Shown: in pieces, positions 1 through 64,000 of the stretch
Position numbering within the stretch: the first letter of the stretch is position 1
Layout: each line of letters begins with the position of its first letter
NCBI GenBank assembly: GCA_019359125.1
Contig: JAHHHY010000002.1
Location: 372,001 to 436,000, forward strand
Length of the DNA: 64,000 nucleotides
Source of the DNA: Pleurocapsa minor GSE-CHR-MK 17-07R
GTDB lineage: Bacteria > Chloroflexota > Anaerolineae > Aggregatilineales > Phototrophicaceae
Direction of reading: 5' to 3'
Notes under the pieces: model-generated
Told to the model about the DNA's origin: nothing
Databases searched by the model: none
What the model saw: only the letters and a program-made list of their open reading frames with translations
Program-made: the position numbers and the translations under genes

Positions 1-475
1 AGGTGACATCGACCAGCTCGACATCGGGCGGCGGTGCGGCATTGATCTGCTCGCGCACAGGCACGAACAGCGCAGCTTCCTGTTCCAGCGTGATGGTGAG
101 CTGGCTGGGCGAGACATTGGCCACGCGCACGCCGCCCACCACGGTCGATGTCAGCGGCACGACGTGGGTGCCCGCGCCCAGGCCTTCCAGATTGGCGCGC
201 ACCACCACATCATCGGCGGTAATCAGCGGGCGTTCGCTGGTGGGCCCGCGCAGATAGACGGTCGACAGGCTGGTCAGCGATTCCTGATTGACCACCAGCA
301 GGCCGGTATCTGGCTGCACGCGAATCGGCACGCGTTCGGTCAGCCGCCATTCCGAAATGGGGTCATTCTGCAAAATGGCGACCATCCACAACAGGAACGC
401 CAGGGCGATACATCCCAGAAACCAGAAGATGTTATCGACGACCAGTTTGCGCCAGTGACGGGGTGGTTGCAGCAT
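1..475 (-). CDS. cdaR: YbbR-like (CdaR) regulator of diadenylate cyclase, partial
   Basis: Read on the minus strand from ATG 475, the open frame runs off the window after 158 codons. Residues 1-10 are basic (MLQPPRHWRK), followed by one hydrophobic membrane segment (about 17-36) and then extracellular beta-rich sequence typical of YbbR repeats (for example IRVQPDTGLLVV and a VSPSQLTITLE stretch). YbbR/CdaR proteins bind CdaA and modulate c-di-AMP synthesis. Its ATG overlaps the cdaA stop codon by one base (TGATG), so the two are almost certainly translationally coupled. Only the first repeat or so is visible. The role comes from the family and the neighbour. Confidence 0.85.
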   Translation of the reverse strand, partial: MLQPPRHWRKLVVDNIFWFLGCIALAFLLWMVAILQNDPISEWRLTERVPIRVQPDTGLLVVNQESLTSLSTVYLRGPTSERPLITADDVVVRANLEGLGAGTHVVPLTSTVVGGVRVANVSPSQLTITLEQEAALFVPVREQINAAPPPDVELVDVT

Positions 476-1347
476 CACAGATTCTTCTGCGTTTCCTGAG
501 TGCGGTTATTGCGGCCAGTTGCCGCCTGAATGGCCTCGCGCAGGCGGGCGACAAAGCCCAGATTGACCGGGCGTTCGCCATAATACAGGGCCGTCAGGAT
601 GGTGCGCAGGCGGGCGCCATCCAGCTTGGTAATCAGCCGCCCGGCATTGGCGATCGAGATGCGGCCGGTTTCCTCGCTCACGACCACCACGATCACATCG
701 CTGACTTCGCTGATGCCGATAGCCGCGCGGTGGCGCGTGCCCAGTTTCGGGCCGGTCATGTTGCGCACGCTGGATAGCGGCAGTACACAGCCCGCCGCGG
801 CGATCAGGCCATCGCGGTTGACGATCACGGCGCCGTCATGCAGCTCGGTTTTGGGCCAGAAAATCGTGAGTAAAAGCTGGGGCGATACCTGGGCGTTCAG
901 GCTGACGCCGGTACGCATCAGGTCCTGCAGGCCGGTGTTGCGTTCCAGCACAATCAGCGCGCCGTGGCGGCGTTCGCTCAGGCGCTCAGCAGCGGCGCTG
1001 ATGCTTTCGATCAGCACCTGGCGCTCGGCCTCTGCCGGGGTGCGGTTGAACCACAGGCCGGTGCGCCCCAGACGATCCAGCACGCGGCGCAACTCTGGCT
1101 GGAAGATGACCGGGATAGCGATCGCCAGCACTGTCAGCAGGTTGGTGAGCAGATATTGCAGCGCGGTGAAATTAAACAGCGCAGACACCAGCGCCAGCCC
1201 GCCCAGCAGCACCACCATGCCGCGGATGAGCGTCATGGCCTGGGTGCCGCGCAGCACCAGCGACACGATGAAGAACAGGATGGCGACGATCAGCACATCT
1301 GCGAGAGCGTTGAGCGAAAAGTTTTGCAGCGCGTACTGAAAATCCAA
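475..1347 (-). CDS. cdaA: Diadenylate cyclase CdaA (c-di-AMP synthase)
   Basis: 290 residues with the CdaA layout: three N-terminal membrane helices (about 12-85), then a cytoplasmic DisA_N/DAC domain. The two catalytic signatures are intact: LHDGAVIV near residue 172 and GTRHRAA near 205. The enzyme condenses two ATP into cyclic di-AMP, a second messenger for osmolyte balance and cell-wall homeostasis. It is followed by a one-base-overlapping YbbR gene, as in the conserved cdaA-cdaR pair of Firmicutes and relatives. A TPR gene lies 15 bp upstream on the same strand. Confidence 0.95.
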   Translation of the reverse strand: MDFQYALQNFSLNALADVLIVAILFFIVSLVLRGTQAMTLIRGMVVLLGGLALVSALFNFTALQYLLTNLLTVLAIAIPVIFQPELRRVLDRLGRTGLWFNRTPAEAERQVLIESISAAAERLSERRHGALIVLERNTGLQDLMRTGVSLNAQVSPQLLLTIFWPKTELHDGAVIVNRDGLIAAAGCVLPLSSVRNMTGPKLGTRHRAAIGISEVSDVIVVVVSEETGRISIANAGRLITKLDGARLRTILTALYYGERPVNLGFVARLREAIQAATGRNNRTQETQKNL

Positions 1348-1362
1348 GCGTCGTCCTGTGTG

Positions 1363-3618
1363 CTAGCCGCCCAGCTGGGCAAGCAGTTTACGATAGTCGT
1401 CCATGCGGTCCGGGTTGAGCGCGATGATCTGGCGGATGGTGCCGGCTGCCTCGCGGTGATTGCCCGCCTGAAGCTGAAGCTCGCCCAGCGCGTCCAGCTG
1501 CTTGATGGCATCCACGCGGCGCTGAAGCTGTTTGTAAATCGAGGCCAGGCGCGAGCGCAGTCCGGTATCCTGCGGATACACGGTCACCAGCTCCTCCAGC
1601 AGTTGCACGATGCGGTTGACCTGCTTCAGGCGCGCATAGATGCCCAGCAGCTTGTCCAGGCGGCGAATCGCCTCGATGGCGTTGCCCTGGCGATAATTCA
1701 GGTCCACCAGCATACGGTGCGCGCGCTCGTCTTCGGGCGCCAGCGCGATGATTTCCTCGTATGTCTTCTGCACGCGGCGCAGATCCAGGCGCGTCAGGTC
1801 GATATCGGCCAGGCGGTGCTTGATGCGCACGATCTTCTCGCTGGAGGCATTCACCTTGGTGGCGATACGCTCGGCCAGCGCGTAGGTATCGCGTGACTGC
1901 TCGAAATTGCCCAGCTGATGATGCGCGTCGGCCAGGTCGATGTACTGGTCCAGCACCTCGTCCCAGCGTTCCTCGCTCTCCAGCAGCTCGATCAGGCTTT
2001 CGCGTACCGCGATATCCAGCGGCGCACGCTCCAGCACTTCGGCCAGAATGCCCATGGCGCGGTCATTTTCGCCGCGTGCCATAAACGTCTTGGCGACCGC
2101 GTTGTATTTCTGGATGGCCTGGCGCACACGGCCCTCGCGCATCATGATTTCGGCCATGCGGATGTGGACGGGCAGGTAGGTGGGCGAGAACTCGACCGCG
2201 CGGTGCGCCTCGTCCATCGCCAGCACGAATAACCCCTGGCGCATGTAGCGGTCGATCAGCGTGACCGACTCGGTCAGCTTGTCGCCGCGCTCGGCAGCCA
2301 GGATATCCAGCTCACCCTTAATACCCTGTTCGCGGATGGTTTCCTCAATTTGTCGGCGCGACTCGCGCAGGCTGGTGCGCCATTCCTTGCCTTCCAGAAA
2401 GCTGCCCAGCCGTTTGGCGATGCGCTGCTGCACCTCGTCATTTTCGCGCACGATACCTTCGCGCAGTTCGCGCCACATGCCGATCAGGTCGATGGCATGG
2501 TCGGGGTCGATATTCATCGTCTCATCGACGGATTGCAGCGTGCGCAGCATGTTGTCGATGGCCTGGCGATGCTTGCCCAGCTTCAGGTACGCCTGGCCCA
2601 TGCCGTGCAGCGCGGCGCTCGTCATCTGCGGCACGCCTACGACTTTGTCCAGGCGTTTGAGGGCTTCCTCGTTGCGGTCGCGCTGAATCATCAGCCCGCC
2701 CAGATTCAGGCGCAGGGCCGGGTGATCGATACGGCTTTCAGCGCGCATGTAGGCTTCAATGGCCTGGTCGGCCAGGCCCTGGCGCTGCGCTTCCATGCCT
2801 GCCAGCAGATCACCCGTGGCATCGCCTGCGGTGCCTTCCATCACATAGATGGCCAGCGTGCCCATCGAGTCGCGCATGCCTTCGCCGATCGGGCCGAACG
2901 GGTCGCTCTCCACCGAGCCTTCGGTAAAGGCAGCATTGGCGGCCACTTTTGCGCGTTTCTGGTCTTTGTCAAATGAGTTCTGGCGGGCGGCGACGCGGGT
3001 GCCGTCTTCCTGCGGAGGCATGATGCGCCCGCCGCTTTCCAGCGCGCGCAGCGTATTCAGCACCTGCGCGTTGTTCTTGTCGATTTTCAGGGCGCGCTGG
3101 GCGGCCTTGATGGCGCGGTCATAGTCATTGGTGCGCTGGAAGTTATAGGCCAGCGCCAGGTATTCGTGGATGGCCTTCTTCTTGTCGCCGATGCGTTCGT
3201 AGGCCTGTGCCAGCTTGGCATGCACCGGCACCAGGCCGGGCGTCAGGTCGGTGGCGCGTTCCCAGTTGTCGATGGCTTTGTTCAGGTCGCGCTGCGTCAG
3301 GTAAATTTCGGCCACGTTGACATACTGCTGGGCGGCCTCGCGCAGGCGGCCCATGCGCTCCAGCACGTCGGCACTTTTTTCCAGTGGAATCGGGTCCTGG
3401 GGCGCCAGCTGGTGCGCGCGCTGATACACCTTGAGGGCGTCATCCAGGCGGCCGATTTCCAGCAGCCCCAGCCCCAGGTGCAGATGCGCCTCGGCGTCAT
3501 CGGGGAATTCGACAATGGCGCGGCCGTAATTCGCCACCGCGGTCTGCCAGTCTTGGTCCCAGGCGGCACTGTGGCCATTATTCATCGACTGTTCGTAGAC
3601 TTGACGATTGCCCGGCAT
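1363..3618 (-). CDS. Large tetratricopeptide-repeat protein
   Basis: About 751 residues with no signal peptide, so probably cytoplasmic. Residues about 15-195 form an array of canonical TPR helices (DAEAHLHLGLGLLEIGRLDDAL and following repeats). A charged linker of about 70 residues follows, then further TPR arrays at about 265-370 and 480-750. I prefer ATG 3618 because GGAGT lies 8 bases upstream. A GTG three codons earlier is also possible. It sits 15 bp ahead of cdaA on the same strand, so it may belong to the c-di-AMP operon as a scaffold. No partner or activity can be read from the sequence. Confidence 0.8.
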   Translation of the reverse strand: MPGNRQVYEQSMNNGHSAAWDQDWQTAVANYGRAIVEFPDDAEAHLHLGLGLLEIGRLDDALKVYQRAHQLAPQDPIPLEKSADVLERMGRLREAAQQYVNVAEIYLTQRDLNKAIDNWERATDLTPGLVPVHAKLAQAYERIGDKKKAIHEYLALAYNFQRTNDYDRAIKAAQRALKIDKNNAQVLNTLRALESGGRIMPPQEDGTRVAARQNSFDKDQKRAKVAANAAFTEGSVESDPFGPIGEGMRDSMGTLAIYVMEGTAGDATGDLLAGMEAQRQGLADQAIEAYMRAESRIDHPALRLNLGGLMIQRDRNEEALKRLDKVVGVPQMTSAALHGMGQAYLKLGKHRQAIDNMLRTLQSVDETMNIDPDHAIDLIGMWRELREGIVRENDEVQQRIAKRLGSFLEGKEWRTSLRESRRQIEETIREQGIKGELDILAAERGDKLTESVTLIDRYMRQGLFVLAMDEAHRAVEFSPTYLPVHIRMAEIMMREGRVRQAIQKYNAVAKTFMARGENDRAMGILAEVLERAPLDIAVRESLIELLESEERWDEVLDQYIDLADAHHQLGNFEQSRDTYALAERIATKVNASSEKIVRIKHRLADIDLTRLDLRRVQKTYEEIIALAPEDERAHRMLVDLNYRQGNAIEAIRRLDKLLGIYARLKQVNRIVQLLEELVTVYPQDTGLRSRLASIYKQLQRRVDAIKQLDALGELQLQAGNHREAAGTIRQIIALNPDRMDDYRKLLAQLGG

Positions 3619-3700
3619 CGCCCGCACTCCACTTTGCTCTTATCGACTCGTTAACAGCGGCACCCAGTGCACGCCTGTGCTTATGTGTTCGTCTTTCCTG

Positions 3701-4630
3701 CTACGCCTGCTGGTGCGTCATCAGCTTCACCAGAATGGCCTTCTGGGCATGCAGTCGGTTTTCCGCCTGATCCAGCACAGCGGACCGTGCCCCGTCCATC
3801 ACTTCATCGGTGATTTCCTGCCCGCGATGCGCCGGCATACAGTGCATGACGATGGCGCGGCGGCTGGCATACTTGAGCAGGTTGGCGTTCACCTGATACT
3901 CGCGGAAATCGCGCAGGCGGCGCTCGGTGTCTGATTCCTGGCCCATGCTCACCCATGTATCAGTATAGATGACATCTGCATCGCGCACTGCCTTCACCGG
4001 ATCGGTAAAGGTTTCAAACGTACTGCCATTGAACGCAGCAATTTGGGCGATGGTCTCGGCATCGTCCTCGCTGAACGAATAGCCTTCCGGAGACGCGATG
4101 GCGAAATGGCCGCCCAGATGCGCGACCGCCTGGCCCAGCGAAAAGGCCACATTGTTGCCGTCGCCCACAAACGCGATGCGCAGGCCTTCCACACGGCCAT
4201 GCCGGTCCTGAATCGTCAGCACGTCGGCCAGCGCCTGGCACGGGTGCTGCGAGTCTGTCAGCCCGTTGATGACGGGCACCGTGGCATGCTTGCCCAGTTC
4301 GAGAATGGTTTCGTGGGCGAAGACGCGCGCCATGATGCACTGCACAAAGCGTGACAGCGACTTGGCCACGTCGCCCGTGCTTTCGCGCTTGCCCAGGCCG
4401 ATTTCGTCCGGCCCCAGCATCAGCGCGGCGCCACCCAGCTGGTTCATGCCCGTCTCAAACGAGACCTTGGTGCGCAGGCTGGGCTTCTGAAAAATCATTG
4501 CGAGTGTTTTGCCTGCCAGCACGGCTTTGTTGCCGCCGCTGCGAAATTCCAGGCGCAGGAAACGCGCCAGGTCCAGTAATTCGCGAATTTCCTCGCTTCG
4601 CCAGTCCGCGAGGTCAAGATAATGCCGCAT
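3701..4630 (-). CDS. argF: Ornithine carbamoyltransferase
   Basis: Makes citrulline from carbamoyl phosphate and ornithine in arginine synthesis. From ATG 4630 the protein has 309 residues, the normal length. The carbamoyl-phosphate loop reads PSLRTKVSFE (about residue 53; Lys replaces the usual second Arg of SxRTR). HPCQALAD at about 130 and HCMPAHRG at about 263 complete the active site. A longer frame upstream of MRHYLDL is unsupported: it adds a non-homologous cysteine-rich tail. No other arginine gene is nearby. A TPR gene starts 82 bp downstream on the same strand. Confidence 0.95.
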   Translation of the reverse strand: MRHYLDLADWRSEEIRELLDLARFLRLEFRSGGNKAVLAGKTLAMIFQKPSLRTKVSFETGMNQLGGAALMLGPDEIGLGKRESTGDVAKSLSRFVQCIMARVFAHETILELGKHATVPVINGLTDSQHPCQALADVLTIQDRHGRVEGLRIAFVGDGNNVAFSLGQAVAHLGGHFAIASPEGYSFSEDDAETIAQIAAFNGSTFETFTDPVKAVRDADVIYTDTWVSMGQESDTERRLRDFREYQVNANLLKYASRRAIVMHCMPAHRGQEITDEVMDGARSAVLDQAENRLHAQKAILVKLMTHQQA

Positions 4631-4832
4631 AGGATTCAAGTCACCGATGGTTAAGAACGCTGCGAAAACCTGCTGAAGAACATGATTTACATCACTGCGA
4701 GTATAACACGGTGGCCGATGTCTGCACATTGAGACGCGTGAATTCAGGCTCCGGGTGCGCCCACTTGTTTGACCTGCGCGCTGCGCTGTGGCACGATGTT
4801 ACCGAACCATACACCCAGGCCTGAGGATCGCT

Positions 4833-6874
<2,042 letters not shown>

Positions 6875-6878
<4 letters not shown>

Positions 6879-7372
6879 TGTCATCCACGCCCAGCGGCAG
6901 CACCACGCCGCAGGAATACTTCCGCCTGATTTTGCTCACGGTGGTGAGCGGGGCGTTTCAGGCCGCCGGGTATGTGCTCGATGATCGGCCGTCGCAGCAT
7001 GGCGCAGGCCTGTTTCGTTTCATCAGGGCGTTTCCGGAAGGCCTGTGGGGCGTGATTGAGTATCAGCTGCTGGCCTATGTCGATACCGAGTGGAGCAGCG
7101 GCGCGCCGTCGCGCTTTCGGGTGACGCTCATCCGCACCGACCAGGCCAATCCGTCGGCGCGCTCGACGCACCCGCGCTATGTCAGACGCGAGTTGTCGGC
7201 GCTGGTGGTGGACGACTTTGGCGTGGCTATTTTGCCATCTGCCAGTCACTGGTGGACCTACCGCGATGTGACCGAGCTGGGCAAGGGGCTGGCCGAGTCC
7301 GGGCATCTGGTAGTCGGCTATGGCATGCCGTGGCTGTCGGGCGAGCTGACGCCGCCCACACAGCAACCGTAG
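6875..7372 (+). CDS. Conserved-looking hypothetical protein coupled to the DUF255 gene
   Basis: 165 residues starting at ATG 6875, which overlaps the upstream stop in an ATGA arrangement, so translation is probably coupled. No signal peptide or membrane helix. The sequence alternates beta-like segments ([35 protein letters not shown]) and ends in a proline-rich tail. I recognise no domain. Coupling suggests it works with, or is regulated like, the YyaL-type protein. That is inference only. Confidence 0.7.
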
Positions 7373-7418
7373 TTTTAGCGTTATGGAAAATTGGCGCAAC
7401 CTGCGCATAATGAGCTGC

Positions 7419-9758
7419 ATGAAAACACACATCCTAACTTTCCCACGATTCGTCACCAGTCTGGCCGCCGCGCTGATCCTGATCGCCGTGCCGGCATCCG
7501 CGCAGGAGGTGCAGGCCACCCCTGAACAGCTTCTGCTCAGCGCCCAGCGGTATCTGCTCAATGGCTACTATGAGAACGCCGTGCAGACCTACCGCATGGT
7601 GATCGACAGCACGGCCGGCATCACGCCAGAGCAGGAAGCCAGCGCCCAGTTTGGGCTGGGGCAGGCCGCCCTGAGAGAAGGCTTCTTCAGCGATGCCGTC
7701 AACGCGATGTCGCTGTTTCTGGGCGAATTCCCGAATGACCCGCGCGCGGGCCAGGCGCTGTTCCTGCGCGGCGACGCCTACCTGGGTATGTCGCTGTGGG
7801 AACAGGCGATCACCGACTTCCGCGCCTATATGGCGGCCCGGCCTGGCATGCTGGACAGCTACGCGCTGGAACGCATCGCCGACGCGTTTATCGCGCTCAA
7901 CCGGCAGACCGAGGCAGTGGATGCCTATAAGCTGGCCGCCGAGTCCAGCAGAAGCCTGCGTCCGCTGCTGGCCCTGCGCGAGCGGGTGGCGCAGGTGTAT
8001 ATCGGCAGCGGGCAGTATGCCAATGCTGTCGCGCAGTATGAGGCCATCCTGTCCGTCTCGCAAAACTATGCCTACCGCGCCTTCATCGACTTCACCGCCG
8101 CGCAGACGCTGCTGCTGGCTGGCGACAACGAGGCCGCGTTCGCCCGCCTGACGTCGATTGCCGGGACGTATCCCGACCGGCCGGAGGCGTATCAGGCCAT
8201 TGGCATCCTGGCTGAAAATAATGTCCAGATGGACAATCTGCTGCGCGGGCGCATCAGCTACAGCTATGGCGACTACGCCGGCACAGTGGCCGCGCTTCAG
8301 GCCTATTCCACCGAGCGCGCTGTCACGACTGTGCCCGCCGAGGTGCATCTGCTGCTGGGGCGCGCCTACCGCGAGCTGGGCAATACGCAGGCCGCGATCA
8401 CCGCCTTCCAGACCATCATCGACCAGTATCCGACCGATCCATCGTTTGGACAGGCGCTGCTGGAGCAGGGGCGCACGCGTTTCCTGGCCAATGACATCAA
8501 CGGCGCGATTGAAACCTATCTGAATATCGCCAACACGTTTGGCTATCTGCCGGAAGCAGCCGAAGCGCTGTATCGCGCTGGTTTCCTGCGCGCCTCAAAT
8601 GGCAATCCCGGCGAGGCACGCACCATCTTCGAGCGCCTGGCCGATAATTATCCGGACAGCACGCAGGCCATCGACGGTCTGTTTCTGGCAGCGACCGAGG
8701 CCATCAAGGTTAATGACAATGCCGCCGCGGAGCGTTATTACGCGGAAATCGGCGCCAATGCGACCGGCGAACAGCAGGCGCAGGCGCTGCTGCAAGTGGG
8801 GCGGCTGGCGCTCTTTCGCGGCGATAATCAGATCGCCAGCTCGGCGTTTCAGCAGGCGGCCCAGGCCGCGCCAGACAGCTATTTCGGCGCGCGTGCACGG
8901 GACATCATCAACAATGTGCCGCCGTTTGGCCGGCCTGCGACGGTCCAGTTCTTCTTTGATGATGGCGCGTTGATTCAGGAAGCCGAGGCATGGCTGCGCG
9001 CCACTTTCGGCATCACCCAGGAAGGCCCGCTGTGGCCGCTGCCGGAAAGCCTGGCCTCGGATGCGCGCCTGATTCGCGGCACCGAGCTGTGGGCCGTGGC
9101 CGCTTATGATGAGGCGCGCGCGGAATTCAGTGACCTGATCGGCACCTATGAGGACGACGCGCTGGCGTCATATCAGCTTGCCATCTACTTCCGGGGCATC
9201 GCCGCCTATCAGGACTCGATCTTCGCGGCGGCCAATGTGATTATCGCCAGCGGCGTGGGCACGCTGGAAGCGCCCGCCTATATCGCCCGGATGCGCTACC
9301 CGGTGTACTACCTCGACGTGGTGCAGGAGAGCGCCAATCGCTACAACGTCGATCCGCTGCTGATGTTTTCGCTGATTCGCCACGAAAGCCTGTTTGAGAC
9401 CACGGCGACCGCCGCCGCTGGCGAGGTCGGGCTGACGCAGGTGATTCCCACCACCGCCGCCTACATCGCCGATGAACTGAACTTCTCCAACTGGCAGCAC
9501 TCGCTGTTATCAAGGCCGTATGTCGGCGTCGAGTTTGGGGCGTTCTATCTGGAAGAAAATCTCACGCTGTTTGAAGGAAACGTGACCGCCGCGTTGTCTG
9601 GCTACAATGCCGGGCCGGGGCGCGGGCTGAACTGGCTGTCGCTGTCTGGCGGCGACCATGACCTGTTCCTGACCACGATCGACATCAGCAGCACGCGCAC
9701 CTACGTGCAGCGCATCTACGGCTTCTATAACATCTATCGCGCGCTGTATGGGCTGTAG
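7419..9758 (+). CDS. Secreted TPR protein with C-terminal lytic transglycosylase (SLT) domain
   Basis: 779 residues from ATG 7419. A clean signal peptide (MKTHILTF, hydrophobic core, cleavage after ASA near residue 29) is followed by about 600 residues of TPR/Slt70-like superhelix. The C-terminal SLT domain is at about 630-775. It has the catalytic glutamate in IRHESLF (about 653), GLTQVIPTTA in place of the usual GLMQLMPxTA, and SGYNAGPGR. Such enzymes cleave peptidoglycan to 1,6-anhydro-muropeptides outside the membrane. Two earlier in-frame ATGs (7383, 7410) would only extend the signal peptide. It ends 4 bp before a heptamer-repeat element. Confidence 0.9.
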   Translation: MKTHILTFPRFVTSLAAALILIAVPASAQEVQATPEQLLLSAQRYLLNGYYENAVQTYRMVIDSTAGITPEQEASAQFGLGQAALREGFFSDAVNAMSLFLGEFPNDPRAGQALFLRGDAYLGMSLWEQAITDFRAYMAARPGMLDSYALERIADAFIALNRQTEAVDAYKLAAESSRSLRPLLALRERVAQVYIGSGQYANAVAQYEAILSVSQNYAYRAFIDFTAAQTLLLAGDNEAAFARLTSIAGTYPDRPEAYQAIGILAENNVQMDNLLRGRISYSYGDYAGTVAALQAYSTERAVTTVPAEVHLLLGRAYRELGNTQAAITAFQTIIDQYPTDPSFGQALLEQGRTRFLANDINGAIETYLNIANTFGYLPEAAEALYRAGFLRASNGNPGEARTIFERLADNYPDSTQAIDGLFLAATEAIKVNDNAAAERYYAEIGANATGEQQAQALLQVGRLALFRGDNQIASSAFQQAAQAAPDSYFGARARDIINNVPPFGRPATVQFFFDDGALIQEAEAWLRATFGITQEGPLWPLPESLASDARLIRGTELWAVAAYDEARAEFSDLIGTYEDDALASYQLAIYFRGIAAYQDSIFAAANVIIASGVGTLEAPAYIARMRYPVYYLDVVQESANRYNVDPLLMFSLIRHESLFETTATAAAGEVGLTQVIPTTAAYIADELNFSNWQHSLLSRPYVGVEFGAFYLEENLTLFEGNVTAALSGYNAGPGRGLNWLSLSGGDHDLFLTTIDISSTRTYVQRIYGFYNIYRALYGL

Positions 9759-9762
9759 GGAA

Positions 9763-9954
9763 GTGATGAGTGATGCGTGATGAGTAATGCGTGATGCGTG
9801 ATGCGGGGTAGCATCGGCAGCGATGGAGTCTGATTGCTGCTGCGCCCCTTGATATGTTTCGCACACATCGGCCATGAACCCAAACGAAAAGGGCGCTCCT
9901 TTATAGGGGGCGCCCTTTCTCATTACCCATTACTCATTACTCATCCCACATCAC
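9763..9954. repeat. Inverted heptamer-array element A between convergent genes
   Basis: Six direct heptamers (GTGATGA, GTGATGC, GTGATGA, GTAATGC, GTGATGC, GTGATGC) occupy 9763-9804. Five heptamers of the same type occupy 9920-9954 on the opposite strand (GTGATGT, GGGATGA, GTAATGA, GTAATGG, GTAATGA). Both arms are preceded on the outside by AA and separated by about 115 bp. The element starts 4 bp after one stop codon and ends 5 bp before the other. The core holds a hairpin terminator. A second element with the same heptamer phase is at 62842-62960. Confidence 0.85.
9888..9918. terminator. Bidirectional hairpin terminator
   Basis: A perfect 9-bp stem, AAAGGGCGC (9888-9896) with GCGCCCTTT (9910-9918), extends inward by three more pairs including one G-T wobble. 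The A/T flanks make it usable from both strands. It lies between the convergent transglycosylase and receiver genes, inside heptamer element A. Confidence 0.75.
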
Positions 9955-9959
9955 TTGCC

Positions 9960-10340
9960 CTACGTCTCGACGCCCTGCCCCAGGATGGAGCGCACGCGGG
10001 TGACCAGGTCGTGGTGCAGAATGGGCTTCGGCAGGTAGTCGTTGGCACCGGCTTCCATGCCCTTGATGATGCTTTCGGCGTCACCGCGCGCAGACAGGAT
10101 GAGGATCGGCGTTTTGCCCGTCTCCGGACGGGTGCGAATGACGCGGCACAACTCGATACCGTCCATGCCGGGCATCATGACGTCCAGGATGATCAGATCC
10201 GGGGTCGTCTGGTCGAGCTGCCCCAGGGCTTCGGTGGCATTGCGCGCTTTGAGGACGCTGAAGCCGCCGTGTTCCAGCATGATCCCGATAAGCGTTAAAG
10301 CGCCGGTCTCATCATCGACTACTAAAATGTGACGTTTCAT
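9960..10340 (-). CDS. Stand-alone response-regulator receiver protein
   Basis: 126 residues, one CheY-type receiver and no output domain. The acidic pair is D9/D10, the phospho-acceptor is D53 (LIILDVMMPGMDG), S83 is the switch position and K105 the conserved lysine (YLPKP). It should act through protein-protein contacts. No histidine kinase is encoded in the window, so the partner is unknown. It converges on the transglycosylase gene. Confidence 0.92.
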   Translation of the reverse strand: MKRHILVVDDETGALTLIGIMLEHGGFSVLKARNATEALGQLDQTTPDLIILDVMMPGMDGIELCRVIRTRPETGKTPILILSARGDAESIIKGMEAGANDYLPKPILHHDLVTRVRSILGQGVET

Positions 10341-10514
10341 ACAGTCTTTGTCCTTGCTGCACCGCGTTGATGAGTACCGTTAGAAAAACGCAGGCAAGAG
10401 TATCAGATGGATGAGGACGAATGACAATGCAAATTTCAGTGTACCATCACATTTCATTCTATGACAACCTGTCCCATATAGATTATTGAGGTTCTCACCC
10501 ATTCGGGGGAATTT

Positions 10515-10545
10515 TTCCCACGTGGCCCGCCTAAGCCTGTATACT
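10515..10545 (+). promoter_or_regulatory. Possible promoter of the ABC exporter operon
   Basis: TATACT at 10540-10545 is a good -10 hexamer about 55 bp before the first ABC gene. The matching -35 region (about 10517-10522, T-rich) is poor. The call rests mainly on the -10 box and its position. Confidence 0.35.
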
Positions 10546-10599
10546 AGGCTTCATTCACGTATGTAATGGGTTTCGAAAGACGTACAAAGGGTAAACACA

Positions 10600-11532
10600 A
10601 TGAGTGAAACGGCGATTTCCGTAAAAGACATCAGCAAGTCCTATGGCAGCTTCAGGGCTGTCGATCAGGTCTCGTTTGATGTGTACAAAGGCGAAATCTT
10701 CGCCATGCTGGGCCCAAACGGTGCTGGCAAAAGCACCTGCCTGCGCATGATGCTCGATATCCTCAAGCCAGATTCCGGCACGATTTCGATCCTGGGGGGC
10801 AAGCTGGATGAATCGCGCAAGGATCGCATCGGTTATCTGCCGGAAGAACGCGGGCTGTATCGCAACGTGCCGGTGCTGGAAGTGATGACCTATCTGGGCA
10901 CGCTGAAAGGCATGACGGGCAAGGCGGCCAAACAGCGCGCGATCAGCCTGCTGGAGCGGCTTGAGCTGGGCGATGTGACCAAGAAGAAGGTCAGCGAGCT
11001 GAGTAAGGGCATGCAGCAGAAGGTGCAGTTTGCCGTGACCATCCTGCACGAGCCAGAGCTGATCATCGTCGATGAGCCGTTCTCTGGCCTGGACCCGATC
11101 AATACGCTGGTGATCAAGGAACTGCTGCTGGAATTCCGCCAGAAGGGCGGGGCGGTCGTGATGAGCACCCATCAGATGTTTCAGGTGGAGGAGATGGCCA
11201 ACCGCCTGTTCATGATCAATCGCGGACACGCCGCGCTCTATGGCAACGTCAATGATGTGCGCGCGCAGTATGCCCTGCCTGCGGTGGTGGTTGAAGGCAG
11301 CGGTGACTGGAACGCGCTGTCCGGCGTGGATCGCGTGGAAGTGCGCAGCGATGGTGAAGGCACGACGGCGCGGCCAGGGGCCATGCTGTACCTGAAGGAC
11401 GGCGTCAGCTCGCATGAACTGCTGACGGAAATCGCCACCCGGCCGGGATTCGAAATCATCCGCTTTGAACAGGCTATCCCCAGCCTGAACGACATTTTCA
11501 TCCGCGTGGTAGACGGGGACAGCGCAGCATGA
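10600..11532 (+). CDS. ABC exporter ATP-binding protein (NatA-type)
   Basis: 310 residues. Walker A is GPNGAGKST (about residue 40), the signature is LSKGMQQKVQ (about 132), Walker B is LIIVDEPFSGLDP, and the switch histidine is in STHQM. A roughly 80-residue C-terminal extension resembles the DUF4162 tail of NatA-like ATPases. It energises the two ABC-2 permeases that follow with 4-bp ATGA overlaps, forming one operon. NatAB-type systems export Na+, antibiotics or lipids, and the substrate here is not readable. AAAGGG about 8 bases upstream supports the start. Confidence 0.92.
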   Translation: MSETAISVKDISKSYGSFRAVDQVSFDVYKGEIFAMLGPNGAGKSTCLRMMLDILKPDSGTISILGGKLDESRKDRIGYLPEERGLYRNVPVLEVMTYLGTLKGMTGKAAKQRAISLLERLELGDVTKKKVSELSKGMQQKVQFAVTILHEPELIIVDEPFSGLDPINTLVIKELLLEFRQKGGAVVMSTHQMFQVEEMANRLFMINRGHAALYGNVNDVRAQYALPAVVVEGSGDWNALSGVDRVEVRSDGEGTTARPGAMLYLKDGVSSHELLTEIATRPGFEIIRFEQAIPSLNDIFIRVVDGDSAA

Positions 11533-12761
11533 AGAAGATCTGGATCATTGCCGTTCACGAATACCTGGGCAATATGAAGCGCGGCGGCTTCCTGTTCAGC
11601 ACCTTTATCATGCCGCTCATCCTGATTGCCCTGATTGCGCTGGTGGGCTATTTGTCGGCACAGAGTGCGATCGGCTCAGATAGCGACGCTGTCGGCTATG
11701 TCGATCAGGCGGGCATACTGGAAAACGCCATCGAACGCCCGGAGAACTTCAGCGCGTATGCCAGCGAGGAAGAAGCCCGTGCGGCGCTGGATGCCGGGAC
11801 GGTCTCGGCCTACTTTGTCGTCCTGCCAGACTATCTGCGCAGCGGAAACGTGCAGCTCTACAACACAGGCGGGGGCACCGAGGCGCTGAATGACCTGATC
11901 GGCGCGTATCTGGTCGCCAATCTGGACATCGGCCTGCCGGAGGACGTTCAGGTGCGCATCAGCGACCCGGTCGCTGATATGAGCATCCTCACGCTGGACA
12001 GCGGCCGCATCATCGATGAAAGCAATATCTTCGTCGTTTTCCTGGCGCCGCTTGTTTTCGTGCTGGTGTTCATGATCAGCACGCAGGCCAGCAGCAGCTA
12101 TGTGATGTCTGGCGTGGTCGAGGAAAAATCGACGCGTGTGGTGGAAATCCTGGTCACAACGGTGCGGCCGATTGAGCTGCTGGCCGGCAAGATTCTGGGG
12201 CTGGGCGCGCTGGGCCTGACGCAATTGGGCATCTGGATAATTGCCATTGTCCTGTTCATTACGCTGGGCCGAAACACGTCGTTCCTCAGTGGCTTCTCAG
12301 TGCCGGTGGACCTGCTGGTGACGAGCGTGGTGTACTTCATCCTGGGGTACTTCCTGTTCGCCAGCATCATGGCTGGCATTGGCGCGGTCATCGGCAGCGA
12401 GCAGGAAAGCCGCCAGATCGCGGGCCTGCTGGGCCTCCCGCTCAGCTTGCCGTTCTTCTTTATTCTCAGCTTCCTGACCGACCCGAACGGCACAGCAGTT
12501 ACTATCCTGACGCTGTTCCCGCTCACCGCGCCCGTCACCGTGATTTTGCGCATGGGCTTCGGCACGGTGCCGCCCGAACAGGTGATCCTGTCGATCGCCA
12601 TCCTGGCCGCCACGACTGTGCTGGCTGTGTGGATTTCAGCACGCCTGTTCCGCTGGTCGATTCTGATGTATGGCAAGCGCCCGTCGCTGCGCCAGATGAT
12701 CCAGGCTGTCACCCGTAATCACGATATGCAGACCACTGCGACAGGAGATCGCGCAGGATGA
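11529..12761 (+). CDS. ABC-2 type permease (NatB-like), first subunit
   Basis: 410 residues. One N-terminal membrane helix (about 18-40) is followed by a large extracellular domain (about 45-165) and then five or six C-terminal helices (about 170-395). This is the ABC-2/DUF3526-like NatB layout. EEKSTRVVEILVTTVRP after the second helix is the typical coupling helix. The start overlaps the ATPase stop (ATGA). With its downstream paralog it probably forms a heterodimeric transmembrane channel. Confidence 0.9.
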   Translation: MKKIWIIAVHEYLGNMKRGGFLFSTFIMPLILIALIALVGYLSAQSAIGSDSDAVGYVDQAGILENAIERPENFSAYASEEEARAALDAGTVSAYFVVLPDYLRSGNVQLYNTGGGTEALNDLIGAYLVANLDIGLPEDVQVRISDPVADMSILTLDSGRIIDESNIFVVFLAPLVFVLVFMISTQASSSYVMSGVVEEKSTRVVEILVTTVRPIELLAGKILGLGALGLTQLGIWIIAIVLFITLGRNTSFLSGFSVPVDLLVTSVVYFILGYFLFASIMAGIGAVIGSEQESRQIAGLLGLPLSLPFFFILSFLTDPNGTAVTILTLFPLTAPVTVILRMGFGTVPPEQVILSIAILAATTVLAVWISARLFRWSILMYGKRPSLRQMIQAVTRNHDMQTTATGDRAG

Positions 12762-14017
12762 ACCATCTGATTCAGGTATTTACTTTCGAGCTGCTGCGCA
12801 ATGCGCGCCGCCGCGCCTATCTGTTCACGACATTTTTGCTGCCGCTGCTGGGATACGTGCTCCTGCAGGTGATTTCCGGGCTGAGCACCACCAATATGTC
12901 GTCGCCACAGGCGGTGAACGCTGTGCTTCAGGAAATCGACCTGGAGGGCATTCAGCAGGCCGGCGTGGTCGATCAGACTGGCACTTTCAGCGTCCCCGCG
13001 GACCTGGCTGATGTCTTCACCATCTATCCCGATGAAGCCAGCGCGACCGACGCGCTGAACAGCGGCGCCATTCAGGGATACTACCTGTTTGGGCCGCATT
13101 ACATCGAGACGGGTGACGTGACGATGGTGCTGTCGCGGCTGAACCTGGCCACCATCAACTCCGCTCCGGCGCGCGCTTTTGTGCTGGGGAATCTGGCTGA
13201 CGGTGTAGAGACGGGCGTGTATCAGCGCCTGTTGAACCCGGCCAATATCTCGGTGACGAATCTGTCGCTCAACGAGGATCAGAATGCCGCCGGCGAGGAT
13301 GCCCGTTTCATCATCGTCTACATCTTCGCGCTGGTGCTGCTGCTCAGCCTGTTCATGACCAATGGCTATCTGATGCAGAGTGTCATCGAGGAAAAAGAGA
13401 CCCGTCTGGTGGAGATTCTGCTGTCCACCATGCGGCCGATTCACCTGCTGGCGGGAAAAATTCTGGCGATGGGCCTGCTGGGGCTGCTGCAACTGGTGGC
13501 ATGGGTGGGCGCTATCCTGCTGATTTCCCAGTTTTCCGGCGCGCAGCAAATGCTGGGCACTGCGACCGGCATCCTGGCAGCGGTGGCCAATATCCGCATC
13601 CCCACCGAGGTGATCCCGTTTGTGCTGGTGTACTTCATCTTCGCCTACGTGATGTTTGCCTCGTTCTATGCGGCAATTGGCGCCCTGAGCACCAACATGC
13701 GCGAAGGCCCGCAGTATGCGGTGATCCTGGTGCTGCCCGCTGTCATTCCGGTGCAGTTCCTGCCGTTCTTTGCCAGTGAGCCGAATGGTCCGCTGGCCGT
13801 GGGGCTCAGCCTGTTCCCGATTACGGCGCCGCTGGCGATGGTGCAGCGTCTGGTCGTCAGCCCGGTTCCCGGCTGGCAGATCGCGCTCAGCCTGCTGTTC
13901 CTGGCGCTGGCGTCGGTGGCGGCGATGTGGCTGGCCGGTCGACTGTTTCGCGCCAACTCGCTGCTGGCCGGTCAGATGCCCAAGCTGAAGGATATTCCGA
14001 AGCTGATTCGCGGGTAG
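12758..14017 (+). CDS. ABC-2 type permease (NatB-like), second subunit
   Basis: 419 residues with the same topology as the preceding permease: one N-terminal helix, an extracellular domain, then a C-terminal bundle with coupling segment EEKETRLVEILLSTMRP. It is a diverged duplicate of its neighbour, coupled by another ATGA overlap. The three-gene operon ends here and is followed by a folded intergenic element. Confidence 0.9.
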   Translation: MNHLIQVFTFELLRNARRRAYLFTTFLLPLLGYVLLQVISGLSTTNMSSPQAVNAVLQEIDLEGIQQAGVVDQTGTFSVPADLADVFTIYPDEASATDALNSGAIQGYYLFGPHYIETGDVTMVLSRLNLATINSAPARAFVLGNLADGVETGVYQRLLNPANISVTNLSLNEDQNAAGEDARFIIVYIFALVLLLSLFMTNGYLMQSVIEEKETRLVEILLSTMRPIHLLAGKILAMGLLGLLQLVAWVGAILLISQFSGAQQMLGTATGILAAVANIRIPTEVIPFVLVYFIFAYVMFASFYAAIGALSTNMREGPQYAVILVLPAVIPVQFLPFFASEPNGPLAVGLSLFPITAPLAMVQRLVVSPVPGWQIALSLLFLALASVAAMWLAGRLFRANSLLAGQMPKLKDIPKLIRG

Positions 14018-14070
14018 CGGTTGTGGAGGGGTGGGCGTGTCACGTCGCGCGAATTAGCCGATTCAATAAC

Positions 14071-14213
14071 CAGCCTCACCCCTCGCTCCCCTCTCCACGA
14101 TGTGGACTGAGGGGATGACTTACAGCCAACGCACGAGCGAAAAAGATATGCATTTTGTCCCTCTCTACGCAGTGGAGAGGGACGGCGGAGCGCAGCGACG
14201 CAGGGTGAGGCTG
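14071..14213. repeat. Folded intergenic repeat: outer inverted repeat enclosing two hairpins
   Basis: CAGCCTCACCC (14071-14081) is exactly complementary to GGGTGAGGCTG (14203-14213). Inside are two hairpins. In the first (14088-14114), CCCCTC-TCCAC pairs with GTGGA and GAGGGG across a CT bulge. In the second (14158-14182), TCCCTCTC pairs with GAGAGGGA. The cloverleaf-like design between convergent genes is typical of REP/BIME or small mobile elements. I recognise no named family. Confidence 0.75.
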
Positions 14214-14276
14214 AGAAGTTGCATAGCGAGATAATTCCCTGCCGTCCGCCATGGCGGTTGTCCACCCATCAGCGCA

Positions 14277-14870
14277 TTAACTGCCGGGGACGGGATGCGT
14301 GCGTACAAGCTGGCTGTTGACGATGATGTCGATGCTGCGCCCGTCTTCGTTGACCAGCAGGCCGCTGTCGGTGCTGCCGAGGCTGGGCTCGCTGCCAAAA
14401 AAGCGGGCCAGGCTGTCGCGGTAGCGCCAGCGGCACACGACGCCCAGTGAATCACACTCGAACAGATACACCTCGTTTTCGCCATCCAGCGGGTAATGAA
14501 AGCCAAGCTGATACACATAGCTGCCCGCGCGCACGCCGCCGTGCGATACCAGCACGCTGCCGCCCCATGCCACGCCAAAAATGATGCTCAGCACCCCGGC
14601 GACGGCGATGAACAGCCCGGCCAGCGGCGGCGGTTTCAGGAACTGTGCGCGCGCAAACATGCCCAGCACGAACCAGGCCATCAGCAGCACGAGGCCCAGC
14701 CCGACGCAGACCACGCCAAACGGGATCATCAGCGGGATGAGCGCGACCACTGGCCAGTACATGAATGCGGCTTCGGTGGGGCGGGCTGTCTGGCTGACGA
14801 CGACCATCAGCAGCGTCAGCGCCCCGATGAATCCGCACAGTGCCGCATAGAAGATGAGTGTTCGGCGCAT
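14277..14870 (-). CDS. Hypothetical membrane protein
   Basis: 197 residues. Three hydrophobic segments (about 5-27, 38-70 and 83-107) are followed by a soluble C-terminal domain of about 90 residues (YQLGFHYPLDGENEVYLFEC and SGLLVNEDGRSIDIIVNSQ). That domain looks like an exported beta-domain. GAGAGC upstream supports ATG 14870. It lies 16 bp downstream of another unknown gene on the same strand, so they probably form an operon. No domain is recognised. Confidence 0.65.
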   Translation of the reverse strand: MRRTLIFYAALCGFIGALTLLMVVVSQTARPTEAAFMYWPVVALIPLMIPFGVVCVGLGLVLLMAWFVLGMFARAQFLKPPPLAGLFIAVAGVLSIIFGVAWGGSVLVSHGGVRAGSYVYQLGFHYPLDGENEVYLFECDSLGVVCRWRYRDSLARFFGSEPSLGSTDSGLLVNEDGRSIDIIVNSQLVRTHPVPGS

Positions 14871-14886
14871 GAATGCTCTCGCGATT

Positions 14887-15423
14887 TCAGCTAATGAGGG
14901 TGGCCAGCGATTTACGCAGCAGCGTCCGCTGGGCCAGACGTTCGTCCGGCTGCACGGCGAATGTCGTCCGGATGCGTTCTGGCGCAGGCGGCCCGCCGTC
15001 GTCCTTATAGTATACGGCGTAATCGTCGCGCATCAGCTTCATGTAGGCGTCTGGCGAGTAAAACGCGGTGCCATAAGCGACCTGTTTGCTGCCGATCAGC
15101 AGCGTGACATCGTGCGTATTGTCTGGCGTGCTGTACACGGCCCACACGCCCCAGATCGTCAGCGTCTTGAATCCATAGTAGCCAGCGCCGCGATGCCAGG
15201 CGATGGCGCCCACATACGGCCTGTCCCCCAGCCCATACACCGACTTTGGCCCCCAGCACGTATACTTTGGGAAGCGGGCTTTGCGCAGGCTTTCCAGCGC
15301 ACCCATGGCGTCGAGATTGTCCAGGGCATCGGCCAGCGCGGACTGCTGATCGCGTTTGGCCGCGGTCGCTTTTTCCCGCCTCAGACGGGCAATCTCGCTT
15401 AGAATATCCGTTCGGTCTGCCAT
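14887..15423 (-). CDS. Hypothetical protein
   Basis: 178 residues. An N-terminal charged helix likely to form a coiled coil (about 5-45) precedes a compact domain rich in Trp, Tyr and Gly (KYTCWGPKSVYGLGDRPY, KTLTIWGVWAVYSTPD). No signal peptide. Not recognised. Probably co-transcribed with the membrane protein 16 bp downstream. Confidence 0.6.
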   Translation of the reverse strand: MADRTDILSEIARLRREKATAAKRDQQSALADALDNLDAMGALESLRKARFPKYTCWGPKSVYGLGDRPYVGAIAWHRGAGYYGFKTLTIWGVWAVYSTPDNTHDVTLLIGSKQVAYGTAFYSPDAYMKLMRDDYAVYYKDDGGPPAPERIRTTFAVQPDERLAQRTLLRKSLATLIS

Positions 15424-15533
15424 AATGCCTGTAGTGTAGGGCAGTCAGCGGGCAGGCGCAAATTTCTGCCGTGCCGTTCGGCTCTGTTGCGCTGTATAAT
15501 GATGGACGTTATTTGTTCCCATTGAAGGTCTCC

Positions 15534-16166
15534 ATGACGGCTACTCCCACAACCCTGGACTCAGCCCAGCCTGAAGCCCCTGCGCTTCCGCTGGAAGAAA
15601 TCCGCCCCCGGCCCAGCCTGTCGCTGCGCGGGGTCTTCACCAACCTGGTCGACTGGCTGGTGCTGGCCGCGCTGGTGTTCACGCTGGTGAACCTGGCGAC
15701 GATGCGCTTTTTTATCGACGGGCGCAGCATGGTGCCGACGTTCGTCGATAACCAGTATGTGCTGGTCAGCCGGGTGCATTATCTGTTTGGCGAGCCTGCC
15801 CACGGCGATATCGTCGTGTTTGATGCGCCGGGCGACGATAACTCGCGTAATAATCCCCTGCTCATCAAGCGTCTGATTGGGATGCCGGGCGACCACATTG
15901 TCATTTCTGAGGGCACGGTCATGGTGAACGGTGTCCTGCTGGACGAGCCGTATATCAATACCGACACCCCCTTCACATGCTCGCGCCATTGCGACATCGT
16001 ATTAGAGGCGAATCAGTATTTCCTGATGGGCGACAATCGCAACCACAGCAATGATTCACGTGCGTTCGGGCCGGTGGACCGATCGCGTATCGTGGGCGAG
16101 GCGCTGCTGCGCTATTGGCCGCTGAACGCGATTGGCTCTGTGGTCCGCTATGGATATCCCGAGTAA
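15534..16166 (+). CDS. lepB: Signal peptidase I, first copy
   Basis: 210 residues from ATG 15534 (GAAGG upstream). A single membrane helix at about 37-57 is followed by the serine/lysine dyad: GRSMVP (Ser about 65) and IKRLIGMPGDHI (Lys about 111). The family box MGDNRNHSNDSRAFG comes near the C-terminus. It removes signal peptides from exported proteins, many of which are encoded nearby. The next gene is a close tandem copy with near-identical leader DNA (TTGAAGG..TC.ATGACG). Confidence 0.93.
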   Translation: MTATPTTLDSAQPEAPALPLEEIRPRPSLSLRGVFTNLVDWLVLAALVFTLVNLATMRFFIDGRSMVPTFVDNQYVLVSRVHYLFGEPAHGDIVVFDAPGDDNSRNNPLLIKRLIGMPGDHIVISEGTVMVNGVLLDEPYINTDTPFTCSRHCDIVLEANQYFLMGDNRNHSNDSRAFGPVDRSRIVGEALLRYWPLNAIGSVVRYGYPE

Positions 16167-16208
16167 GGCTATACTGAACCCTGTGTTTGTGCACCGTTGA
16201 AGGCCTCG

Positions 16209-16829
16209 ATGACGCTTTCTTCTCCAGCCGAATTTTCCCCACAGCCAGGCGCATCCCTGGTGATGCCGCCGCGTCCTGCGCTGGCTCGTTCGGGTGTATG
16301 GCGTGAGCGTTTCGACCTGCTGCTGCTGGTGGTGCTGGTGTTCACGCTGGTGAACCTGGCCTCGATGCGTTTCTACATCGAGGGGCCCAGCATGCAGCCG
16401 AACTTCTCTGCCGGACAATTCCTGATCGTCAGCCGCGCGCATTACCTGCTGAGCCAGCCCCAGCGCGGCGATATCGTCGTGTTTGATGCGCCGGGCGATG
16501 ACAATACGCGCGACAATCCGCTGCTCATCAAGCGGCTGATTGGCCTGCCCGGCGACCATATCGTGATTGAAAACGGCACCATCCTGCTGAATGATGTGCT
16601 GCTCAGCGAGCCGTATATCAATCAGGATGGCCGGCCCTTCCGCTGTAATCGCTACTGCGATGTGGTGCTGGGCGCCGATGAATATTTCCTGATGGGCGAT
16701 AATCGCAATAACAGCAATGACTCGCGTGAGTTTGGCCCGGTCGCCCGCGTCCGTATTATGGGCGAGGCGATTTTGCGCTACTGGCCATTTGACGCGATTG
16801 GCAATGTTACACGCGTGGCATTCCCGTAA
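16209..16829 (+). CDS. lepB: Signal peptidase I, tandem second copy
   Basis: 206 residues from ATG 16209, the position matching the start of the upstream copy. A TTG four codons earlier is possible but less likely. Catalytic Ser is in GPSMQP (about 60), Lys in IKRLIGLPGDHI (about 106), and MGDNRNNSNDSREFG is intact. The catalytic half is very similar to its neighbour while the N-terminal 35 residues differ. That points to gene duplication with both copies kept active. It lies 42 bp downstream of copy one. Confidence 0.93.
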   Translation: MTLSSPAEFSPQPGASLVMPPRPALARSGVWRERFDLLLLVVLVFTLVNLASMRFYIEGPSMQPNFSAGQFLIVSRAHYLLSQPQRGDIVVFDAPGDDNTRDNPLLIKRLIGLPGDHIVIENGTILLNDVLLSEPYINQDGRPFRCNRYCDVVLGADEYFLMGDNRNNSNDSREFGPVARVRIMGEAILRYWPFDAIGNVTRVAFP

Positions 16830-16875
16830 AAGACACAGCCTGGCGGCATCTTGCACGACAGTGGGAGGCAAACAG

Positions 16876-17187
16876 ATGAGCAGTGAAACCGAAGCACGCG
16901 AAGCACACGATCCCTGCCCACAGTGTTATGTGGGCGGCCTGAAACGTGCAGTCGTCACCTTTAGCGCGGTGCGGGGCGGCAGCCTGATCCTGGTGCCCGA
17001 CCTGGACGCGCTGTTGTGCGATGTGTGCGGCTATCGAGAGTTCCCAGCCCACTCCGCCGAGGCGCTGGCCACCCTGCTGGGGCGCCCGGTCAATGCCGAT
17101 GAAGTGGAGCGGTCGGCTGTCAAGCGGTCTCCGGCTGACGAGTATATGATGAACCAGCTGCGCAAACAGCGGCAGAACCACAAATAA
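16876..17187 (+). CDS. Small zinc-ribbon protein (YgiT/MqsA N-terminal-like)
   Basis: 103 residues from ATG 16876 with GGGAGG 8 bases upstream. Two CxxC pairs (CPQC near 14 and CDVC near 48) flank a beta-rich middle, the layout of YgiT-type zinc fingers. The C-terminal 40 residues are charged and helical. There is no HTH domain or MqsR-like toxin beside it, so a toxin-antitoxin role is not supported. Confidence 0.75.
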   Translation: MSSETEAREAHDPCPQCYVGGLKRAVVTFSAVRGGSLILVPDLDALLCDVCGYREFPAHSAEALATLLGRPVNADEVERSAVKRSPADEYMMNQLRKQRQNHK

Positions 17188-17277
17188 TCCCGTCACACTG
17201 CGAGCGGACTTGCTGGCCTCATGTGTGCGTGCGCACAATATTCGCTACAATGAGTGTGCTGCGAAAAAGAGGGTCGT

Positions 17278-17673
17278 GTGCCAAAAGGGCGGTTGCTGAT
17301 CGTCGAGGATAATCTCGATAATCTTACCCTGTTGCAGGATGTCCTGCGGGCGCTGGACTACGAGTTTCGTATCGCCAAGGACGGGGAGGCCGGCCTGTCG
17401 GTGGCGAGAGATTATGTGCCTGATGTCATCCTGATGGACATGTCGCTGCCGAAAATGGATGGCTGGACGGCCACGCGCCATCTGAAAGCCGATCCTGCCC
17501 TGAAACATGTGCCTGTGATTGCGATTACCGCCCACGCCATGCGGGGCGACCGCGAGCGTGCGCTGGAAGCCGGTTGTGATTTCTACATGACCAAACCGCT
17601 CAATCTGCGCGAGTTTGCCCAGAAGCTGAAAGACCTGATGCCCCCACCTGTGCCGCCTCCAGTGACCTCGTAG
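17278..17673 (+). CDS. Stand-alone response-regulator receiver protein
   Basis: 131 residues from GTG 17278 (AGAGGG 6 bases upstream). Receiver domain: acidic residues E10/D11, phospho-acceptor D54 (VILMDMSLPKMDGW), TAHAM switch segment and TKPLN lysine. A short proline-rich tail replaces any output domain. This DivK-like type acts by binding partners. It lies 17 bp upstream of a receiver-cyclase fusion and is probably co-transcribed. Confidence 0.9.
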   Translation: MPKGRLLIVEDNLDNLTLLQDVLRALDYEFRIAKDGEAGLSVARDYVPDVILMDMSLPKMDGWTATRHLKADPALKHVPVIAITAHAMRGDRERALEAGCDFYMTKPLNLREFAQKLKDLMPPPVPPPVTS

Positions 17674-17690
17674 ATGGGAATTCACCACTC

Positions 17691-18728
17691 ATGCTCGTGC
17701 TCGTTGTAGATGACGTGAATGACAGCCGCCAGCTGCTGGTAGACATAGTCGGGGCGATGGGGATGCGCGTGGTGCAGGCCGCCAACGGGCCAGATACCCT
17801 GTCGATCGCGCGGCAGGCCCACCCTGACCTGATCCTGCTGGATGTGAATATGCCCGGCATGAGCGGGTTTCAGGTTCTGGAAGCCCTCAAGGCGGATCCC
17901 AATACCGCCGGGATTCCCATCATCATGCTGACGGCGCTGGCCGACATTGACTCGCGCGTGAAGGGCCTCAAGCTGGGCGCGGATGATTATCTGGCCAAGC
18001 CCTACAACCCGCGCGAACTGATGGAACGTGTGCGCACGCGCCTGCGCAGCAAGCAGGCCACCGACGAAATGCGCGCCGTGCAGGCGGCTATTCGTGAAAC
18101 GTTTGAACGCTATGTGGCCCCCGCCGTGGTCGAGCAGCTGCTGCGCGACCCGACCCAGGTGAAGCTGGGCGGCACCCTGCAGGAAATCACCGTGCTGTTT
18201 CTGGACCTGGAAGGCTTCACCAGCCTGAGCGAACGCACCGAGCCGGAACGCCTGCTCGCCATTCTCAATCAGTATCACACGCTGGCGGTGAACTGCGTGC
18301 GTGAAAACGGCGGCACCGTCGATAAATTCCTCGGTGACGGGCTGATGGCGCTGTATAACACCCCGCTGACCCAGCCGGATCATGCGCTGCGGGCGGTGCG
18401 CACAGCGCTCCAGCTTCAGGAAGCTGTCAATCAGTTCCATGCACAGTTCCTGCCCGATGAGCGCATGAAACTGTCGGCTGGCATTCATACCGGCCCGGCG
18501 GTGGTGGGCAACGTGGGTGCGCCCGACCTGATGAACTACACGGCCGTGGGCGACACAGTCAATCTGGCGGCGCGGCTGGAGGAGATGAGCAGCGGCGGCA
18601 TCGTCCTCATCAGCCAGGCCACGCTGGACCAGCTTCCTCCCACGGTAAAGGCCGAGCCGATTGGCGCGCAGAAGGTCAAAGGGCGCGCGGGCGATGTGAT
18701 GACGTATCGAGTGATCAGCGAGTCCTGA
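17691..18728 (+). CDS. Receiver domain-class III adenylate/guanylate cyclase fusion
   Basis: 345 residues. The receiver (1-118) has D7/D8, phospho-acceptor D51 (LILLDVNMPGMSG) and AKPYN lysine. The class III cyclase domain (about 160-340) has LFLDLEGFTSLSE (first metal aspartate), DKFLGDGLMALY (second metal aspartate) and VGDTVNLAARLE. It should make cAMP or cGMP under phosphorylation control. No kinase is near. A cyclic-nucleotide-binding flavoprotein is encoded about 4 kb downstream. Confidence 0.93.
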   Translation: MLVLVVDDVNDSRQLLVDIVGAMGMRVVQAANGPDTLSIARQAHPDLILLDVNMPGMSGFQVLEALKADPNTAGIPIIMLTALADIDSRVKGLKLGADDYLAKPYNPRELMERVRTRLRSKQATDEMRAVQAAIRETFERYVAPAVVEQLLRDPTQVKLGGTLQEITVLFLDLEGFTSLSERTEPERLLAILNQYHTLAVNCVRENGGTVDKFLGDGLMALYNTPLTQPDHALRAVRTALQLQEAVNQFHAQFLPDERMKLSAGIHTGPAVVGNVGAPDLMNYTAVGDTVNLAARLEEMSSGGIVLISQATLDQLPPTVKAEPIGAQKVKGRAGDVMTYRVISES

Positions 18729-18776
18729 CCGCGTCAGGCTCGAGTGGCCGTCAAAGACGGATGACAGGGTGAAATC

Positions 18777-19490
18777 ATGGCAGTGAATGAACAGGCGCTC
18801 CGCGAACAGATTTGTCAGATTGGCCGGTTGATGCACCAGAATCAGTACATCGATGGGGCAGCCGGAAATATCACCGCGCGGCTGGAGAATGGCCGCGTGC
18901 TGGCGACACCCAGCGGCCTGGCGAAGGGCTTCATGTCGCCGGATCAGCTGATTGTGGTGGACATGGACGGCAATCGCGTCGATGAGCCGAATGAGTCAAA
19001 TCGCGAGCTTGTGCCGACCAGCGAAATCACCATGCATCTGGAATGCTACAAGCAGCGCCCCGACGTGAATGGCGTCGTGCATGCGCACCCGCAGACGGCC
19101 GTCGCGCTGACGCTGGTGGGCTATGATTTTCAGCGCTGCATCATCCCGGAAGCGATTATCCTGTTGGGGCTGGTGCCCACCACCCCGTATGCCACGCCTG
19201 CCGGCATTGAAAACCGCGATGCCATCGCCAATTACATCCGTGAGTATGATGCGATCATGCTGGCGCATCACGGTTCGCTGACGGTGGCCAGCACGGTCTG
19301 GGATGCGTATATGCATCTGGAGACGCTGGAACACACGGCGAAAATCCTGTTCATGGCCGAGCAACTGGGTGGCCCGCGTGAGCTGCCCGCGCATCAGGTG
19401 GAAAAGCTGCTCAAGATTCGTGCCAAGCTGGGTCTGGTGCGTGACGGCGACGCCGAACGCTTCGCCGAGGCCATGCACGCGGCTGATTAA
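18777..19490 (+). CDS. Class II aldolase/adducin family protein (fuculose-phosphate aldolase-like)
   Basis: 237 residues. Zinc ligands are visible as VVHAHPQ (about residue 102) and AHHGSL (about 163). The AAGNITAR and ATPSGLAKG phosphate/substrate loops are near 24 and 43. The catalytic acid is probably in PTSEITMH. These enzymes retro-aldol cleave sugar 1-phosphates such as L-fuculose-1-P, or act as ribulose-5-P epimerases. Substrate cannot be assigned. It follows the cyclase gene by 48 bp. Confidence 0.88.
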   Translation: MAVNEQALREQICQIGRLMHQNQYIDGAAGNITARLENGRVLATPSGLAKGFMSPDQLIVVDMDGNRVDEPNESNRELVPTSEITMHLECYKQRPDVNGVVHAHPQTAVALTLVGYDFQRCIIPEAIILLGLVPTTPYATPAGIENRDAIANYIREYDAIMLAHHGSLTVASTVWDAYMHLETLEHTAKILFMAEQLGGPRELPAHQVEKLLKIRAKLGLVRDGDAERFAEAMHAAD

Positions 19491-19543
19491 GATAATTCTG
19501 TCTTGACGACGGGGCGCAGCATCTGCTAATATCAGACGCGTTA

Positions 19544-19616
19544 GGCCCTATCGTCTAGCGGTCTAGGACGTCGCCCTTTCACGGCGAAAACTAGGGTTCG
19601 AGTCCCTATAGGGTCA
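19544..19616 (+). tRNA. tRNA-Glu (TTC anticodon)
   Basis: The acceptor arms GGCCCTA (19544-19550) and TAGGGTC (19609-19615) pair with one G-T, with discriminator A at 19616. The D-arm TCGTCTAGCGG, the anticodon loop CTTTCAC with TTC at 19578-19580, and the T-loop GGTTCGAGTCC all match bacterial tRNA-Glu. The 3' CCA is not encoded (CAA follows). A terminator begins four bases later. Confidence 0.97.
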
Positions 19617-19619
19617 CAA

Positions 19620-19648
19620 ACGCTCTGCAACCGCGCAGGGCGTTTTTT
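19620..19648 (+). terminator. Rho-independent terminator of tRNA-Glu
   Basis: ACGCTCTGC (19620-19628) pairs with GCAGGGCGT (19635-19643) including one T-G. The loop has six bases, and a run of six T covers 19643-19648. Confidence 0.9.
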
Positions 19649-19771
19649 ATTTCCACGCTGGCCCCACGGGACAGAGAAATACATGAGCAGTGCGTGACAA
19701 TGGCTGGAGACGGGGGTGTTTCCGGCTATAATTGGCTATCCGTATATCTCTATCCTGTGAGGTTGGTAAAC

Positions 19772-21097
19772 TTGAAAAAAAGACTGTTTCTTAGTGCATT
19801 GGCGTTGACTGCGGTTGCCAGTTTTGGTGTTGCTGCCCAGGATACTACTGCTGTGTATGGTGATCTGCTGCCCGATGCGCCTGCGCTTGCCGCCCGTGGT
19901 GAGTACAGCGTCGGCGTGCAGACGCTGAATCTGGTCAACCCCGGCCAGGTCGATATTAATAATTTGAGTGAAACGAATCCGGATGCCGTTTATGACCGTC
20001 CGCTGACGATCGATGTGTGGTATCCCGCCATCATCCCTGCCGACGCCGCTGAACTGACCACTTACGAGAGTCAGCTGGGCCGCGCCGATGCGGGCGATGT
20101 GGAACCCTTCACGTTCCAGGGGCGCGCTTTCCGTGACGCCCTGCCGAACGCCGAAGGCGGGCCGTTCCCGCTGGTGATCGTCTCGCACGGCTTCCCCGGC
20201 TCGCGCTACATGATGACCTACCTGACCGAAAATCTGGCCTCCAAGGGCTACATTGTCGCGGCGATCGATCACACCGACTCGACCTTTGCCGACGCAGGTA
20301 ACTTCTTCAGCACGCTGATGAATCGCGCGCTGGACCAGAACTTCGTGCTCAATGAAATTGCCACTCTGGGCGCTGCCGAAGAAGGCTTCCTGAGCGGTCT
20401 GGTCAATGCCGACAATACCGCCATCATCGGCTACTCGATGGGTGGCTACGGCGCCCTGAATGCCGCTGGCGCTGGCTATAACAGCGTGCTGCAGGGTTTC
20501 CTGCCCGCGATTGAGCCGCGTATGGCCGGCAATGCCGACTACGCCGCATCGCTGGACACGCGCATCAAGGCGATCGTGGTGTTTGCCCCGTGGGGCGGCG
20601 ACCTGAGCGCCTTCGGCCTGCCCGGCGTCGGCTTCTGGGACCCTGAAGCCCTCGGTGGCATCACGGTGCCGTCGCTGTGGATCGCTGGTGAGCTGGACGA
20701 CGTCGCTGGCTATGATGCGATCGTCAGCCTGTTCGACAACGCCGTGAACTCCGAGCGCTATCTGCTGACCTACGAGAACGCGCTGCACAACGTGGCGCCG
20801 AATCCGCCGCCGGCCGTCGTGCGCAACTTCGGCGACTACGAACGTTATTCTGAACCCGCCTGGGACGAAGCGCGCATCAACAACATCAATCAGCACTTCG
20901 TGAGCGCCTTCCTCGCGCAGTATTTGCTCGGTGAAGACAACAGCAGCTACCTGCAGCCCGCCGTGGAAAACGCCAATGACGGCGTGTTCAGCGTGGACGA
21001 AGCGGGCAGCCCGACGGCAGACAATACCTACTGGGCCGGTTTCCTGAACCGCACCGCCACGGGTATGAGCCTGCGTTACGTCGCCGCTGGCGAGTAA
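19772..21097 (+). CDS. Secreted alpha/beta hydrolase (PAF-acetylhydrolase/dienelactone-hydrolase-like)
   Basis: 441 residues if translation begins at TTG 19772, which gives a clean signal peptide (KKRLFLSALAL core, cleavage after VAA near residue 23) with GAGGTTGGT upstream. Longer in-frame starts bury that peptide. The fold is alpha/beta hydrolase. VIVSHGFPGSRY forms the oxyanion region, IGYSMGGYGA is the nucleophile elbow with serine, and the C-terminal ENALHNVAP supplies histidine. PAF-AH isoform II-type enzymes have this order. Natural substrate unknown. TATAAT at 19727-19732 may be its -10 box. Confidence 0.85.
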   Translation: MKKRLFLSALALTAVASFGVAAQDTTAVYGDLLPDAPALAARGEYSVGVQTLNLVNPGQVDINNLSETNPDAVYDRPLTIDVWYPAIIPADAAELTTYESQLGRADAGDVEPFTFQGRAFRDALPNAEGGPFPLVIVSHGFPGSRYMMTYLTENLASKGYIVAAIDHTDSTFADAGNFFSTLMNRALDQNFVLNEIATLGAAEEGFLSGLVNADNTAIIGYSMGGYGALNAAGAGYNSVLQGFLPAIEPRMAGNADYAASLDTRIKAIVVFAPWGGDLSAFGLPGVGFWDPEALGGITVPSLWIAGELDDVAGYDAIVSLFDNAVNSERYLLTYENALHNVAPNPPPAVVRNFGDYERYSEPAWDEARINNINQHFVSAFLAQYLLGEDNSSYLQPAVENANDGVFSVDEAGSPTADNTYWAGFLNRTATGMSLRYVAAGE

Positions 21098-21131
21098 ATC
21101 ACAGTCATACAGCCAGTTCTGCTGACTGAAT

Positions 21132-21172
21132 AAAGAGTCCCCGCATACGTAACAGTATGCGGGGACTCTTTT
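21132..21172 (+). terminator. Strong hairpin terminator
   Basis: A perfect 17-bp stem runs 21132-21148 with 21155-21171 around a six-base loop. It starts AAAGAGTCCCC and ends GGGGACTCTTT followed by T. It separates the hydrolase gene from the convergent methyltransferase relic and can work in both directions. Confidence 0.9.
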
Positions 21173-21215
21173 GTGTTGATTGTTCCTTACGGGCTGACCT
21201 GTAGGCTCAGACGCG

Positions 21216-22046
21216 CTATTTGCGCCAGTAGCATCCTGTCCAGTCGATCTGCTCGATCGGCGCGGTGATGGCATGGCGGGCGCGATAGTCATTGACGGCC
21301 TGCATACAGGCGGCCAGCGCGCCATCGTCGATGATGCAGAAGCCGCCGGGGCTGAGCTTTGGATACAGCGCCTCCAGCGCCTGCATGGTCGACTCGTACA
21401 GGTCGCCGTCCAGCCGGATGATCGCGAACTGCTGGCTGTCCAGCGCGGGCAGTGTGTCTTTGAACCAGCCTTTGACGAATACGACCTGCTCATCCAGCAG
21501 TCCGAAGCGCCGGAAATTCTCGCGCACTTGTTCCAGCGAGACGGCCAATGGCGCAGCGCGGTACAGGATATCGCCCGCGTCAGCCGGATACTGCGCTGCA
21601 TCCGGGACTGGCAGGCCGGCGAAGCTGTCGGCGACAAACACCCGCCTGTCCGTGACGCCATGGGCAAACAGCGTCGCCCGCATCAGTATGGATGCGCCGC
21701 CGCGCCACACGCCGGTTTCGATCAGGTCGCCGGGCACCCCTCTTTCAGGGCAGTTTCCACAGCATCCTGAAGCTGGTCCAGCCGTGCCATGCCCGCCATC
21801 GAGTAGGCTTGAGGCGGCCAGATGCGCCCTTCACGCACGGCCTCGTCGGATACCCGCCACGACCGATACAGCTCCAGCCGTAGCCGGTTCAGCAGCATAC
21901 GCAGCAGATTCCCCAATGCACGGCGCGGGCCGGATTTGACATAGTTGTACGTGCCAATCGGCATGCCGACTGTGGGATACAGCGTAAAGGTCAGGGCTTT
22001 TTTTAAGCAGGTCGAGATACTGGCCGGGAAGTGGATTGTCTGTCAT
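21216..22046 (-). pseudogene. TylF/macrocin-type O-methyltransferase with two frameshifts
   Basis: The protein can be rebuilt from three pieces. ATG 22046 gives MTDNPLPGQYLDLLKK. At A7 (about 22002-22008) one A too many shifts the frame to ALTFTLYPTVGMPIGTYNYV, which runs to VETALKEG. At G4 (about 21735-21738) one G too few shifts it back to VPGDLIETGVWRGGAS and on to 21216. The restored product is about 277 residues with SAM-binding GDLIETGVWRGG and metal-site RLDGDLYES and IIDDGA, as in TylF_MT. The two indels compensate, and both lie in homopolymers. It could be a decayed gene, a sequencing error or slippage. Confidence 0.8.
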
Positions 22047-22377
22047 TATGCGGTTATTCTCCCCTTGGGCATTGGCTGTCTGAATCAATGGATCGGACAA
22101 CTGCGCGACATCGACTATACTGTTTTTTTGGAAAAGACTAACGGCCTTGCCCAAAGCGCCTGCTGCGTGCACAGCAGGCGCTGAATCATGAACACGAACG
22201 CATCATTCCCGACTGGATCGCTCTGAAGATGGAGCTTAATGAACTGCGCGCAGCCGCCGAACGAAAATAGGCCGTCACTGCCGCCTTCCAACCTGTGCTT
22301 TTTGCGAGGGTGGGTAATGGGACCGGCCTGTAGCTCGTACAATCACGTCACGCATATGTGCAACATCAGGGAGAATT
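22047..22377. other. Divergent intergenic region with a gene-tail relic
   Basis: 331 bp between the methyltransferase and the flavoprotein gene. Bases 22161-22192 match 25053-25084, the stop/start junction between the two FGE-fold genes, at 30 of 32 positions. In the matching frame they encode a similar tail (AACTAGAES then stop, versus AARTAGPES). In another frame, 22142-22270 encodes 42 residues ending MELNELRAAAERK and stop. It looks like the remains of a rearranged tandem array. TACAAT near 22338 is a possible -10 box for the flavoprotein. Confidence 0.5.
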
Positions 22378-24039
22378 ATGGCTGCAATTGACGAGACGGT
22401 TGCCTTTCCCACCCTCACGCCCGAACAGCTTGATTTGCTGCGCCCGTATGGCGTGGTCAGGGAGGTGGCAGACGGGGAAATCCTGTTTGAGTATGGCGAT
22501 GTAGGCTACGATTTCTTTGTTGTCCTGTCCGGACAGATCGATATCTTTGAGAACTCCGAGGGAACTCCCCGGCTGCTGGCCTCACACACAGCAGGGCGGT
22601 TCCTGGGGGAAGTGAGCATTTTCACCGGCCAGTCGGTATTCCTGACCGGCCGCGTGCGCACGGCGGGCCATGTGCTTCAGATCACGCCCGGCCAGCTGCG
22701 CCATATCGTGGCCGAGATTCCTCAGTTGAGCGATATCATCGTGAACGCATTTCTCATGCGCCGCCTGATCATCATGGAGGACGCCAGCGCGGGCATGCGC
22801 ATCATCGGCTCGCGCTACAGCCGCGATACCCAGCGCCTGCGCGAGTTTGCCGCACGCAATCGGCTGCCGCATGTGTGGGTGGACCTGGAGCAGGATGCCG
22901 CTGCCGAGCTTCTGCTAAGCGAGCTGCAGGTGCGCCCGGATGAGACGCCGGTGGTGGTCTGGCAGGGGCGGCGGGTGCTGCGGAACCCTACCAATGCCGA
23001 GCTGATCGGCGAGCTGGGTCTGCCGGTCAATGTGCCGCATGATGAAATTTTTGACCTGCTGGTGGTCGGGGCTGGCCCGGCCGGGCTGGCCGCTGCTGTG
23101 TATGGCGCGTCTGAAGGTCTGAAAACAATCTCGCTGGATGCGGTGGCCGTGGGTGGGCAGGCGGGCACGTCGTCAAAAATCGAGAATTATCTGGGCTTTC
23201 CGGCGGGTTTGTCCGGGTCTGACCTGGCAGGGCGGGCGGTGCTGCAAGCCCAGAAATTCGGCGCACGCATTTTCACCCCGTCCGAGGCGATTCGGCTGGA
23301 CTGCGAGGGCAATTACTATATTGTCGAGACCAGCAATGGCGACCGCATTGCCGCGCGTGCCATCATCATCGCCAGTGGCGCGCAGTATCGCAAGCTGTCG
23401 GTGCCGCGCCTGGAGGAATTCGAGGGGACGGGTGTGTTTTATGCCGCGACTGAGAATGAAGCGCGCCTGTGCGAGAATCAGGATGTGATTGTGGTGGGCG
23501 GCGGAAACTCGGCGGGGCAGGCGGCTATGTTCCTGTCCGGGCGGGCGCGGGCGGTCTATATCATGATTCGCGGGGCCGACCTAAATCGCACGATGTCGCG
23601 CTATCTGATCGATCGCATCGCCCAGACGCAGAATATTCAAGTGCTCACACACACGGAAATCCGCGAACTGCTGGGCGAGGGTCGGCTGACGGGCGTCATG
23701 GCCCAGCATAACCAGACCGGGGAACTGATCGAAGTGCCCGCGCAGGCGGTATTTGCTTTTATCGGCGCCAGCCCGCACACCGAATGGCTGCGCGATATGA
23801 TGGTGCTGGATGAACACGGCTTCATCCCCACTGGCGACAGCCTGCCGCTGGATGCGCTGAATCCTGAAGACTGGACGGATGTGGGGCGCAGACCGATGCT
23901 GTTTGAGACCAGCCTGCCTGGAATTTTCGCTGTAGGCGATGTACGCAGCGGGTCCGTCAAGCGCGTCGCCTCGGCGGTGGGCGAAGGCTCGATGGCTGTC
24001 CGCTTTGTGCATGAATATCTCGGCCTCGGCACTCAATAA
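22378..24039 (+). CDS. Cyclic nucleotide-binding domain, thioredoxin-like domain and thioredoxin-reductase-like flavoprotein
   Basis: 553 residues in three parts. Residues 10-125 are a cNMP-binding domain ([32 protein letters not shown]). About 140-215 resembles a thioredoxin/AhpF-like fold without CxxC. About 220-545 is a TrxR-type FAD/NAD(P)H oxidoreductase ([62 protein letters not shown]). The usual redox pair CATC is absent ([15 protein letters not shown]), so it cannot run classic dithiol chemistry. RBS AGGGAG precedes the ATG. An FGE-fold gene starts 11 bp later. Confidence 0.92.
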
Positions 24040-24050
24040 GGGGTAGGGTG

Positions 24051-25082
24051 ATGTCGGCATTCGAGTGGCTGACGGGCAATCCAAAGAAACGCAGGTCGAA
24101 GTATTCGGAACTGGATTTTTTCGCCCCGCCTTTCAGGGGCATCCTGCATCCCGACAACTGGTGTGAGGTACCAGGCGGGGAAGCCCAGCTTGGCCTGACG
24201 CCGGAACAGGCCAAGAAAGTGTGGCTGTACTCGCCTGAGGGCAAGACTGAAAATGAGATGATCCAGGCGATGCAGGATGAAGTCGAGGCCGATATCCGAA
24301 ATTCAAAACACGACACCTCATGGCTGGAGAAGTCGATTCCCTACAACCTGGTTTCGTCCGGATTTAACTATTCGCCGATTCCTGCGCGCATAGTCACGCT
24401 GCCCACGTTCTATATATCGCGCTGCCAGATTACAGAAATGCAGATGCGCGACTTCATAAGATACGAAATGCCTGCGGAACAGATTCGCGGCATTACGGAT
24501 CTGCCGCGTCTGCGACGATGGCGTTTTTCACTGCGGGATAATTGGTCGATCCAAAGCAGCCGCGAGCCGTTCAGGTTAGGATCTCGCAGCGAAGTCTTCG
24601 CCTTCTGCGAGCACATCGGAGCGCGCCTGCCGACTGCTGATGAGTGGGAAAAGGCGGCCAGAGGCACGGATGGCCGCCTGTATCCGTGGGGCGATGAATG
24701 GGATGAATCGCGCGGATTCTTCTATTACGACCAGCCGCTGCCGGATGATATTGATCCCATCGATAGTAATGCGGTTGATGCTTATCCTCGTGGTGCCAGC
24801 CCATACGGTGTATTGGGCATGGCAGGTGGATATTCAGAGATGGCCTTTGTGGAGCGCAGTGCCGAGTCGGAGTATCTCGTAAATGGGGAGTGGCTGAGCA
24901 TTGGGGTAAAAGGCTGCCACCGCAGGGATGGTGATGCTTCCCGGGCTCATATTCAGCACCTGGTAGCGAACAAGGGGCACAGGTCATTTAAATGGGTCGC
25001 TTTTCGACCGATGCTTGAAAAGTGGCCGCGCCAGCAGTGGCGTGGCGTTGATGCTGCGCGCACAGCAGGCCCTGAATCATGA
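24051..25082 (+). CDS. FGE-sulfatase (SUMF1) fold protein, first tandem copy
   Basis: 343 residues from ATG 24051 (a GTG one codon earlier is possible; GGGGTAGGG upstream). The N-terminal 110 residues contain [19 protein letters not shown] and a long insert. The FGE-sulfatase core follows ([57 protein letters not shown]). The canonical RGGSW and paired catalytic cysteines are missing, so formylglycine synthesis is doubtful and a binding role is likelier. It is 11 bp after the flavoprotein and overlaps the next gene by ATGA. Confidence 0.87.
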
Positions 25083-26104
25083 AGCTGACGGGCAAACCCC
25101 AAAAGCCCAGCCCGACATATTCGGAACTGGATTTTTTCGCCCCGCCTTTCAGGGGCATTCTGCATCCCGACAACTGGTGTGAGGTTCCAGGCGGAGAAGC
25201 CCAGCTTGGCCTGACGTCGGAACAGGCGAAGAAGGTATGGCTGTACTCGCCTGAGGGCAGGACTGAAAACGAGATGATCCAGGCGATGCAGGATGAGGTC
25301 GAGGCCAGGATCCGAAATTCAAAACACGGTACCGCATGGCTGGAGAAGTCGATTCCCTACAACCTGGTTTCGTCCGGATTTAACTATTCGCCGATTCCTG
25401 CGCGCATAGTCACCCTGCCGACTTTCTACATGTCGCGCTGTCAGATTACTGGCAGGCAGATGAGCGACTTTATGAAGTACCAAATGCCTGCGGAACAGAT
25501 TCGCGGTATTACGGATATGCCACGGTTGGTGCGATGGCGTCAGCACACATGGGGCAAATGGTCGATCTTCAACACGCGCAATCCTTTCAATGTGACCAAT
25601 ATTCACGAGGTCTTCGCCTTCTGCGAGCACATTAGAGCGCGCCTGCCGACTGCTGATGAGTGGGAAAAGGCGGCCAGAGGCACGGATGGCCGTCTGTATC
25701 CGTGGGGCGATGAATGGGACGAATCGCGCGGATTCTTCTATTACGGCCAGCCGCTGCCCGATGATATAGATCCCATCGATCGTGATGCGGTTGATGCTTA
25801 TCCTCGTGGTGCCAGTCCGTATGGTGTCTTGGGCATGGCTGGCGGGCTGCCAGAACGCGTATACGATAGCCCTAAAGGCGGTTATCCGCAGTATCTTTTG
25901 CATGGTGCGCGTTTTAGCGGGGGTTTAAAAGGTTTTCACCCTAAGGAATCAAGTGCGTCCCTCGCTCATCATCACCATCTGGTCGCCAATCGAAACGATC
26001 AGACCTGGATTTGGGTCGCTTTTCGACCGATGCTCGAAAAGTGGCCGCGCCAGCAGTGGCGTGGCGTCGATGCTGCCGCGCCACCGGCCGCCAGACCTGA
26101 TTAG
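25079..26104 (+). CDS. FGE-sulfatase (SUMF1) fold protein, second tandem copy
   Basis: 341 residues. It is nearly identical to the upstream copy over residues 10-115 and about 185-255. It is strongly divergent at about 125-180 and 255-315 ([15 protein letters not shown] against [14 protein letters not shown]), including a one-codon length change, then identical again at [22 protein letters not shown]. This copy also lacks the catalytic cysteines. It is coupled to copy one by ATGA and forms one operon with the cNMP flavoprotein. Confidence 0.87.
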
Positions 26105-26143
26105 ATATGGCGGCGGTTCGCGAGACTGAATGTCTGCCTTAAG

Positions 26144-26950
26144 TCATGATGCTGCCGGCGGATACTGCGCATCTGCAAAGGCGTATTGGTGGTAGGCCTG
26201 CACCAGGTTGTCGCGAACGACGTTATAGTAGCAGTCATCACCGCCCCCAAAAGGCAGCAGGACCAGCGGTTCGCTGATTTCGCGCTCCCTCAGCGTCCAG
26301 CCTTCGGGCAGCACCGGCCCGGTCACATCAGGCGTGCCTGTAGCCGTGGCATGCATGACATACAGATTCCCCTCTCCGTCTGACAGTTCATAGATCACGG
26401 GTCCGTTGTAGATGATGCGGTGACATTTGGCGATCGTGTTGATGCTGACATAGCCGGGATTCACCACGTCGCGCGAGCAGCCAGACGCATCCGGGAAGCA
26501 CGACTGGCCCGCTATCGTCGTGAGTTTGAGCCAGGAATAGCCGACCACCTCTTCGATGGTGAAGCAGGCATCGCCTGCACAGTCCGCATCAACATCCGGC
26601 GAACGGAAAAAACACGAGCCGTTGAACAGCAGATTGCGTGTCGAATTTTGCAGCAGCGGCAGGCGGAACGTGAAGTTCGCCCACACGTCATCGGGCATCA
26701 CATTGGGCCCGCCAGCGACATAGATATCGTCTGTTTCCAGGTTGATGAATTCTTTGGCGACGCCGGGGCTGTCTTCATTTCCACCCGCGCACGATGCCCC
26801 TTCCGGCATGGCTGTCTGCACGGTTGCGAAAGAGATTTCGAGCGGCTTCGGCGCAATCAGGTTGTTGATATAACTGAAGACCAGCACGGCGGCCACGATG
26901 ATGACGGCCAGCACCGTGCCGATGATGATGAGCAGATTGCGTTTTTTCAT
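26144..26950 (-). CDS. Membrane-anchored extracellular protein with an unnamed C-terminal domain
   Basis: 268 residues. A lysine-arginine start and one hydrophobic helix (6-30) anchor an outside domain with many cysteines. The C-terminal part (IYELSDGEGNLYVMHA, then PVLPEGWTLREREI, then a D-NLVQAYHQY end) aligns by eye with the C-terminus of the next gene (FTLTSPEGDVYAMQS, LSLPEGWTYQAVRL, DDFLNTYQRI). Shared ancestry is likely. Function unknown. It is downstream of that gene on the same strand, 101 bp away. Confidence 0.7.
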   Translation of the reverse strand: MKKRNLLIIIGTVLAVIIVAAVLVFSYINNLIAPKPLEISFATVQTAMPEGASCAGGNEDSPGVAKEFINLETDDIYVAGGPNVMPDDVWANFTFRLPLLQNSTRNLLFNGSCFFRSPDVDADCAGDACFTIEEVVGYSWLKLTTIAGQSCFPDASGCSRDVVNPGYVSINTIAKCHRIIYNGPVIYELSDGEGNLYVMHATATGTPDVTGPVLPEGWTLREREISEPLVLLPFGGGDDCYYNVVRDNLVQAYHQYAFADAQYPPAAS

Positions 26951-27051
26951 GAGCGATTGTTATCCATGATGTGCAAAACGTACGAGAATGAGACCGATTT
27001 CCTACCTGGTTTTTGCCAGCAGGCAGCGTTGCACCGTGTAGAGTCTGGGCG

Positions 27052-28554
27052 CTACAAAGCCACATTTGGCAGTGGGATACGAATGCGCTGATAGGTGTTC
27101 AGGAAATCATCCTGGACGATAGTGGTTTCACCGCCAGACAACAGGAAGTAGTCCTGTGCCAGACGCACGGCCTGGTACGTCCAGCCTTCCGGCAGGCTCA
27201 GTCGCTCTCCCAATGATTCGAGCGCATCGATCGTCAGCGTCGGGTCGATGATCTGCGCGAACGACTGCATGGCGTACACATCGCCTTCAGGGGATGTGAG
27301 CGTGAACATCAGCTCGCCGGCATAGAACACATAGCGGGTATCGCGCTGCACGGTATTCGGGCTATACAACTGGTCACCCACCAGGTCTCCACGCAGGCGC
27401 GTTTCCAGAATGGCGCGCAGCGTCATGTCGATGCTGCCGAAGGTGGCCTGTTCTCCCGTGGCGGTCACGCCACCCAGAGCGGCGATTTCATCGATGACCC
27501 AGTAACGCGGCCCGTTCAGGCGCACATTGACTGCTCCCAGTTGTGTTTCCAGTTCGGGCGCATCCAGCGCATCCCATGCGTCCTGCGGGCAGTCGTTCAG
27601 GCCCAGCGTGTTCCAGATTTCTGTGCGCAGGGTGATGCCGCTGCGGTACGTGGGCACCACCTCGCAGTAGCGCACATTACGCACCTGCTGCGACATCAGC
27701 GTGCTGTCTGGTTGCACGGATACGATTGTTTCGGGGTTGAGGGTGTCCTGATTGGGGTCATACAGGTGCCCGGCCGGGAAATAAACGGTTTCCGGCTGGC
27801 CGCCCACGTTCAGGCAGAGCAGATGATTGTTGTCACCGTCGCCCAGGTCGGCCAGTGCAAACGGCGTGGCTTCCACCACGCTGCCGTCGTGCTGGCGTAG
27901 CGCAACCCGATATAGCAGGCGCTCCGGTTCGCCCGCTTCTTCGCCGTCGGCATTGCTGACACCGCCCGCCCAGGTGGCGCGCACAATCTGCATCGTGCCT
28001 GCGGATGGGCAGCCAGTCCCCTGCTGGCGTCCTGAGCCCCGGTCGAGCATCCACTGTGAGGCGGGCACCGATTCGGCGACGATCAGCGTCGGCCCGGACG
28101 ACAATGGCGTCACTTCGACGCCCGCACCCATGAAGTTTGCGCCGTCGCTGCTGGCCAGCAGATCATCGACCACATCCACGCGCACGGGCGGGTCATTTTC
28201 AGCACTGCCGAATTCGCCAATCAGCAGCACGGTGCGCAGTTCGCCGGCATCGACCGCCGGGCTAAGCGTGACGCAAAACGGCGTGCTGATATTGCCTGAC
28301 GCTGTGGTAACGGCAAAATCGGCAGCATCCAGCGTGTCCGGGTCGATCACCTGCGACAGGATTACCGGCATGCCGTCCTGGTTTCGTGCGCCCAGACACA
28401 GACCATTGGCGCCGAGGGGGAGGGCATTGTCCAGACCATAGAATGCTGATAACAGCGTCGCTGCTGGGGCAGTATCGCCCTGAGCACCAGCCATGCTGAT
28501 GGATAAGAACGAGACAAGTGTGGCGCACGACAGCGCCGCGATGTGTTTCCTCAA
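27052..28554 (-). CDS. Large secreted protein with the same unnamed C-terminal domain
   Basis: 500 residues. The signal peptide MRKHIAALSC...SMAGAQG is cleaved after AGA at about residue 24. The N-terminal 260 residues are beta-rich with scattered cysteines (NGLCLGARNQDGMPVILSQVIDPDTL). The C-terminal 220 residues share the LPEGW-containing domain of the adjacent membrane-anchored protein. No enzyme motif is seen. It is transcribed divergently from a TetR gene across two 15-bp palindromes, so that regulator probably controls it. Confidence 0.75.
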   Translation of the reverse strand: MRKHIAALSCATLVSFLSISMAGAQGDTAPAATLLSAFYGLDNALPLGANGLCLGARNQDGMPVILSQVIDPDTLDAADFAVTTASGNISTPFCVTLSPAVDAGELRTVLLIGEFGSAENDPPVRVDVVDDLLASSDGANFMGAGVEVTPLSSGPTLIVAESVPASQWMLDRGSGRQQGTGCPSAGTMQIVRATWAGGVSNADGEEAGEPERLLYRVALRQHDGSVVEATPFALADLGDGDNNHLLCLNVGGQPETVYFPAGHLYDPNQDTLNPETIVSVQPDSTLMSQQVRNVRYCEVVPTYRSGITLRTEIWNTLGLNDCPQDAWDALDAPELETQLGAVNVRLNGPRYWVIDEIAALGGVTATGEQATFGSIDMTLRAILETRLRGDLVGDQLYSPNTVQRDTRYVFYAGELMFTLTSPEGDVYAMQSFAQIIDPTLTIDALESLGERLSLPEGWTYQAVRLAQDYFLLSGGETTIVQDDFLNTYQRIRIPLPNVAL

Positions 28555-28599
28555 TTGAAGGCTCCTGGAGACGATTTGCGCTGATACTCTGGCATTTGT

Positions 28600-28633
28600 G
28601 ATACACTTTGTATCTAGTGATACATACTGTATC
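28600..28633. promoter_or_regulatory. Tandem TetR-type operators GATACA-N3-TGTATC
   Basis: Two 15-bp palindromes, GATACACTTTGTATC (28600-28614) and GATACATACTGTATC (28619-28633), have centres 19 bp apart, about two helical turns, in the divergent region between the secreted-protein gene and the tetR gene. A third partial copy (TGTATCATAC) follows at about 28645. The layout fits cooperative binding by the adjacent TetR protein. Confidence 0.75.
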
Positions 28634-28721
28634 TTTACTGTCTGTGTATCATACGGAGGATGCCGGCTCCGTCAACCAGCGGTTGTAATGCGGCGTTACT
28701 TATGTAACAGGTGTAACAGAT

Positions 28722-29339
28722 ATGACGATCAATCGAGATGACCCGCGCGTGCGCAGGACGCGCCGTGGCTTGCAGGAAGCCTTTGTGCGATTGATTCTGA
28801 AACAGGGCTACGACAGCGTGTCGATACAGGATATTGCGACGGAAGCGGAGATGGCGCGCATCACGTTTTATCGCCATTACCGCGACAAAGAGGAACTGCT
28901 GACGGACTGCCTGAATACGCTGTACGAGGAACTGATCGCTCGCACCGAGCACTTCTCTCCGCAGGGGCTGGCCGCCGGTTACTCACCCGTGCAGGTCCTG
29001 TATGAACACATGCAGGAGCAGGAGGCATTGTATCGCGTGCTGTTTTCCAGCCGTGGCACGCAAACAGTGATCGAGCGCCTGCGCCACCACATTGCCGGCA
29101 AGGCCATGGAGGCCATCCGCGCGACGGGCCGCCAGCCCATCGGCGGTCTGCCCGTGGAACTGATTGCCTATCATGCGGCCAGCGCCCAGATCGGCCTGGC
29201 GATGTGGTGGCTGGATCAGGGCAAGCCATATCCGGCAGACTACATGGCGCGAATGTCGCTGTGGCTGTCGCTGCGCGGGTTTCTGGCGGCTGTTGGTGTG
29301 ACGGAATACCAGCCGCCTGTGCCTACACTGGAAATTTGA
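28722..29339 (+). CDS. TetR family transcriptional regulator
   Basis: 205 residues. The N-terminal HTH is clear (RRTRRGLQEAFVRLILKQGY, VSIQDIATEAEMARITFYRHYRDKEEL). The helical C-terminal domain resembles TetR_C regulators of the YxaF/DhaS type. The start is at ATG 28722, preceded by further dyads (GTTACTTATGTAAC at about 28691-28704). It is divergent from the 500-residue secreted protein and probably represses both. Ligand unknown. Confidence 0.9.
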   Translation: MTINRDDPRVRRTRRGLQEAFVRLILKQGYDSVSIQDIATEAEMARITFYRHYRDKEELLTDCLNTLYEELIARTEHFSPQGLAAGYSPVQVLYEHMQEQEALYRVLFSSRGTQTVIERLRHHIAGKAMEAIRATGRQPIGGLPVELIAYHAASAQIGLAMWWLDQGKPYPADYMARMSLWLSLRGFLAAVGVTEYQPPVPTLEI

Positions 29340-29345
29340 ACGCTC

Positions 29346-29381
29346 ACAGGCAGACTGCCGGCTATCGGGCAGTCTGCCTGT
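29346..29381. terminator. Hairpin terminator between convergent genes
   Basis: A perfect 14-bp stem pairs ACAGGCAGACTGCC (29346-29359) with GGCAGTCTGCCTGT (29368-29381) across an eight-base loop. There is no long T run, so it may be only a moderate terminator. It serves the tetR gene and the convergent APCDD1-like gene. Confidence 0.65.
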
Positions 29382-29399
29382 CGCTCATCATCTGGCTGC

Positions 29400-30014
29400 T
29401 TAACTGGGCCGGGCTTCGGCACGAATCAGCGGAACCTGGAGCGCTGTCGGGCGATTGACCGGATCTTCCAGGCCGCTGCCGTCCAGCGGACGGGCGCCCG
29501 CAAACAGGAAGTCACCGATTGGCAGCGTGATATCATGCTCCGTAAAGGGAACCTCAAGGCCGAACAGGCTGCACCCGGTCGCGCTGATATCCAGCTCGGT
29601 TTCCGTCACCCATACCTCGGTGCCACAGGTGCCGGCTTCGGCGCTGTTCAGGAAGCCAGTCATGTCATCCACCAGCGGCGTAAAAGTGACGCGTTCGCCA
29701 GAGAAGTCGGTTGCACGGGCCATGGCTGGTGCCTCAACCGGCTCCCCAAACAGGATCGGACCCTCGATATGCAGCACAATTGTGGGGATGGTGCAGGCCG
29801 GATCGGCGTAAATGATGATGTCACCGACCCATGAATCTTCTGCAAAGGTGAAGTCGCGGGTCAGATACTGCGGCCCAGGGCGCAGCTCGCACGTGATGCT
29901 GACCCACTGGCCAACCGGAGCTTCCTGAGCCTCTTGTGCGGCCGCAGGAAGAATTCCGATAGCCACGACAGCCAATACCAGCACTGCAAAACAGAGACGA
30001 CGCAAATTAGACAT
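29400..30014 (-). CDS. Secreted APCDD1-like domain protein
   Basis: 204 residues from ATG 30014, with GAGGAAAGC just upstream. The signal peptide is cleaved after AAA at about residue 26. The mature part reads like one APCDD1 repeat of vertebrates: GQWVSITCELRPGPQYLTR, then a Y-DPAC--P segment, TPLVDDMTGFLNS, GTCGTEVW, GCSLFGLEVPFTEHDI, and a FAGARPLDGS...RPTALQVPL end. These match, in order and spacing, my memory of the human APCDD1 domain. That protein is a lipid-binding Wnt antagonist. Here it is probably an exported small-molecule or lipid binder. Confidence 0.75.
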   Translation of the reverse strand: MSNLRRLCFAVLVLAVVAIGILPAAAQEAQEAPVGQWVSITCELRPGPQYLTRDFTFAEDSWVGDIIIYADPACTIPTIVLHIEGPILFGEPVEAPAMARATDFSGERVTFTPLVDDMTGFLNSAEAGTCGTEVWVTETELDISATGCSLFGLEVPFTEHDITLPIGDFLFAGARPLDGSGLEDPVNRPTALQVPLIRAEARPS

Positions 30015-30154
30015 GCTTTCCTCGAACCTTTCCTCATCGCTTGACTTGTTGCCGGGCGACTGCTCGACAATCTGATAGTAGCCCTGGCACAATATAGCCT
30101 CAATGTGAGAACGTATTCTTTTTTTATCCAGGCGTCTGAATTTGGGAGCTAGAC

Positions 30155-31078
30155 ATGGATGTATTGACAGAGGTGCTGCATGTGCTGCGCTTTCAGGGTC
30201 GCTTGTTTTGCCGCATGGAGCTGACCGCGCCGTGGGGCATCGTGGACACCCTGACCGGCAATATGGCCCAGTTTCATTTGGTCGAGCGTGGAAGCTGCTG
30301 GCTGAAGGTGCCCGGGCAAGCCCAGCCTATTGCCCTCGTAGGTGGAGACTTCATCATGGTGGCAAATGTAGCGGAGCTGATCCTGCTGGCGGAGCCAGAT
30401 GCCTCGATCGTGGCATTCAACCAGCTCGCGCCGGGCGAAAACAAGCGCATCGTCACGCACGGCGGCGGCGGAGTGGGCACCACGCTGCTGTGCGGTGCGT
30501 TCATGCTCTCTCACGAAATCGCCACCCATCCGCTGCTGTCACTGCTGCCACCCGTCATCCACATCCGCGGTTCAGAGGGAAGCGCGGCCCCGTGGCTTTC
30601 AACGATTATACGCCAGGTGGCGTCTGAGAACGGGCTGGAGGAACCCGGTGCTGAGACCCTGGTCGGCCATCTGATTGATGCGTTGTTCATCTACGTGCTG
30701 CGTTACTGGATACGCCATCAACCGCATCAGCAGCGCGGATGGCTGTCTGGCCTGGGCGACCCGGTAATCGCAGCGGCACTGCTGCGAATGCACGAACAGC
30801 CTGACCAGGCGTGGACGGTGGAGGCGCTGGCCCGGCACGTGGGTCTGTCTCGGTCGGCATTTGCGGCGCGCTTCAGCGCAGTGGTGGGCGAACCGCCGCT
30901 GACATACCTCGGACGCTGGCGAATTCAACTGGCTATCCACCATCTGCGCGACCAGCGCCGGACGCTGGATGAGATCGCGCAGATGGTAGGTTACGACTCG
31001 GTCTATTCTTTCAGCAAGGCCTTTAAACAACGGGTCGGCATCAGCCCGGGCCGTTATCGCGCCCAGCTCATTGCGTGA
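30155..31078 (+). CDS. AraC family transcriptional regulator with cupin sensor
   Basis: 307 residues. An N-terminal cupin_6-type sensor (about 5-170, GNMAQFHLVERGSCWL, PLVGGDFIMV-like strand) is joined to two AraC HTH motifs at about 205-300 (WTVEALARHVGLSRSAFAARF and TLDEIAQMVGYDSVYSFSKAFKQRVGISPGRYR). It is divergent from the APCDD1-like gene and convergent with an SDR gene, either of which may be its target. Confidence 0.92.
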   Translation: MDVLTEVLHVLRFQGRLFCRMELTAPWGIVDTLTGNMAQFHLVERGSCWLKVPGQAQPIALVGGDFIMVANVAELILLAEPDASIVAFNQLAPGENKRIVTHGGGGVGTTLLCGAFMLSHEIATHPLLSLLPPVIHIRGSEGSAAPWLSTIIRQVASENGLEEPGAETLVGHLIDALFIYVLRYWIRHQPHQQRGWLSGLGDPVIAAALLRMHEQPDQAWTVEALARHVGLSRSAFAARFSAVVGEPPLTYLGRWRIQLAIHHLRDQRRTLDEIAQMVGYDSVYSFSKAFKQRVGISPGRYRAQLIA

Positions 31079-31093
31079 CCAGCTCTTGGCGGC

Positions 31094-31903
31094 CTAAGCC
31101 GGATCCGTCCTGAACTGGCTGCTCATGAAGCGCTCGAACAGGCCGGGAAGCACCGCCTTCAGACGAGGCATCCAGCGCGCCAGATTGCCGACCGGATAGC
31201 GCAGGCGCGGCTGGCGCGCCCTGCTGATGGTGAGCAGGGTGCGGGCGATGTCGTGTGGGGTGGTGCTGCTGCGTCGGCCTGTCTCGCGCATCTGGCGCAC
31301 CATGGCGCTCCTCGGCGTCTGATAGGGATCGAGGCCAGTCACCACTTCCAGAATCGACGTGTCCAGCGTGTCGGTCTGCACGCTGCCCGGCTCCACCAGC
31401 GATACCGAAATCCCGAAAGGGCGCAGCTCGTAGCGCAGCGTCTCGCTGTAGCCCTCCAGCGCATGCTTGCTGGCGGCATACGCGCCGTTGTAGGGCAGCG
31501 ACATCAGCCCGCCGATCGAGCTCATGTTGATGATGCGGCCGCTCCGCTGGCGGCGCATGTGCGGCAGCACGGCCTGCGTCATGCGCGCCACGCCGTAGAA
31601 ATTGGCATTCATCTGGGCGTGCAGGGCCTCCATGGTGGTTTCTTCGGCTGCGCCATACAGGTCGTAGCCCGCATTATTCACCAGAATGTCGATGCGCCCG
31701 GCCTGGCGGATGACCTCATCCACGCAGGCCTGCACAGATTCCATCGAGGTTACGTCCAGCGCCAGCAGGGTGAAGGGGACATCCGGTGCGCTGCCCGGGC
31801 TGCGGCTGGTGCCAAACACGCGATAGCCTTCCTGCTGATATGCCCTGGCGATTTCCAGGCCGATCCCTTTTGAAGCCCCGGTGATGAGTACGACTGCGGT
31901 CAT
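31094..31903 (-). CDS. Short-chain dehydrogenase/reductase
   Basis: 269 residues from ATG 31903 (a TTG two codons earlier is possible). Classical SDR: TGASKGIGLEIA nucleotide loop (about 7-18), NNAGY, catalytic MSSIGG serine, YAASKHALEGY tyrosine-lysine pair (about 152-156) and VEPGSVQT. It should oxidise or reduce an alcohol/ketone with NAD(P). It is 45 bp downstream of a beta-propeller gene on the same strand and probably shares its TetR-controlled promoter. Confidence 0.92.
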   Translation of the reverse strand: MTAVVLITGASKGIGLEIARAYQQEGYRVFGTSRSPGSAPDVPFTLLALDVTSMESVQACVDEVIRQAGRIDILVNNAGYDLYGAAEETTMEALHAQMNANFYGVARMTQAVLPHMRRQRSGRIINMSSIGGLMSLPYNGAYAASKHALEGYSETLRYELRPFGISVSLVEPGSVQTDTLDTSILEVVTGLDPYQTPRSAMVRQMRETGRRSSTTPHDIARTLLTISRARQPRLRYPVGNLARWMPRLKAVLPGLFERFMSSQFRTDPA

Positions 31904-31948
31904 GAGCAAGCATCCTTTGTGTGAAATAATGGTCGGAAAGCGGTGAAA

Positions 31949-33109
31949 TTACTGGCCGGGCTGGCTGACGATGCCGATTTGTCCCCGGCCATAGCGGGTG
32001 CCCAGGTACAGGCGTCCGTCGTGCGGCACGACATTGCTGATGCCGCCGTTGAAGATGCGCTGCGAGTCATACAGCGCATGCATGATCTCGCCCTGTTCGC
32101 TGATGCCCAGCACCAGGCCGTGGTTCTCGCCGCTGGTCATCGCCAGCAGCAGGTCATCGGGCAGCTTGCTCATCTGGTCGATCATGAAGGGCAGTGTGTG
32201 CATCAGGTCGAGGGTGGTGGTGCGCGGGCTGCCCATCGACGCCCAGATGGTGCCAGCGTCGTCAGACATGATGCCATCGGGCAGGCCGGGCAGGTTGTCG
32301 ATCAGCACGTCCGACGAACCCGCCTGCGGGCCGGTCAGCCAGTAGCGCGTGATGCGATAGCGGGCCAGCTCGGCCACCAGCACGGCGCTTTCGTCCTGCG
32401 TCAGCGTCACGCCATTGGCGAAATACAGGTCATGCAGCAGCACGCGGGTCTCGCCTGTCGCCGTGTCATGCGCCAGCAGGCGGCCGTTCGGTCGGCCTTC
32501 CATCGTGTCGCGGACAGGATTGGCGCCCACGTTATCGAAGCGGCTGCTGGCGTCCGAGAAGTAGATGGTGCCGTCGCTGGCGATATCCAGGTCGTTGGTG
32601 AAATGCAGGGGCTGGCCGGCCGCTTCCGTCGCCAGCACGGTGACTTCTCCATTTGCATCGAAAGAGAGCAGGCCGCGCAGCGCGTCAGCCACGATCAGGC
32701 TGCCATCCGGGGCGAAACGCATCCCCAGCGGGTTGCCGCCTGTGTTGGCAAACACGGTGAACTCCGGCTCGCCCTGACCAGATACCTCAGCGCGCAGGAT
32801 GTCGCCGTTGCGCACGCCGGTGTACAGCAGGCCATCCGGCCCGAAAGCGATGTCTTCCGGCTCGTGCAGCAGGCCGACGCCGATCAGCCGGGCATCGTCC
32901 AGCGCCGTGTTTGGCGCCAGCATGCCAACGCGTTCCGGTATGGCAGGCGCAGCCCAGGCGACGGCCGAAGTGGGCGATGGCAGCAGCACATAGCCAAGCG
33001 TGAGCAGCAGCGCGGCCGCGCCGATGATGAGTGCGATGCGGCGCCAGCCGAACATGCGCTTGTGAGGGGTCGTGAGGGCGGGTGAGACGGCGGACAGGTG
33101 AGCGTTCAT
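31949..33109 (-). CDS. Membrane-anchored SMP-30/gluconolactonase-like beta-propeller
   Basis: 386 residues from ATG 33109, chosen for AGAGGAAATCC directly upstream. One membrane helix (about 22-45) anchors an extracellular six-bladed propeller: EDIAFGPDGLLYTGVRNGDIL, GMRFAPDGSLIVADALRGL, NDLDIASDGTIYFSDASS, GIMSDDAGTIWASMGSP. This resembles SMP-30/strictosidine-synthase-like lactonases, with metal-ligand positions in the EDI, NDLDIA and D-G segments. Substrate unknown. A palindrome 48 bp upstream is shared with the TetR gene. Confidence 0.87.
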   Translation of the reverse strand: MNAHLSAVSPALTTPHKRMFGWRRIALIIGAAALLLTLGYVLLPSPTSAVAWAAPAIPERVGMLAPNTALDDARLIGVGLLHEPEDIAFGPDGLLYTGVRNGDILRAEVSGQGEPEFTVFANTGGNPLGMRFAPDGSLIVADALRGLLSFDANGEVTVLATEAAGQPLHFTNDLDIASDGTIYFSDASSRFDNVGANPVRDTMEGRPNGRLLAHDTATGETRVLLHDLYFANGVTLTQDESAVLVAELARYRITRYWLTGPQAGSSDVLIDNLPGLPDGIMSDDAGTIWASMGSPRTTTLDLMHTLPFMIDQMSKLPDDLLLAMTSGENHGLVLGISEQGEIMHALYDSQRIFNGGISNVVPHDGRLYLGTRYGRGQIGIVSQPGQ

Positions 33110-33156
33110 GGATTTCCTCTTTGATTTCATGTCATCTGATAAACTATAGTAATTTG

Positions 33157-33171
33157 TTGAACAGTGTTCAA
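33157..33171. promoter_or_regulatory. TetR operator before the propeller gene
   Basis: TTGAACAGTGTTCAA is a near-perfect 15-bp palindrome. The same sequence except the centre (TTGAACACTGTTCAA) lies before the tetR gene at 33865-33879. An identical dyad at both promoters is strong evidence for one regulator acting on both. Confidence 0.85.
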
Positions 33172-33200
33172 TTCTACGCAAAAAAAGAGACTGATTCCCG

Positions 33201-33848
33201 TCAGCCGGGATGCAGCCCTCGGGTGACCAACGTCAGCGCGCGCTCGACCATCGCCTGGGCACGACTTTCATCGAAGCCCGGCATCAGGATCGCGAGGCAC
33301 ACACAGCCGTGCAGCGTCGCCCACAGCGTGTCGCTGGTGCTCACCAGGTCGCCCGGCAGTAACACGTTCTGTCCCATCGCGTCTTCCACAGCGCGGGTGA
33401 GGAGGTCGAACGTGCGCAGCTTGTTCGGGTTTTCCAGCACGGGCCGCAGGAAGTAATCCGTGCGCTGCATGAACATGAGCTGATAGTGGGCCGGATGCCC
33501 CATGCCGAATTCGAGGTACACGCGGGCCATCCGCAGCAGGCGTTCGCGGGCATCGGTCGTGCTTTCGAATGCGCGCAGGAACCGCTCGCCAAAGCGCGAG
33601 AAACCCTCGTCCACCAGCGTGAACAGCACCTCATCCTTGTCGGCAAAATAAAAGTAGATGATGCCGGGCGAATAGCCGATTTTCTCGGCCACCTGGCGGA
33701 TGGAGAAGCCCGCGTAGCCATGCTCCAGAAACAGCGCGCTGGCAGCCTGCAGGATGGCTTCACGCACTTCCTGCTTTTGCTGGTCGCGGCGGTTACGGCT
33801 GTTGTCGCGCAGGCGTTCTGCGCGGGTGGAGCTGGGCTGTTTGACCAT
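33201..33848 (-). CDS. TetR family transcriptional regulator
   Basis: 215 residues. HTH: REAILQAASALFLEHGYAG, FSIRQVAEKIGYSPGIIYFYFADKDEVLF. The C-terminal ligand-binding domain resembles TetR_C_13/WHG types (MARVYLEFGMGHPAHYQLMF). Gene order tetR, propeller, SDR on one strand, with the same 15-bp palindrome before tetR and before the propeller, indicates autoregulation and control of the two-enzyme unit. Confidence 0.92.
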   Translation of the reverse strand: MVKQPSSTRAERLRDNSRNRRDQQKQEVREAILQAASALFLEHGYAGFSIRQVAEKIGYSPGIIYFYFADKDEVLFTLVDEGFSRFGERFLRAFESTTDARERLLRMARVYLEFGMGHPAHYQLMFMQRTDYFLRPVLENPNKLRTFDLLTRAVEDAMGQNVLLPGDLVSTSDTLWATLHGCVCLAILMPGFDESRAQAMVERALTLVTRGLHPG

Positions 33849-33864
33849 GATTGCACATCAGTTA

Positions 33865-33879
33865 TTGAACACTGTTCAA
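33865..33879. promoter_or_regulatory. TetR autoregulatory operator
   Basis: TTGAACACTGTTCAA, 17 bp upstream of the tetR start. Partner of the copy at 33157-33171. It also lies 65 bp ahead of the divergent sugar-kinase gene, which may therefore be co-regulated. Confidence 0.85.
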
Positions 33880-33944
33880 ATAATACGCCGAATCAGAATG
33901 GTTGTCAAGCCCGTGCGCGGATAGAATCTGACCAGGGGGAACCT

Positions 33945-35396
33945 ATGAACACACTCATTCTTGACATTGGCAGTTCGTCTGTGCGCGCGTTGTGGATGGA
34001 TGACGCCGCGCGGTCGATTCCCGGCGCGGCGTGGTCGCGGCCTGTCACGTTCGACACCGACCAGACAGGCAAGGCGCAGCTTGATGCGCAAAAACTGCGC
34101 GAGTCCGTTGAACTCTGCATCGACGCCGCGGCTGCCCATCCGGCAGCGCAGGACGCACGCGCTGTCGGCATGGCTATGTTCGTGGGCAATCTGGTCGGGC
34201 TGGATGCTTCTGGCGCGCCCATCACGCCGGTCTATACCTATGCTGATACGCGCAGCGCCGATGACGCGCAGGCGTTGTCTGCTGCCGTGCCAGCCAGCAA
34301 CGTATTGCAGCGCACAGGCTGCCGCGTCCACACCGCCTATCACCCGGCAAAGCTGGCCTGGCTGCGGCGGACATCCCCGGCGCTGGCGGATGCCGTGGCC
34401 TGCTGGGCGGATTTCTCGGCGTACTGCTTTCAGGAATGGCTGGGGCAGGTGGTATGCAGCACGTCGGTCGCGTCGTGGGGCGGCCTGCTGGACCGGCGGA
34501 CGAATAGCTGGGATGCCGACTGGCTGGGCTGGTTTGGCCTGACGCGTGAGAACTTTCCGCGTCTGGTCGATGCCTCACAGCCGTGCGCAGGCCTGACGCC
34601 AGCGTATCGGGCGCGCTGGCCCGCCCTGGCAACTATCCCGTTTTATCCGGCGGTGGGCGACGGCACGGCGGCCAATATCGGCATGGGCGCTGTCACGCGG
34701 GACGCGCTGGCGATCAGCATGGGCACGACGTCGGCCATGCGCATGCTGTTTGCGGCCGATGCCGCCCCAACCGTGCCGGAGGGCCTGTGGTGCTATCGGC
34801 TGGATGCCGGGCGTCATCTGCTGGGCGGGGCGGCCACCGAGGGCGGCGGTGTGTTTGCCTGGCTGACGCGGCTGTTTCCAGGGCTGGATATGGCCGCTGT
34901 GCAGGCGGAGCTAATGGCGCGGCCCGTCGACAGCCACGGCCTGACGATGCTGCCGATGCTGAACGGCGAGCGCAGCCCGGGCTGGCGGGCGGATGCTGTG
35001 GGCACGCTGCACGGCCTGCGCGCCGCCACCACGCCGGAGGATATCGTGCAGGCCGCGCTGGAGAGCGTCGCGCTGCGGCTGTCGCTGATTGCCGCGCAGA
35101 TGCCGCATCTGCCTGAGCGCATCACGGCTGGTGGTGGCGCGCTGGCAGGGTCGCCCGTCTGGGCGCGCTATTTGTGCGCGGCGCTGGGGCGTCCGATTCA
35201 TCTGGTGGCCGAAGCAGAACCGACGGCGCGCGGCGTGGCGCTGCTGCTGGGGCATTATCTTGAGCGTCACCCGCTGGACGCGCTGCCGCCGCAGGTTGCC
35301 CGCGTGATCGCCCCGCAGGCGGATGATGTGGCCCGGCTGGCCGCGGCGCGTGACCGGCAGCGCGCGCTGTATGCCATTCTGTACCCTGCTGACTGA
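33945..35396 (+). CDS. FGGY family carbohydrate kinase (gluconokinase/xylulokinase-like)
   Basis: 483 residues from ATG 33945 (GGGGGA upstream). The N-terminal ATPase fold has LDIGSSSVRALWMD and YTYADTRS (substrate loop). The C-terminal half has AISMGTTSAMRM, LLGGAATEGGGVFAWL, GERSPGW and ITAGGGALAGSPVWARYL (adenosine site). It phosphorylates a sugar or sugar acid. The extended upstream open frame overlaps tetR and lacks homology. It is divergent from tetR and ends at a convergent hairpin. Confidence 0.9.
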   Translation: MNTLILDIGSSSVRALWMDDAARSIPGAAWSRPVTFDTDQTGKAQLDAQKLRESVELCIDAAAAHPAAQDARAVGMAMFVGNLVGLDASGAPITPVYTYADTRSADDAQALSAAVPASNVLQRTGCRVHTAYHPAKLAWLRRTSPALADAVACWADFSAYCFQEWLGQVVCSTSVASWGGLLDRRTNSWDADWLGWFGLTRENFPRLVDASQPCAGLTPAYRARWPALATIPFYPAVGDGTAANIGMGAVTRDALAISMGTTSAMRMLFAADAAPTVPEGLWCYRLDAGRHLLGGAATEGGGVFAWLTRLFPGLDMAAVQAELMARPVDSHGLTMLPMLNGERSPGWRADAVGTLHGLRAATTPEDIVQAALESVALRLSLIAAQMPHLPERITAGGGALAGSPVWARYLCAALGRPIHLVAEAEPTARGVALLLGHYLERHPLDALPPQVARVIAPQADDVARLAAARDRQRALYAILYPAD

Positions 35397-35409
35397 GGCG
35401 CGTATAAAC

Positions 35410-35446
35410 ACGCAGAGCGGAGATGATGATCGTCTCCGCCCTGCGT
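35410..35446. terminator. Hairpin terminator between kinase and giant secreted protein
   Basis: ACGCAGAGCGGAGA (35410-35423) pairs with TCTCCGCCCTGCGT (35433-35446), 13 of 14 pairs, with a nine-base loop, then TCGTTT. The genes on either side converge on it. Confidence 0.75.
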
Positions 35447-35476
35447 CGTTTCTGTTATGTAGGTTGACTGGCGTCG

Positions 35477-38400
35477 TTACGCCCCGTCGAGACCCGCGCA
35501 GCCATCAATGCTGATCCAGTCCTCGACATTCGAGTCGGTCTCGGTCTCGCCCGTGTCCTGCTGGCTGGACAGGTTGATCGCGCCGATCGTGCGTTCGGCG
35601 TTGCCTTCAGGCAGGTTGCCACCAGACGGGTAGACATCACTGCCGGGATCGAACGTGCGCTGCGTGGCGTCTTCCTGCACGTCAATCGGTCCGTCGGCCG
35701 CCATGCTGATTTCGACCTCATGAATGTTCGGGTCACCGTCGATATTCGACACGAACACGATCACATCGTCAGAGCACTTCCAGGTCGGGGCAAAGTTTGC
35801 CACAGCGTTATCTGTGATCTGGATCTTTTCGCCCGTGCCAACGTCGTACACCTGCACCTGCGACAGCCCGTTCATATTGACAGAGTAGGCCAGGTAACGA
35901 TCGCTGGGTGACCACGATGGCCCTTCAGCATTGTCGCTTGCGCTCGTCAGGATGCGGTTGTTATTGCCCGTGTCATCCATAATGGCCAGCTGCGGGATGC
36001 CGGAGGTATTGATGCCGCCTGTGCTGGTATCGAGCGCGCCGTAGGTGTCGTACACCAGCTGATTGCTCTCGTTGGCATAAATCGGGTTGGTGTCGACCGT
36101 AAAGCCATTACTGACCTGGGTCGTTTCCCTGGTAAATACATTCATGCGATAGATCTGCCATTTGGCCTCGCCAAAGCGGTTGGCGCGGTTGCTCTGGAAG
36201 ACGATGCTTTGTCCGTCCGGAGACCAGCTTGCATTGGTGTTGTCGCCCAGATCGCGCGTCAGCGGGGTTTCTGCGCCTGTCATCAGGTCAATCAGGACCA
36301 GGTCCCAGTTGCCAAAGCGATTGGTCTCATAGACCAGGTAGTTATTGGGGCCCCACGCCGGGTTGTTGTCGTTTGCGAACTCGTTGAAGGTGATGCGGCG
36401 CACGCTGGCCGGATCGCCGTCCGTGCTGGCCACATACAGTTCCCAGTTCCCGTCGCGGTCGCTGGCGAAAGCCACCCATTCGTAATTCGGCGACAGCGAA
36501 GGCGCGACGTCGCGCGAGTTTTCGCCGAAGGTCAGGTTGCGGTGATCATCGGTGCGGGTTTCCTCGTCAGAGCTATCCAGACGGAAGATTTCCCAGTCAC
36601 CCGTCTCGTTGGTGTGATAGAGCTCGAACGGCGGGCAGTTGCCACCGCAGGTCGGAGCAGCGGCTGCCTCACCTGTTATCCCGCCAAAGCGCGAACCATT
36701 CGGTGCGAGCGTCGCTGCCAGCGCGCTTCCCAGCACTTCCGCCACGAATGACGGATCAAAGCCGGTCGTATCGTTCGGGTCGTCGCAGTTGATCGTCACA
36801 GACGCATTCAGGTTAGCGGCGCCCCCGGTGGTATACAGGCCAAACGTGTTGGCAGTTTCCGGGCGGGCGATGCTGAACGACGTCGAGCCGTACAGCCCCA
36901 GCGTGAAGCTGTTGGATGCTGGCGTATAGTTCTGCGCGTCGTTGCCGATGATGAAGATGTTCTGCGCGCTGCTCATCGGGCCGCCGGCATTGGTGATCGT
37001 GAAGCTGACCGTGTCGGCGCTGCACACCGCGGCTGCCGACAGGGCAGGCGGCAGGCAGGTGGAGCCCAGCGTCGAGAGGGTGATCGCGCCCGCCTCGCCC
37101 GTGGTTGTGAAGGTATATGGCGCATACGGGAAGGTCCCGCTGGGCACGCTGACCGTCGTCGTCATCGTGCTGGCATCCATGAAGAAGGTGCCGGTCGAGA
37201 CGGTATTGCTGTTCTCGTCGGTGATGGTGTAGGCCTGCGGAGCCAGCATCGGGCCGTCGACACGCGCCAGGCTGAGGTTGAAGCTGGGCAGGAAATTCAC
37301 GCACGCCACTTCTGCGCTCGCCTGGGGCGGATAGTTGCAGGTGGTGGTGGTCGACAGCGAAGTCGTGCCTGATGTGAACGTGACCACGCCTGACACATTG
37401 CTGGCCGTGAAATCCGCGCTGCCGCCGCCGCCAATCTGCATCGTGCCGCTGAAGACATCGGTGCCGCCCGCCGAGATGGTCACATTGTCAGACGTGAACA
37501 TCAGGCCGCCGGTGTTGGTGACGGTGAAGGTGACGGTGCGGTCTGCCGAGCATGTGCCGCTGACCGACAGGTTCGGCGCGGCGCAGGTGCTGCTGGACGA
37601 AGCGATGCCGAAGCTGCCCGCGGCACCGCTGGTCACGAACGTGTAGCTGGCATACGGATCGTTACCGGCCGGGACGGCGAAGGTGTCATCCATGTTGCCG
37701 GCGTCGAGGAAGAATGTGCCCGTGCTGACGGTGTTTCCACCCGCATCCTCGATCGTATAGTTCTGCGCGGCCAGCATCGGGCCATCGGTGCGGGCCAGGC
37801 TGACGGTGAAGGCGGGATAGTAGGCCTGGCACACCACCGTGGCGCTGGCTTCTGGTGGGTAGTTACAGGTGGTTGTGGCCGTCAGCGCGGTGTCGCGGCT
37901 GGTGAACGTCACGACGCCGCCCGAGACATTGGCCACGCTGTAGGTGGCCGACTGGCCGCCCGCCAGCAGCAGCGAACCGTTATAGATGACGGTGCCGCCC
38001 ACGGAGATGCGCACGCTGTCCGAGATGGTCATCGCGCCGCCGGTGTTGGAAACAATGAAGCTGGCCGTGCGCGCTGCCGTGCACGAGCCGTTGACCGACA
38101 GGCTGGGCGCGGTGCCGCTGCTGGGGGTGACCACAACCGTGCGCGTGACCGAGCCATCGGTGGTGCCATCGGTGACGCGCAGGCGAACCACATACGAACC
38201 GACCGCGCCAAAGGTGTAGCAGGGCGAATTGACCGCGCCGGAGGTGCCTTCAGGCGCGCCGCTGGGGAAATTCTCCACGCGGAAGTAATCCCAGCCAACG
38301 ACCGACAGGCCGCCTGTCAGCAGGGCGTTGAAGCAGAAGTTCGACGCCGTCACCGGGGAAATGGTGAAGTCGGCATTGCTCTCCAGCAGCGTGAGCGTAC

Positions 38401-41400
38401 GCACGGTGTTGGTGGAGGTGTCCACCAGCGATCCCTTGGTGATCGACAACCTGACCGGGAAGGTCTGGCCGACGCCCGTGAAAGTGCGGCATGGCGTCTG
38501 GCGGTCACCCGCGCTGGTCACGCTGTAGGTCAGGTCGGGGGTGCCGTCATTGTTGAAGTCCCACGAATATTCGGCAGGGTCACCCGAATACGGATAGATG
38601 CTTGTGTCGGTGAAGCACACTTCCATCGGGTCGAGGCCGTCCCACTGGCTGGGGCTGAACGACGATTGCAGGCTGCCCGCGGCCAGCAGCGTGAATTCAA
38701 GCATGGCGGTCTCGGTGCGCAGCGGGCCCACGCCCGTTACGACCGCGCGATACCTGCCCGGATTGGCGAAGAAGAATGTCGTGTTCTGCTGGTTATTGCG
38801 CGTGCCGATCGACACGGGTGAGGCCGGGTTGTCGATGTTGTAGAACGTCCAGTTATACGGGCCGGTCAGGTTGGTGGCGATGCCCTGGAAGGAGATCGTC
38901 GAACCGGCAAACACTTCCGCCGAGCGGTTGATCAGCAGCGCCTGATGCCCATACACCGTGTATGTGCGCGAGAAATTGCTGTCCGTGCTGCCGGCATTCC
39001 CGCTGTTACGGGCGCGCAGCGATACCGTATAGGTGCCCGGTGCGTCGAAGGAGAAGCAGTCAGACGGATTTTCGGTGGTGAAGCTGCCCACGCCGAGCGA
39101 GTTATTGGTCCCCGGCGTAATCGTCCACAGATAGTCCTCGGTCGAGAGGTGGCTGAAGGTGCTCGTGTTGGTGAAGCAGATCGGCGTCTCGACCTCTACC
39201 CGCGTGCGGTCAATCGCGCCGCCACCGACGTAGGTGTCTGTATACGACGAGCTGATAGAGCCAACGGCCAGCGCCAGGGTCGGCGCGCAGGTGTAGGTGG
39301 ACGAGGCAGAGCTGACATCCACGCGCAGGGTATACGGGCCGACGCCGTCGGGGCCCAGCGCGCTGCCCAGGATATTGCCGCTGGAAATCACGCCGTTGGC
39401 CGAGGAATTGACCGTCGTCAGCAGGGTTTCAACGCTGCCGGGGCGCAGCAGCCAGTATTCTAGCATCAGCGGCAGGGCGTTGCCGTTGTCGATCGTCATA
39501 TTGAAGCTGTAGTTGGCGCTGCTGCTGCTGATCGGCCCGCCCACCAGGGTTGGCCCGGCGTCGCAGAAGAACGATTCGCCCGCGCCGGTGCCCACCAGAT
39601 TGGTGTAGGCGCTGGTGCACGAGTCGCCGACGATGGCGTAGTCACCCGTGCCCGCTGGCGCTGCCGTCGCCGTGTAGCTCAGGCGATAGTTGGCGCCGTC
39701 GATCAGGAACTGGTGCAGGAAGCTGGCGCTGGTGCCGGTGGCGGTGGTGCTGTAGTTGCCCGGCGAGATTTCCTGTTCCAGCAGCCATGCATAGCTGATG
39801 CTGCGGCTGTACTGCTGGCCCACGCTGCTGGCATAGCTTTCGCTCTCGCCTACGACTGGCGTCAGGTCGCCCGTGGGGGCGGCGCAGGTCAGGCGGTTCC
39901 AGGTGACGGCGACATTACGGTTGCGGGTGCAGCTGTCGGTCGTGCCATCCGGGTTGGTCAGGCTGGCGGTGTAGGAAATGTTGTCGTTGGCCGTGGCCGT
40001 TGCCAGTTCAGCATACGCGCTGTTCCAGCTGATCGTGCGCGATGACCCGGAGCCGGTGAGGCTGGCGGCATTGGGCACCGTCCATGAATATGTGATCGTG
40101 CGGCCTGCGGCGCCATTCACCGAGGTGCTGTAATTGCTGCTGCGCGTCGTATTGTCTGGCGTGCGCGGCTGTGGCGTTGCAAGGCCAGAAATCGCGTTAC
40201 AGGTCAGGGTCGGCCATGCGCTTACCGTCAGGTCAATCGTCTGCGAGCAGGGCGTTGTGGTGCCGTTGTTGTCGGTCAGGCTGCCGTTGACGGTGATGGT
40301 GGCGTCGGGATGGTTGACGCTGTCGTTGGTGGCCGTCCACGGCAAGGTCTCGCCCAGGGTGCCGGTGGCCGTGCCGCCGCCATAGCTGGCCGTCCAAGTG
40401 AACGCGTTCTGGGTGCGGCCAAACACGCTGCCATAGCTGGCGACCAGGTTGTACGTTGCGCCGGTGGGGTACAGCGGGCTGGGGATCGCGGAAACGCTGA
40501 TGTTGCACGTTGGCGCCGGGAATGGCGTCAGTGTGATCGACACATCTTCAGAGCAGTTGGTGACACGGCTCTGGCTGTCCTGCACGGCGACGGTATAGCT
40601 CACCACTTCGGTGGTCGCAGTCAGTGGGTTGTCGAGGTACTGGCGCGTGAAGGTGGAGCTGGTCTGGCCCACCTGCTCGACGTTATCGACATACCAGGTG
40701 TATCCCGTGACCGTGCGGTTGGAGACATTGCTCACATTGGCGGTGAAGGTGTACGTGCCGGTGCCGGCATACAGCGGGCTGGGCACGTTGTTGGTCATCT
40801 GGCAGTCCAGCGCCGGATAGGTCACGTTGACCGTCTTGGTTTCGATGCAGCGCGCGCCGTTGGCGGTGGTCGCTTCCAGTGTGACCAGGAACGAGCCTTC
40901 GCCCACTGTGCCCCAGTTGACGGAAAGGTTGGCGGTGCTGGCGCTGATGGGCAGGCCAGTGCCGGTGCCAGTCACGGACCAGGCATAGGTCACGGTACGG
41001 CCCAGCGCATTACCGATGGTGCTGGTATATGTCTGCGAGCCGCCCACCGATGGATCGACCTGCAGCAGGCCGCTGTAGGCGCAGGTCAGGTCGACCTGAT
41101 TGACGACAATCGTGCCTTCCACAAACGAACTGCCGCCCGGGCCGGTCACCGTCAGGCGGACGATGTTGTTGCCGATCGTCGAGAGCTGGATGCCGGTCGG
41201 ATTTTCGTCGGTGCTGTCGGTGGTGCCGTCGTTGTTGAAGTCCCAGGCCCAGCTGGTGATGACGCCGGTGCTGCTGGTGCTGTCGAACGAAATCGCTGTG
41301 CCGAAGTTCAGCGGGCTGCTGGGTGTGAAGGTAAAGGCGGCCACCGGCGCGAACTGCACATTGACGAAGTTCGAGGCCGTCGAGGTCGAGGTGCCCGTCG

Positions 41401-42880
41401 AATTGGTCACCTGCAGGCGCACCGTCTGGATGCCTGCCGTGCTGAAGTTATGGCAGACGACAGCGTCATTATTGGTTTCGTCGTAGGTGCCATCGCCATT
41501 CCAGTCCCATTCGCTGATGGCGACCGGGCCGGTGCTGTTGTTGGTGAAGCAGTACTGCACGTCGGAGCCGACGTTGCCATTGTTGACGAACGTGTAAGCG
41601 GCGACAACCGGCGTGGACGGCGGATACACGCCCACCTGTCGGCTGACCGAGCCGGAGCCGCCGGGCCCGCTGTACGACAGGGTGATGGTGAACGTCTGCG
41701 AGCCGCTGCCCACGGTGTAGGTGTGGTTGTGCGGGCCGATGCCGGTCACGAGCGGGCTGCCATCGCCAAAGTCCCATGACCAGCTGGTGATCGGGCCATT
41801 GCCACGATCAACGCCTTCGACGGTCACGTTCAGCGGGGAAGGACCACTGATCGGCGTCAGCGTGAAGGTGGCCAGCGGCGGCAGCGGCGAAATCGTCAGC
41901 CCCTGCGAGGCGGATGCTGTGTTGCTGCCATTGTTGGCCAGCAGATGAATCCAGAAGGTGGCCGGGCCTGCCGCGTTGAATCCTGCGTTGGTGAGGTCGG
42001 TGGCGGTAAAGGTATACGAGATATCGGTAGTCGAGGCAGTGTAGAAGCCAGCATCTGCCGGATTGCCTGAGGCGGAAATCTTCCACGCGTAATCGGTCGC
42101 GCCGGTGCTGCTGTTCACGGTGGTGATGGTATATGGCAGCGCGCCCACATAAATATTGGTGGGGGTGATGGCAAATTGCGCGACTGGCGATTCGCTGATG
42201 CTGATGCTGCCCGTCAGGTTGAAGGGCGCGCCGCTGCTGGGCGTGCACGTCAGGGTGATGGTGTAGCTGCCAGTGCCGGGAAAGGTGACCGTGCCGGGGT
42301 TCTGCACTGGCGCATCCGGAATACTGGCATCGCCGAAGTCCCAGTTCCAGGACGCGATATTGTACGACTGGATGGCCGAGAAACCATACGTGTAGGGGTT
42401 CTCATCGCCTGCGTCATCGATGTCCATCAGACAGAATGTCTGGAAGTCATTGGTGATCGGGCCGCCTGCATCGCCGCCCTCGGCGGGCTGTGTCGGGCGT
42501 TCTTCGGGCGTCGATTCGGGAGTCGTCTCAGGCGTTGCGGCCTGGGTCGGCTCGGTAATCGTCACCACAATTTCAGGTGTGCTGGTGGGTGCGTCGGTTG
42601 GCACGGCCGACGGCGTTTCAGTCGGCGCGGCGGTCTCCGTCACTTCCACTGTGACTTCGGGCGAGGCCGTGGGTTCCGGGGAGGTTGTCGGTTCAGGCGA
42701 AGCGGTGGGTGCCGCTGTGTCTGTAGAAACGGGCGTGGCCGCTTCAGTGCTTTCTGGCGCCGGTGGTGTGGATTCCTGCGCCTGTGCGCCCACGACCAGC
42801 ATCATCATGAGCGTAAGAATCAAAAATGAGATCGTGGTTTTTCTGGAAAAAGAACGGCGCTGACGACGTGAAGTCCGCAT
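35477..42880 (-). CDS. Giant secreted PKD-repeat protein with C-terminal TolB-type propeller
   Basis: 2467 residues from ATG 42880 (GGGGGC upstream). A basic start and hydrophobic signal (cleavage after AQA near 35) lead into a T/P/E-rich stalk to about 135. PKD domains follow (WNWDFGDAS, WSWDFGDGSPLV, WDWNGDGTYDETN, WAWDFNNDGTTDSTDENP; a later WDFNNDGTPDLTY). About 610-1190 holds cysteine-bracketed beta repeats (C...PSPLY...GRT..Y.W). About 1600-2060 holds three 175-residue CARDB-like repeats (SVNGSCTAARTASF, LSVSGTCSADRTVTF). About 2090-2400 is a TolB/WD-like propeller (SLSPNYEWVAFASDRDGNWEL). No LPxTG anchor. Probably a cell-surface binding protein. Confidence 0.88.
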   Translation of the reverse strand: MRTSRRQRRSFSRKTTISFLILTLMMMLVVGAQAQESTPPAPESTEAATPVSTDTAAPTASPEPTTSPEPTASPEVTVEVTETAAPTETPSAVPTDAPTSTPEIVVTITEPTQAATPETTPESTPEERPTQPAEGGDAGGPITNDFQTFCLMDIDDAGDENPYTYGFSAIQSYNIASWNWDFGDASIPDAPVQNPGTVTFPGTGSYTITLTCTPSSGAPFNLTGSISISESPVAQFAITPTNIYVGALPYTITTVNSSTGATDYAWKISASGNPADAGFYTASTTDISYTFTATDLTNAGFNAAGPATFWIHLLANNGSNTASASQGLTISPLPPLATFTLTPISGPSPLNVTVEGVDRGNGPITSWSWDFGDGSPLVTGIGPHNHTYTVGSGSQTFTITLSYSGPGGSGSVSRQVGVYPPSTPVVAAYTFVNNGNVGSDVQYCFTNNSTGPVAISEWDWNGDGTYDETNNDAVVCHNFSTAGIQTVRLQVTNSTGTSTSTASNFVNVQFAPVAAFTFTPSSPLNFGTAISFDSTSSTGVITSWAWDFNNDGTTDSTDENPTGIQLSTIGNNIVRLTVTGPGGSSFVEGTIVVNQVDLTCAYSGLLQVDPSVGGSQTYTSTIGNALGRTVTYAWSVTGTGTGLPISASTANLSVNWGTVGEGSFLVTLEATTANGARCIETKTVNVTYPALDCQMTNNVPSPLYAGTGTYTFTANVSNVSNRTVTGYTWYVDNVEQVGQTSSTFTRQYLDNPLTATTEVVSYTVAVQDSQSRVTNCSEDVSITLTPFPAPTCNISVSAIPSPLYPTGATYNLVASYGSVFGRTQNAFTWTASYGGGTATGTLGETLPWTATNDSVNHPDATITVNGSLTDNNGTTTPCSQTIDLTVSAWPTLTCNAISGLATPQPRTPDNTTRSSNYSTSVNGAAGRTITYSWTVPNAASLTGSGSSRTISWNSAYAELATATANDNISYTASLTNPDGTTDSCTRNRNVAVTWNRLTCAAPTGDLTPVVGESESYASSVGQQYSRSISYAWLLEQEISPGNYSTTATGTSASFLHQFLIDGANYRLSYTATAAPAGTGDYAIVGDSCTSAYTNLVGTGAGESFFCDAGPTLVGGPISSSSANYSFNMTIDNGNALPLMLEYWLLRPGSVETLLTTVNSSANGVISSGNILGSALGPDGVGPYTLRVDVSSASSTYTCAPTLALAVGSISSSYTDTYVGGGAIDRTRVEVETPICFTNTSTFSHLSTEDYLWTITPGTNNSLGVGSFTTENPSDCFSFDAPGTYTVSLRARNSGNAGSTDSNFSRTYTVYGHQALLINRSAEVFAGSTISFQGIATNLTGPYNWTFYNIDNPASPVSIGTRNNQQNTTFFFANPGRYRAVVTGVGPLRTETAMLEFTLLAAGSLQSSFSPSQWDGLDPMEVCFTDTSIYPYSGDPAEYSWDFNNDGTPDLTYSVTSAGDRQTPCRTFTGVGQTFPVRLSITKGSLVDTSTNTVRTLTLLESNADFTISPVTASNFCFNALLTGGLSVVGWDYFRVENFPSGAPEGTSGAVNSPCYTFGAVGSYVVRLRVTDGTTDGSVTRTVVVTPSSGTAPSLSVNGSCTAARTASFIVSNTGGAMTISDSVRISVGGTVIYNGSLLLAGGQSATYSVANVSGGVVTFTSRDTALTATTTCNYPPEASATVVCQAYYPAFTVSLARTDGPMLAAQNYTIEDAGGNTVSTGTFFLDAGNMDDTFAVPAGNDPYASYTFVTSGAAGSFGIASSSSTCAAPNLSVSGTCSADRTVTFTVTNTGGLMFTSDNVTISAGGTDVFSGTMQIGGGGSADFTASNVSGVVTFTSGTTSLSTTTTCNYPPQASAEVACVNFLPSFNLSLARVDGPMLAPQAYTITDENSNTVSTGTFFMDASTMTTTVSVPSGTFPYAPYTFTTTGEAGAITLSTLGSTCLPPALSAAAVCSADTVSFTITNAGGPMSSAQNIFIIGNDAQNYTPASNSFTLGLYGSTSFSIARPETANTFGLYTTGGAANLNASVTINCDDPNDTTGFDPSFVAEVLGSALAATLAPNGSRFGGITGEAAAAPTCGGNCPPFELYHTNETGDWEIFRLDSSDEETRTDDHRNLTFGENSRDVAPSLSPNYEWVAFASDRDGNWELYVASTDGDPASVRRITFNEFANDNNPAWGPNNYLVYETNRFGNWDLVLIDLMTGAETPLTRDLGDNTNASWSPDGQSIVFQSNRANRFGEAKWQIYRMNVFTRETTQVSNGFTVDTNPIYANESNQLVYDTYGALDTSTGGINTSGIPQLAIMDDTGNNNRILTSASDNAEGPSWSPSDRYLAYSVNMNGLSQVQVYDVGTGEKIQITDNAVANFAPTWKCSDDVIVFVSNIDGDPNIHEVEISMAADGPIDVQEDATQRTFDPGSDVYPSGGNLPEGNAERTIGAINLSSQQDTGETETDSNVEDWISIDGCAGLDGA

Positions 42881-43260
42881 ACTTGCCCCCATCAATGGTC
42901 ACATGATTCTCAGCAGATGTTTAGCTGGTAAGCAGCTGCTTAAGACCCATCATTCAGTATATGAATGGTTTGTGCGAATAAACAGGGAAGCAAAGCGAAA
43001 ATTTTGTGAATTTGCTGCTATCATGCGGGATTGTCTGTATTTCATGACAAACATGGAGCGCATGTGATTACGGGAAAAACTGGATACAAAATCCATAAAA
43101 ACGTAAAGGTCATCCGAATGTTACAAACAGAGTTTATCAGATTGTCCTAAGGTTAAAGATAGTTAGATTTCGGTTTGTGTGTTTGACATGGTTATTTTTG
43201 GGCCTGACACGACCTTCGTTATCATCGTGTCTGTAAAGCGAATGTGTGCAGGTACTTGTG
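42881..43260. other. Divergent intergenic region of the giant protein and the fusion kinase
   Basis: About 380 AT-rich bases unlike the flanking GC-rich genes. A perfect 14-bp palindrome TAAGCAGCTGCTTA lies at 42929-42942, near the giant gene start, and could be an operator. TTGACA at 43183-43188 is a possible -35 box for the rightward gene, but no convincing -10 is found at 17 bp. No short reading frame looks real. Confidence 0.5.
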
Positions 43261-44421
43261 ATGACGCCTTCTTCTCTCGTCCCGTCTCGCGTGTTTGTGA
43301 GTGGATGCTACGATATGCTGCACAGCGGGCATGTCGCGTTTTTTGAATCGGCTGCGGCCTATGGCGACCTGACGGTGGCGCTGGGGTCTGATGCCACGGT
43401 GTTTGGCCTGAAGCAGCGCCTGCCCGTGAATAATCAGGATGAACGCCTGTATATGGTGCGGGCGCTGAAATGTGTCAAGGAAGCTTTCATCAGTACCGGC
43501 AGCGGCATGCTCGATTTCGAGCCGGAACTGCGCGCCCTGAAACCTGATGTGTTTGTCGTCAATCATGATGGCGACCGGCCGGAGAAGCGGGCCTTGTGTG
43601 AAGCCCTGGGCATCCGCTATGTCGTGCTGGAGCGCATCCCGTTTGCCGACCTGCCGCCGCGCTCCACGACGGCGCTGCGCACGGTGGACCAGATGCCTTA
43701 TCGCATCGATCTGGCGGGCGGCTGGCTGGATCAGCCCTTCGTCAGCAGGCTGCATCCCGGGCCGGTGATCGTCATTTCGCTGGAGCCGAGCCATGCTTTC
43801 AATGAACGCAGCGGCATGGCGACCAGTACGCGCAACCGGGCGATTGAGCTGTGGGGCCGGCGCTTACCGGTCGGCAATCCGGAGAAGATTGCGCGCACCC
43901 TGTTTGCCTATGATAACTTTCCGGGCACGCAGGTCATTTCCGGCTCACAGGACGCGCTCGGCATCGTGTATCCGGGCCTGACAATCGCGCATTATAAGGG
44001 CGACTACTGGCCGACGCGCATCGAGAACACCGAGCGCGAGCCACTGCTGGAATTCATCGAATCGTCGCTTTATCTGCTGCCGCTGGCGCCCCGCGTGGGC
44101 GGCTTTGATCCGCTGGCCGAGACGCATCTGACGCCAGCCCATGCCCGCGCGCTGGCCGACGCGACCCATGCCTGCTGGGAGGCCATCCTCAGCCGCGATA
44201 TCGACGCCTTTGGCCGCGCTTTTCGCGATTCGTTTGAGGCGCAGATTGCGCTCTTTCCGGGCATGGTCAACGACCAGATCATGGCCGCGCTGGAGCCGTA
44301 TCGGGCGCGGGCGCTGGGCTGGAAGCTGAGCGGCGCGGGCGGCGGCGGCTACCTGATCTTTGTCAGCGAGCAGCCGATTGAGGGCGCCCTGCGCGTGCGC
44401 ATCCGCCGCAGTCTGGAATAG
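43261..44421 (+). CDS. Cytidylyltransferase-GHMP kinase fusion protein
   Basis: 386 residues from ATG 43261 (a GTG five codons earlier is possible). Residues about 9-140 are a cytidylyltransferase fold: VSGCYDMLHSGHVAFF carries the HxGH nucleotide site. Residues about 155-385 look like a GHMP sugar kinase of the HddA/fucokinase type: RIDLAGGWLDQP, GMATSTRNRA in place of the usual GLGSSSA loop, GSQDALGIVYPG, and LSGAGGGGYLIF. A sugar could be phosphorylated and then nucleotide-activated by one chain. The kinase phosphate loop is atypical. Confidence 0.8.
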   Translation: MTPSSLVPSRVFVSGCYDMLHSGHVAFFESAAAYGDLTVALGSDATVFGLKQRLPVNNQDERLYMVRALKCVKEAFISTGSGMLDFEPELRALKPDVFVVNHDGDRPEKRALCEALGIRYVVLERIPFADLPPRSTTALRTVDQMPYRIDLAGGWLDQPFVSRLHPGPVIVISLEPSHAFNERSGMATSTRNRAIELWGRRLPVGNPEKIARTLFAYDNFPGTQVISGSQDALGIVYPGLTIAHYKGDYWPTRIENTEREPLLEFIESSLYLLPLAPRVGGFDPLAETHLTPAHARALADATHACWEAILSRDIDAFGRAFRDSFEAQIALFPGMVNDQIMAALEPYRARALGWKLSGAGGGGYLIFVSEQPIEGALRVRIRRSLE

Positions 44422-44428
44422 GCATGGC

Positions 44429-45238
44429 TCAGCGCGCCAGGAACGGGTCGATGTCTTCCTGCCACAGCATGACCGGAATCGCCCGCAGCGCCTTGCGGTG
44501 TGCCTCGTAATCGGGCAGGGCACGTGCCACCAGCGCCCAGAACTTCGGGCTGTGGTTGAGTTCTTTCAGGTGGCACAGCTCGTGCACCACCACATAGTCG
44601 ATCAGGTGCGGCGGCAGATGAATCATGCGCGTATTCAGCCGGATGCTGCGCGTGCCAGAGCAGCTTCCCCAGCGGGTGCGCATGCTGCGCAGCGTCAGGC
44701 GCGTCGGCTGGCGCAGGCCCAGCGACTCGCACAGGGGCAGGCGGCGCGTATAGGCCTCATGCAGCACCCGTTTGGCCTGTCCGGTTAGCCATTTGGCGAC
44801 GGCCTGTGAAATGGCCAGCTCGTCATCGTGCGGGCTGCTGACGATGATGCGCGGTTCGCTGTCATGCAGGCGGACGGCCAGGCGTTTACCCGCTTCCACT
44901 TCGATCGCGTGCGGCACGCCCATCAGCGGGACGATGCGTCCGTGGCCGAAGGCCGTCTTTGGCATCGGCGGGCGCTCGGCTGCTTTTTGGGCCAGCAGTG
45001 TCCGTTTCTCCGCGATCCAATCGCGCTTTTCATGCAGATAGCGCACGATGTCGTCGTGGGGCATCAGCAGCGGGGCGGTCACCTGCACGCCGCCGTCCGC
45101 GAACACCTGCAAGCCCAGCGTCTTGCGGGCCGAGCGGCGCAGCACACATTCCACCTGCTCATCCTGCAATGTCAGCATCAGCGAGCCGGACACGCGTGGC
45201 GCGACCTTACGTTTTCGGAATCGGGGGCGGGGCGGCAT
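44429..45238 (-). CDS. YgjP/DUF45 family metal-dependent hydrolase (SprT-like)
   Basis: 269 residues from ATG 45238 (GGAGGGAGCCG upstream). The zinc site is VVHELCHLKELNHSPKFW near 225, with HExxH-type helix HELCH and a third histidine in NHSPKFW. The MRTRWGSCS box precedes it, diagnostic of the family. It is soluble, and its exact role is unknown (UTP pyrophosphatase activity has been proposed for some family members). It is convergent with the fusion kinase, with 7 bp between stops. Confidence 0.92.
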   Translation of the reverse strand: MPPRPRFRKRKVAPRVSGSLMLTLQDEQVECVLRRSARKTLGLQVFADGGVQVTAPLLMPHDDIVRYLHEKRDWIAEKRTLLAQKAAERPPMPKTAFGHGRIVPLMGVPHAIEVEAGKRLAVRLHDSEPRIIVSSPHDDELAISQAVAKWLTGQAKRVLHEAYTRRLPLCESLGLRQPTRLTLRSMRTRWGSCSGTRSIRLNTRMIHLPPHLIDYVVVHELCHLKELNHSPKFWALVARALPDYEAHRKALRAIPVMLWQEDIDPFLAR

Positions 45239-45411
45239 CGGCTCCCTCCATAGTTGTCTGACAGAAAGCGTGCGCATTATAGCCGATGCAGTCGGCAAAT
45301 CGGCACAGAAAACTGTTCATTCTGCTGCCGTTATAGACAGGTCGACGGGTTTGTATGCTGTGCACAGCGCCTGGGTTGCCCGTGCTGCGATCATCAGGGT
45401 AATCTGGAGAG

Positions 45412-45425
45412 CGCAATCGATTGCG
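45412..45425. promoter_or_regulatory. LacI-family operator, upstream site
   Basis: CGCAATCGATTGCG is a perfect 14-bp palindrome with the central CG typical of LacI/GalR operators. It pairs with a second copy at 45477-45490. The two flank the predicted promoter of the dehydrogenase gene. Confidence 0.75.
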
Positions 45426-45444
45426 TAAAATTCTGTGAATTCAG

Positions 45445-45473
45445 TTGCGAGGCCATTCTAAACATGCTATCGT
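45445..45473 (+). promoter_or_regulatory. Predicted promoter of the first dehydrogenase gene
   Basis: TTGCGA (45445-45450), 17-bp spacer, TATCGT (45468-45473). It lies between two LacI-type palindromes, so repression by looping or by blocking the start site is likely. Confidence 0.5.
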
Positions 45474-45476
45474 TGA

Positions 45477-45490
45477 CGCAATCGATTGCA
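45477..45490. promoter_or_regulatory. LacI-family operator, downstream site
   Basis: CGCAATCGATTGCA shares 13 of 14 bases with the site at 45412-45425, centre to centre 65 bp. It would cover the expected transcription start of the dehydrogenase gene. The LacI gene at 62968-63978 is the obvious candidate regulator. Confidence 0.75.
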
Positions 45491-45535
45491 GACGATGCAG
45501 TCTGAACCTCAATTATTCTTTCAGGATGACCGATT

Positions 45536-46702
45536 ATGACTTCTTTGACAGCTGCAGTGGTGGGCACAGGTTTTATCGGCCCGGTGCACGCCGAAGCCCT
45601 CAAGCGCGCAGGCGTGACCGTGCGCGGGATGCTGGGCATTTCCCCTGAAAAAAGCCGTGCCGCGTCAGATGCGCTGAACCTGGAGGTGGCCTACGCCAGC
45701 TTTGATGAGCTGTTGGCGGACCCTCAGGTGGACGCGGTGCACATCACCACCCCGAACAAAGACCACATGAGCATGACCAAACGCGCGCTGGATGCCGGCA
45801 AGCACGTCATCTGCGAGAAGCCGCTGGCGATGACCTCCACCGAAACAGCCGAGATGGTAGCCCATGCGCGCCGTTATCCGAACCTGGTGACGGCCGTCAA
45901 TTACAACATCCGCTTTTATCCGCTGATGCACCATGCGCGCGATATGGTGCGTGCTGGCGAAATCGGCGAGGTGTATGCCATTCGCGGCGGCTACATCCAG
46001 GACTGGCTGCTGTATGAGACTGACTGGAACTGGCGGCTGGTGCAGAGCGAAGGCGGCGAACTACGCGCAATCGGCGATATCGGCACGCATTGGATGGACC
46101 TGATGGCGTTTGTGTCCGGCCTGAAGGTGGAATCGCTGCTGGCCGACCTGGCGACCTTTGTGCCGAAGCGCCGTAAGCCGCGCCAGGCCGTCGCCACGTT
46201 CAAGGGCAAGGAACAATCCGGCCCGGCCGAGTATGATCTGGTCGACATCAAAACCGACGACTGGGGCTCGGTGCTGTTCAAATATCAGGGCGGCGCGCGC
46301 GGCTCGATGAACGTCAGTCAGGTGAGCGCCGGCCGCAAGAACTTCCTCAATTTCGAGATTTCCGGCTCCAAAGGCTCGATTGCCTGGAACAGCGAGAATC
46401 CGAACGAGCTGTGGCTGGGGCATCGCGACAAGCCGAACAGCATCCTCATCAAAGACCCGTCGCTGATGAGCGAGTCCGGGCGCCGGTTCGCCAGCCAGCC
46501 CGGCGGCCATGCCGAGGGCTTCCCCGACACATTCAAGCAGCTTTACCGGGCGGTGTATGGCTACATCGAAGCCGGCGACTACAGCGCGCCGCGCCCGTTC
46601 CCGACCTTTGAAGAAGGCCACGACGAGCTGGTATTGTGCGAGGCCATTTCGCGGAGTAACGCCGAACAGGCGTGGGTAACCATCCAGGAGACAACCATAT
46701 GA
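45536..46702 (+). CDS. Gfo/Idh/MocA family oxidoreductase
   Basis: 388 residues. The N-terminal Rossmann fold begins AVVGTGFIGPVHAEAL. CEKPLAMTSTE near 98 holds the catalytic-region lysine of the family. The C-terminal alpha/beta domain has GDIGTHWMDLM with the conserved histidine. It should oxidise a sugar or cyclitol with NAD(P). First gene of the catabolic island, behind a promoter flanked by LacI-type operators. It overlaps the next gene by ATGA. Confidence 0.93.
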   Translation: MTSLTAAVVGTGFIGPVHAEALKRAGVTVRGMLGISPEKSRAASDALNLEVAYASFDELLADPQVDAVHITTPNKDHMSMTKRALDAGKHVICEKPLAMTSTETAEMVAHARRYPNLVTAVNYNIRFYPLMHHARDMVRAGEIGEVYAIRGGYIQDWLLYETDWNWRLVQSEGGELRAIGDIGTHWMDLMAFVSGLKVESLLADLATFVPKRRKPRQAVATFKGKEQSGPAEYDLVDIKTDDWGSVLFKYQGGARGSMNVSQVSAGRKNFLNFEISGSKGSIAWNSENPNELWLGHRDKPNSILIKDPSLMSESGRRFASQPGGHAEGFPDTFKQLYRAVYGYIEAGDYSAPRPFPTFEEGHDELVLCEAISRSNAEQAWVTIQETTI

Positions 46703-47607
46703 AGCTGGGTTATGTCACCGCAATTCTGCCAGACTGGACGCTGGAGCAGCATTTTGCCTTCGCGGCGAAGCAGGGATTCGACAGCCTGGAAGTGATGTGC
46801 TGGCCGGTGGGCAAGGCTGAGCGCCGCTATGCCGGCGTCACACATATCGATGTGACGAATTTTGGCCCGAAAGAAGCCGCCGATATCAACGCCATGAGCA
46901 AAAAATACGGCGTGGCGATTTCCAGCCTCGGCTACTATCCCAATCCGCTGTCGCCAGTGCCTGAGGAGCGCGAGACTTTCGTCGGCCACATCAAGCGCGT
47001 GATCGCGGCGTCGGCCATGCTGGGCGTCAACACCATGACGACGTTTGTCGGGCGCGACCCGGCCCGCTCGATTGAAGACCAGTGGGGCGAATTTGAGGCC
47101 ACCTGGAAGCCGCTGATCGCGTTTGCCGAGTCGCAGGGCGTGAAGGTGGGCATCGAAAACTGCCCGATGCTGTTTTCGCTGGACGAATGGCCGGGCGGCA
47201 AGAATCTCGCCATTTCGCCTGAGGTGTGGCGGCGCATGTTCGCCAGCATCCCCAGCGCGCATTTCGGCCTGAACTTCGACCCGTCGCATCTGATCTGGCA
47301 GCACATCGACTATGTGCGCTGCATCAAGGAATTTGGCAAGCGTTTCGTGCATGTGCACGCCAAAGACACCAAGATTGACAGCGACCTGCTGTACGAACGC
47401 GGCATCATGGGCGTGAAGTGGCATCGCCCGAAGCTGCCCGGTCTGGGCGATGTCAACTGGGGCGCGTTTTACAGCGCGCTGACCGACATTGGCTACGACG
47501 GCCATGTCGCCATCGAGGTCGAAGATCGCGCCTATGAAGGCTCGCAGGAAGATGTGCTGCGCTCGATCACGCAGTCGAAGCGCTTCCTTGAGCAGTTCAT
47601 GCGTTAG
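46699..47607 (+). CDS. Sugar phosphate isomerase/epimerase (AP endonuclease 2 TIM barrel)
   Basis: 302 residues from ATG 46699, overlapping the dehydrogenase stop. It has a xylose-isomerase-like TIM barrel: KQGFDSLEVMCWP near the start, VGIENCP with metal-ligand Glu (about 154), FDPSHLIWQ, FVHVHAKDT and GYDGHVAIEVED. The family includes IolE/IolI, tagatose epimerases and hydroxypyruvate isomerases. Pairing with a Gfo/Idh/MocA enzyme suggests successive oxidation and epimerisation or dehydration of one substrate. Its stop overlaps that of the convergent gntR gene by 3 bp. Confidence 0.92.
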   Translation: MKLGYVTAILPDWTLEQHFAFAAKQGFDSLEVMCWPVGKAERRYAGVTHIDVTNFGPKEAADINAMSKKYGVAISSLGYYPNPLSPVPEERETFVGHIKRVIAASAMLGVNTMTTFVGRDPARSIEDQWGEFEATWKPLIAFAESQGVKVGIENCPMLFSLDEWPGGKNLAISPEVWRRMFASIPSAHFGLNFDPSHLIWQHIDYVRCIKEFGKRFVHVHAKDTKIDSDLLYERGIMGVKWHRPKLPGLGDVNWGAFYSALTDIGYDGHVAIEVEDRAYEGSQEDVLRSITQSKRFLEQFMR

Positions 47608-48395
47608 AGCGTCTGCGTGGTGCTGTACTCGTATTTATCGGCGCGATAATGTCCCAGGCTGAACTCGATCAGGTCGCGCGAGTCCAGCCATGCGCTGGTA
47701 TTCACCACCAGCAGCGCCGACTGCGCCTTGATGCCCAGTTGATCGGCCTGTCGGCGGTCCGCCACCGCAGCCGTGACTGTATGTGTGATCTGGGTGATGA
47801 CCAGGTGAAATTCGTTCGAGAGGATGTCGTAGAGCGAATGGGTGGCGAAATCGCGGTTGGGCAGGGAAGGACAGTGTTCCAGCAGCACGTAAGAGCGCTG
47901 CAGGCCAATCGGTTCGTCTCCGCCAAAACGCAGACGATCCAGCACCATGCACGGCATCCCCAGCTTCGGCAGCAGCGGGCGCGGGTCGGTGCCCAGCACG
48001 GTGCGCGTCTCCATATGCAGCACTTTGGAATGCGCGGTCATGCCCATTTCCTGCATCTGGCGGGTGAAGCTGCGGTCGAGCGAGAACTGTTTGCGGTCGG
48101 CATGGTTGCGCACCACGGTGCCGTGTCCGGCCTTGCGCACGATCAATTGATCGTTGGCGAGGCGGCTGAGGGCGGTGCGCATGGTATGCCTGCCCACGCC
48201 ATACGCAGCGGCCAGTTCCTGTTCCGTGGGCAGCAGGTCGCCCACATTGACATAGCGGCTGGTCAGCAGCGCGCGCAGATCGGCCTCAATCTGGAAATAA
48301 AGCGGCATCGGGCTGGCCGGGTTGACCCGGCTGATCGGCAGTTCATGAACTTTAACGTTACGGGTGGCCATCTTTGATTTGACTTTAACTGCCAT
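47604..48395 (-). CDS. GntR family regulator with UTRA ligand domain (HutC type)
   Basis: 263 residues from ATG 48395; ATG 48371 is an alternative, and neither has a strong RBS. The N-terminal winged helix is PLYFQIEADLRALLTSRY, LLPTEQELAAAYGVGRHTMRTAL. The UTRA sensor follows (about 100-255, FTRQMQEMGMTAHSKVL, TAAVADRRQADQLGI, SAWLDSRDLIEFSLGHYRADKYEY). It is divergent from the sugar-importer operon across a strong promoter and a 19-bp dyad. It is almost certainly the operon's repressor, relieved by the transported sugar or its phosphate. Confidence 0.93.
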   Translation of the reverse strand: MAVKVKSKMATRNVKVHELPISRVNPASPMPLYFQIEADLRALLTSRYVNVGDLLPTEQELAAAYGVGRHTMRTALSRLANDQLIVRKAGHGTVVRNHADRKQFSLDRSFTRQMQEMGMTAHSKVLHMETRTVLGTDPRPLLPKLGMPCMVLDRLRFGGDEPIGLQRSYVLLEHCPSLPNRDFATHSLYDILSNEFHLVITQITHTVTAAVADRRQADQLGIKAQSALLVVNTSAWLDSRDLIEFSLGHYRADKYEYSTTQTL

Positions 48396-48408
48396 AAGTG
48401 GCTAAAAT
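48379..48408 (+). promoter_or_regulatory. Promoter of the sugar ABC importer operon
   Basis: TTGACT (48379-48384), 18-bp spacer, TAAAAT (48403-48408): a good sigma-70-type promoter about 92 bp before the binding-protein start. A 14-mer (AAATGTGCGGATAT, 48405-48418) at its start site recurs exactly at 55569-55582 before another island gene. Confidence 0.7.
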
Positions 48409-48427
48409 GTGCGGATATACGAAAGTT

Positions 48428-48446
48428 TACGGTAATTTATACCGTA
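48428..48446. promoter_or_regulatory. GntR/UTRA operator dyad
   Basis: TACGGTAATTTATACCGTA has 7-bp arms around five bases. The overlapping 11-mer TATACCGTATA (48438-48448) is also symmetrical. It lies just downstream of the importer promoter, where a repressor would block transcription, and next to the divergent gntR gene. Confidence 0.7.
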
Positions 48447-48500
48447 TATTTTCGGTGTTCACAAATTGGTTCATATAGCTTTTTCGCAAAGAGGAGCATC

Positions 48501-49622
48501 ATGCGCAAGAAACTTTTGTTAGCAGCAGCGGCCGCGGCGACGCTTGCAGCGTTCAGCTTCGGGACACTTTCAGCCCAGGACGAGCAGGTCTTCACCGTTG
48601 GTATTTCCAACAGCTTTGTCGGCAGCGAATGGCGCACGCAGATGATTCAGGAAATCGAAAACGTTGCCGCCGAGCTGAGCGACGATCCTGAACTGGGCGT
48701 CGACATCGAGCTCGTCATCGAGAGCGAAGACACCGATGCCGCCGGCCAGGAACAGCAGATCCAGAATCTGGTGAACCGTGGCGTGGATGCGATCATCGTT
48801 AACCCCGGTGACGCTGAAGCCCTGCGCCTGTCGCTGGAAGATGCGGCTGCCGCTGGTGTCGTCGTCATCTCGGTGGACCAGGAAATTGATGGCGAAGGTG
48901 TCGTCAATGTCGTGATCGACCAGGCCGAATGGGCACGCATCAGCGCGCGCTGGCTGGCTGAGAAGCTGGGCGGCGAGGGCGACATCGTCCTCATCGAAGG
49001 CTTCGTGGGCCACCCGGCCAATACCGCCCGTATGACCGGCGTGGAAGAAGTGCTGGCTGAATATCCCGGCATCAATGTGGTGGGCCGCGAGAGCGGTATG
49101 TGGGACCAGGCCACCGGCCAGCAGGTCATGAGCGACTTCCTCGCTTCGATCCCGAACATCGACGGTGTGTGGACGCAGGACGGTATGGCCAGCGGCGTGC
49201 TGCAGGCGATCGTCACGGCTGCCCCCGAAGAATTCCCGCTGGTGACCGGCGAAGCCCGTGCCAGCTATGTCCGCCTGTGGGAGAGCGTGCTGGCAGATAA
49301 TCCTGACTTCACCGGCATCGGCGTCGTCAATCCGCCCGGCATCGGCGCCAGCGGCCTGCGCGTCGCGGTCAACCTGCTGCTCGGCAACACCATCGACGAA
49401 GAACAGCTGGCCGGCCCGTACGGCAACACGCTGTACGTCCCGATTCCGTGGGTGCTGCTGTCTGAAGACTTCAACTACGTCAACATGGACGGTGAAGAAT
49501 CGCTGCTGCCCGCCAACTTTGACGAAGTGCTGGAAGAAGTCGCCGAGCTGCCCGACAGCTACACGCTGGATGGCATTCTGACTGCTGAAGAAGCCGCAGC
49601 GTACTTCGTTCCCGCTTCGTAA
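48501..49622 (+). CDS. Sugar ABC transporter substrate-binding protein (RbsB-type)
   Basis: 373 residues with a signal peptide (MRKKLLLAAAAAATLAAF, cleavage after LSA near residue 25) and no lipobox cysteine. It is a periplasmic-binding-protein type I fold: VGISNSFVGSEWRTQM, VNRGVDAIIVNPGDAEAL, ISVDQEI, IPNIDGVWTQDGMASG. AGAGGAG precedes the ATG. It delivers a monosaccharide or cyclitol to the permeases encoded downstream. In an organism without a visible lipid anchor motif, how it stays at the cell surface is unclear. A hairpin follows the gene. Confidence 0.93.
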   Translation: MRKKLLLAAAAAATLAAFSFGTLSAQDEQVFTVGISNSFVGSEWRTQMIQEIENVAAELSDDPELGVDIELVIESEDTDAAGQEQQIQNLVNRGVDAIIVNPGDAEALRLSLEDAAAAGVVVISVDQEIDGEGVVNVVIDQAEWARISARWLAEKLGGEGDIVLIEGFVGHPANTARMTGVEEVLAEYPGINVVGRESGMWDQATGQQVMSDFLASIPNIDGVWTQDGMASGVLQAIVTAAPEEFPLVTGEARASYVRLWESVLADNPDFTGIGVVNPPGIGASGLRVAVNLLLGNTIDEEQLAGPYGNTLYVPIPWVLLSEDFNYVNMDGEESLLPANFDEVLEEVAELPDSYTLDGILTAEEAAAYFVPAS

Positions 49623-49664
49623 GCACGTGTCATCGCTTGACGATCTGGTGATTCACTGATCGCA

Positions 49665-49697
49665 AAGCCCCTCTTGGCGCGTCTGAGAGGGGCTTTG
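49665..49697 (+). terminator. Intra-operon hairpin attenuating the importer operon
   Basis: A perfect 11-bp stem, AAAGCCCCTCT (49665-49675) with AGAGGGGCTTT (49687-49697), has an 11-base loop and a weak T tract. Placed between the binding-protein and ATPase genes, it probably yields excess binding protein over the membrane subunits, or protects the upstream mRNA end. Confidence 0.75.
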
Positions 49698-49778
49698 GTT
49701 TAAAGTTACAGAAAAAAGGCCCGTCAGAAGCGGTCAGCACGACGCACTTTTGACCTTTTTACTGAAAGCAGACCCATA

Positions 49779-51275
49779 ATGACTTCATTTCGTCTGACGG
49801 TAGAGAAGGCCGTTAAAACTTACGGGGGCGTGACGGCCCTCGCCGATGGCAACCTGGATGTGCAGGCGGGCACCGTGACCGCGCTGCTGGGCGCCAACGG
49901 CAGCGGCAAAAGCACCCTCAGCAAAATCCTGACCGGCGTGGTGTCGCCCAACAGCGGCAGCATCACCCTCAATGGCGCGCCGATGCGCTTTGCCTCGCCG
50001 CAGGCTGCACGCCAGGCGGGCATCAGCGCGGTCTATCAGGAGCTCAGCCTGATTCCTGACCTGACGGTGGCCGAGAATATCTGGCTGGCACACGAGCCGC
50101 TCAAAAATGGATTCGTCAGCCGGACCCTCATGCGCCAGCGCACGCAAAGCCTGCTCGACCTGTTTGCCGGGCTGTACAACCGGCATCTCACCCCCGACGC
50201 GCTGATTACCGACCTGACGCCGGATGAACGCCAGCTGGTGGAAATCCTCAAGGCGCTCAGTTTTGACCCGCGCCTGATCATTCTGGACGAGGCGACCGCC
50301 AGCCTCGATGGGCAGCAGGTGAACCGGCTGTTTGAGCTGGTGACCCAATGGAAAGCAAACGGCATGGCGATCGTCATGGTCAGCCACCGTATGGAAGAAA
50401 TTTTCCGCATCGCCGACAAGGCATCCGTGCTGCGCAACGGCCGCACTGTGGGCGAACGCGTGATTGCCGAGACCAGCGAACGCGAGCTGGTGGAGCTGAT
50501 GATCGAGGGTGCAGGCGCGCTGCACCGTGAACGCGCCCCGCTGGTCGATCCGGCCAATCCGGTGCGCCTGGAAGTGCGCGGCCTGAAGACCAGCGTGCTG
50601 CACGGCGTCGACCTGACCGTGCGCGATGGTGAGCTGCTCGGCCTGGGCGGTTTGCAGGGGCAGGGCCAGAGCGACCTGCTGATGGCGCTGTTCGGGGCGA
50701 TTCGCTCCACTGGCCAGATGATTGTATCGGGTGAGGCGCGCCATTTTCGGCATCCCCGCCAGGCGATGGCGGCGGATGTGGCGCTGGTGCCCGGCGACCG
50801 TGGCAGCGAAGGCCTGCTGCTGATTCGCTCGATCTTCGAAAACCTGATTCTGCCGTCGTGGGGCAGCTATGGCACGCCCATTCGGGTCGCACGTGCGCGT
50901 GAAAAAGGCGCGGTGATTGCGGAAGAACTGAAAATGGTGATGTCCTCGCTGGACGCGCCGGTCAACAGCCTGAGCGGTGGCAATGCGCAGAAGGTCGTCA
51001 TCGGCAAGTGGCTGCTGCGCGCGCCGAAGCTGCTGCTGCTGAATGACCCCACGAAAGGCATCGACGTGGGCGCCAAGGCCGAGTTCTACAGCCTGCTCAG
51101 GCAGCTGCGTGACCGGGGCACCGCGATCCTGTTTTACAGCAGCGATGACGACGAGCTGCTGGGCCTGTGCAACCGCGTGCTGGTCATGCACGACGGCCGT
51201 GTGAGCACAGAGCTTTTTGGTGACCGGCTGACGCACGAACAACTGGTCTCTGCCAGTATGGGGACGCCCTCATGA
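49779..51275 (+). CDS. Sugar ABC transporter ATP-binding protein, double ABC domain (RbsA-type)
   Basis: 498 residues with two ABC halves. Half one has Walker A LLGANGSGKSTLSK (about 36) and Walker B LIILDEATASLD, with a degenerate signature (LTPDERQLVE). Half two has a decayed Walker A (LGGLQGQGQSDLL), intact signature LSGGNAQKVVIGKWL and Walker B LLLLNDPTKGIDVG. This asymmetry is normal for the RbsA/MglA/XylG class. It energises the two permeases that follow. Confidence 0.93.
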   Translation: MTSFRLTVEKAVKTYGGVTALADGNLDVQAGTVTALLGANGSGKSTLSKILTGVVSPNSGSITLNGAPMRFASPQAARQAGISAVYQELSLIPDLTVAENIWLAHEPLKNGFVSRTLMRQRTQSLLDLFAGLYNRHLTPDALITDLTPDERQLVEILKALSFDPRLIILDEATASLDGQQVNRLFELVTQWKANGMAIVMVSHRMEEIFRIADKASVLRNGRTVGERVIAETSERELVELMIEGAGALHRERAPLVDPANPVRLEVRGLKTSVLHGVDLTVRDGELLGLGGLQGQGQSDLLMALFGAIRSTGQMIVSGEARHFRHPRQAMAADVALVPGDRGSEGLLLIRSIFENLILPSWGSYGTPIRVARAREKGAVIAEELKMVMSSLDAPVNSLSGGNAQKVVIGKWLLRAPKLLLLNDPTKGIDVGAKAEFYSLLRQLRDRGTAILFYSSDDDELLGLCNRVLVMHDGRVSTELFGDRLTHEQLVSASMGTPS

Positions 51276-52273
51276 CGACGATCTCTGCACCCAAAACACG
51301 CAGCCCGATTGGGCGCACATTCAGCCGCAATCCATTCCTGCTGTCGCTGATTCTGCTCATCATCATGATCGTGATCAATCGCGCCTTGCAGGACAACATG
51401 CTGGAAATCGGCCCGCTGAACGGCACGCTGCGCACGATGATGCCGGCTATCTTTCTCGCCATCGGCCAGACATTCGTCGTGATTGCGGGCGGCGTCGACC
51501 TGAGTGTGGGCTCGATCCTGTCGATGACGAATGCTATTCTGGCCGTCATGATTACGCAGGAAGCCACCGCCGACCAGGCACTGGTCGCCATCCTGGTCGC
51601 GCTGGCCGCCGGGCTGGGCGCCGGTGCGCTGAATGGCTTCGGCGTGACGGTGCTGCGTTTACAGCCGATCGTCACCACGTATGCCACCAGCTTCATCTTC
51701 GCTGGCATCGCGCTGCGCATCCTGCCCGAACCGGGCGGCCGACTGCCGCGTGACCTGACCAGCTTCTACCGCAATCCGCTTCAGCTCAGCGAGTCGTTTG
51801 CTATTCCGCTTTCGCTCATCCTGATTACGCTGCTGGTGATCTTCTGGCTGGTGCTCTCGCGCACGCGCTTCAAGCAGTTCCTGTTTGCCACAGGCGGCAA
51901 TGCCGACGCGGCCTACACGACAGGCGTGCGCGTCAGCCGTGTGAAATTCACCACCTACCTGCTTTCGGCCCTGTTTGCCACACTGGGCGCATTGGCGCTC
52001 ACGCTGGGCACAGGCACCGGCAATCCGCGGGCTGGCGAGCTGATGACGCTGCCCAGCGTCGTGGCCGTCGTGCTGGGCGGGACGCGGCTGGCGGGCGGGC
52101 AGGGCAACATCATCGGCTCGATCATCGGCGTGCTCATCCTCGGCCTGATCGGCAACATCATCTCGTTTGGGGACCTCGATTCGTGGGTGCGTCCGCTGGT
52201 GGACGCGCTGATTATCATCGCGGCACTGGCGATACCGGGCGTGATTGGCCTGGTGCGGAGGCTAAATCAATGA
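51272..52273 (+). CDS. Sugar ABC transporter permease (RbsC-type), first subunit
   Basis: 333 residues with about eight or nine membrane helices. Family motifs are GQTFVVIAGGVDLSVGSILSM near 68 and VVAVVLGGTRLAGGQGN near 265, typical of BPD_transp_2 permeases. It is ATGA-coupled to the ATPase gene. With the next permease it forms a heterodimeric channel, unlike the homodimeric RbsC. Confidence 0.93.
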   Translation: MTTISAPKTRSPIGRTFSRNPFLLSLILLIIMIVINRALQDNMLEIGPLNGTLRTMMPAIFLAIGQTFVVIAGGVDLSVGSILSMTNAILAVMITQEATADQALVAILVALAAGLGAGALNGFGVTVLRLQPIVTTYATSFIFAGIALRILPEPGGRLPRDLTSFYRNPLQLSESFAIPLSLILITLLVIFWLVLSRTRFKQFLFATGGNADAAYTTGVRVSRVKFTTYLLSALFATLGALALTLGTGTGNPRAGELMTLPSVVAVVLGGTRLAGGQGNIIGSIIGVLILGLIGNIISFGDLDSWVRPLVDALIIIAALAIPGVIGLVRRLNQ

Positions 52274-53259
52274 CCGCCCTGACAAACAAAGACTCGCGTT
52301 CCACACTGAAACGTATTCAGTCCAGGCTGCCGCCGCCGCTGGTGGCGCTGATTCTGGCTGTGCTGCTGTTCCTGATCGGCGGCCTGCTGGCCCCCGGCTT
52401 TGCCAATGTCAACCAGGCGGTCAATATCGTGCGCCTGGCAGCCTTCCTCGGCATCATCGCGGCCGGACAAACGCTGGTGATTATCTCCGGCGGCGAGGGC
52501 ATTGACCTGTCGGTCGGGGCGCTGGTCACCCTGGGCGCGATCCTGACTTATCGCATCACCGATGGTGACGAGGCGCTGATTCTGCCTGCACTCGGCGTGA
52601 TTCTGCTGGTCGGCCTGCTGATTGGCCTGCTGAACGGGATTGGCGTGGCGCTGCTGCGTATGCCGCCGCTGGTCATCACGCTGGGCATGGCGGGCGTCGT
52701 GACCGGCCTGATTTATTTCGTCACGCGCGGCCAGCTCATCGGAGACACGCCGCCTGCGATGGGGACGCTGCTGTCGTCCGCGCTGATCGGCCCGATTCCC
52801 GGCGTGGTCATCCTGTGGCTGCTGCTGGGCGCGGGCATGTGGCTGCTGCTGGAGCGCACGCAGTATGGCAAGCAGTTGTTCGCGGTGGGCATCAACCGCA
52901 CGGCGGCGCGTCTCAGCGGCGTGCGCGTCAATCTGGTCGTCATGCTGACCTACGGCCTGAGCGGGATGCTGGCCGCATTTGGCGGCTTCGTGCTGCTCGG
53001 CTTTACGCAGACCGTCTTCCTGAATCTGGGACAGCCGTTCCTGTTCCCCAGTATCGCCGCGGTGGTGGTGGGCGGCACGGTGCTGGCTGGCGGCAAGGGC
53101 AGCTACTGGGGCACGATTGCCGGGGCGCTGGTCTTGCAGGTGATCAACTCGCTGCTGCTGGCCCTGCGCGTGGAAGAAGCCTTCCAGCTCATCATCCTGG
53201 GGGTGATCCTGCTGGTGCTGCTGACGATGTATGGCCGCCAGCGCAGTGTGCGGCAGTAA
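52270..53259 (+). CDS. Sugar ABC transporter permease (RbsC-type), second subunit
   Basis: 329 residues from ATG 52270, overlapping the previous stop (ATGA). Membrane helices surround GQTLVIISGGEGIDLSVGAL and AAVVVGGTVLAGGKGSYWG. It is a paralog of the upstream permease. Two permeases per ATPase, each with the ISGG-DLSVG box, match YtfT/YjfF-type sugar importers. The operon ends here, 6 bp before a convergent antitoxin-like gene. Confidence 0.93.
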   Translation: MTALTNKDSRSTLKRIQSRLPPPLVALILAVLLFLIGGLLAPGFANVNQAVNIVRLAAFLGIIAAGQTLVIISGGEGIDLSVGALVTLGAILTYRITDGDEALILPALGVILLVGLLIGLLNGIGVALLRMPPLVITLGMAGVVTGLIYFVTRGQLIGDTPPAMGTLLSSALIGPIPGVVILWLLLGAGMWLLLERTQYGKQLFAVGINRTAARLSGVRVNLVVMLTYGLSGMLAAFGGFVLLGFTQTVFLNLGQPFLFPSIAAVVVGGTVLAGGKGSYWGTIAGALVLQVINSLLLALRVEEAFQLIILGVILLVLLTMYGRQRSVRQ

Positions 53260-53265
53260 GCGCCA

Positions 53266-53529
53266 CTACTCGTCAATTTCTTCGCGGATAAAATCACTCA
53301 GCGGCATTCCTTTTCCGTGCAGGGCTTCGCGCAGTCCTGCACGAAAGGATGCGATGATATCCTCGTCCGACGTTTCGTACTCGTCATCCGCTAAAGCCGT
53401 TTCTTCAGCAATCATGTCTTCAACGAAAGATTCAACGGACGCATACCCAAGTGCAGATGCGCGGCGTTCAAGCGCGTCTGCGAGCGTATCTGGAAGCGTA
53501 ATGGTAATTTGTTTCGTTGGGTGCAGCAT
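53266..53529 (-). CDS. ParD/CopG-like antitoxin, apparently orphan
   Basis: 87 residues from ATG 53529 (AGAGGT upstream). The N-terminal ribbon-helix-helix reads KQITITLPDTLADALERRASALGYASVESFVEDMI, and the acidic C-terminal tail resembles toxin-binding ends (IIASFRAGLREALHGKGMPLSDFIREEIDE). No ParE/RelE-type toxin lies on either side: downstream on this strand is the antisense of the permease, upstream a secreted protein. It is therefore an orphan antitoxin or a small DNA-binding regulator. Confidence 0.75.
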   Translation of the reverse strand: MLHPTKQITITLPDTLADALERRASALGYASVESFVEDMIAEETALADDEYETSDEDIIASFRAGLREALHGKGMPLSDFIREEIDE

Positions 53530-53606
53530 TGGCTGATGACCTCTTTTTTCTATCATGTCAGTATAACGGCAAACTGGATTTGTGAGACTGACTTCCAACC
53601 GTCGCC

Positions 53607-55235
53607 TCAGCCCAGCGACATCAGGAATGATGGAATCCACAGCGGCGTCCCCAGGCAATCGATCCAGATGCGGTAATAGCCCGGTGCAGTATCGATGACA
53701 TACCAGGTCGTGTCCCCCGGCACGATGATGTCGGTGGTCGCGCCCGGATTCGGGTCGTAATAGGCCAGCACCGTCACCAGCACGCGACCCTGCGAGGTGC
53801 CCTCAGGCAGCGGAAAACGGCACGGCTGGGACGGCTGGACTGGCGCCGTCGGTGTCAGGCTGGGGACCACTTCAGTCACGAGATCTGAAGTGTTCGTCAC
53901 CGTGGGTGTCAGCGTGGGCGTGGGCGTGATTGATGAATCAACGGTGGCCGATGGCGTGAGGGTGACAGAAGGCGTGATCGAAGGATCAAGCGTTTCCGAG
54001 GGCGTGAGGGATGGTGTGGGCGAAGCAGTCGGTGTCTGCGACACGTGGATCGTGGCAGACGGCGTGAGCGTGACCGTGGGCGTGATCGACGGATCGAGCG
54101 TTTCCGAGGGCGTGAGGGATGGTGTGGGCGAAGCAGTCGGCGTCTGCGACGGGTCCATGGTGTTTGACGGCGTGAGGGTGATCGTCGCTGACGGCGTCAC
54201 CGAGGGTGTCAGCGTGTGGGTGGGCGTATTGCAGTCCGGCGTGATGCTGTTTGACCCCAGTGTGACGCCGCCATTGCCTGCAAGCGTCCAGCTATACGTG
54301 CCGGTCATGCCGTTAGTGAGCGTGGTGCTGACCAGCGTGTAGGTGACACCCTGGCTGAGCGAGACATCGAGGAATCCGGGATTCACGCCGGGGCCGCTGT
54401 CGTCGTCGACAGCCTGTATATTCGTCAGCGCCGAGGCAGGGTTGAACGGGCCGTTGTACAGGCTGGCATGCGCATCCGGGATGGTCGTGCTGGTCATCTC
54501 CAGCGAATACGTCCCTGAGACGGAGACCGTGAACTGCTGGGTCTCGTAGAATACGTTGCTGCCCGTTATGGAGAGCGTCGAGGTGTTAAAGGCGCGCTGG
54601 AACGCAGGATCGCAGGTGTTGATCGCGCCTGAAAAGTTCACGGGTGGTGATGGCGTGACCGATGGAGTGAGCGTGATCGTCGGTGTGGCGGTGGGGCAGA
54701 CCAGTGTGATGCTGTTGTCTCCCAGCGTGAAGCTGCCAGCACCGGAAAGGCTCCAGCTATACGTGCCGGTCATGCCGTTAGTGAGCGTGGTGGTGACTAG
54801 CGTGTAGGTGACACCCTGGCTGAGCGAGACATCGAGGAATCCGGGATTCACGCCGGGGCCGCTGTCGTCGTCGACAGCCTGTATGTTCGTCAGCGCCGAA
54901 GCAGGATTGAACGGTCCGTTGTACAGGCTGGCATGCGCATCCGGGATGGTCGTGCTGGTCATCTCCAGCGAATACGTCCCCGAGACGGAGACCGTGAACT
55001 GCTGGGTCTCGTAGAATACGTTGCTGCCCGTTATGGAGAGCGTCGAGGTGTTGAAGGCGCGCTGGAACAAGGGGTCGCAGGTGTTGATTGCCCCTGAGAA
55101 TGAACTTGCCCCCTGTAAAGCTGGCACTCTGGCGCTCAGGGGAGCTGCCAGCAGCAGGACGACGATCAGCGCGGCGCACATCAGCGCCAGCACTGCCACG
55201 ACGCGATACGTTGAGGTGGAGATGATTGAAGGCAT
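53607..55235 (-). CDS. Secreted protein with duplicated PPC-like domain and T/S/P-rich repeats
   Basis: 542 residues. A signal/anchor helix (about 11-36) is followed by two nearly identical 140-residue beta domains (FSGAINTCDP.FQRAFNTST, FTVSVSGTYSLEMTST, LSQGVTYTLV) at about 45-185 and 200-340. Then comes a mucin-like region (about 345-465) with 36-residue repeats such as SQTPTASPTPSLTPSETLDP. The C-terminal 75-residue domain (SQPCRFPLP, TWYVIDTAPGYYRIWIDC) looks SH3-like. Probably a surface protein on a stalk. GAAGAG precedes ATG 55235. Confidence 0.82.
   Translation of the reverse strand: MPSIISTSTYRVVAVLALMCAALIVVLLLAAPLSARVPALQGASSFSGAINTCDPLFQRAFNTSTLSITGSNVFYETQQFTVSVSGTYSLEMTSTTIPDAHASLYNGPFNPASALTNIQAVDDDSGPGVNPGFLDVSLSQGVTYTLVTTTLTNGMTGTYSWSLSGAGSFTLGDNSITLVCPTATPTITLTPSVTPSPPVNFSGAINTCDPAFQRAFNTSTLSITGSNVFYETQQFTVSVSGTYSLEMTSTTIPDAHASLYNGPFNPASALTNIQAVDDDSGPGVNPGFLDVSLSQGVTYTLVSTTLTNGMTGTYSWTLAGNGGVTLGSNSITPDCNTPTHTLTPSVTPSATITLTPSNTMDPSQTPTASPTPSLTPSETLDPSITPTVTLTPSATIHVSQTPTASPTPSLTPSETLDPSITPSVTLTPSATVDSSITPTPTLTPTVTNTSDLVTEVVPSLTPTAPVQPSQPCRFPLPEGTSQGRVLVTVLAYYDPNPGATTDIIVPGDTTWYVIDTAPGYYRIWIDCLGTPLWIPSFLMSLG
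53971..54186. repeat. 108-bp coding minisatellite (36-residue T/S/P repeat)
   Basis: The stretch starting GGCGTGATCGAAGGATC at 53971 recurs at 54079 with few changes, a 108-bp period encoding the T/S/P-rich stalk. Fractions of the unit continue on both sides. Such repeats commonly vary in copy number between strains. Confidence 0.8.
54291..55107. repeat. Intragenic tandem duplication, two ~350-bp copies 465 bp apart
   Basis: Bases 54291-54642 and 54756-55107 are almost identical (I see only about ten differences), most of them silent. They encode the two PPC-like domains. The low divergence means recent duplication or continuing gene conversion. Confidence 0.85.
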
Positions 55236-55624
55236 AAGTCACTCTTCAAGAAATGCCAGGGCCATCGTTACCGGGCGATGCAGTCGCGCGGGGGCCACGC
55301 CGCGCGCAGTTTGCGTACCTGAGTTACGACCGCATAATATTGTCGGTGGCTCAGTGTCAGAAGTGTCGCGCCACGCGCATAGTCTGCTGCATTGCCGCCG
55401 TGCATGGGGCGCTTTCAGGGTGTTGTGAAACAAGTAAATATAAGGTAGGCAATTTCTGCGTTTTCGTCAAATTGCGTCCGTCAGCAGTTTCCCCTGCGCT
55501 GCGCTCCGTTTTGAGAGAAAATCTTTACATCGTCACAGTATTTGCCCAGGGGCATGCTTCACGGTATCATAAATGTGCGGATATTTAGACATTTAGAGTT
55601 TGTTTATACAGAGGAGCCTGTTTT
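55236..55624. promoter_or_regulatory. Divergent intergenic region with promoter of the second dehydrogenase
   Basis: 389 bp. TTGCCC (55540-55545), 17-bp spacer, TATCAT (55563-55568) is a plausible promoter. Right after it the 14-mer AAATGTGCGGATAT (55569-55582) exactly repeats the one at the importer promoter, and ACGGTAT nearby matches a half of the GntR dyad. AGAGGAG at about 55610 is the RBS. The remaining 300 bp shows nothing I can name. Confidence 0.5.
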
Positions 55625-56824
<1,200 letters not shown>

Positions 56825-56881
56825 GGGCGCGTCACACGGACCTGATTGATTCATGCATAGCACACTGGAGAACCAGCCTGT

Positions 56882-57856
56882 ATGACATTTTATATCGGCA
56901 TCGACCTGGGCGGGACCAAAATCGCGAGTGCGGTGTGGGATGCGGACCGCCAGCAGTTGGTCACGTCTGCGACAGTCCCCACGTCAGCCCATGAAGGCCC
57001 GGACGCCGTGCTGGCGCGCATCGCAGGCGTGTGCCGCGATCTGGCGTCGCAGGCCGGACTCCCGATGGAGCACATCGCGGCAGTGGGGCTGGGCGTCCCG
57101 GCCACCTTTGATGCCGACCTGGGCGTGATTTACGTCATCCCTAATCTGCCCGGTGACTGGTATGGCAAGCCCGCCGCGCCGATTCTATCGGAGGCGCTGG
57201 GCTGCCCAGTGCATCTGGTCAACGATGCGCGCGCGTTCACGCTGGCCGAGGCGACGATTGGCGCTGGCAAAGGGACGCAGTCGTGCGTCGGGCTGACGCT
57301 GGGCACAGGCATCGGCGGCGGCATCGCCATCAATGGGCGCCTGTATCTGGGGCTGGGCGCGGCGGGCGAATTTGGCCACATCACGCTCGATCCCAACGGC
57401 CCGCCAGACGGCACCGGCAATCCCGGCGGCTGGGAGGGCATGGCCAGCGGCCCAGCCATCAGCGCGATGGGGATGCGCGTGGTGGCGCAGGGCATTACCA
57501 CCAAAATCGGTGAGATGGTCAATTTTGACCTGAACAAAATCACGCCCGAAATCATCGCGCGCGCCGCCGACGAAGGCGATGAAGCCGCCATCAACATCCT
57601 GAATACGGTCGGCTTTTACCTGGGCACCGGCCTGAGCACGATCGTCACGATACTCGCGCCCGAATGTGTGGTAGTGGGCGGCGGCGTGGCGCGCCTGGGC
57701 GAGCGCCTGATGCGACCGATTCGCGAGACGCTGAAGCTGCGCGTGCACACCGTCGATCTGGACAAGGTGCGCATCATGCCGGCTGCGCTGGGCAGCGATG
57801 CAGGCGTGATCGGCGCGGCCGTGTGGGCCAGCCAGCGCGCAGGGGAGAGCAACTAA
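56882..57856 (+). CDS. ROK family sugar kinase lacking the zinc cysteines
   Basis: 324 residues. Phosphate loop IGIDLGGTKIASAVWD, substrate/catalytic LVNDARAFTLAEA (Asp about 110), LGTGIGGGIAINGRLY and GEFGHITLDPNG. The usual CxCGxxGCxE zinc motif reads DGTGNPGGWE, with all three cysteines replaced but the terminal glutamate kept. Such ROK members exist and stay active. It phosphorylates an imported hexose or amino sugar, probably glucose-like. GGAG precedes the ATG. The next gene starts directly after the stop. Confidence 0.92.
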   Translation: MTFYIGIDLGGTKIASAVWDADRQQLVTSATVPTSAHEGPDAVLARIAGVCRDLASQAGLPMEHIAAVGLGVPATFDADLGVIYVIPNLPGDWYGKPAAPILSEALGCPVHLVNDARAFTLAEATIGAGKGTQSCVGLTLGTGIGGGIAINGRLYLGLGAAGEFGHITLDPNGPPDGTGNPGGWEGMASGPAISAMGMRVVAQGITTKIGEMVNFDLNKITPEIIARAADEGDEAAINILNTVGFYLGTGLSTIVTILAPECVVVGGGVARLGERLMRPIRETLKLRVHTVDLDKVRIMPAALGSDAGVIGAAVWASQRAGESN

Positions 57857-59182
57857 ATGACCATGTATTCTCAGGAACTGCGCGTGCTGCATGACGCGGA
57901 TGTCGTCGTCGTCGGGTCGGGCAGCGCAGGCAGCACGGCGGCGATTGCCTCGGCGCGGGCCGGGGCCGACACCCTGCTGATCGAACGCTATGGCTTTCTG
58001 GGCGGCACCAGCACGATGGTGCTGGACACCTTTTACGGCTTTTACACCCCGGCCAGCGATGCGCGCCGGGTCGTAGGCGGCATCCCGTGGGAAATCGTCG
58101 AGCGGTTGTACGCCTATGACATGGTCATCGAGCGTCCCAGCAGCTATGGCGCGGGCCAGGCCGTCACCTACGACCCGACCACGCTGAAAGTCGTGTGGGA
58201 GCAGACCGCGCTGGCGTCTGGCGTGCGCCTGCTGATGCACACCTTCGTCGTCGATGTGCTGAAGGAAGGCGACCGCATCACTGGGCTAGTCATCGCAGGC
58301 AAGCACGGCCTGGGGCTGGTGACCGGCCGCACCTTCATCGATGCCAGCGGTGATGCCGACCTGGTGTATCGGGCAGGCGCGCCCTTTGAAGCGGCCGGCA
58401 CAGACGGCCAGCCCGCGCAATCGCTGACGACCACGTTCCGGCTGGCGAATGTTGACACCGAGCGCGCCAAAGCTGTCAAACGCGACGAGCTGGTGGCGCG
58501 TATGAAAGCCGCCAACCTGAATGGCGAGTATCGCCTGCCGCGTGAGGAAGGCAGCGTGCACATCACGCCGCAGCCGGGCGTGATTGTGACCAATATGACG
58601 CGCGTGGCCTATGTCGACGGCACCGACCCGGTCGAGCTGACCAAAGCAGAAATCGAAGGGCGTGCCCAGTCGCTGGAGTATACGCGCTTCCTGCGCGAGC
58701 AGATTCCCGGCTACGAACACGCTTTCCTGATGAATTTCAGCACCCAGATCGGCATCCGCGAGACGCGCCGCGTGCACGGCCTGTACCGGCTCACACGTGA
58801 CGATGTGCTGTCTGCCCGGCGCTTTGACGATGCGATTGCCCAGTGTGGCGCCCCGATCGAGGATCATCATGCCGGGAACAATACGCGCTGGGAATATGTG
58901 CCCGATGGCGATACCTACGACATCCCGTTTCGCGCCCTGGTGCCGCAGGGCATCAGTAATCTGCTGGCGGCCGGGCGCTGCCTGAGCGCAGACCATGACG
59001 CCCATGCCAGCGTGCGCAGTATGGGCCAGTGCATGGCCATGGGACAGGCGGCAGGCACAGCGGCAGCGCTGGCGCGCGGCGGCGAAATCGCCTCTGTGGA
59101 CGTGACTGTGCTTCAGGAACGCCTGCGCGCCGACGGCGCACTTTTTTCCGGGAGCTCGGTGACAACGCGCTCCACAACATAG
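57857..59182 (+). CDS. FAD-dependent oxidoreductase (FAD_oxidored, PF12831-like)
   Basis: 441 residues, ATG directly after the ROK stop. The FAD loop is DVVVVGSGSAGSTAAIASARAG near 14, with LLIERYGFLGGTST following. C-terminal GISNLLAAGRCLSADHDAHASVRSMGQCMAMGQAAGTAAAL is the family's FAD-closing segment. This group is common in carbohydrate islands of Chloroflexota, Planctomycetes and Firmicutes, with unassigned substrate. Probably soluble. Confidence 0.9.
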   Translation: MTMYSQELRVLHDADVVVVGSGSAGSTAAIASARAGADTLLIERYGFLGGTSTMVLDTFYGFYTPASDARRVVGGIPWEIVERLYAYDMVIERPSSYGAGQAVTYDPTTLKVVWEQTALASGVRLLMHTFVVDVLKEGDRITGLVIAGKHGLGLVTGRTFIDASGDADLVYRAGAPFEAAGTDGQPAQSLTTTFRLANVDTERAKAVKRDELVARMKAANLNGEYRLPREEGSVHITPQPGVIVTNMTRVAYVDGTDPVELTKAEIEGRAQSLEYTRFLREQIPGYEHAFLMNFSTQIGIRETRRVHGLYRLTRDDVLSARRFDDAIAQCGAPIEDHHAGNNTRWEYVPDGDTYDIPFRALVPQGISNLLAAGRCLSADHDAHASVRSMGQCMAMGQAAGTAAALARGGEIASVDVTVLQERLRADGALFSGSSVTTRSTT

Positions 59183-59200
59183 CGAATCAGGGGACGGGTT

Positions 59201-59980
59201 ATGGACTCTTTACAGGCAGCACAGCGTTACATGGATGCCGCACAAAAGATCGTGGCGGATATCCGTGCCACCCAGATGGATGCCATCGAGTCGGCGGCGC
59301 AGTTGTGCGCCGACAGCATTTTGCAGGGAAGCCTGGTGCATCTGTTTGGCACCGGCCACTCGCGCATCCCGGTGGAAGAAATGTTCCCCCGCCACGGCAG
59401 CTTTCCGGGCTTTCACCCGATCATCGATCTGTCGATGACCTTTCACACGCAGATTGTGGGCTCCAACGGCCAGCGCCAGGCCATGTTCATCGAGAAGGTC
59501 GAGGGGCTGGCCGACGAAATCCTGAAGAATTTCATCTTTCGCGAAAGCGATACTTTCATCATTTTTTCGAACAGCGGCGTCAACAACGTCGTCGTCGAAA
59601 TGGCGATAGGGGCAAAGGCACGCGGCATGAAGGTCATCGCGGTTGTGTCGGTCGATCACTGCACGGCGGCCGCGCCCAAGCACAAGAGTGGCAAGAAACT
59701 GATCGACCTGGCGGACATTGTGCTGGATAACTGCACGCCCAGGGGGGATGCGCTGGTGCAGGTGGACGGTCTGGCGTATCCGGTCGGGCCTGGCTCTACG
59801 ATTGGTTACGCGGTGCTGGTCAATGCCCTGAAGGTGGCGATCGCGCAAAAGCTGACCGCCGCTGGCCAGCCGCCGCTGGTGCTGACGAGCAGCGTGCTCA
59901 TTGGCGGCCAGGCGTCGGCGGAGAATTTCGAGGAAACGTATAACGACTATCGCCGCCGCATGAGCATCGTGTTCGGGTGA
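59201..59980 (+). CDS. SIS-domain phosphosugar isomerase-like protein (UPF0309 type)
   Basis: 259 residues. SIS fold: LVHLFGTGHSRIPVEEMF near 46 (sugar-phosphate loop), FIIFSNSGVNNVVVEMA near 118 (SxSG loop) and KVIAVVSVDH. The family binds or isomerises sugar phosphates, frequently of amino sugars. GGGGACGGG precedes the ATG. As last gene of the ROK-oxidoreductase-SIS run, it likely acts on the ROK product. Confidence 0.9.
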   Translation: MDSLQAAQRYMDAAQKIVADIRATQMDAIESAAQLCADSILQGSLVHLFGTGHSRIPVEEMFPRHGSFPGFHPIIDLSMTFHTQIVGSNGQRQAMFIEKVEGLADEILKNFIFRESDTFIIFSNSGVNNVVVEMAIGAKARGMKVIAVVSVDHCTAAAPKHKSGKKLIDLADIVLDNCTPRGDALVQVDGLAYPVGPGSTIGYAVLVNALKVAIAQKLTAAGQPPLVLTSSVLIGGQASAENFEETYNDYRRRMSIVFG

Positions 59981-60035
59981 TGGTTATAGCCTTTATTTCC
60001 GGTTGGCAGACGAGACCATGTTCGGTATGCATGCA

Positions 60036-60063
60036 GTAGGGGCTTGGCATGCCAAGCCCCTAC
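60036..60063. terminator. Perfect 28-bp palindrome between convergent genes
   Basis: GTAGGGGCTTGGCA (60036-60049) is followed immediately by its exact reverse complement (60050-60063), with no loop. It sits between the SIS gene and the convergent lactonase gene and may end transcription both ways. Its GTAGGGGC ends also look like dispersed repeat hairpins seen in many genomes. Confidence 0.6.
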
Positions 60064-60090
60064 AAAAGATATACCGTCGCAGCAGTGTTG

Positions 60091-60972
60091 CTACCCTGCC
60101 GGCGTCTCGTTTTCGCCCGCGGGACGCGTCCAGGTGAAGCGTTCACCGGGCTGAAGCACGGCATATGGTATGCCCGCGGCGGCTGCTGAAGCGGTAAACT
60201 CGTTCACATCGGTCGTGTTGAAGGTGAACATGTCGTAGTGGTGGGGGATGACCATGCCGCTCCCGACATCAGCAGCCAGCGCGATAGCCTCATCGGCGCT
60301 CATATTGGGCGGCACATGCAGCGCATTGCGGCGCTCGTCGGTGCCGTTGATGGGCAGGAACAGGATGTCTGGCTGAAAGTCGCGCAGGCGGCGCGCCAGA
60401 TCGTGATACACGAGGGTGTCGCCGCTGTGGTACAGGCGCACGCCGTCCACATTGATGAGGTATCCGACGAATGGGTAATCGCCTGCGTCGGTCAGCTCGA
60501 AGGTGGGATGCGCGGCCGGGATGCTGGCGAACAGGAAGCTGTCATCGACCGCGTGGCGCTGGTCGCCGCTGGTGGGCAGCAGCCGGTCGCGCGGGATGCC
60601 CAGCTTGAGCGCGTGATCGAGGATGGCGGCCGGCACCACGATCATGGCATGTGGCGAGGCGGCCAGCAGGTCGGGCAACGTGCCGGGGTCCAGATGGTCG
60701 CTGTGCTTGTGGCTGGCGAACACGTAACTGGCATCGGCAATCTGGCGGCCGCGCAGCGGAGCCTCAGTCATGCGGATATGCGGTTTGTCGGTGGCCGCAT
60801 ATTTGGCTGTCAGGTGTTCCGACAGGTACAGGTCGATGTACAACAGGTGGCGCTGGGTTTTGACCGCATAGCCGCTCTGACCCAACCACCAGATGCACGC
60901 GTCCCCATAAGCGGGGGATGCGGCCTGAATATCATCCAGAAGCGCCTGATCGCGCAAGACAGGCTGAATCAT
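60091..60972 (-). CDS. Metallo-beta-lactamase fold hydrolase (UlaG-like lactonase)
   Basis: 293 residues from ATG 60972. Metal site SHKHSDHLDP (HxHxDH) near 85, later HSGDT and PHHYDMF. CIWWLGQSGYAVKTQ opens the fold as in UlaG (L-ascorbate-6-phosphate lactonase) and relatives. It probably opens a sugar-acid lactone, which would fit a product of the Gfo/Idh/MocA dehydrogenases. A longer upstream frame overlaps the MetE-like gene antisense and is rejected. Confidence 0.9.
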   Translation of the reverse strand: MIQPVLRDQALLDDIQAASPAYGDACIWWLGQSGYAVKTQRHLLYIDLYLSEHLTAKYAATDKPHIRMTEAPLRGRQIADASYVFASHKHSDHLDPGTLPDLLAASPHAMIVVPAAILDHALKLGIPRDRLLPTSGDQRHAVDDSFLFASIPAAHPTFELTDAGDYPFVGYLINVDGVRLYHSGDTLVYHDLARRLRDFQPDILFLPINGTDERRNALHVPPNMSADEAIALAADVGSGMVIPHHYDMFTFNTTDVNEFTASAAAAGIPYAVLQPGERFTWTRPAGENETPAG

Positions 60973-61017
60973 AAAGCAGTCCTTATTTGGCAGACACAGA
61001 TTTGACGAGGAACGATC

Positions 61018-62055
61018 ATGACACAGTATACCCTTCCTTTGCTCTATACCAGCGTGATTGGATCCCATGCGTGGCCAGGCTGGCTGCATACTGCGCTGGC
61101 CGCCGTCGGGCGTGGCGAATATGGCCCGGAAGACTGGAAAGAAACGCAGGATGACGCGGTCGACTTGGCCGTGCGCGACCAGGAAGATGCCGGCGTGGAT
61201 ATCATCACCGATGGCGAAATGCGCCGCATCGGCTTCTTCACGGCTGAATTTTATGGCCATATGACCGGCCTGAGCGAGCAGCCCGCCCGCCGCAAGATTG
61301 GTGTGCTGGGCCATGACCAGCGCGAAAGCTATACCGCAGTCGAGGCGGTGAAAGCGCCCAATGGGCTGGGTCTCGTGCCCGAATACGAGTATCTGGTCAA
61401 GCGCACCACGCAGCAGATCAAGATGCCAATTCCAGGGCCATATACGCTGGCCGGGCGCGTGAAGCCGGGCACCGTGTACAAGGACCGCATGGAAGTAGCC
61501 TACGCGCTGGCCGACATCATCAATGCCGAGCTGAAGGCGCTGGTCGCCGCCGGCGCGACGTTCATTCAGGTGGACGAGCCCAGCTATGCCGTGCATGCCC
61601 ACAGCCCGAAAGCCTTCGTCGACCTGTTCAACCACACCGTCGCGGGCGTGAATGCCAAAATCGGCGTGCACCTGTGCTTCGGTAATTTTGTCGGCCGGCC
61701 GGTGGCAAAACGGACTTATCGCCCGCTGTTCCCGCACATCCTCGACATGCATGTCAGCCAGTTTGCGCTGGAATTTGCCAACCGCGAGCTGGCGGAGCTG
61801 GGCATGTGGCAGGAATTCCCCAGCGACAAAGAGCTGGCCGCCGGGCTGGTCGATGTCAAGAACTACTACTGCGAGTCGCCTGATGATGTGGCGGAGCGCA
61901 TTCGCGAGGCGCTGAAGTACGTTGCGCCTGAGAAGCTGAGCATCACGCCGGACTGCGGCTTCAGCCAGACGGCCCGCTGGGCGGCCCGCCGCAAGCTGTG
62001 GGCGATGGTCGAGGGCGCGAAGATTGTGCGCCGCGAGCTGACCGGAAACGCATAA
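61018..62055 (+). CDS. MetE C-terminal-like (cobalamin-independent methionine synthase family) protein
   Basis: 345 residues, only the catalytic half of MetE. VIGSHAWPGWL start, IITDGEMRRIGFF, FIQVDEPSYAVH, and zinc ligands as in VHLCFGNF (His, Cys) and TPDCGF (Cys) are all present. This stand-alone type also includes epoxyalkane:CoM transferase and other zinc alkyl/methyl transferases. Without the N-terminal folate domain, and inside a sugar island, it need not make methionine. It follows a divergent lactonase and precedes an SDR by 11 bp. Confidence 0.9.
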   Translation: MTQYTLPLLYTSVIGSHAWPGWLHTALAAVGRGEYGPEDWKETQDDAVDLAVRDQEDAGVDIITDGEMRRIGFFTAEFYGHMTGLSEQPARRKIGVLGHDQRESYTAVEAVKAPNGLGLVPEYEYLVKRTTQQIKMPIPGPYTLAGRVKPGTVYKDRMEVAYALADIINAELKALVAAGATFIQVDEPSYAVHAHSPKAFVDLFNHTVAGVNAKIGVHLCFGNFVGRPVAKRTYRPLFPHILDMHVSQFALEFANRELAELGMWQEFPSDKELAAGLVDVKNYYCESPDDVAERIREALKYVAPEKLSITPDCGFSQTARWAARRKLWAMVEGAKIVRRELTGNA

Positions 62056-62066
62056 GGAATCAGGAC

Positions 62067-62834
62067 ATGCTGACCGGAAAACGAATCCTGGTGACGGGCG
62101 CGGCCAGCGGTATCGGCCGTGCCTCTGCGCTGATGTTTGCGGCGCGTGGGGCGATTGTCGCGCCGGTGGACCTTAACCCGGCTGGCCTGATGCAGACGCT
62201 CAATCTGATCCATGAAGCAGGCGGGCGCGGTGTGGCCTACGTCGAAGACCTGACCGACGAGGCTGCTGTCGCCCGCGCAGTGAACGGCGCGGCAGAGGAG
62301 TTTGGCGGGCTGGATGGCGTGTTCAACGTGGCGGGCGGCAGCGGCCGTCGCTTTGGCGACGGGCCGGTGGACGCCTGCACGCTGGAAGGCTGGCATAAAA
62401 CGCTCGACCTGAACCTGACGACCATGTTCCTGGTGTGCAAATATGCCATGCCGCACCTGCTGGCGTCACGCGGCGCGGTCGTCAATCTGGGCTCGGTGCT
62501 GGGGCTGGTGGGTGGCGATGAAGACTTCGCCACCCATGCCTATGCTGCGTCGAAAGCCGCCGTCGTCGGCCTCAGTCGTGCGATGGCCAGCTATTATGCG
62601 CCGCAGGGTGTGCGCGTGAACGTGATCGCCAGCGGGCTGATCGCGACGGCCATGAGCCAGCGCGCCCAGTCCGATGCGCATATCATCGGCCGCCTGCCGC
62701 AGCTTCAGCCTCTGACCGGCACGTTCGGCACGCCCGACGATATCGCCGGGGCGGCGGCCTACCTGCTCAGCGACGATTCACGCTTCGTCACCGGCGCGAT
62801 GCTGGCTGTCGACGGTGGCTGGACGGTGAGGTAA
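62067..62834 (+). CDS. Short-chain dehydrogenase/reductase
   Basis: 255 residues from ATG 62067. LVTGAASGIGRAS nucleotide loop, FNVAGGSG (NNAG variant), LGSVLGL catalytic serine, YAASKAAVVGLSR tyrosine-lysine and a FVTGAMLAVDGGWTV end: a classical NAD(P) alcohol dehydrogenase. Eleven bp after the MetE-like gene, likely the same transcript. It ends 7 bp before heptamer element B. Confidence 0.93.
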   Translation: MLTGKRILVTGAASGIGRASALMFAARGAIVAPVDLNPAGLMQTLNLIHEAGGRGVAYVEDLTDEAAVARAVNGAAEEFGGLDGVFNVAGGSGRRFGDGPVDACTLEGWHKTLDLNLTTMFLVCKYAMPHLLASRGAVVNLGSVLGLVGGDEDFATHAYAASKAAVVGLSRAMASYYAPQGVRVNVIASGLIATAMSQRAQSDAHIIGRLPQLQPLTGTFGTPDDIAGAAAYLLSDDSRFVTGAMLAVDGGWTVR

Positions 62835-62841
62835 AGGGAAA

Positions 62842-62960
62842 GTACTGAGTGCTGAGTACTGAGCAATGAGGAAGGGATCAAGAGCAGATGGAAAATGGGT
62901 CTGGCAACAGTCACATGCCCCTGTCCATGTTCTCAGCACTCAGCACTCATTGCTAAGTAC
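62842..62960. repeat. Inverted heptamer-array element B between convergent genes
   Basis: The left arm 62842-62869 reads GTACTGA, GTGCTGA, GTACTGA, GCAATGA. The right arm 62933-62960, on the other strand, reads GTACTTA, GCAATGA, GTGCTGA, GTGCTGA. Both arms are preceded by AA outside, with about 63 bp of core. It occupies the space between two stop codons to within 7 bp each side. Same design and heptamer phase (GTRMTGA) as element A at 9763-9954. Confidence 0.85.
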
Positions 62961-62967
62961 TTTCTTT

Positions 62968-63978
62968 TCATGCTGACTCCCGCACGATCAGCTCATGGGG
63001 CAGCACGATCTGGCGCGGGGGGGCGCCCTCGAACTGCTCGAACAGCGACTGCACCATCAGCCGGCCGCCCTGCTGAATCGGCTGGCGAATGGTGGTCAGG
63101 CGCGGGGATGTCTGCGAGGCCAGCGCGATATCGTCATGCCCCATCACCGAGATGTCGCCTGGCACAGCGCGGCCCATTCCCTGAAGCACCTGCATACACG
63201 CGATGGCCATGAAGTCACTGCATGCGAAAATGGCATCCAGCTTCGGTTCGCGCTTGAGCAGCAGCGGCACGGCATGGGCGGCTGCCTCCGCGCTGAAGTC
63301 GGTGAACAGCATCAGATCGGAATTGACTGGCAGGCCAGCCTCGTGCATCCCCTGCAAGTATCCCTGACGGCGCAGATCGGTCTCGACCATGCGCTGGAAT
63401 CCGCCGATAAAGCCAATCTTGTGGCGGCCCTGCGCGGCCAAATGCAGCACGGCATCGCGACCGGTCACGCGGCTGTCGCACGCTACCGTCGCACACGCTG
63501 CGCCCTCTACCGGCCCGCACCAGATGACGAAGCGGGCATCCAGCGCGTTCAGCGCCCGAATGCCAGCGTCATCCAGCGCCCGGTCGATCATCAGGATGCC
63601 ATCGACGCGCTTGTCCAGAATATAACGTTCGCACCAGTCGGTGCTCTCGGCAGGCACGCGCGCAATCAGCGAGTCATAGCCGCGCTTGTCCAGCTCATCG
63701 GTGATGGCGCCCAGCATCTCCAGGTAAAACGGATCGCTGATCTGGCGGCGGCTGGCGCCCTGAAACGGGAACAGTGTGGCGACGGTTTGTGACCGCTGCA
63801 GGCGAAAGTTGCGCGCGCGGGTATCCACGCGGTAATTCATCTGCCTGGCCAGCAGGCGAATCTGCTCGCGGGTGGTCTCCGGGATGGTGGGATGATTGTT
63901 CAGCGCGCGTGATACCGTGCTGGGTGATACACCGGCAGCGCGGGCAATATCAGAAATCGTGGGGCGGTTGCTGCTCAC
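62968..63978 (-). CDS. LacI family transcriptional regulator
   Basis: 336 residues from GTG 63978. Upstream the frame stays open to the window edge, so an earlier start is possible. The HTH is PTISDIARAAGVSPSTVSRALNN, followed by a hinge and a sugar-binding PBP-like domain (IGFIGGFQRM, FACSDFMAIACMQVLQ, GHDDIALA). A likely repressor of island genes. The LacI-type palindromes at 45412 and 45477 are its best candidate targets in the window. Confidence 0.92.
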   Translation of the reverse strand: MSSNRPTISDIARAAGVSPSTVSRALNNHPTIPETTREQIRLLARQMNYRVDTRARNFRLQRSQTVATLFPFQGASRRQISDPFYLEMLGAITDELDKRGYDSLIARVPAESTDWCERYILDKRVDGILMIDRALDDAGIRALNALDARFVIWCGPVEGAACATVACDSRVTGRDAVLHLAAQGRHKIGFIGGFQRMVETDLRRQGYLQGMHEAGLPVNSDLMLFTDFSAEAAAHAVPLLLKREPKLDAIFACSDFMAIACMQVLQGMGRAVPGDISVMGHDDIALASQTSPRLTTIRQPIQQGGRLMVQSLFEQFEGAPPRQIVLPHELIVRESA

Positions 63979-64000
63979 AGGCGCACTTGTCCGATCTGGA

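Follow-up and report, generated by a model that had tools for sequence, protein, structure and literature searches.

A probably exported single-barrel protein of Chloroflexota related to the lipid-binding half of the animal Wnt inhibitor APCDD1

The closest described relative of the protein reported here is one half of APCDD1, a Wnt inhibitor of animals made of two beta-barrel domains, ABD1 and ABD2. In the mouse protein, lipid occupies the pocket of ABD2 (about 350 cubic angstroms), stearic acid being the most prevalent species extracted, and the ABD1 pocket is almost closed (about 35 cubic angstroms); binding of WNT7A by APCDD1 is weakened by detergent (PMC10193966). Three intradomain disulfides are described for ABD1, and two intradomain disulfides plus an interdomain one, Cys52-Cys466, for ABD2 (PMC10193966). 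Passages of the same structure paper speak of Metazoa and of lipocalins as weak structural homologs with 5-10% identity, and report that the two domains could not be produced separately (PMC10193966). APCDD1 has also served as bait for binders (PMC11107207). In 2025, Wnt proteins were reported to be part of a superfamily also present in bacteria and archaea (PMC12419801, PMC12445918); a text search of the main text of PMC12419801 returned no mention of APCDD1.

The window (the whole stretch of 64,000 nucleotides that was analysed) contains an ORF beginning with an ATG at position 30014 and encoding a single-barrel protein of the APCDDC family with 204 residues, which we named P0001 (Table 1). 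Its N-terminus includes a hydrophobic stretch within residues 1-29 (maximum Kyte-Doolittle value of 2.92) and ends, as judged by eye, with the signal-peptidase site pattern AAA/QEA. Beyond residue 29 no hydrophobic segment was found, hence no C-terminal transmembrane span. As the sole strongly hydrophobic segment lies within residues 1-29 and the AAA/QEA site is present, P0001 is most likely a soluble exported protein, in agreement with the initial annotation, which had considered it exported. Contamination with animal DNA was considered but is improbable, given that bacterial genes surround the P0001 gene on a contig of 769,663 bp and that relatives occur in other assemblies, among them a 4.67-Mb single-contig genome (G684).

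Table 1. Coordinates of the P0001 gene, its parts and neighbouring genes in the window, and of one related open frame in another genome
Feature	Position	Strand	Basis or remark
Gene, secreted single-barrel APCDDC-family protein P0001	29400..30014	-	translation; PF14921; mouse ABD2 match
Putative signal peptide covering residues 1-26, with AAA preceding the cleavage site	29937..30014	-	by eye; hydrophobic stretch
APCDDC barrel domain (residues 34-199), of the same extent as mouse ABD2	29418..29915	-	sequence and model matches; C42, C74, C130, C148
Probable ribosome-binding site GAGGAAAGC, immediately 5' of the ATG	30015..30023	-	sequence only
AraC-family regulator with Cupin_6 domain, divergent from the P0001 gene	30155..31078	+	Pfam Cupin_6 2.4e-43, HTH_18 7.2e-20
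Strictosidine-synthase-like/SMP-30 beta-propeller, two genes further on	31949..33181	-	Pfam Str_synth 3.3e-25, SGL 9e-16
TetR gene	28722-29339	+	adjoins two export-signal-like genes
Export-signal-like protein genes	26144-26950, 27052-28554	-	no Pfam match at E<=1
G823, APCDDC-like stretch followed by SMP-30-type (SGL) propeller, one open frame	L028 622-1881	-	

The Pfam profile APCDDC (PF14921) matched P0001 with 58 bits (cut-off 27, E 1.2e-15) and was the sole Pfam family to do so at E<=1, its alignment spanning profile positions 24-139 of 232 only. When 177,635 distinct PDB sequences were searched with phmmer, two matched P0001 at E<=10, both of them APCDD1. Residues 34-199 align with chain positions 269-443 of mouse APCDD1, corresponding to ABD2, with an i-E of 5.5e-20; the match to mouse ABD1 is weaker, and its first part aligns (i-E 3.5e-5). 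A profile built from six bacterial rows, aligned over its positions 28-198, retrieved ABD2 with an i-E of 2e-35 and ABD1 with 1.6e-13, the only two unrelated sequences in its listing having E values of 0.71 and 0.86. As a control, the Pfam APCDDC profile was run against 14 well-known genomes, none of which matched. Taken together, the E values of the Pfam, PDB and bacterial-profile searches rule out chance or an artefact of the motif comparison. Over 166 columns P0001 shares 33.7% identity with mouse ABD2; the two mouse barrels share 32.1% over the 112 columns covered by a partial ABD1, their full halves being about 25% identical (PMC10193966).

The initial annotation had listed a series of APCDD1 motifs in this protein. 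All of them (WVSITCELRPGPQYLTR, YADPACTIP, TPLVDDMTGFLNSAEAGTCGTEVW, GCSLFGLEVPFTEHDI and RPLDGSGLEDPVNRPTALQVPL) occur in order, each aligned with mouse ABD2, and the APCDD1 domain proposed for a bacterial protein of 204 residues was borne out by both Pfam and PDB searches, with four matching cysteines. Its likeness to APCDD1 stands with the refinement that P0001 is closer to ABD2 than to ABD1, and the proposed single-domain bacterial version is one member of a scattered Chloroflexota family with several forms. P0001 is genuinely related to the lipid-binding half of APCDD1, and the bacterial and animal domains descend from a common ancestor. With mouse ABD2 (8E0P, 8E0R, 8E0W) it shares the full-domain match, the four cysteines, the predicted fold and a probable extracellular location; mouse ABD1 belongs to the same fold family, with a much weaker similarity. 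It differs from mouse APCDD1 in being bacterial, with no Wnt, and in having one barrel and neither interdomain cysteine nor transmembrane segment. As it is devoid of two barrels, of the interdomain cysteine and of an anchor, we do not file P0001 as an APCDD1 protein: it is a member of the APCDDC domain family, in a new bacterial branch with new architectures. Among the matches listed in the open-access literature, no paper describing bacterial APCDDC members was found; since the Pfam score of P0001 exceeds the cut-off, proteins of this kind may already carry a label in automatic databases.

A structural model of P0001 was obtained with AlphaFold2 from six bacterial sequences (mean pLDDT 83.2, pTM 0.76). 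When the model was compared with the PDB by Foldseek, eight matches were obtained at E<=0.001, all of them APCDD1 chains (TMq 0.71-0.73, E 2.3e-14 to 1.4e-12); likewise, a model of the G825 relative matched only APCDD1 chains at this threshold. VIA alignment of the P0001 model with three APCDD1 entries in the ABD2 region gave Z values of 19.9-20.6 over 173-177 residues, so that the comparison with the APCDD1 barrel, also put forward by the initial annotation, gave a match. The corresponding rmsd of 5.1-5.4 A is high. The orientation of a helix-loop element differs by about 30 degrees between ABD1 and ABD2 (PMC10193966), which suggests that this element is mobile and may contribute to the high rmsd.

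The entries ranking next in the VIA comparison were VtrC (Z 10.4, 118 residues aligned) and ToxS (Z 8.7), in a range where middling Z values are generally common. These Vibrio periplasmic barrels (5KEW, 5KEV, 8DML, 8ALO, 8U2F; Z 7.7-10.4) are the nearest structures other than APCDD1, with 6-9% identity to P0001 over 112-125 aligned residues, and a phmmer search of the PDB at E<=10 revealed no sequence link to them. According to PDB entry titles and abstracts, VtrC was solved with bile salts, and both proteins make up one half of a heterodimer, the other half being a membrane regulator. Lipocalins and fatty-acid-binding proteins (calycins) hold a hydrophobic ligand in a beta-barrel, as APCDD1 does; the P0001 model aligns with nitrophorins, an engineered lipocalin and CRBP with VIA Z values of about 5-6. 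No Pfam lipocalin match to P0001 was obtained at E<=1, in a search whose filters drop most matches above 0.1.

The mouse ABD2 stretch includes five cysteines, four of which align with C42, C74, C130 and C148 of P0001. These four intradomain positions are occupied by cysteine in all 12 complete secreted bacterial domain rows, which belong to 11 proteins. In the two non-exported rows all four are absent, that is, both members of each expected pair are gone together, and in the open part of the G823 sequence C130 and C148 are retained, the C74 position being occupied by Thr. As this presence and absence fits the pairing C42-C74 and C130-C148, we infer that P0001 would form these two bonds. The fifth ABD2 cysteine, located in PLVQC, aligns with Ala in P0001. 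Taking into account the chain order, from which its number was deduced, this residue should be the interdomain Cys466, which is useless to a single barrel.

Wnt signalling is not known from bacteria; hence, if the bacterial family is the older one, the Wnt role would be secondary. Considering the similarity to ABD2, we think it probable that P0001 works outside the cell much as a lipocalin does, holding a ligand about the size of a fatty acid. Once exported, the protein would fold as one ABD2-type beta-barrel braced by disulfides, and the barrel would accommodate, outside the membrane, a single hydrophobic molecule comparable to a fatty acid in size, or else the acyl chain of a bigger molecule. 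In a lipocalin-like manner, P0001 might then buffer, carry or present the held lipid. A pocket open like that of ABD2, disulfides that form, the kind of ligand and holding as the function itself are all presumed here by analogy with the mouse domain.

ABD1 shows that the same fold can exist with a nearly closed pocket, and P0001 could accordingly be an ABD2-homologous barrel with no open pocket, acting, as ABD1 might, as a structural or protein-docking module of the bacterial surface. The C-terminal hydrophobic segment of several relatives would suit display as well as carriage. Against such a module stands the much closer match of P0001 to ABD2 than to ABD1, both in the direct search and in the search with the bacterial profile; the ABD1 branch is long in both trees described below, and this may explain part of the gap. 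On balance we regard a closed module as unlikely.

The nearest structures outside APCDD1 being VtrC and ToxS, a ligand-sensing subunit that reports an outside lipid or bile-like compound to a partner protein was also considered. The P0001 gene is divergent from the gene of an AraC-type regulator, with which it has a 140-base intergenic region in common, and the G825 form is divergent from a TetR. It is possible that the AraC-type regulator controls the P0001 gene. In the intergenic region a single promoter site and a single terminator site were predicted, about the level of shuffled sequence, and repeats are limited to one 8-base direct repeat, with no inverted ones. A sensing subunit is nevertheless highly improbable: hydrophobic segments are absent from P0001 beyond its signal peptide, the window neighbours that were scanned comprise neither a VtrA- nor a ToxR-like membrane regulator, identity to VtrC is 8-9%, and a middling Z is common. 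The extracellular lipid holder remains our preferred reading of P0001.

Members of the family were found in 15 Chloroflexota genomes, namely G000 (the window genome), G034, G170, G252, G403, G424, G668, G684, G708, G757, G774, G823, G825, G858 and G877, which span several families of the phylum. Genomes with a member numbered two of 101 relatives, five of 400 drawn phylum-wide (again 5/400 with another profile), 9/396 in the class and 4/100 among relatives of G170; further draws gave 3/130, 1/130 and 6/300. These draws overlap and all lie within Chloroflexota, and misses are possible, since for many genomes the candidates scored were at most 7 (the 9/396 draw and the second 5/400 draw), 10 (6/300), 21 (3/130 and 1/130) or 27 (4/100). 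The family is patchy and rare in Chloroflexota, with the genus of G684, Ca. Roseilinea, being a dense spot (8/9 genomes). A scan of genome contigs with one peptide pattern returned 37 stretches, six of them relatives (Herpetosiphonaceae, Thermoflexales, Anaerolineae, Ca. Roseilinea); these groups belong to Chloroflexota in the three cases checked at NCBI, and the scan missed both the window genome and G034. The window genome has its phylum in common with G170 and its class in common with G403, G252, G774, G708 and G757. The Pfam APCDDC cut-off is also passed by the G170, G034, G403 and G877 proteins. The G825 protein (L027) falls below it (E 0.11), and the family may therefore be under-counted in databases. 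A search of NCBIfam at E<=1 left P0001, L027 and the G034 protein without a match and yielded chance-level matches only for L005 and L004.

A mobile origin was examined as well. Neither P0001 nor L027 nor the G034 protein had a tblastn match in plasmids, L005 had none in phages, and PHROGs gave none for P0001 and L027, so plasmid and phage origins were both set aside. Pattern scans of viral contigs (17 and 27 pattern matches) confirmed no relative, and a BFVD search gave no match at E<=0.001.

The bacterial members show several architectures. P0001 and the G877 protein are secreted single barrels, the latter matching mouse ABD2 with an i-E of 2.1e-22 and 38.4% identity over 164 columns. A single barrel followed by a C-terminal hydrophobic segment is found in G170 and in seven intact copies of the Ca. 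Roseilinea genus (the segment is present in G170, G684, G757, G668, G403, G252, G774 and G708); animal APCDD1 is also anchored via a C-terminal span. In G170, LPSTA precedes the segment, and Pfam Gram_pos_anchor matches with an E of 0.005, below its cut-off. An eighth copy in the Ca. Roseilinea genus, that of G424 (L007 1381-2309 (+)), is split over several frames, the seven others being free of internal stops. G034 encodes a tandem two-barrel protein of 373 residues with six cysteines per barrel, a form that rests on one short 3.1-kb contig of an 85%-complete assembly. Finally, the G858 and G825 proteins have neither a hydrophobic N-terminus nor any of the four cysteines; they are 44% identical to each other and match the bacterial profile with E values of 8e-25 and 2e-22. 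The loci of these non-exported forms are L026 1504-2085 (-) and L027 1357-2058 (+).

A shared operon was looked for and rejected, as the neighbours examined differ between genomes and define no consistent pathway except within the Ca. Roseilinea genus. There, among eight genomes with the family, the gene is divergent from that of a MacB/FtsX-type permease in 5/5 loci examined (G403, G252, G424, G684 and G757, with Pfam confirmation for G684 only). In G170, the anchored APCDDC gene is immediately preceded, on its own strand, by that of a GT2 family glycosyltransferase (L034 696-2033 (+)).

Beta-propellers of the SMP-30/strictosidine-synthase kind recur near some family members, which raises the question of whether the barrel feeds or docks a hydrophobic substrate to such a hydrolase. 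In G877, an SMP-30-like propeller gene (L053 2179-3423 (-)) is directly followed on the same strand by the APCDDC gene (1498-2118 (-)); in G823, a single frame comprises both an APCDDC-like stretch, with the extra cysteines of the G034 type, and an SGL propeller. In the window, the propeller two genes further on has one hydrophobic segment near its start and is, by context, a possible functional partner of P0001; the window genome has three SGL matches at E<=0.001, a count that gives no fair background, as the G877 and G823 propellers are both absent from the SGL matches of that search. The pattern was, however, noticed post hoc, and several points weaken it. The G877 propeller lies just under the Pfam SGL cut-off (25.2 vs 26.3 bits), and its sole PDB relative at E<=0.01 is 9m58, an entry named SodC. 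These propellers fall into distinct subfamilies (9m58 and 2p4o being the best PDB relatives; BLASTP E 0.006 and 0.76), two of them being weak SGL members. The G823 frame is broken upstream, where another frame contains what resembles a lipoprotein start, so that the gene is broken or mis-assembled there. No propeller of this kind is present among eight scanned neighbour proteins of G170, G684, G757, G858 and G825. We therefore consider a propeller partnership very unlikely.

For the descent of the family, trees were built with mouse as the sole animal and with ABD1 partial; their deeper order is poorly supported. Bacterial C-terminal tails were cut, the G825 start was trimmed, G424 (whose gene lies in several frames) was left out and G823 was represented by its open part only; a reduced tree omitted G823 and ABD1, and one alignment splits G034 into its two domains. 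The two mouse barrels are each other's partners in each of the trees that include both (87/91 and 85/84), below the star threshold. The two domains of G034 are placed with G823 (90/96, then 84/76) and, once G823 is omitted, with each other (99/98), which makes separate origins of the bacterial and animal tandem barrels probable. An AU test with ABD1 constrained to the first G034 domain did not reject this grouping (p 0.239), so that an old duplication may instead be shared. The non-exported pair groups with P0001 (89/92 in the 85/84 tree, 78/70 in the reduced tree), and the form devoid of the four cysteines may thus be derived rather than ancestral.

Secreted barrels of P0001, G170 and G877 share 40-44% identity with one another, and single barrels are 30-38% identical to mouse ABD2. 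The variety seen within Chloroflexota speaks against a recent acquisition from animals and for the age of the family there. The evidence tends to favour an old bacterial family and a two-barrel animal protein that would have arisen by duplication of one such domain. A fuller scenario, which we put forward as tentative, is that the Wnt inhibitor APCDD1 descends from old bacterial lipid-holding barrels of extracellular location: one ABD2-like domain would have reached animals and been duplicated there, ABD2 keeping the ancestral open pocket and ABD1 losing it, and anchored, tandem and non-exported versions would have evolved independently in bacteria. A third, unsampled source of the APCDDC barrel is also conceivable.

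The opposite direction, in which Chloroflexota took the gene from an animal after the two-barrel APCDD1 had formed and kept ABD2 alone, has several observations on its side. Bacterial rows are nearer to ABD2 than to ABD1, spread is patchy, and an AU test placing ABD2 with P0001 and G170 apart from ABD1 gave p 0.074, which does not reject that grouping firmly. Within the genus of the window genome, the two export-signal-like genes and the TetR gene are colinear in G012 (66-71% protein identity, 70-73% DNA identity), and this synteny ends just before the P0001 gene: right after TetR, the G012 sequence continues with another ORF, of 664 codons, and the 10.5 kb examined there contain no barrel. 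The other 14 genomes of the genus have no Pfam APCDDC match. The break in G012 and these 14 genomes indicate that the P0001 gene was gained or lost within the genus. On the other hand, bacterial sequences are nearly as distant from each other (G877-G170, 40.4%) as from mouse (G877-ABD2, 38.4%); P0001 is closer to G170 (44.0%) than to ABD2 (33.7%), and the rows with none of the four cysteines are 25-32% identical to P0001, G170 and G877. Moreover, a six-cysteine tandem form exists, and ABD1 and ABD2 pair in both trees. We judge the transfer from animal to bacteria decidedly unlikely.

These relatives give animal APCDD1 kin outside animals and a wider history for its fold, and they provide a way to ask what the fold binds apart from Wnt. 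If the bacterial ancestry set out above is true, the bacterial single barrel would show the ancestral ligand. A natural single-barrel version may also solve the problem of producing the domains separately, and the bacterial APCDDC barrels parallel the report of Wnt-superfamily members in bacteria and archaea.

Minor observations concern the genes on the TetR side of P0001. The match of the 500-residue neighbour protein in G012 covers its first 283 residues only, and the C-termini of the two export-signal-like proteins look alike by eye. Farther out, two overlapping tandem genes (24048-25082 and 25079-26104 (+)) appear very similar by eye, the first of them encoding an FGE-sulfatase domain (2e-19).
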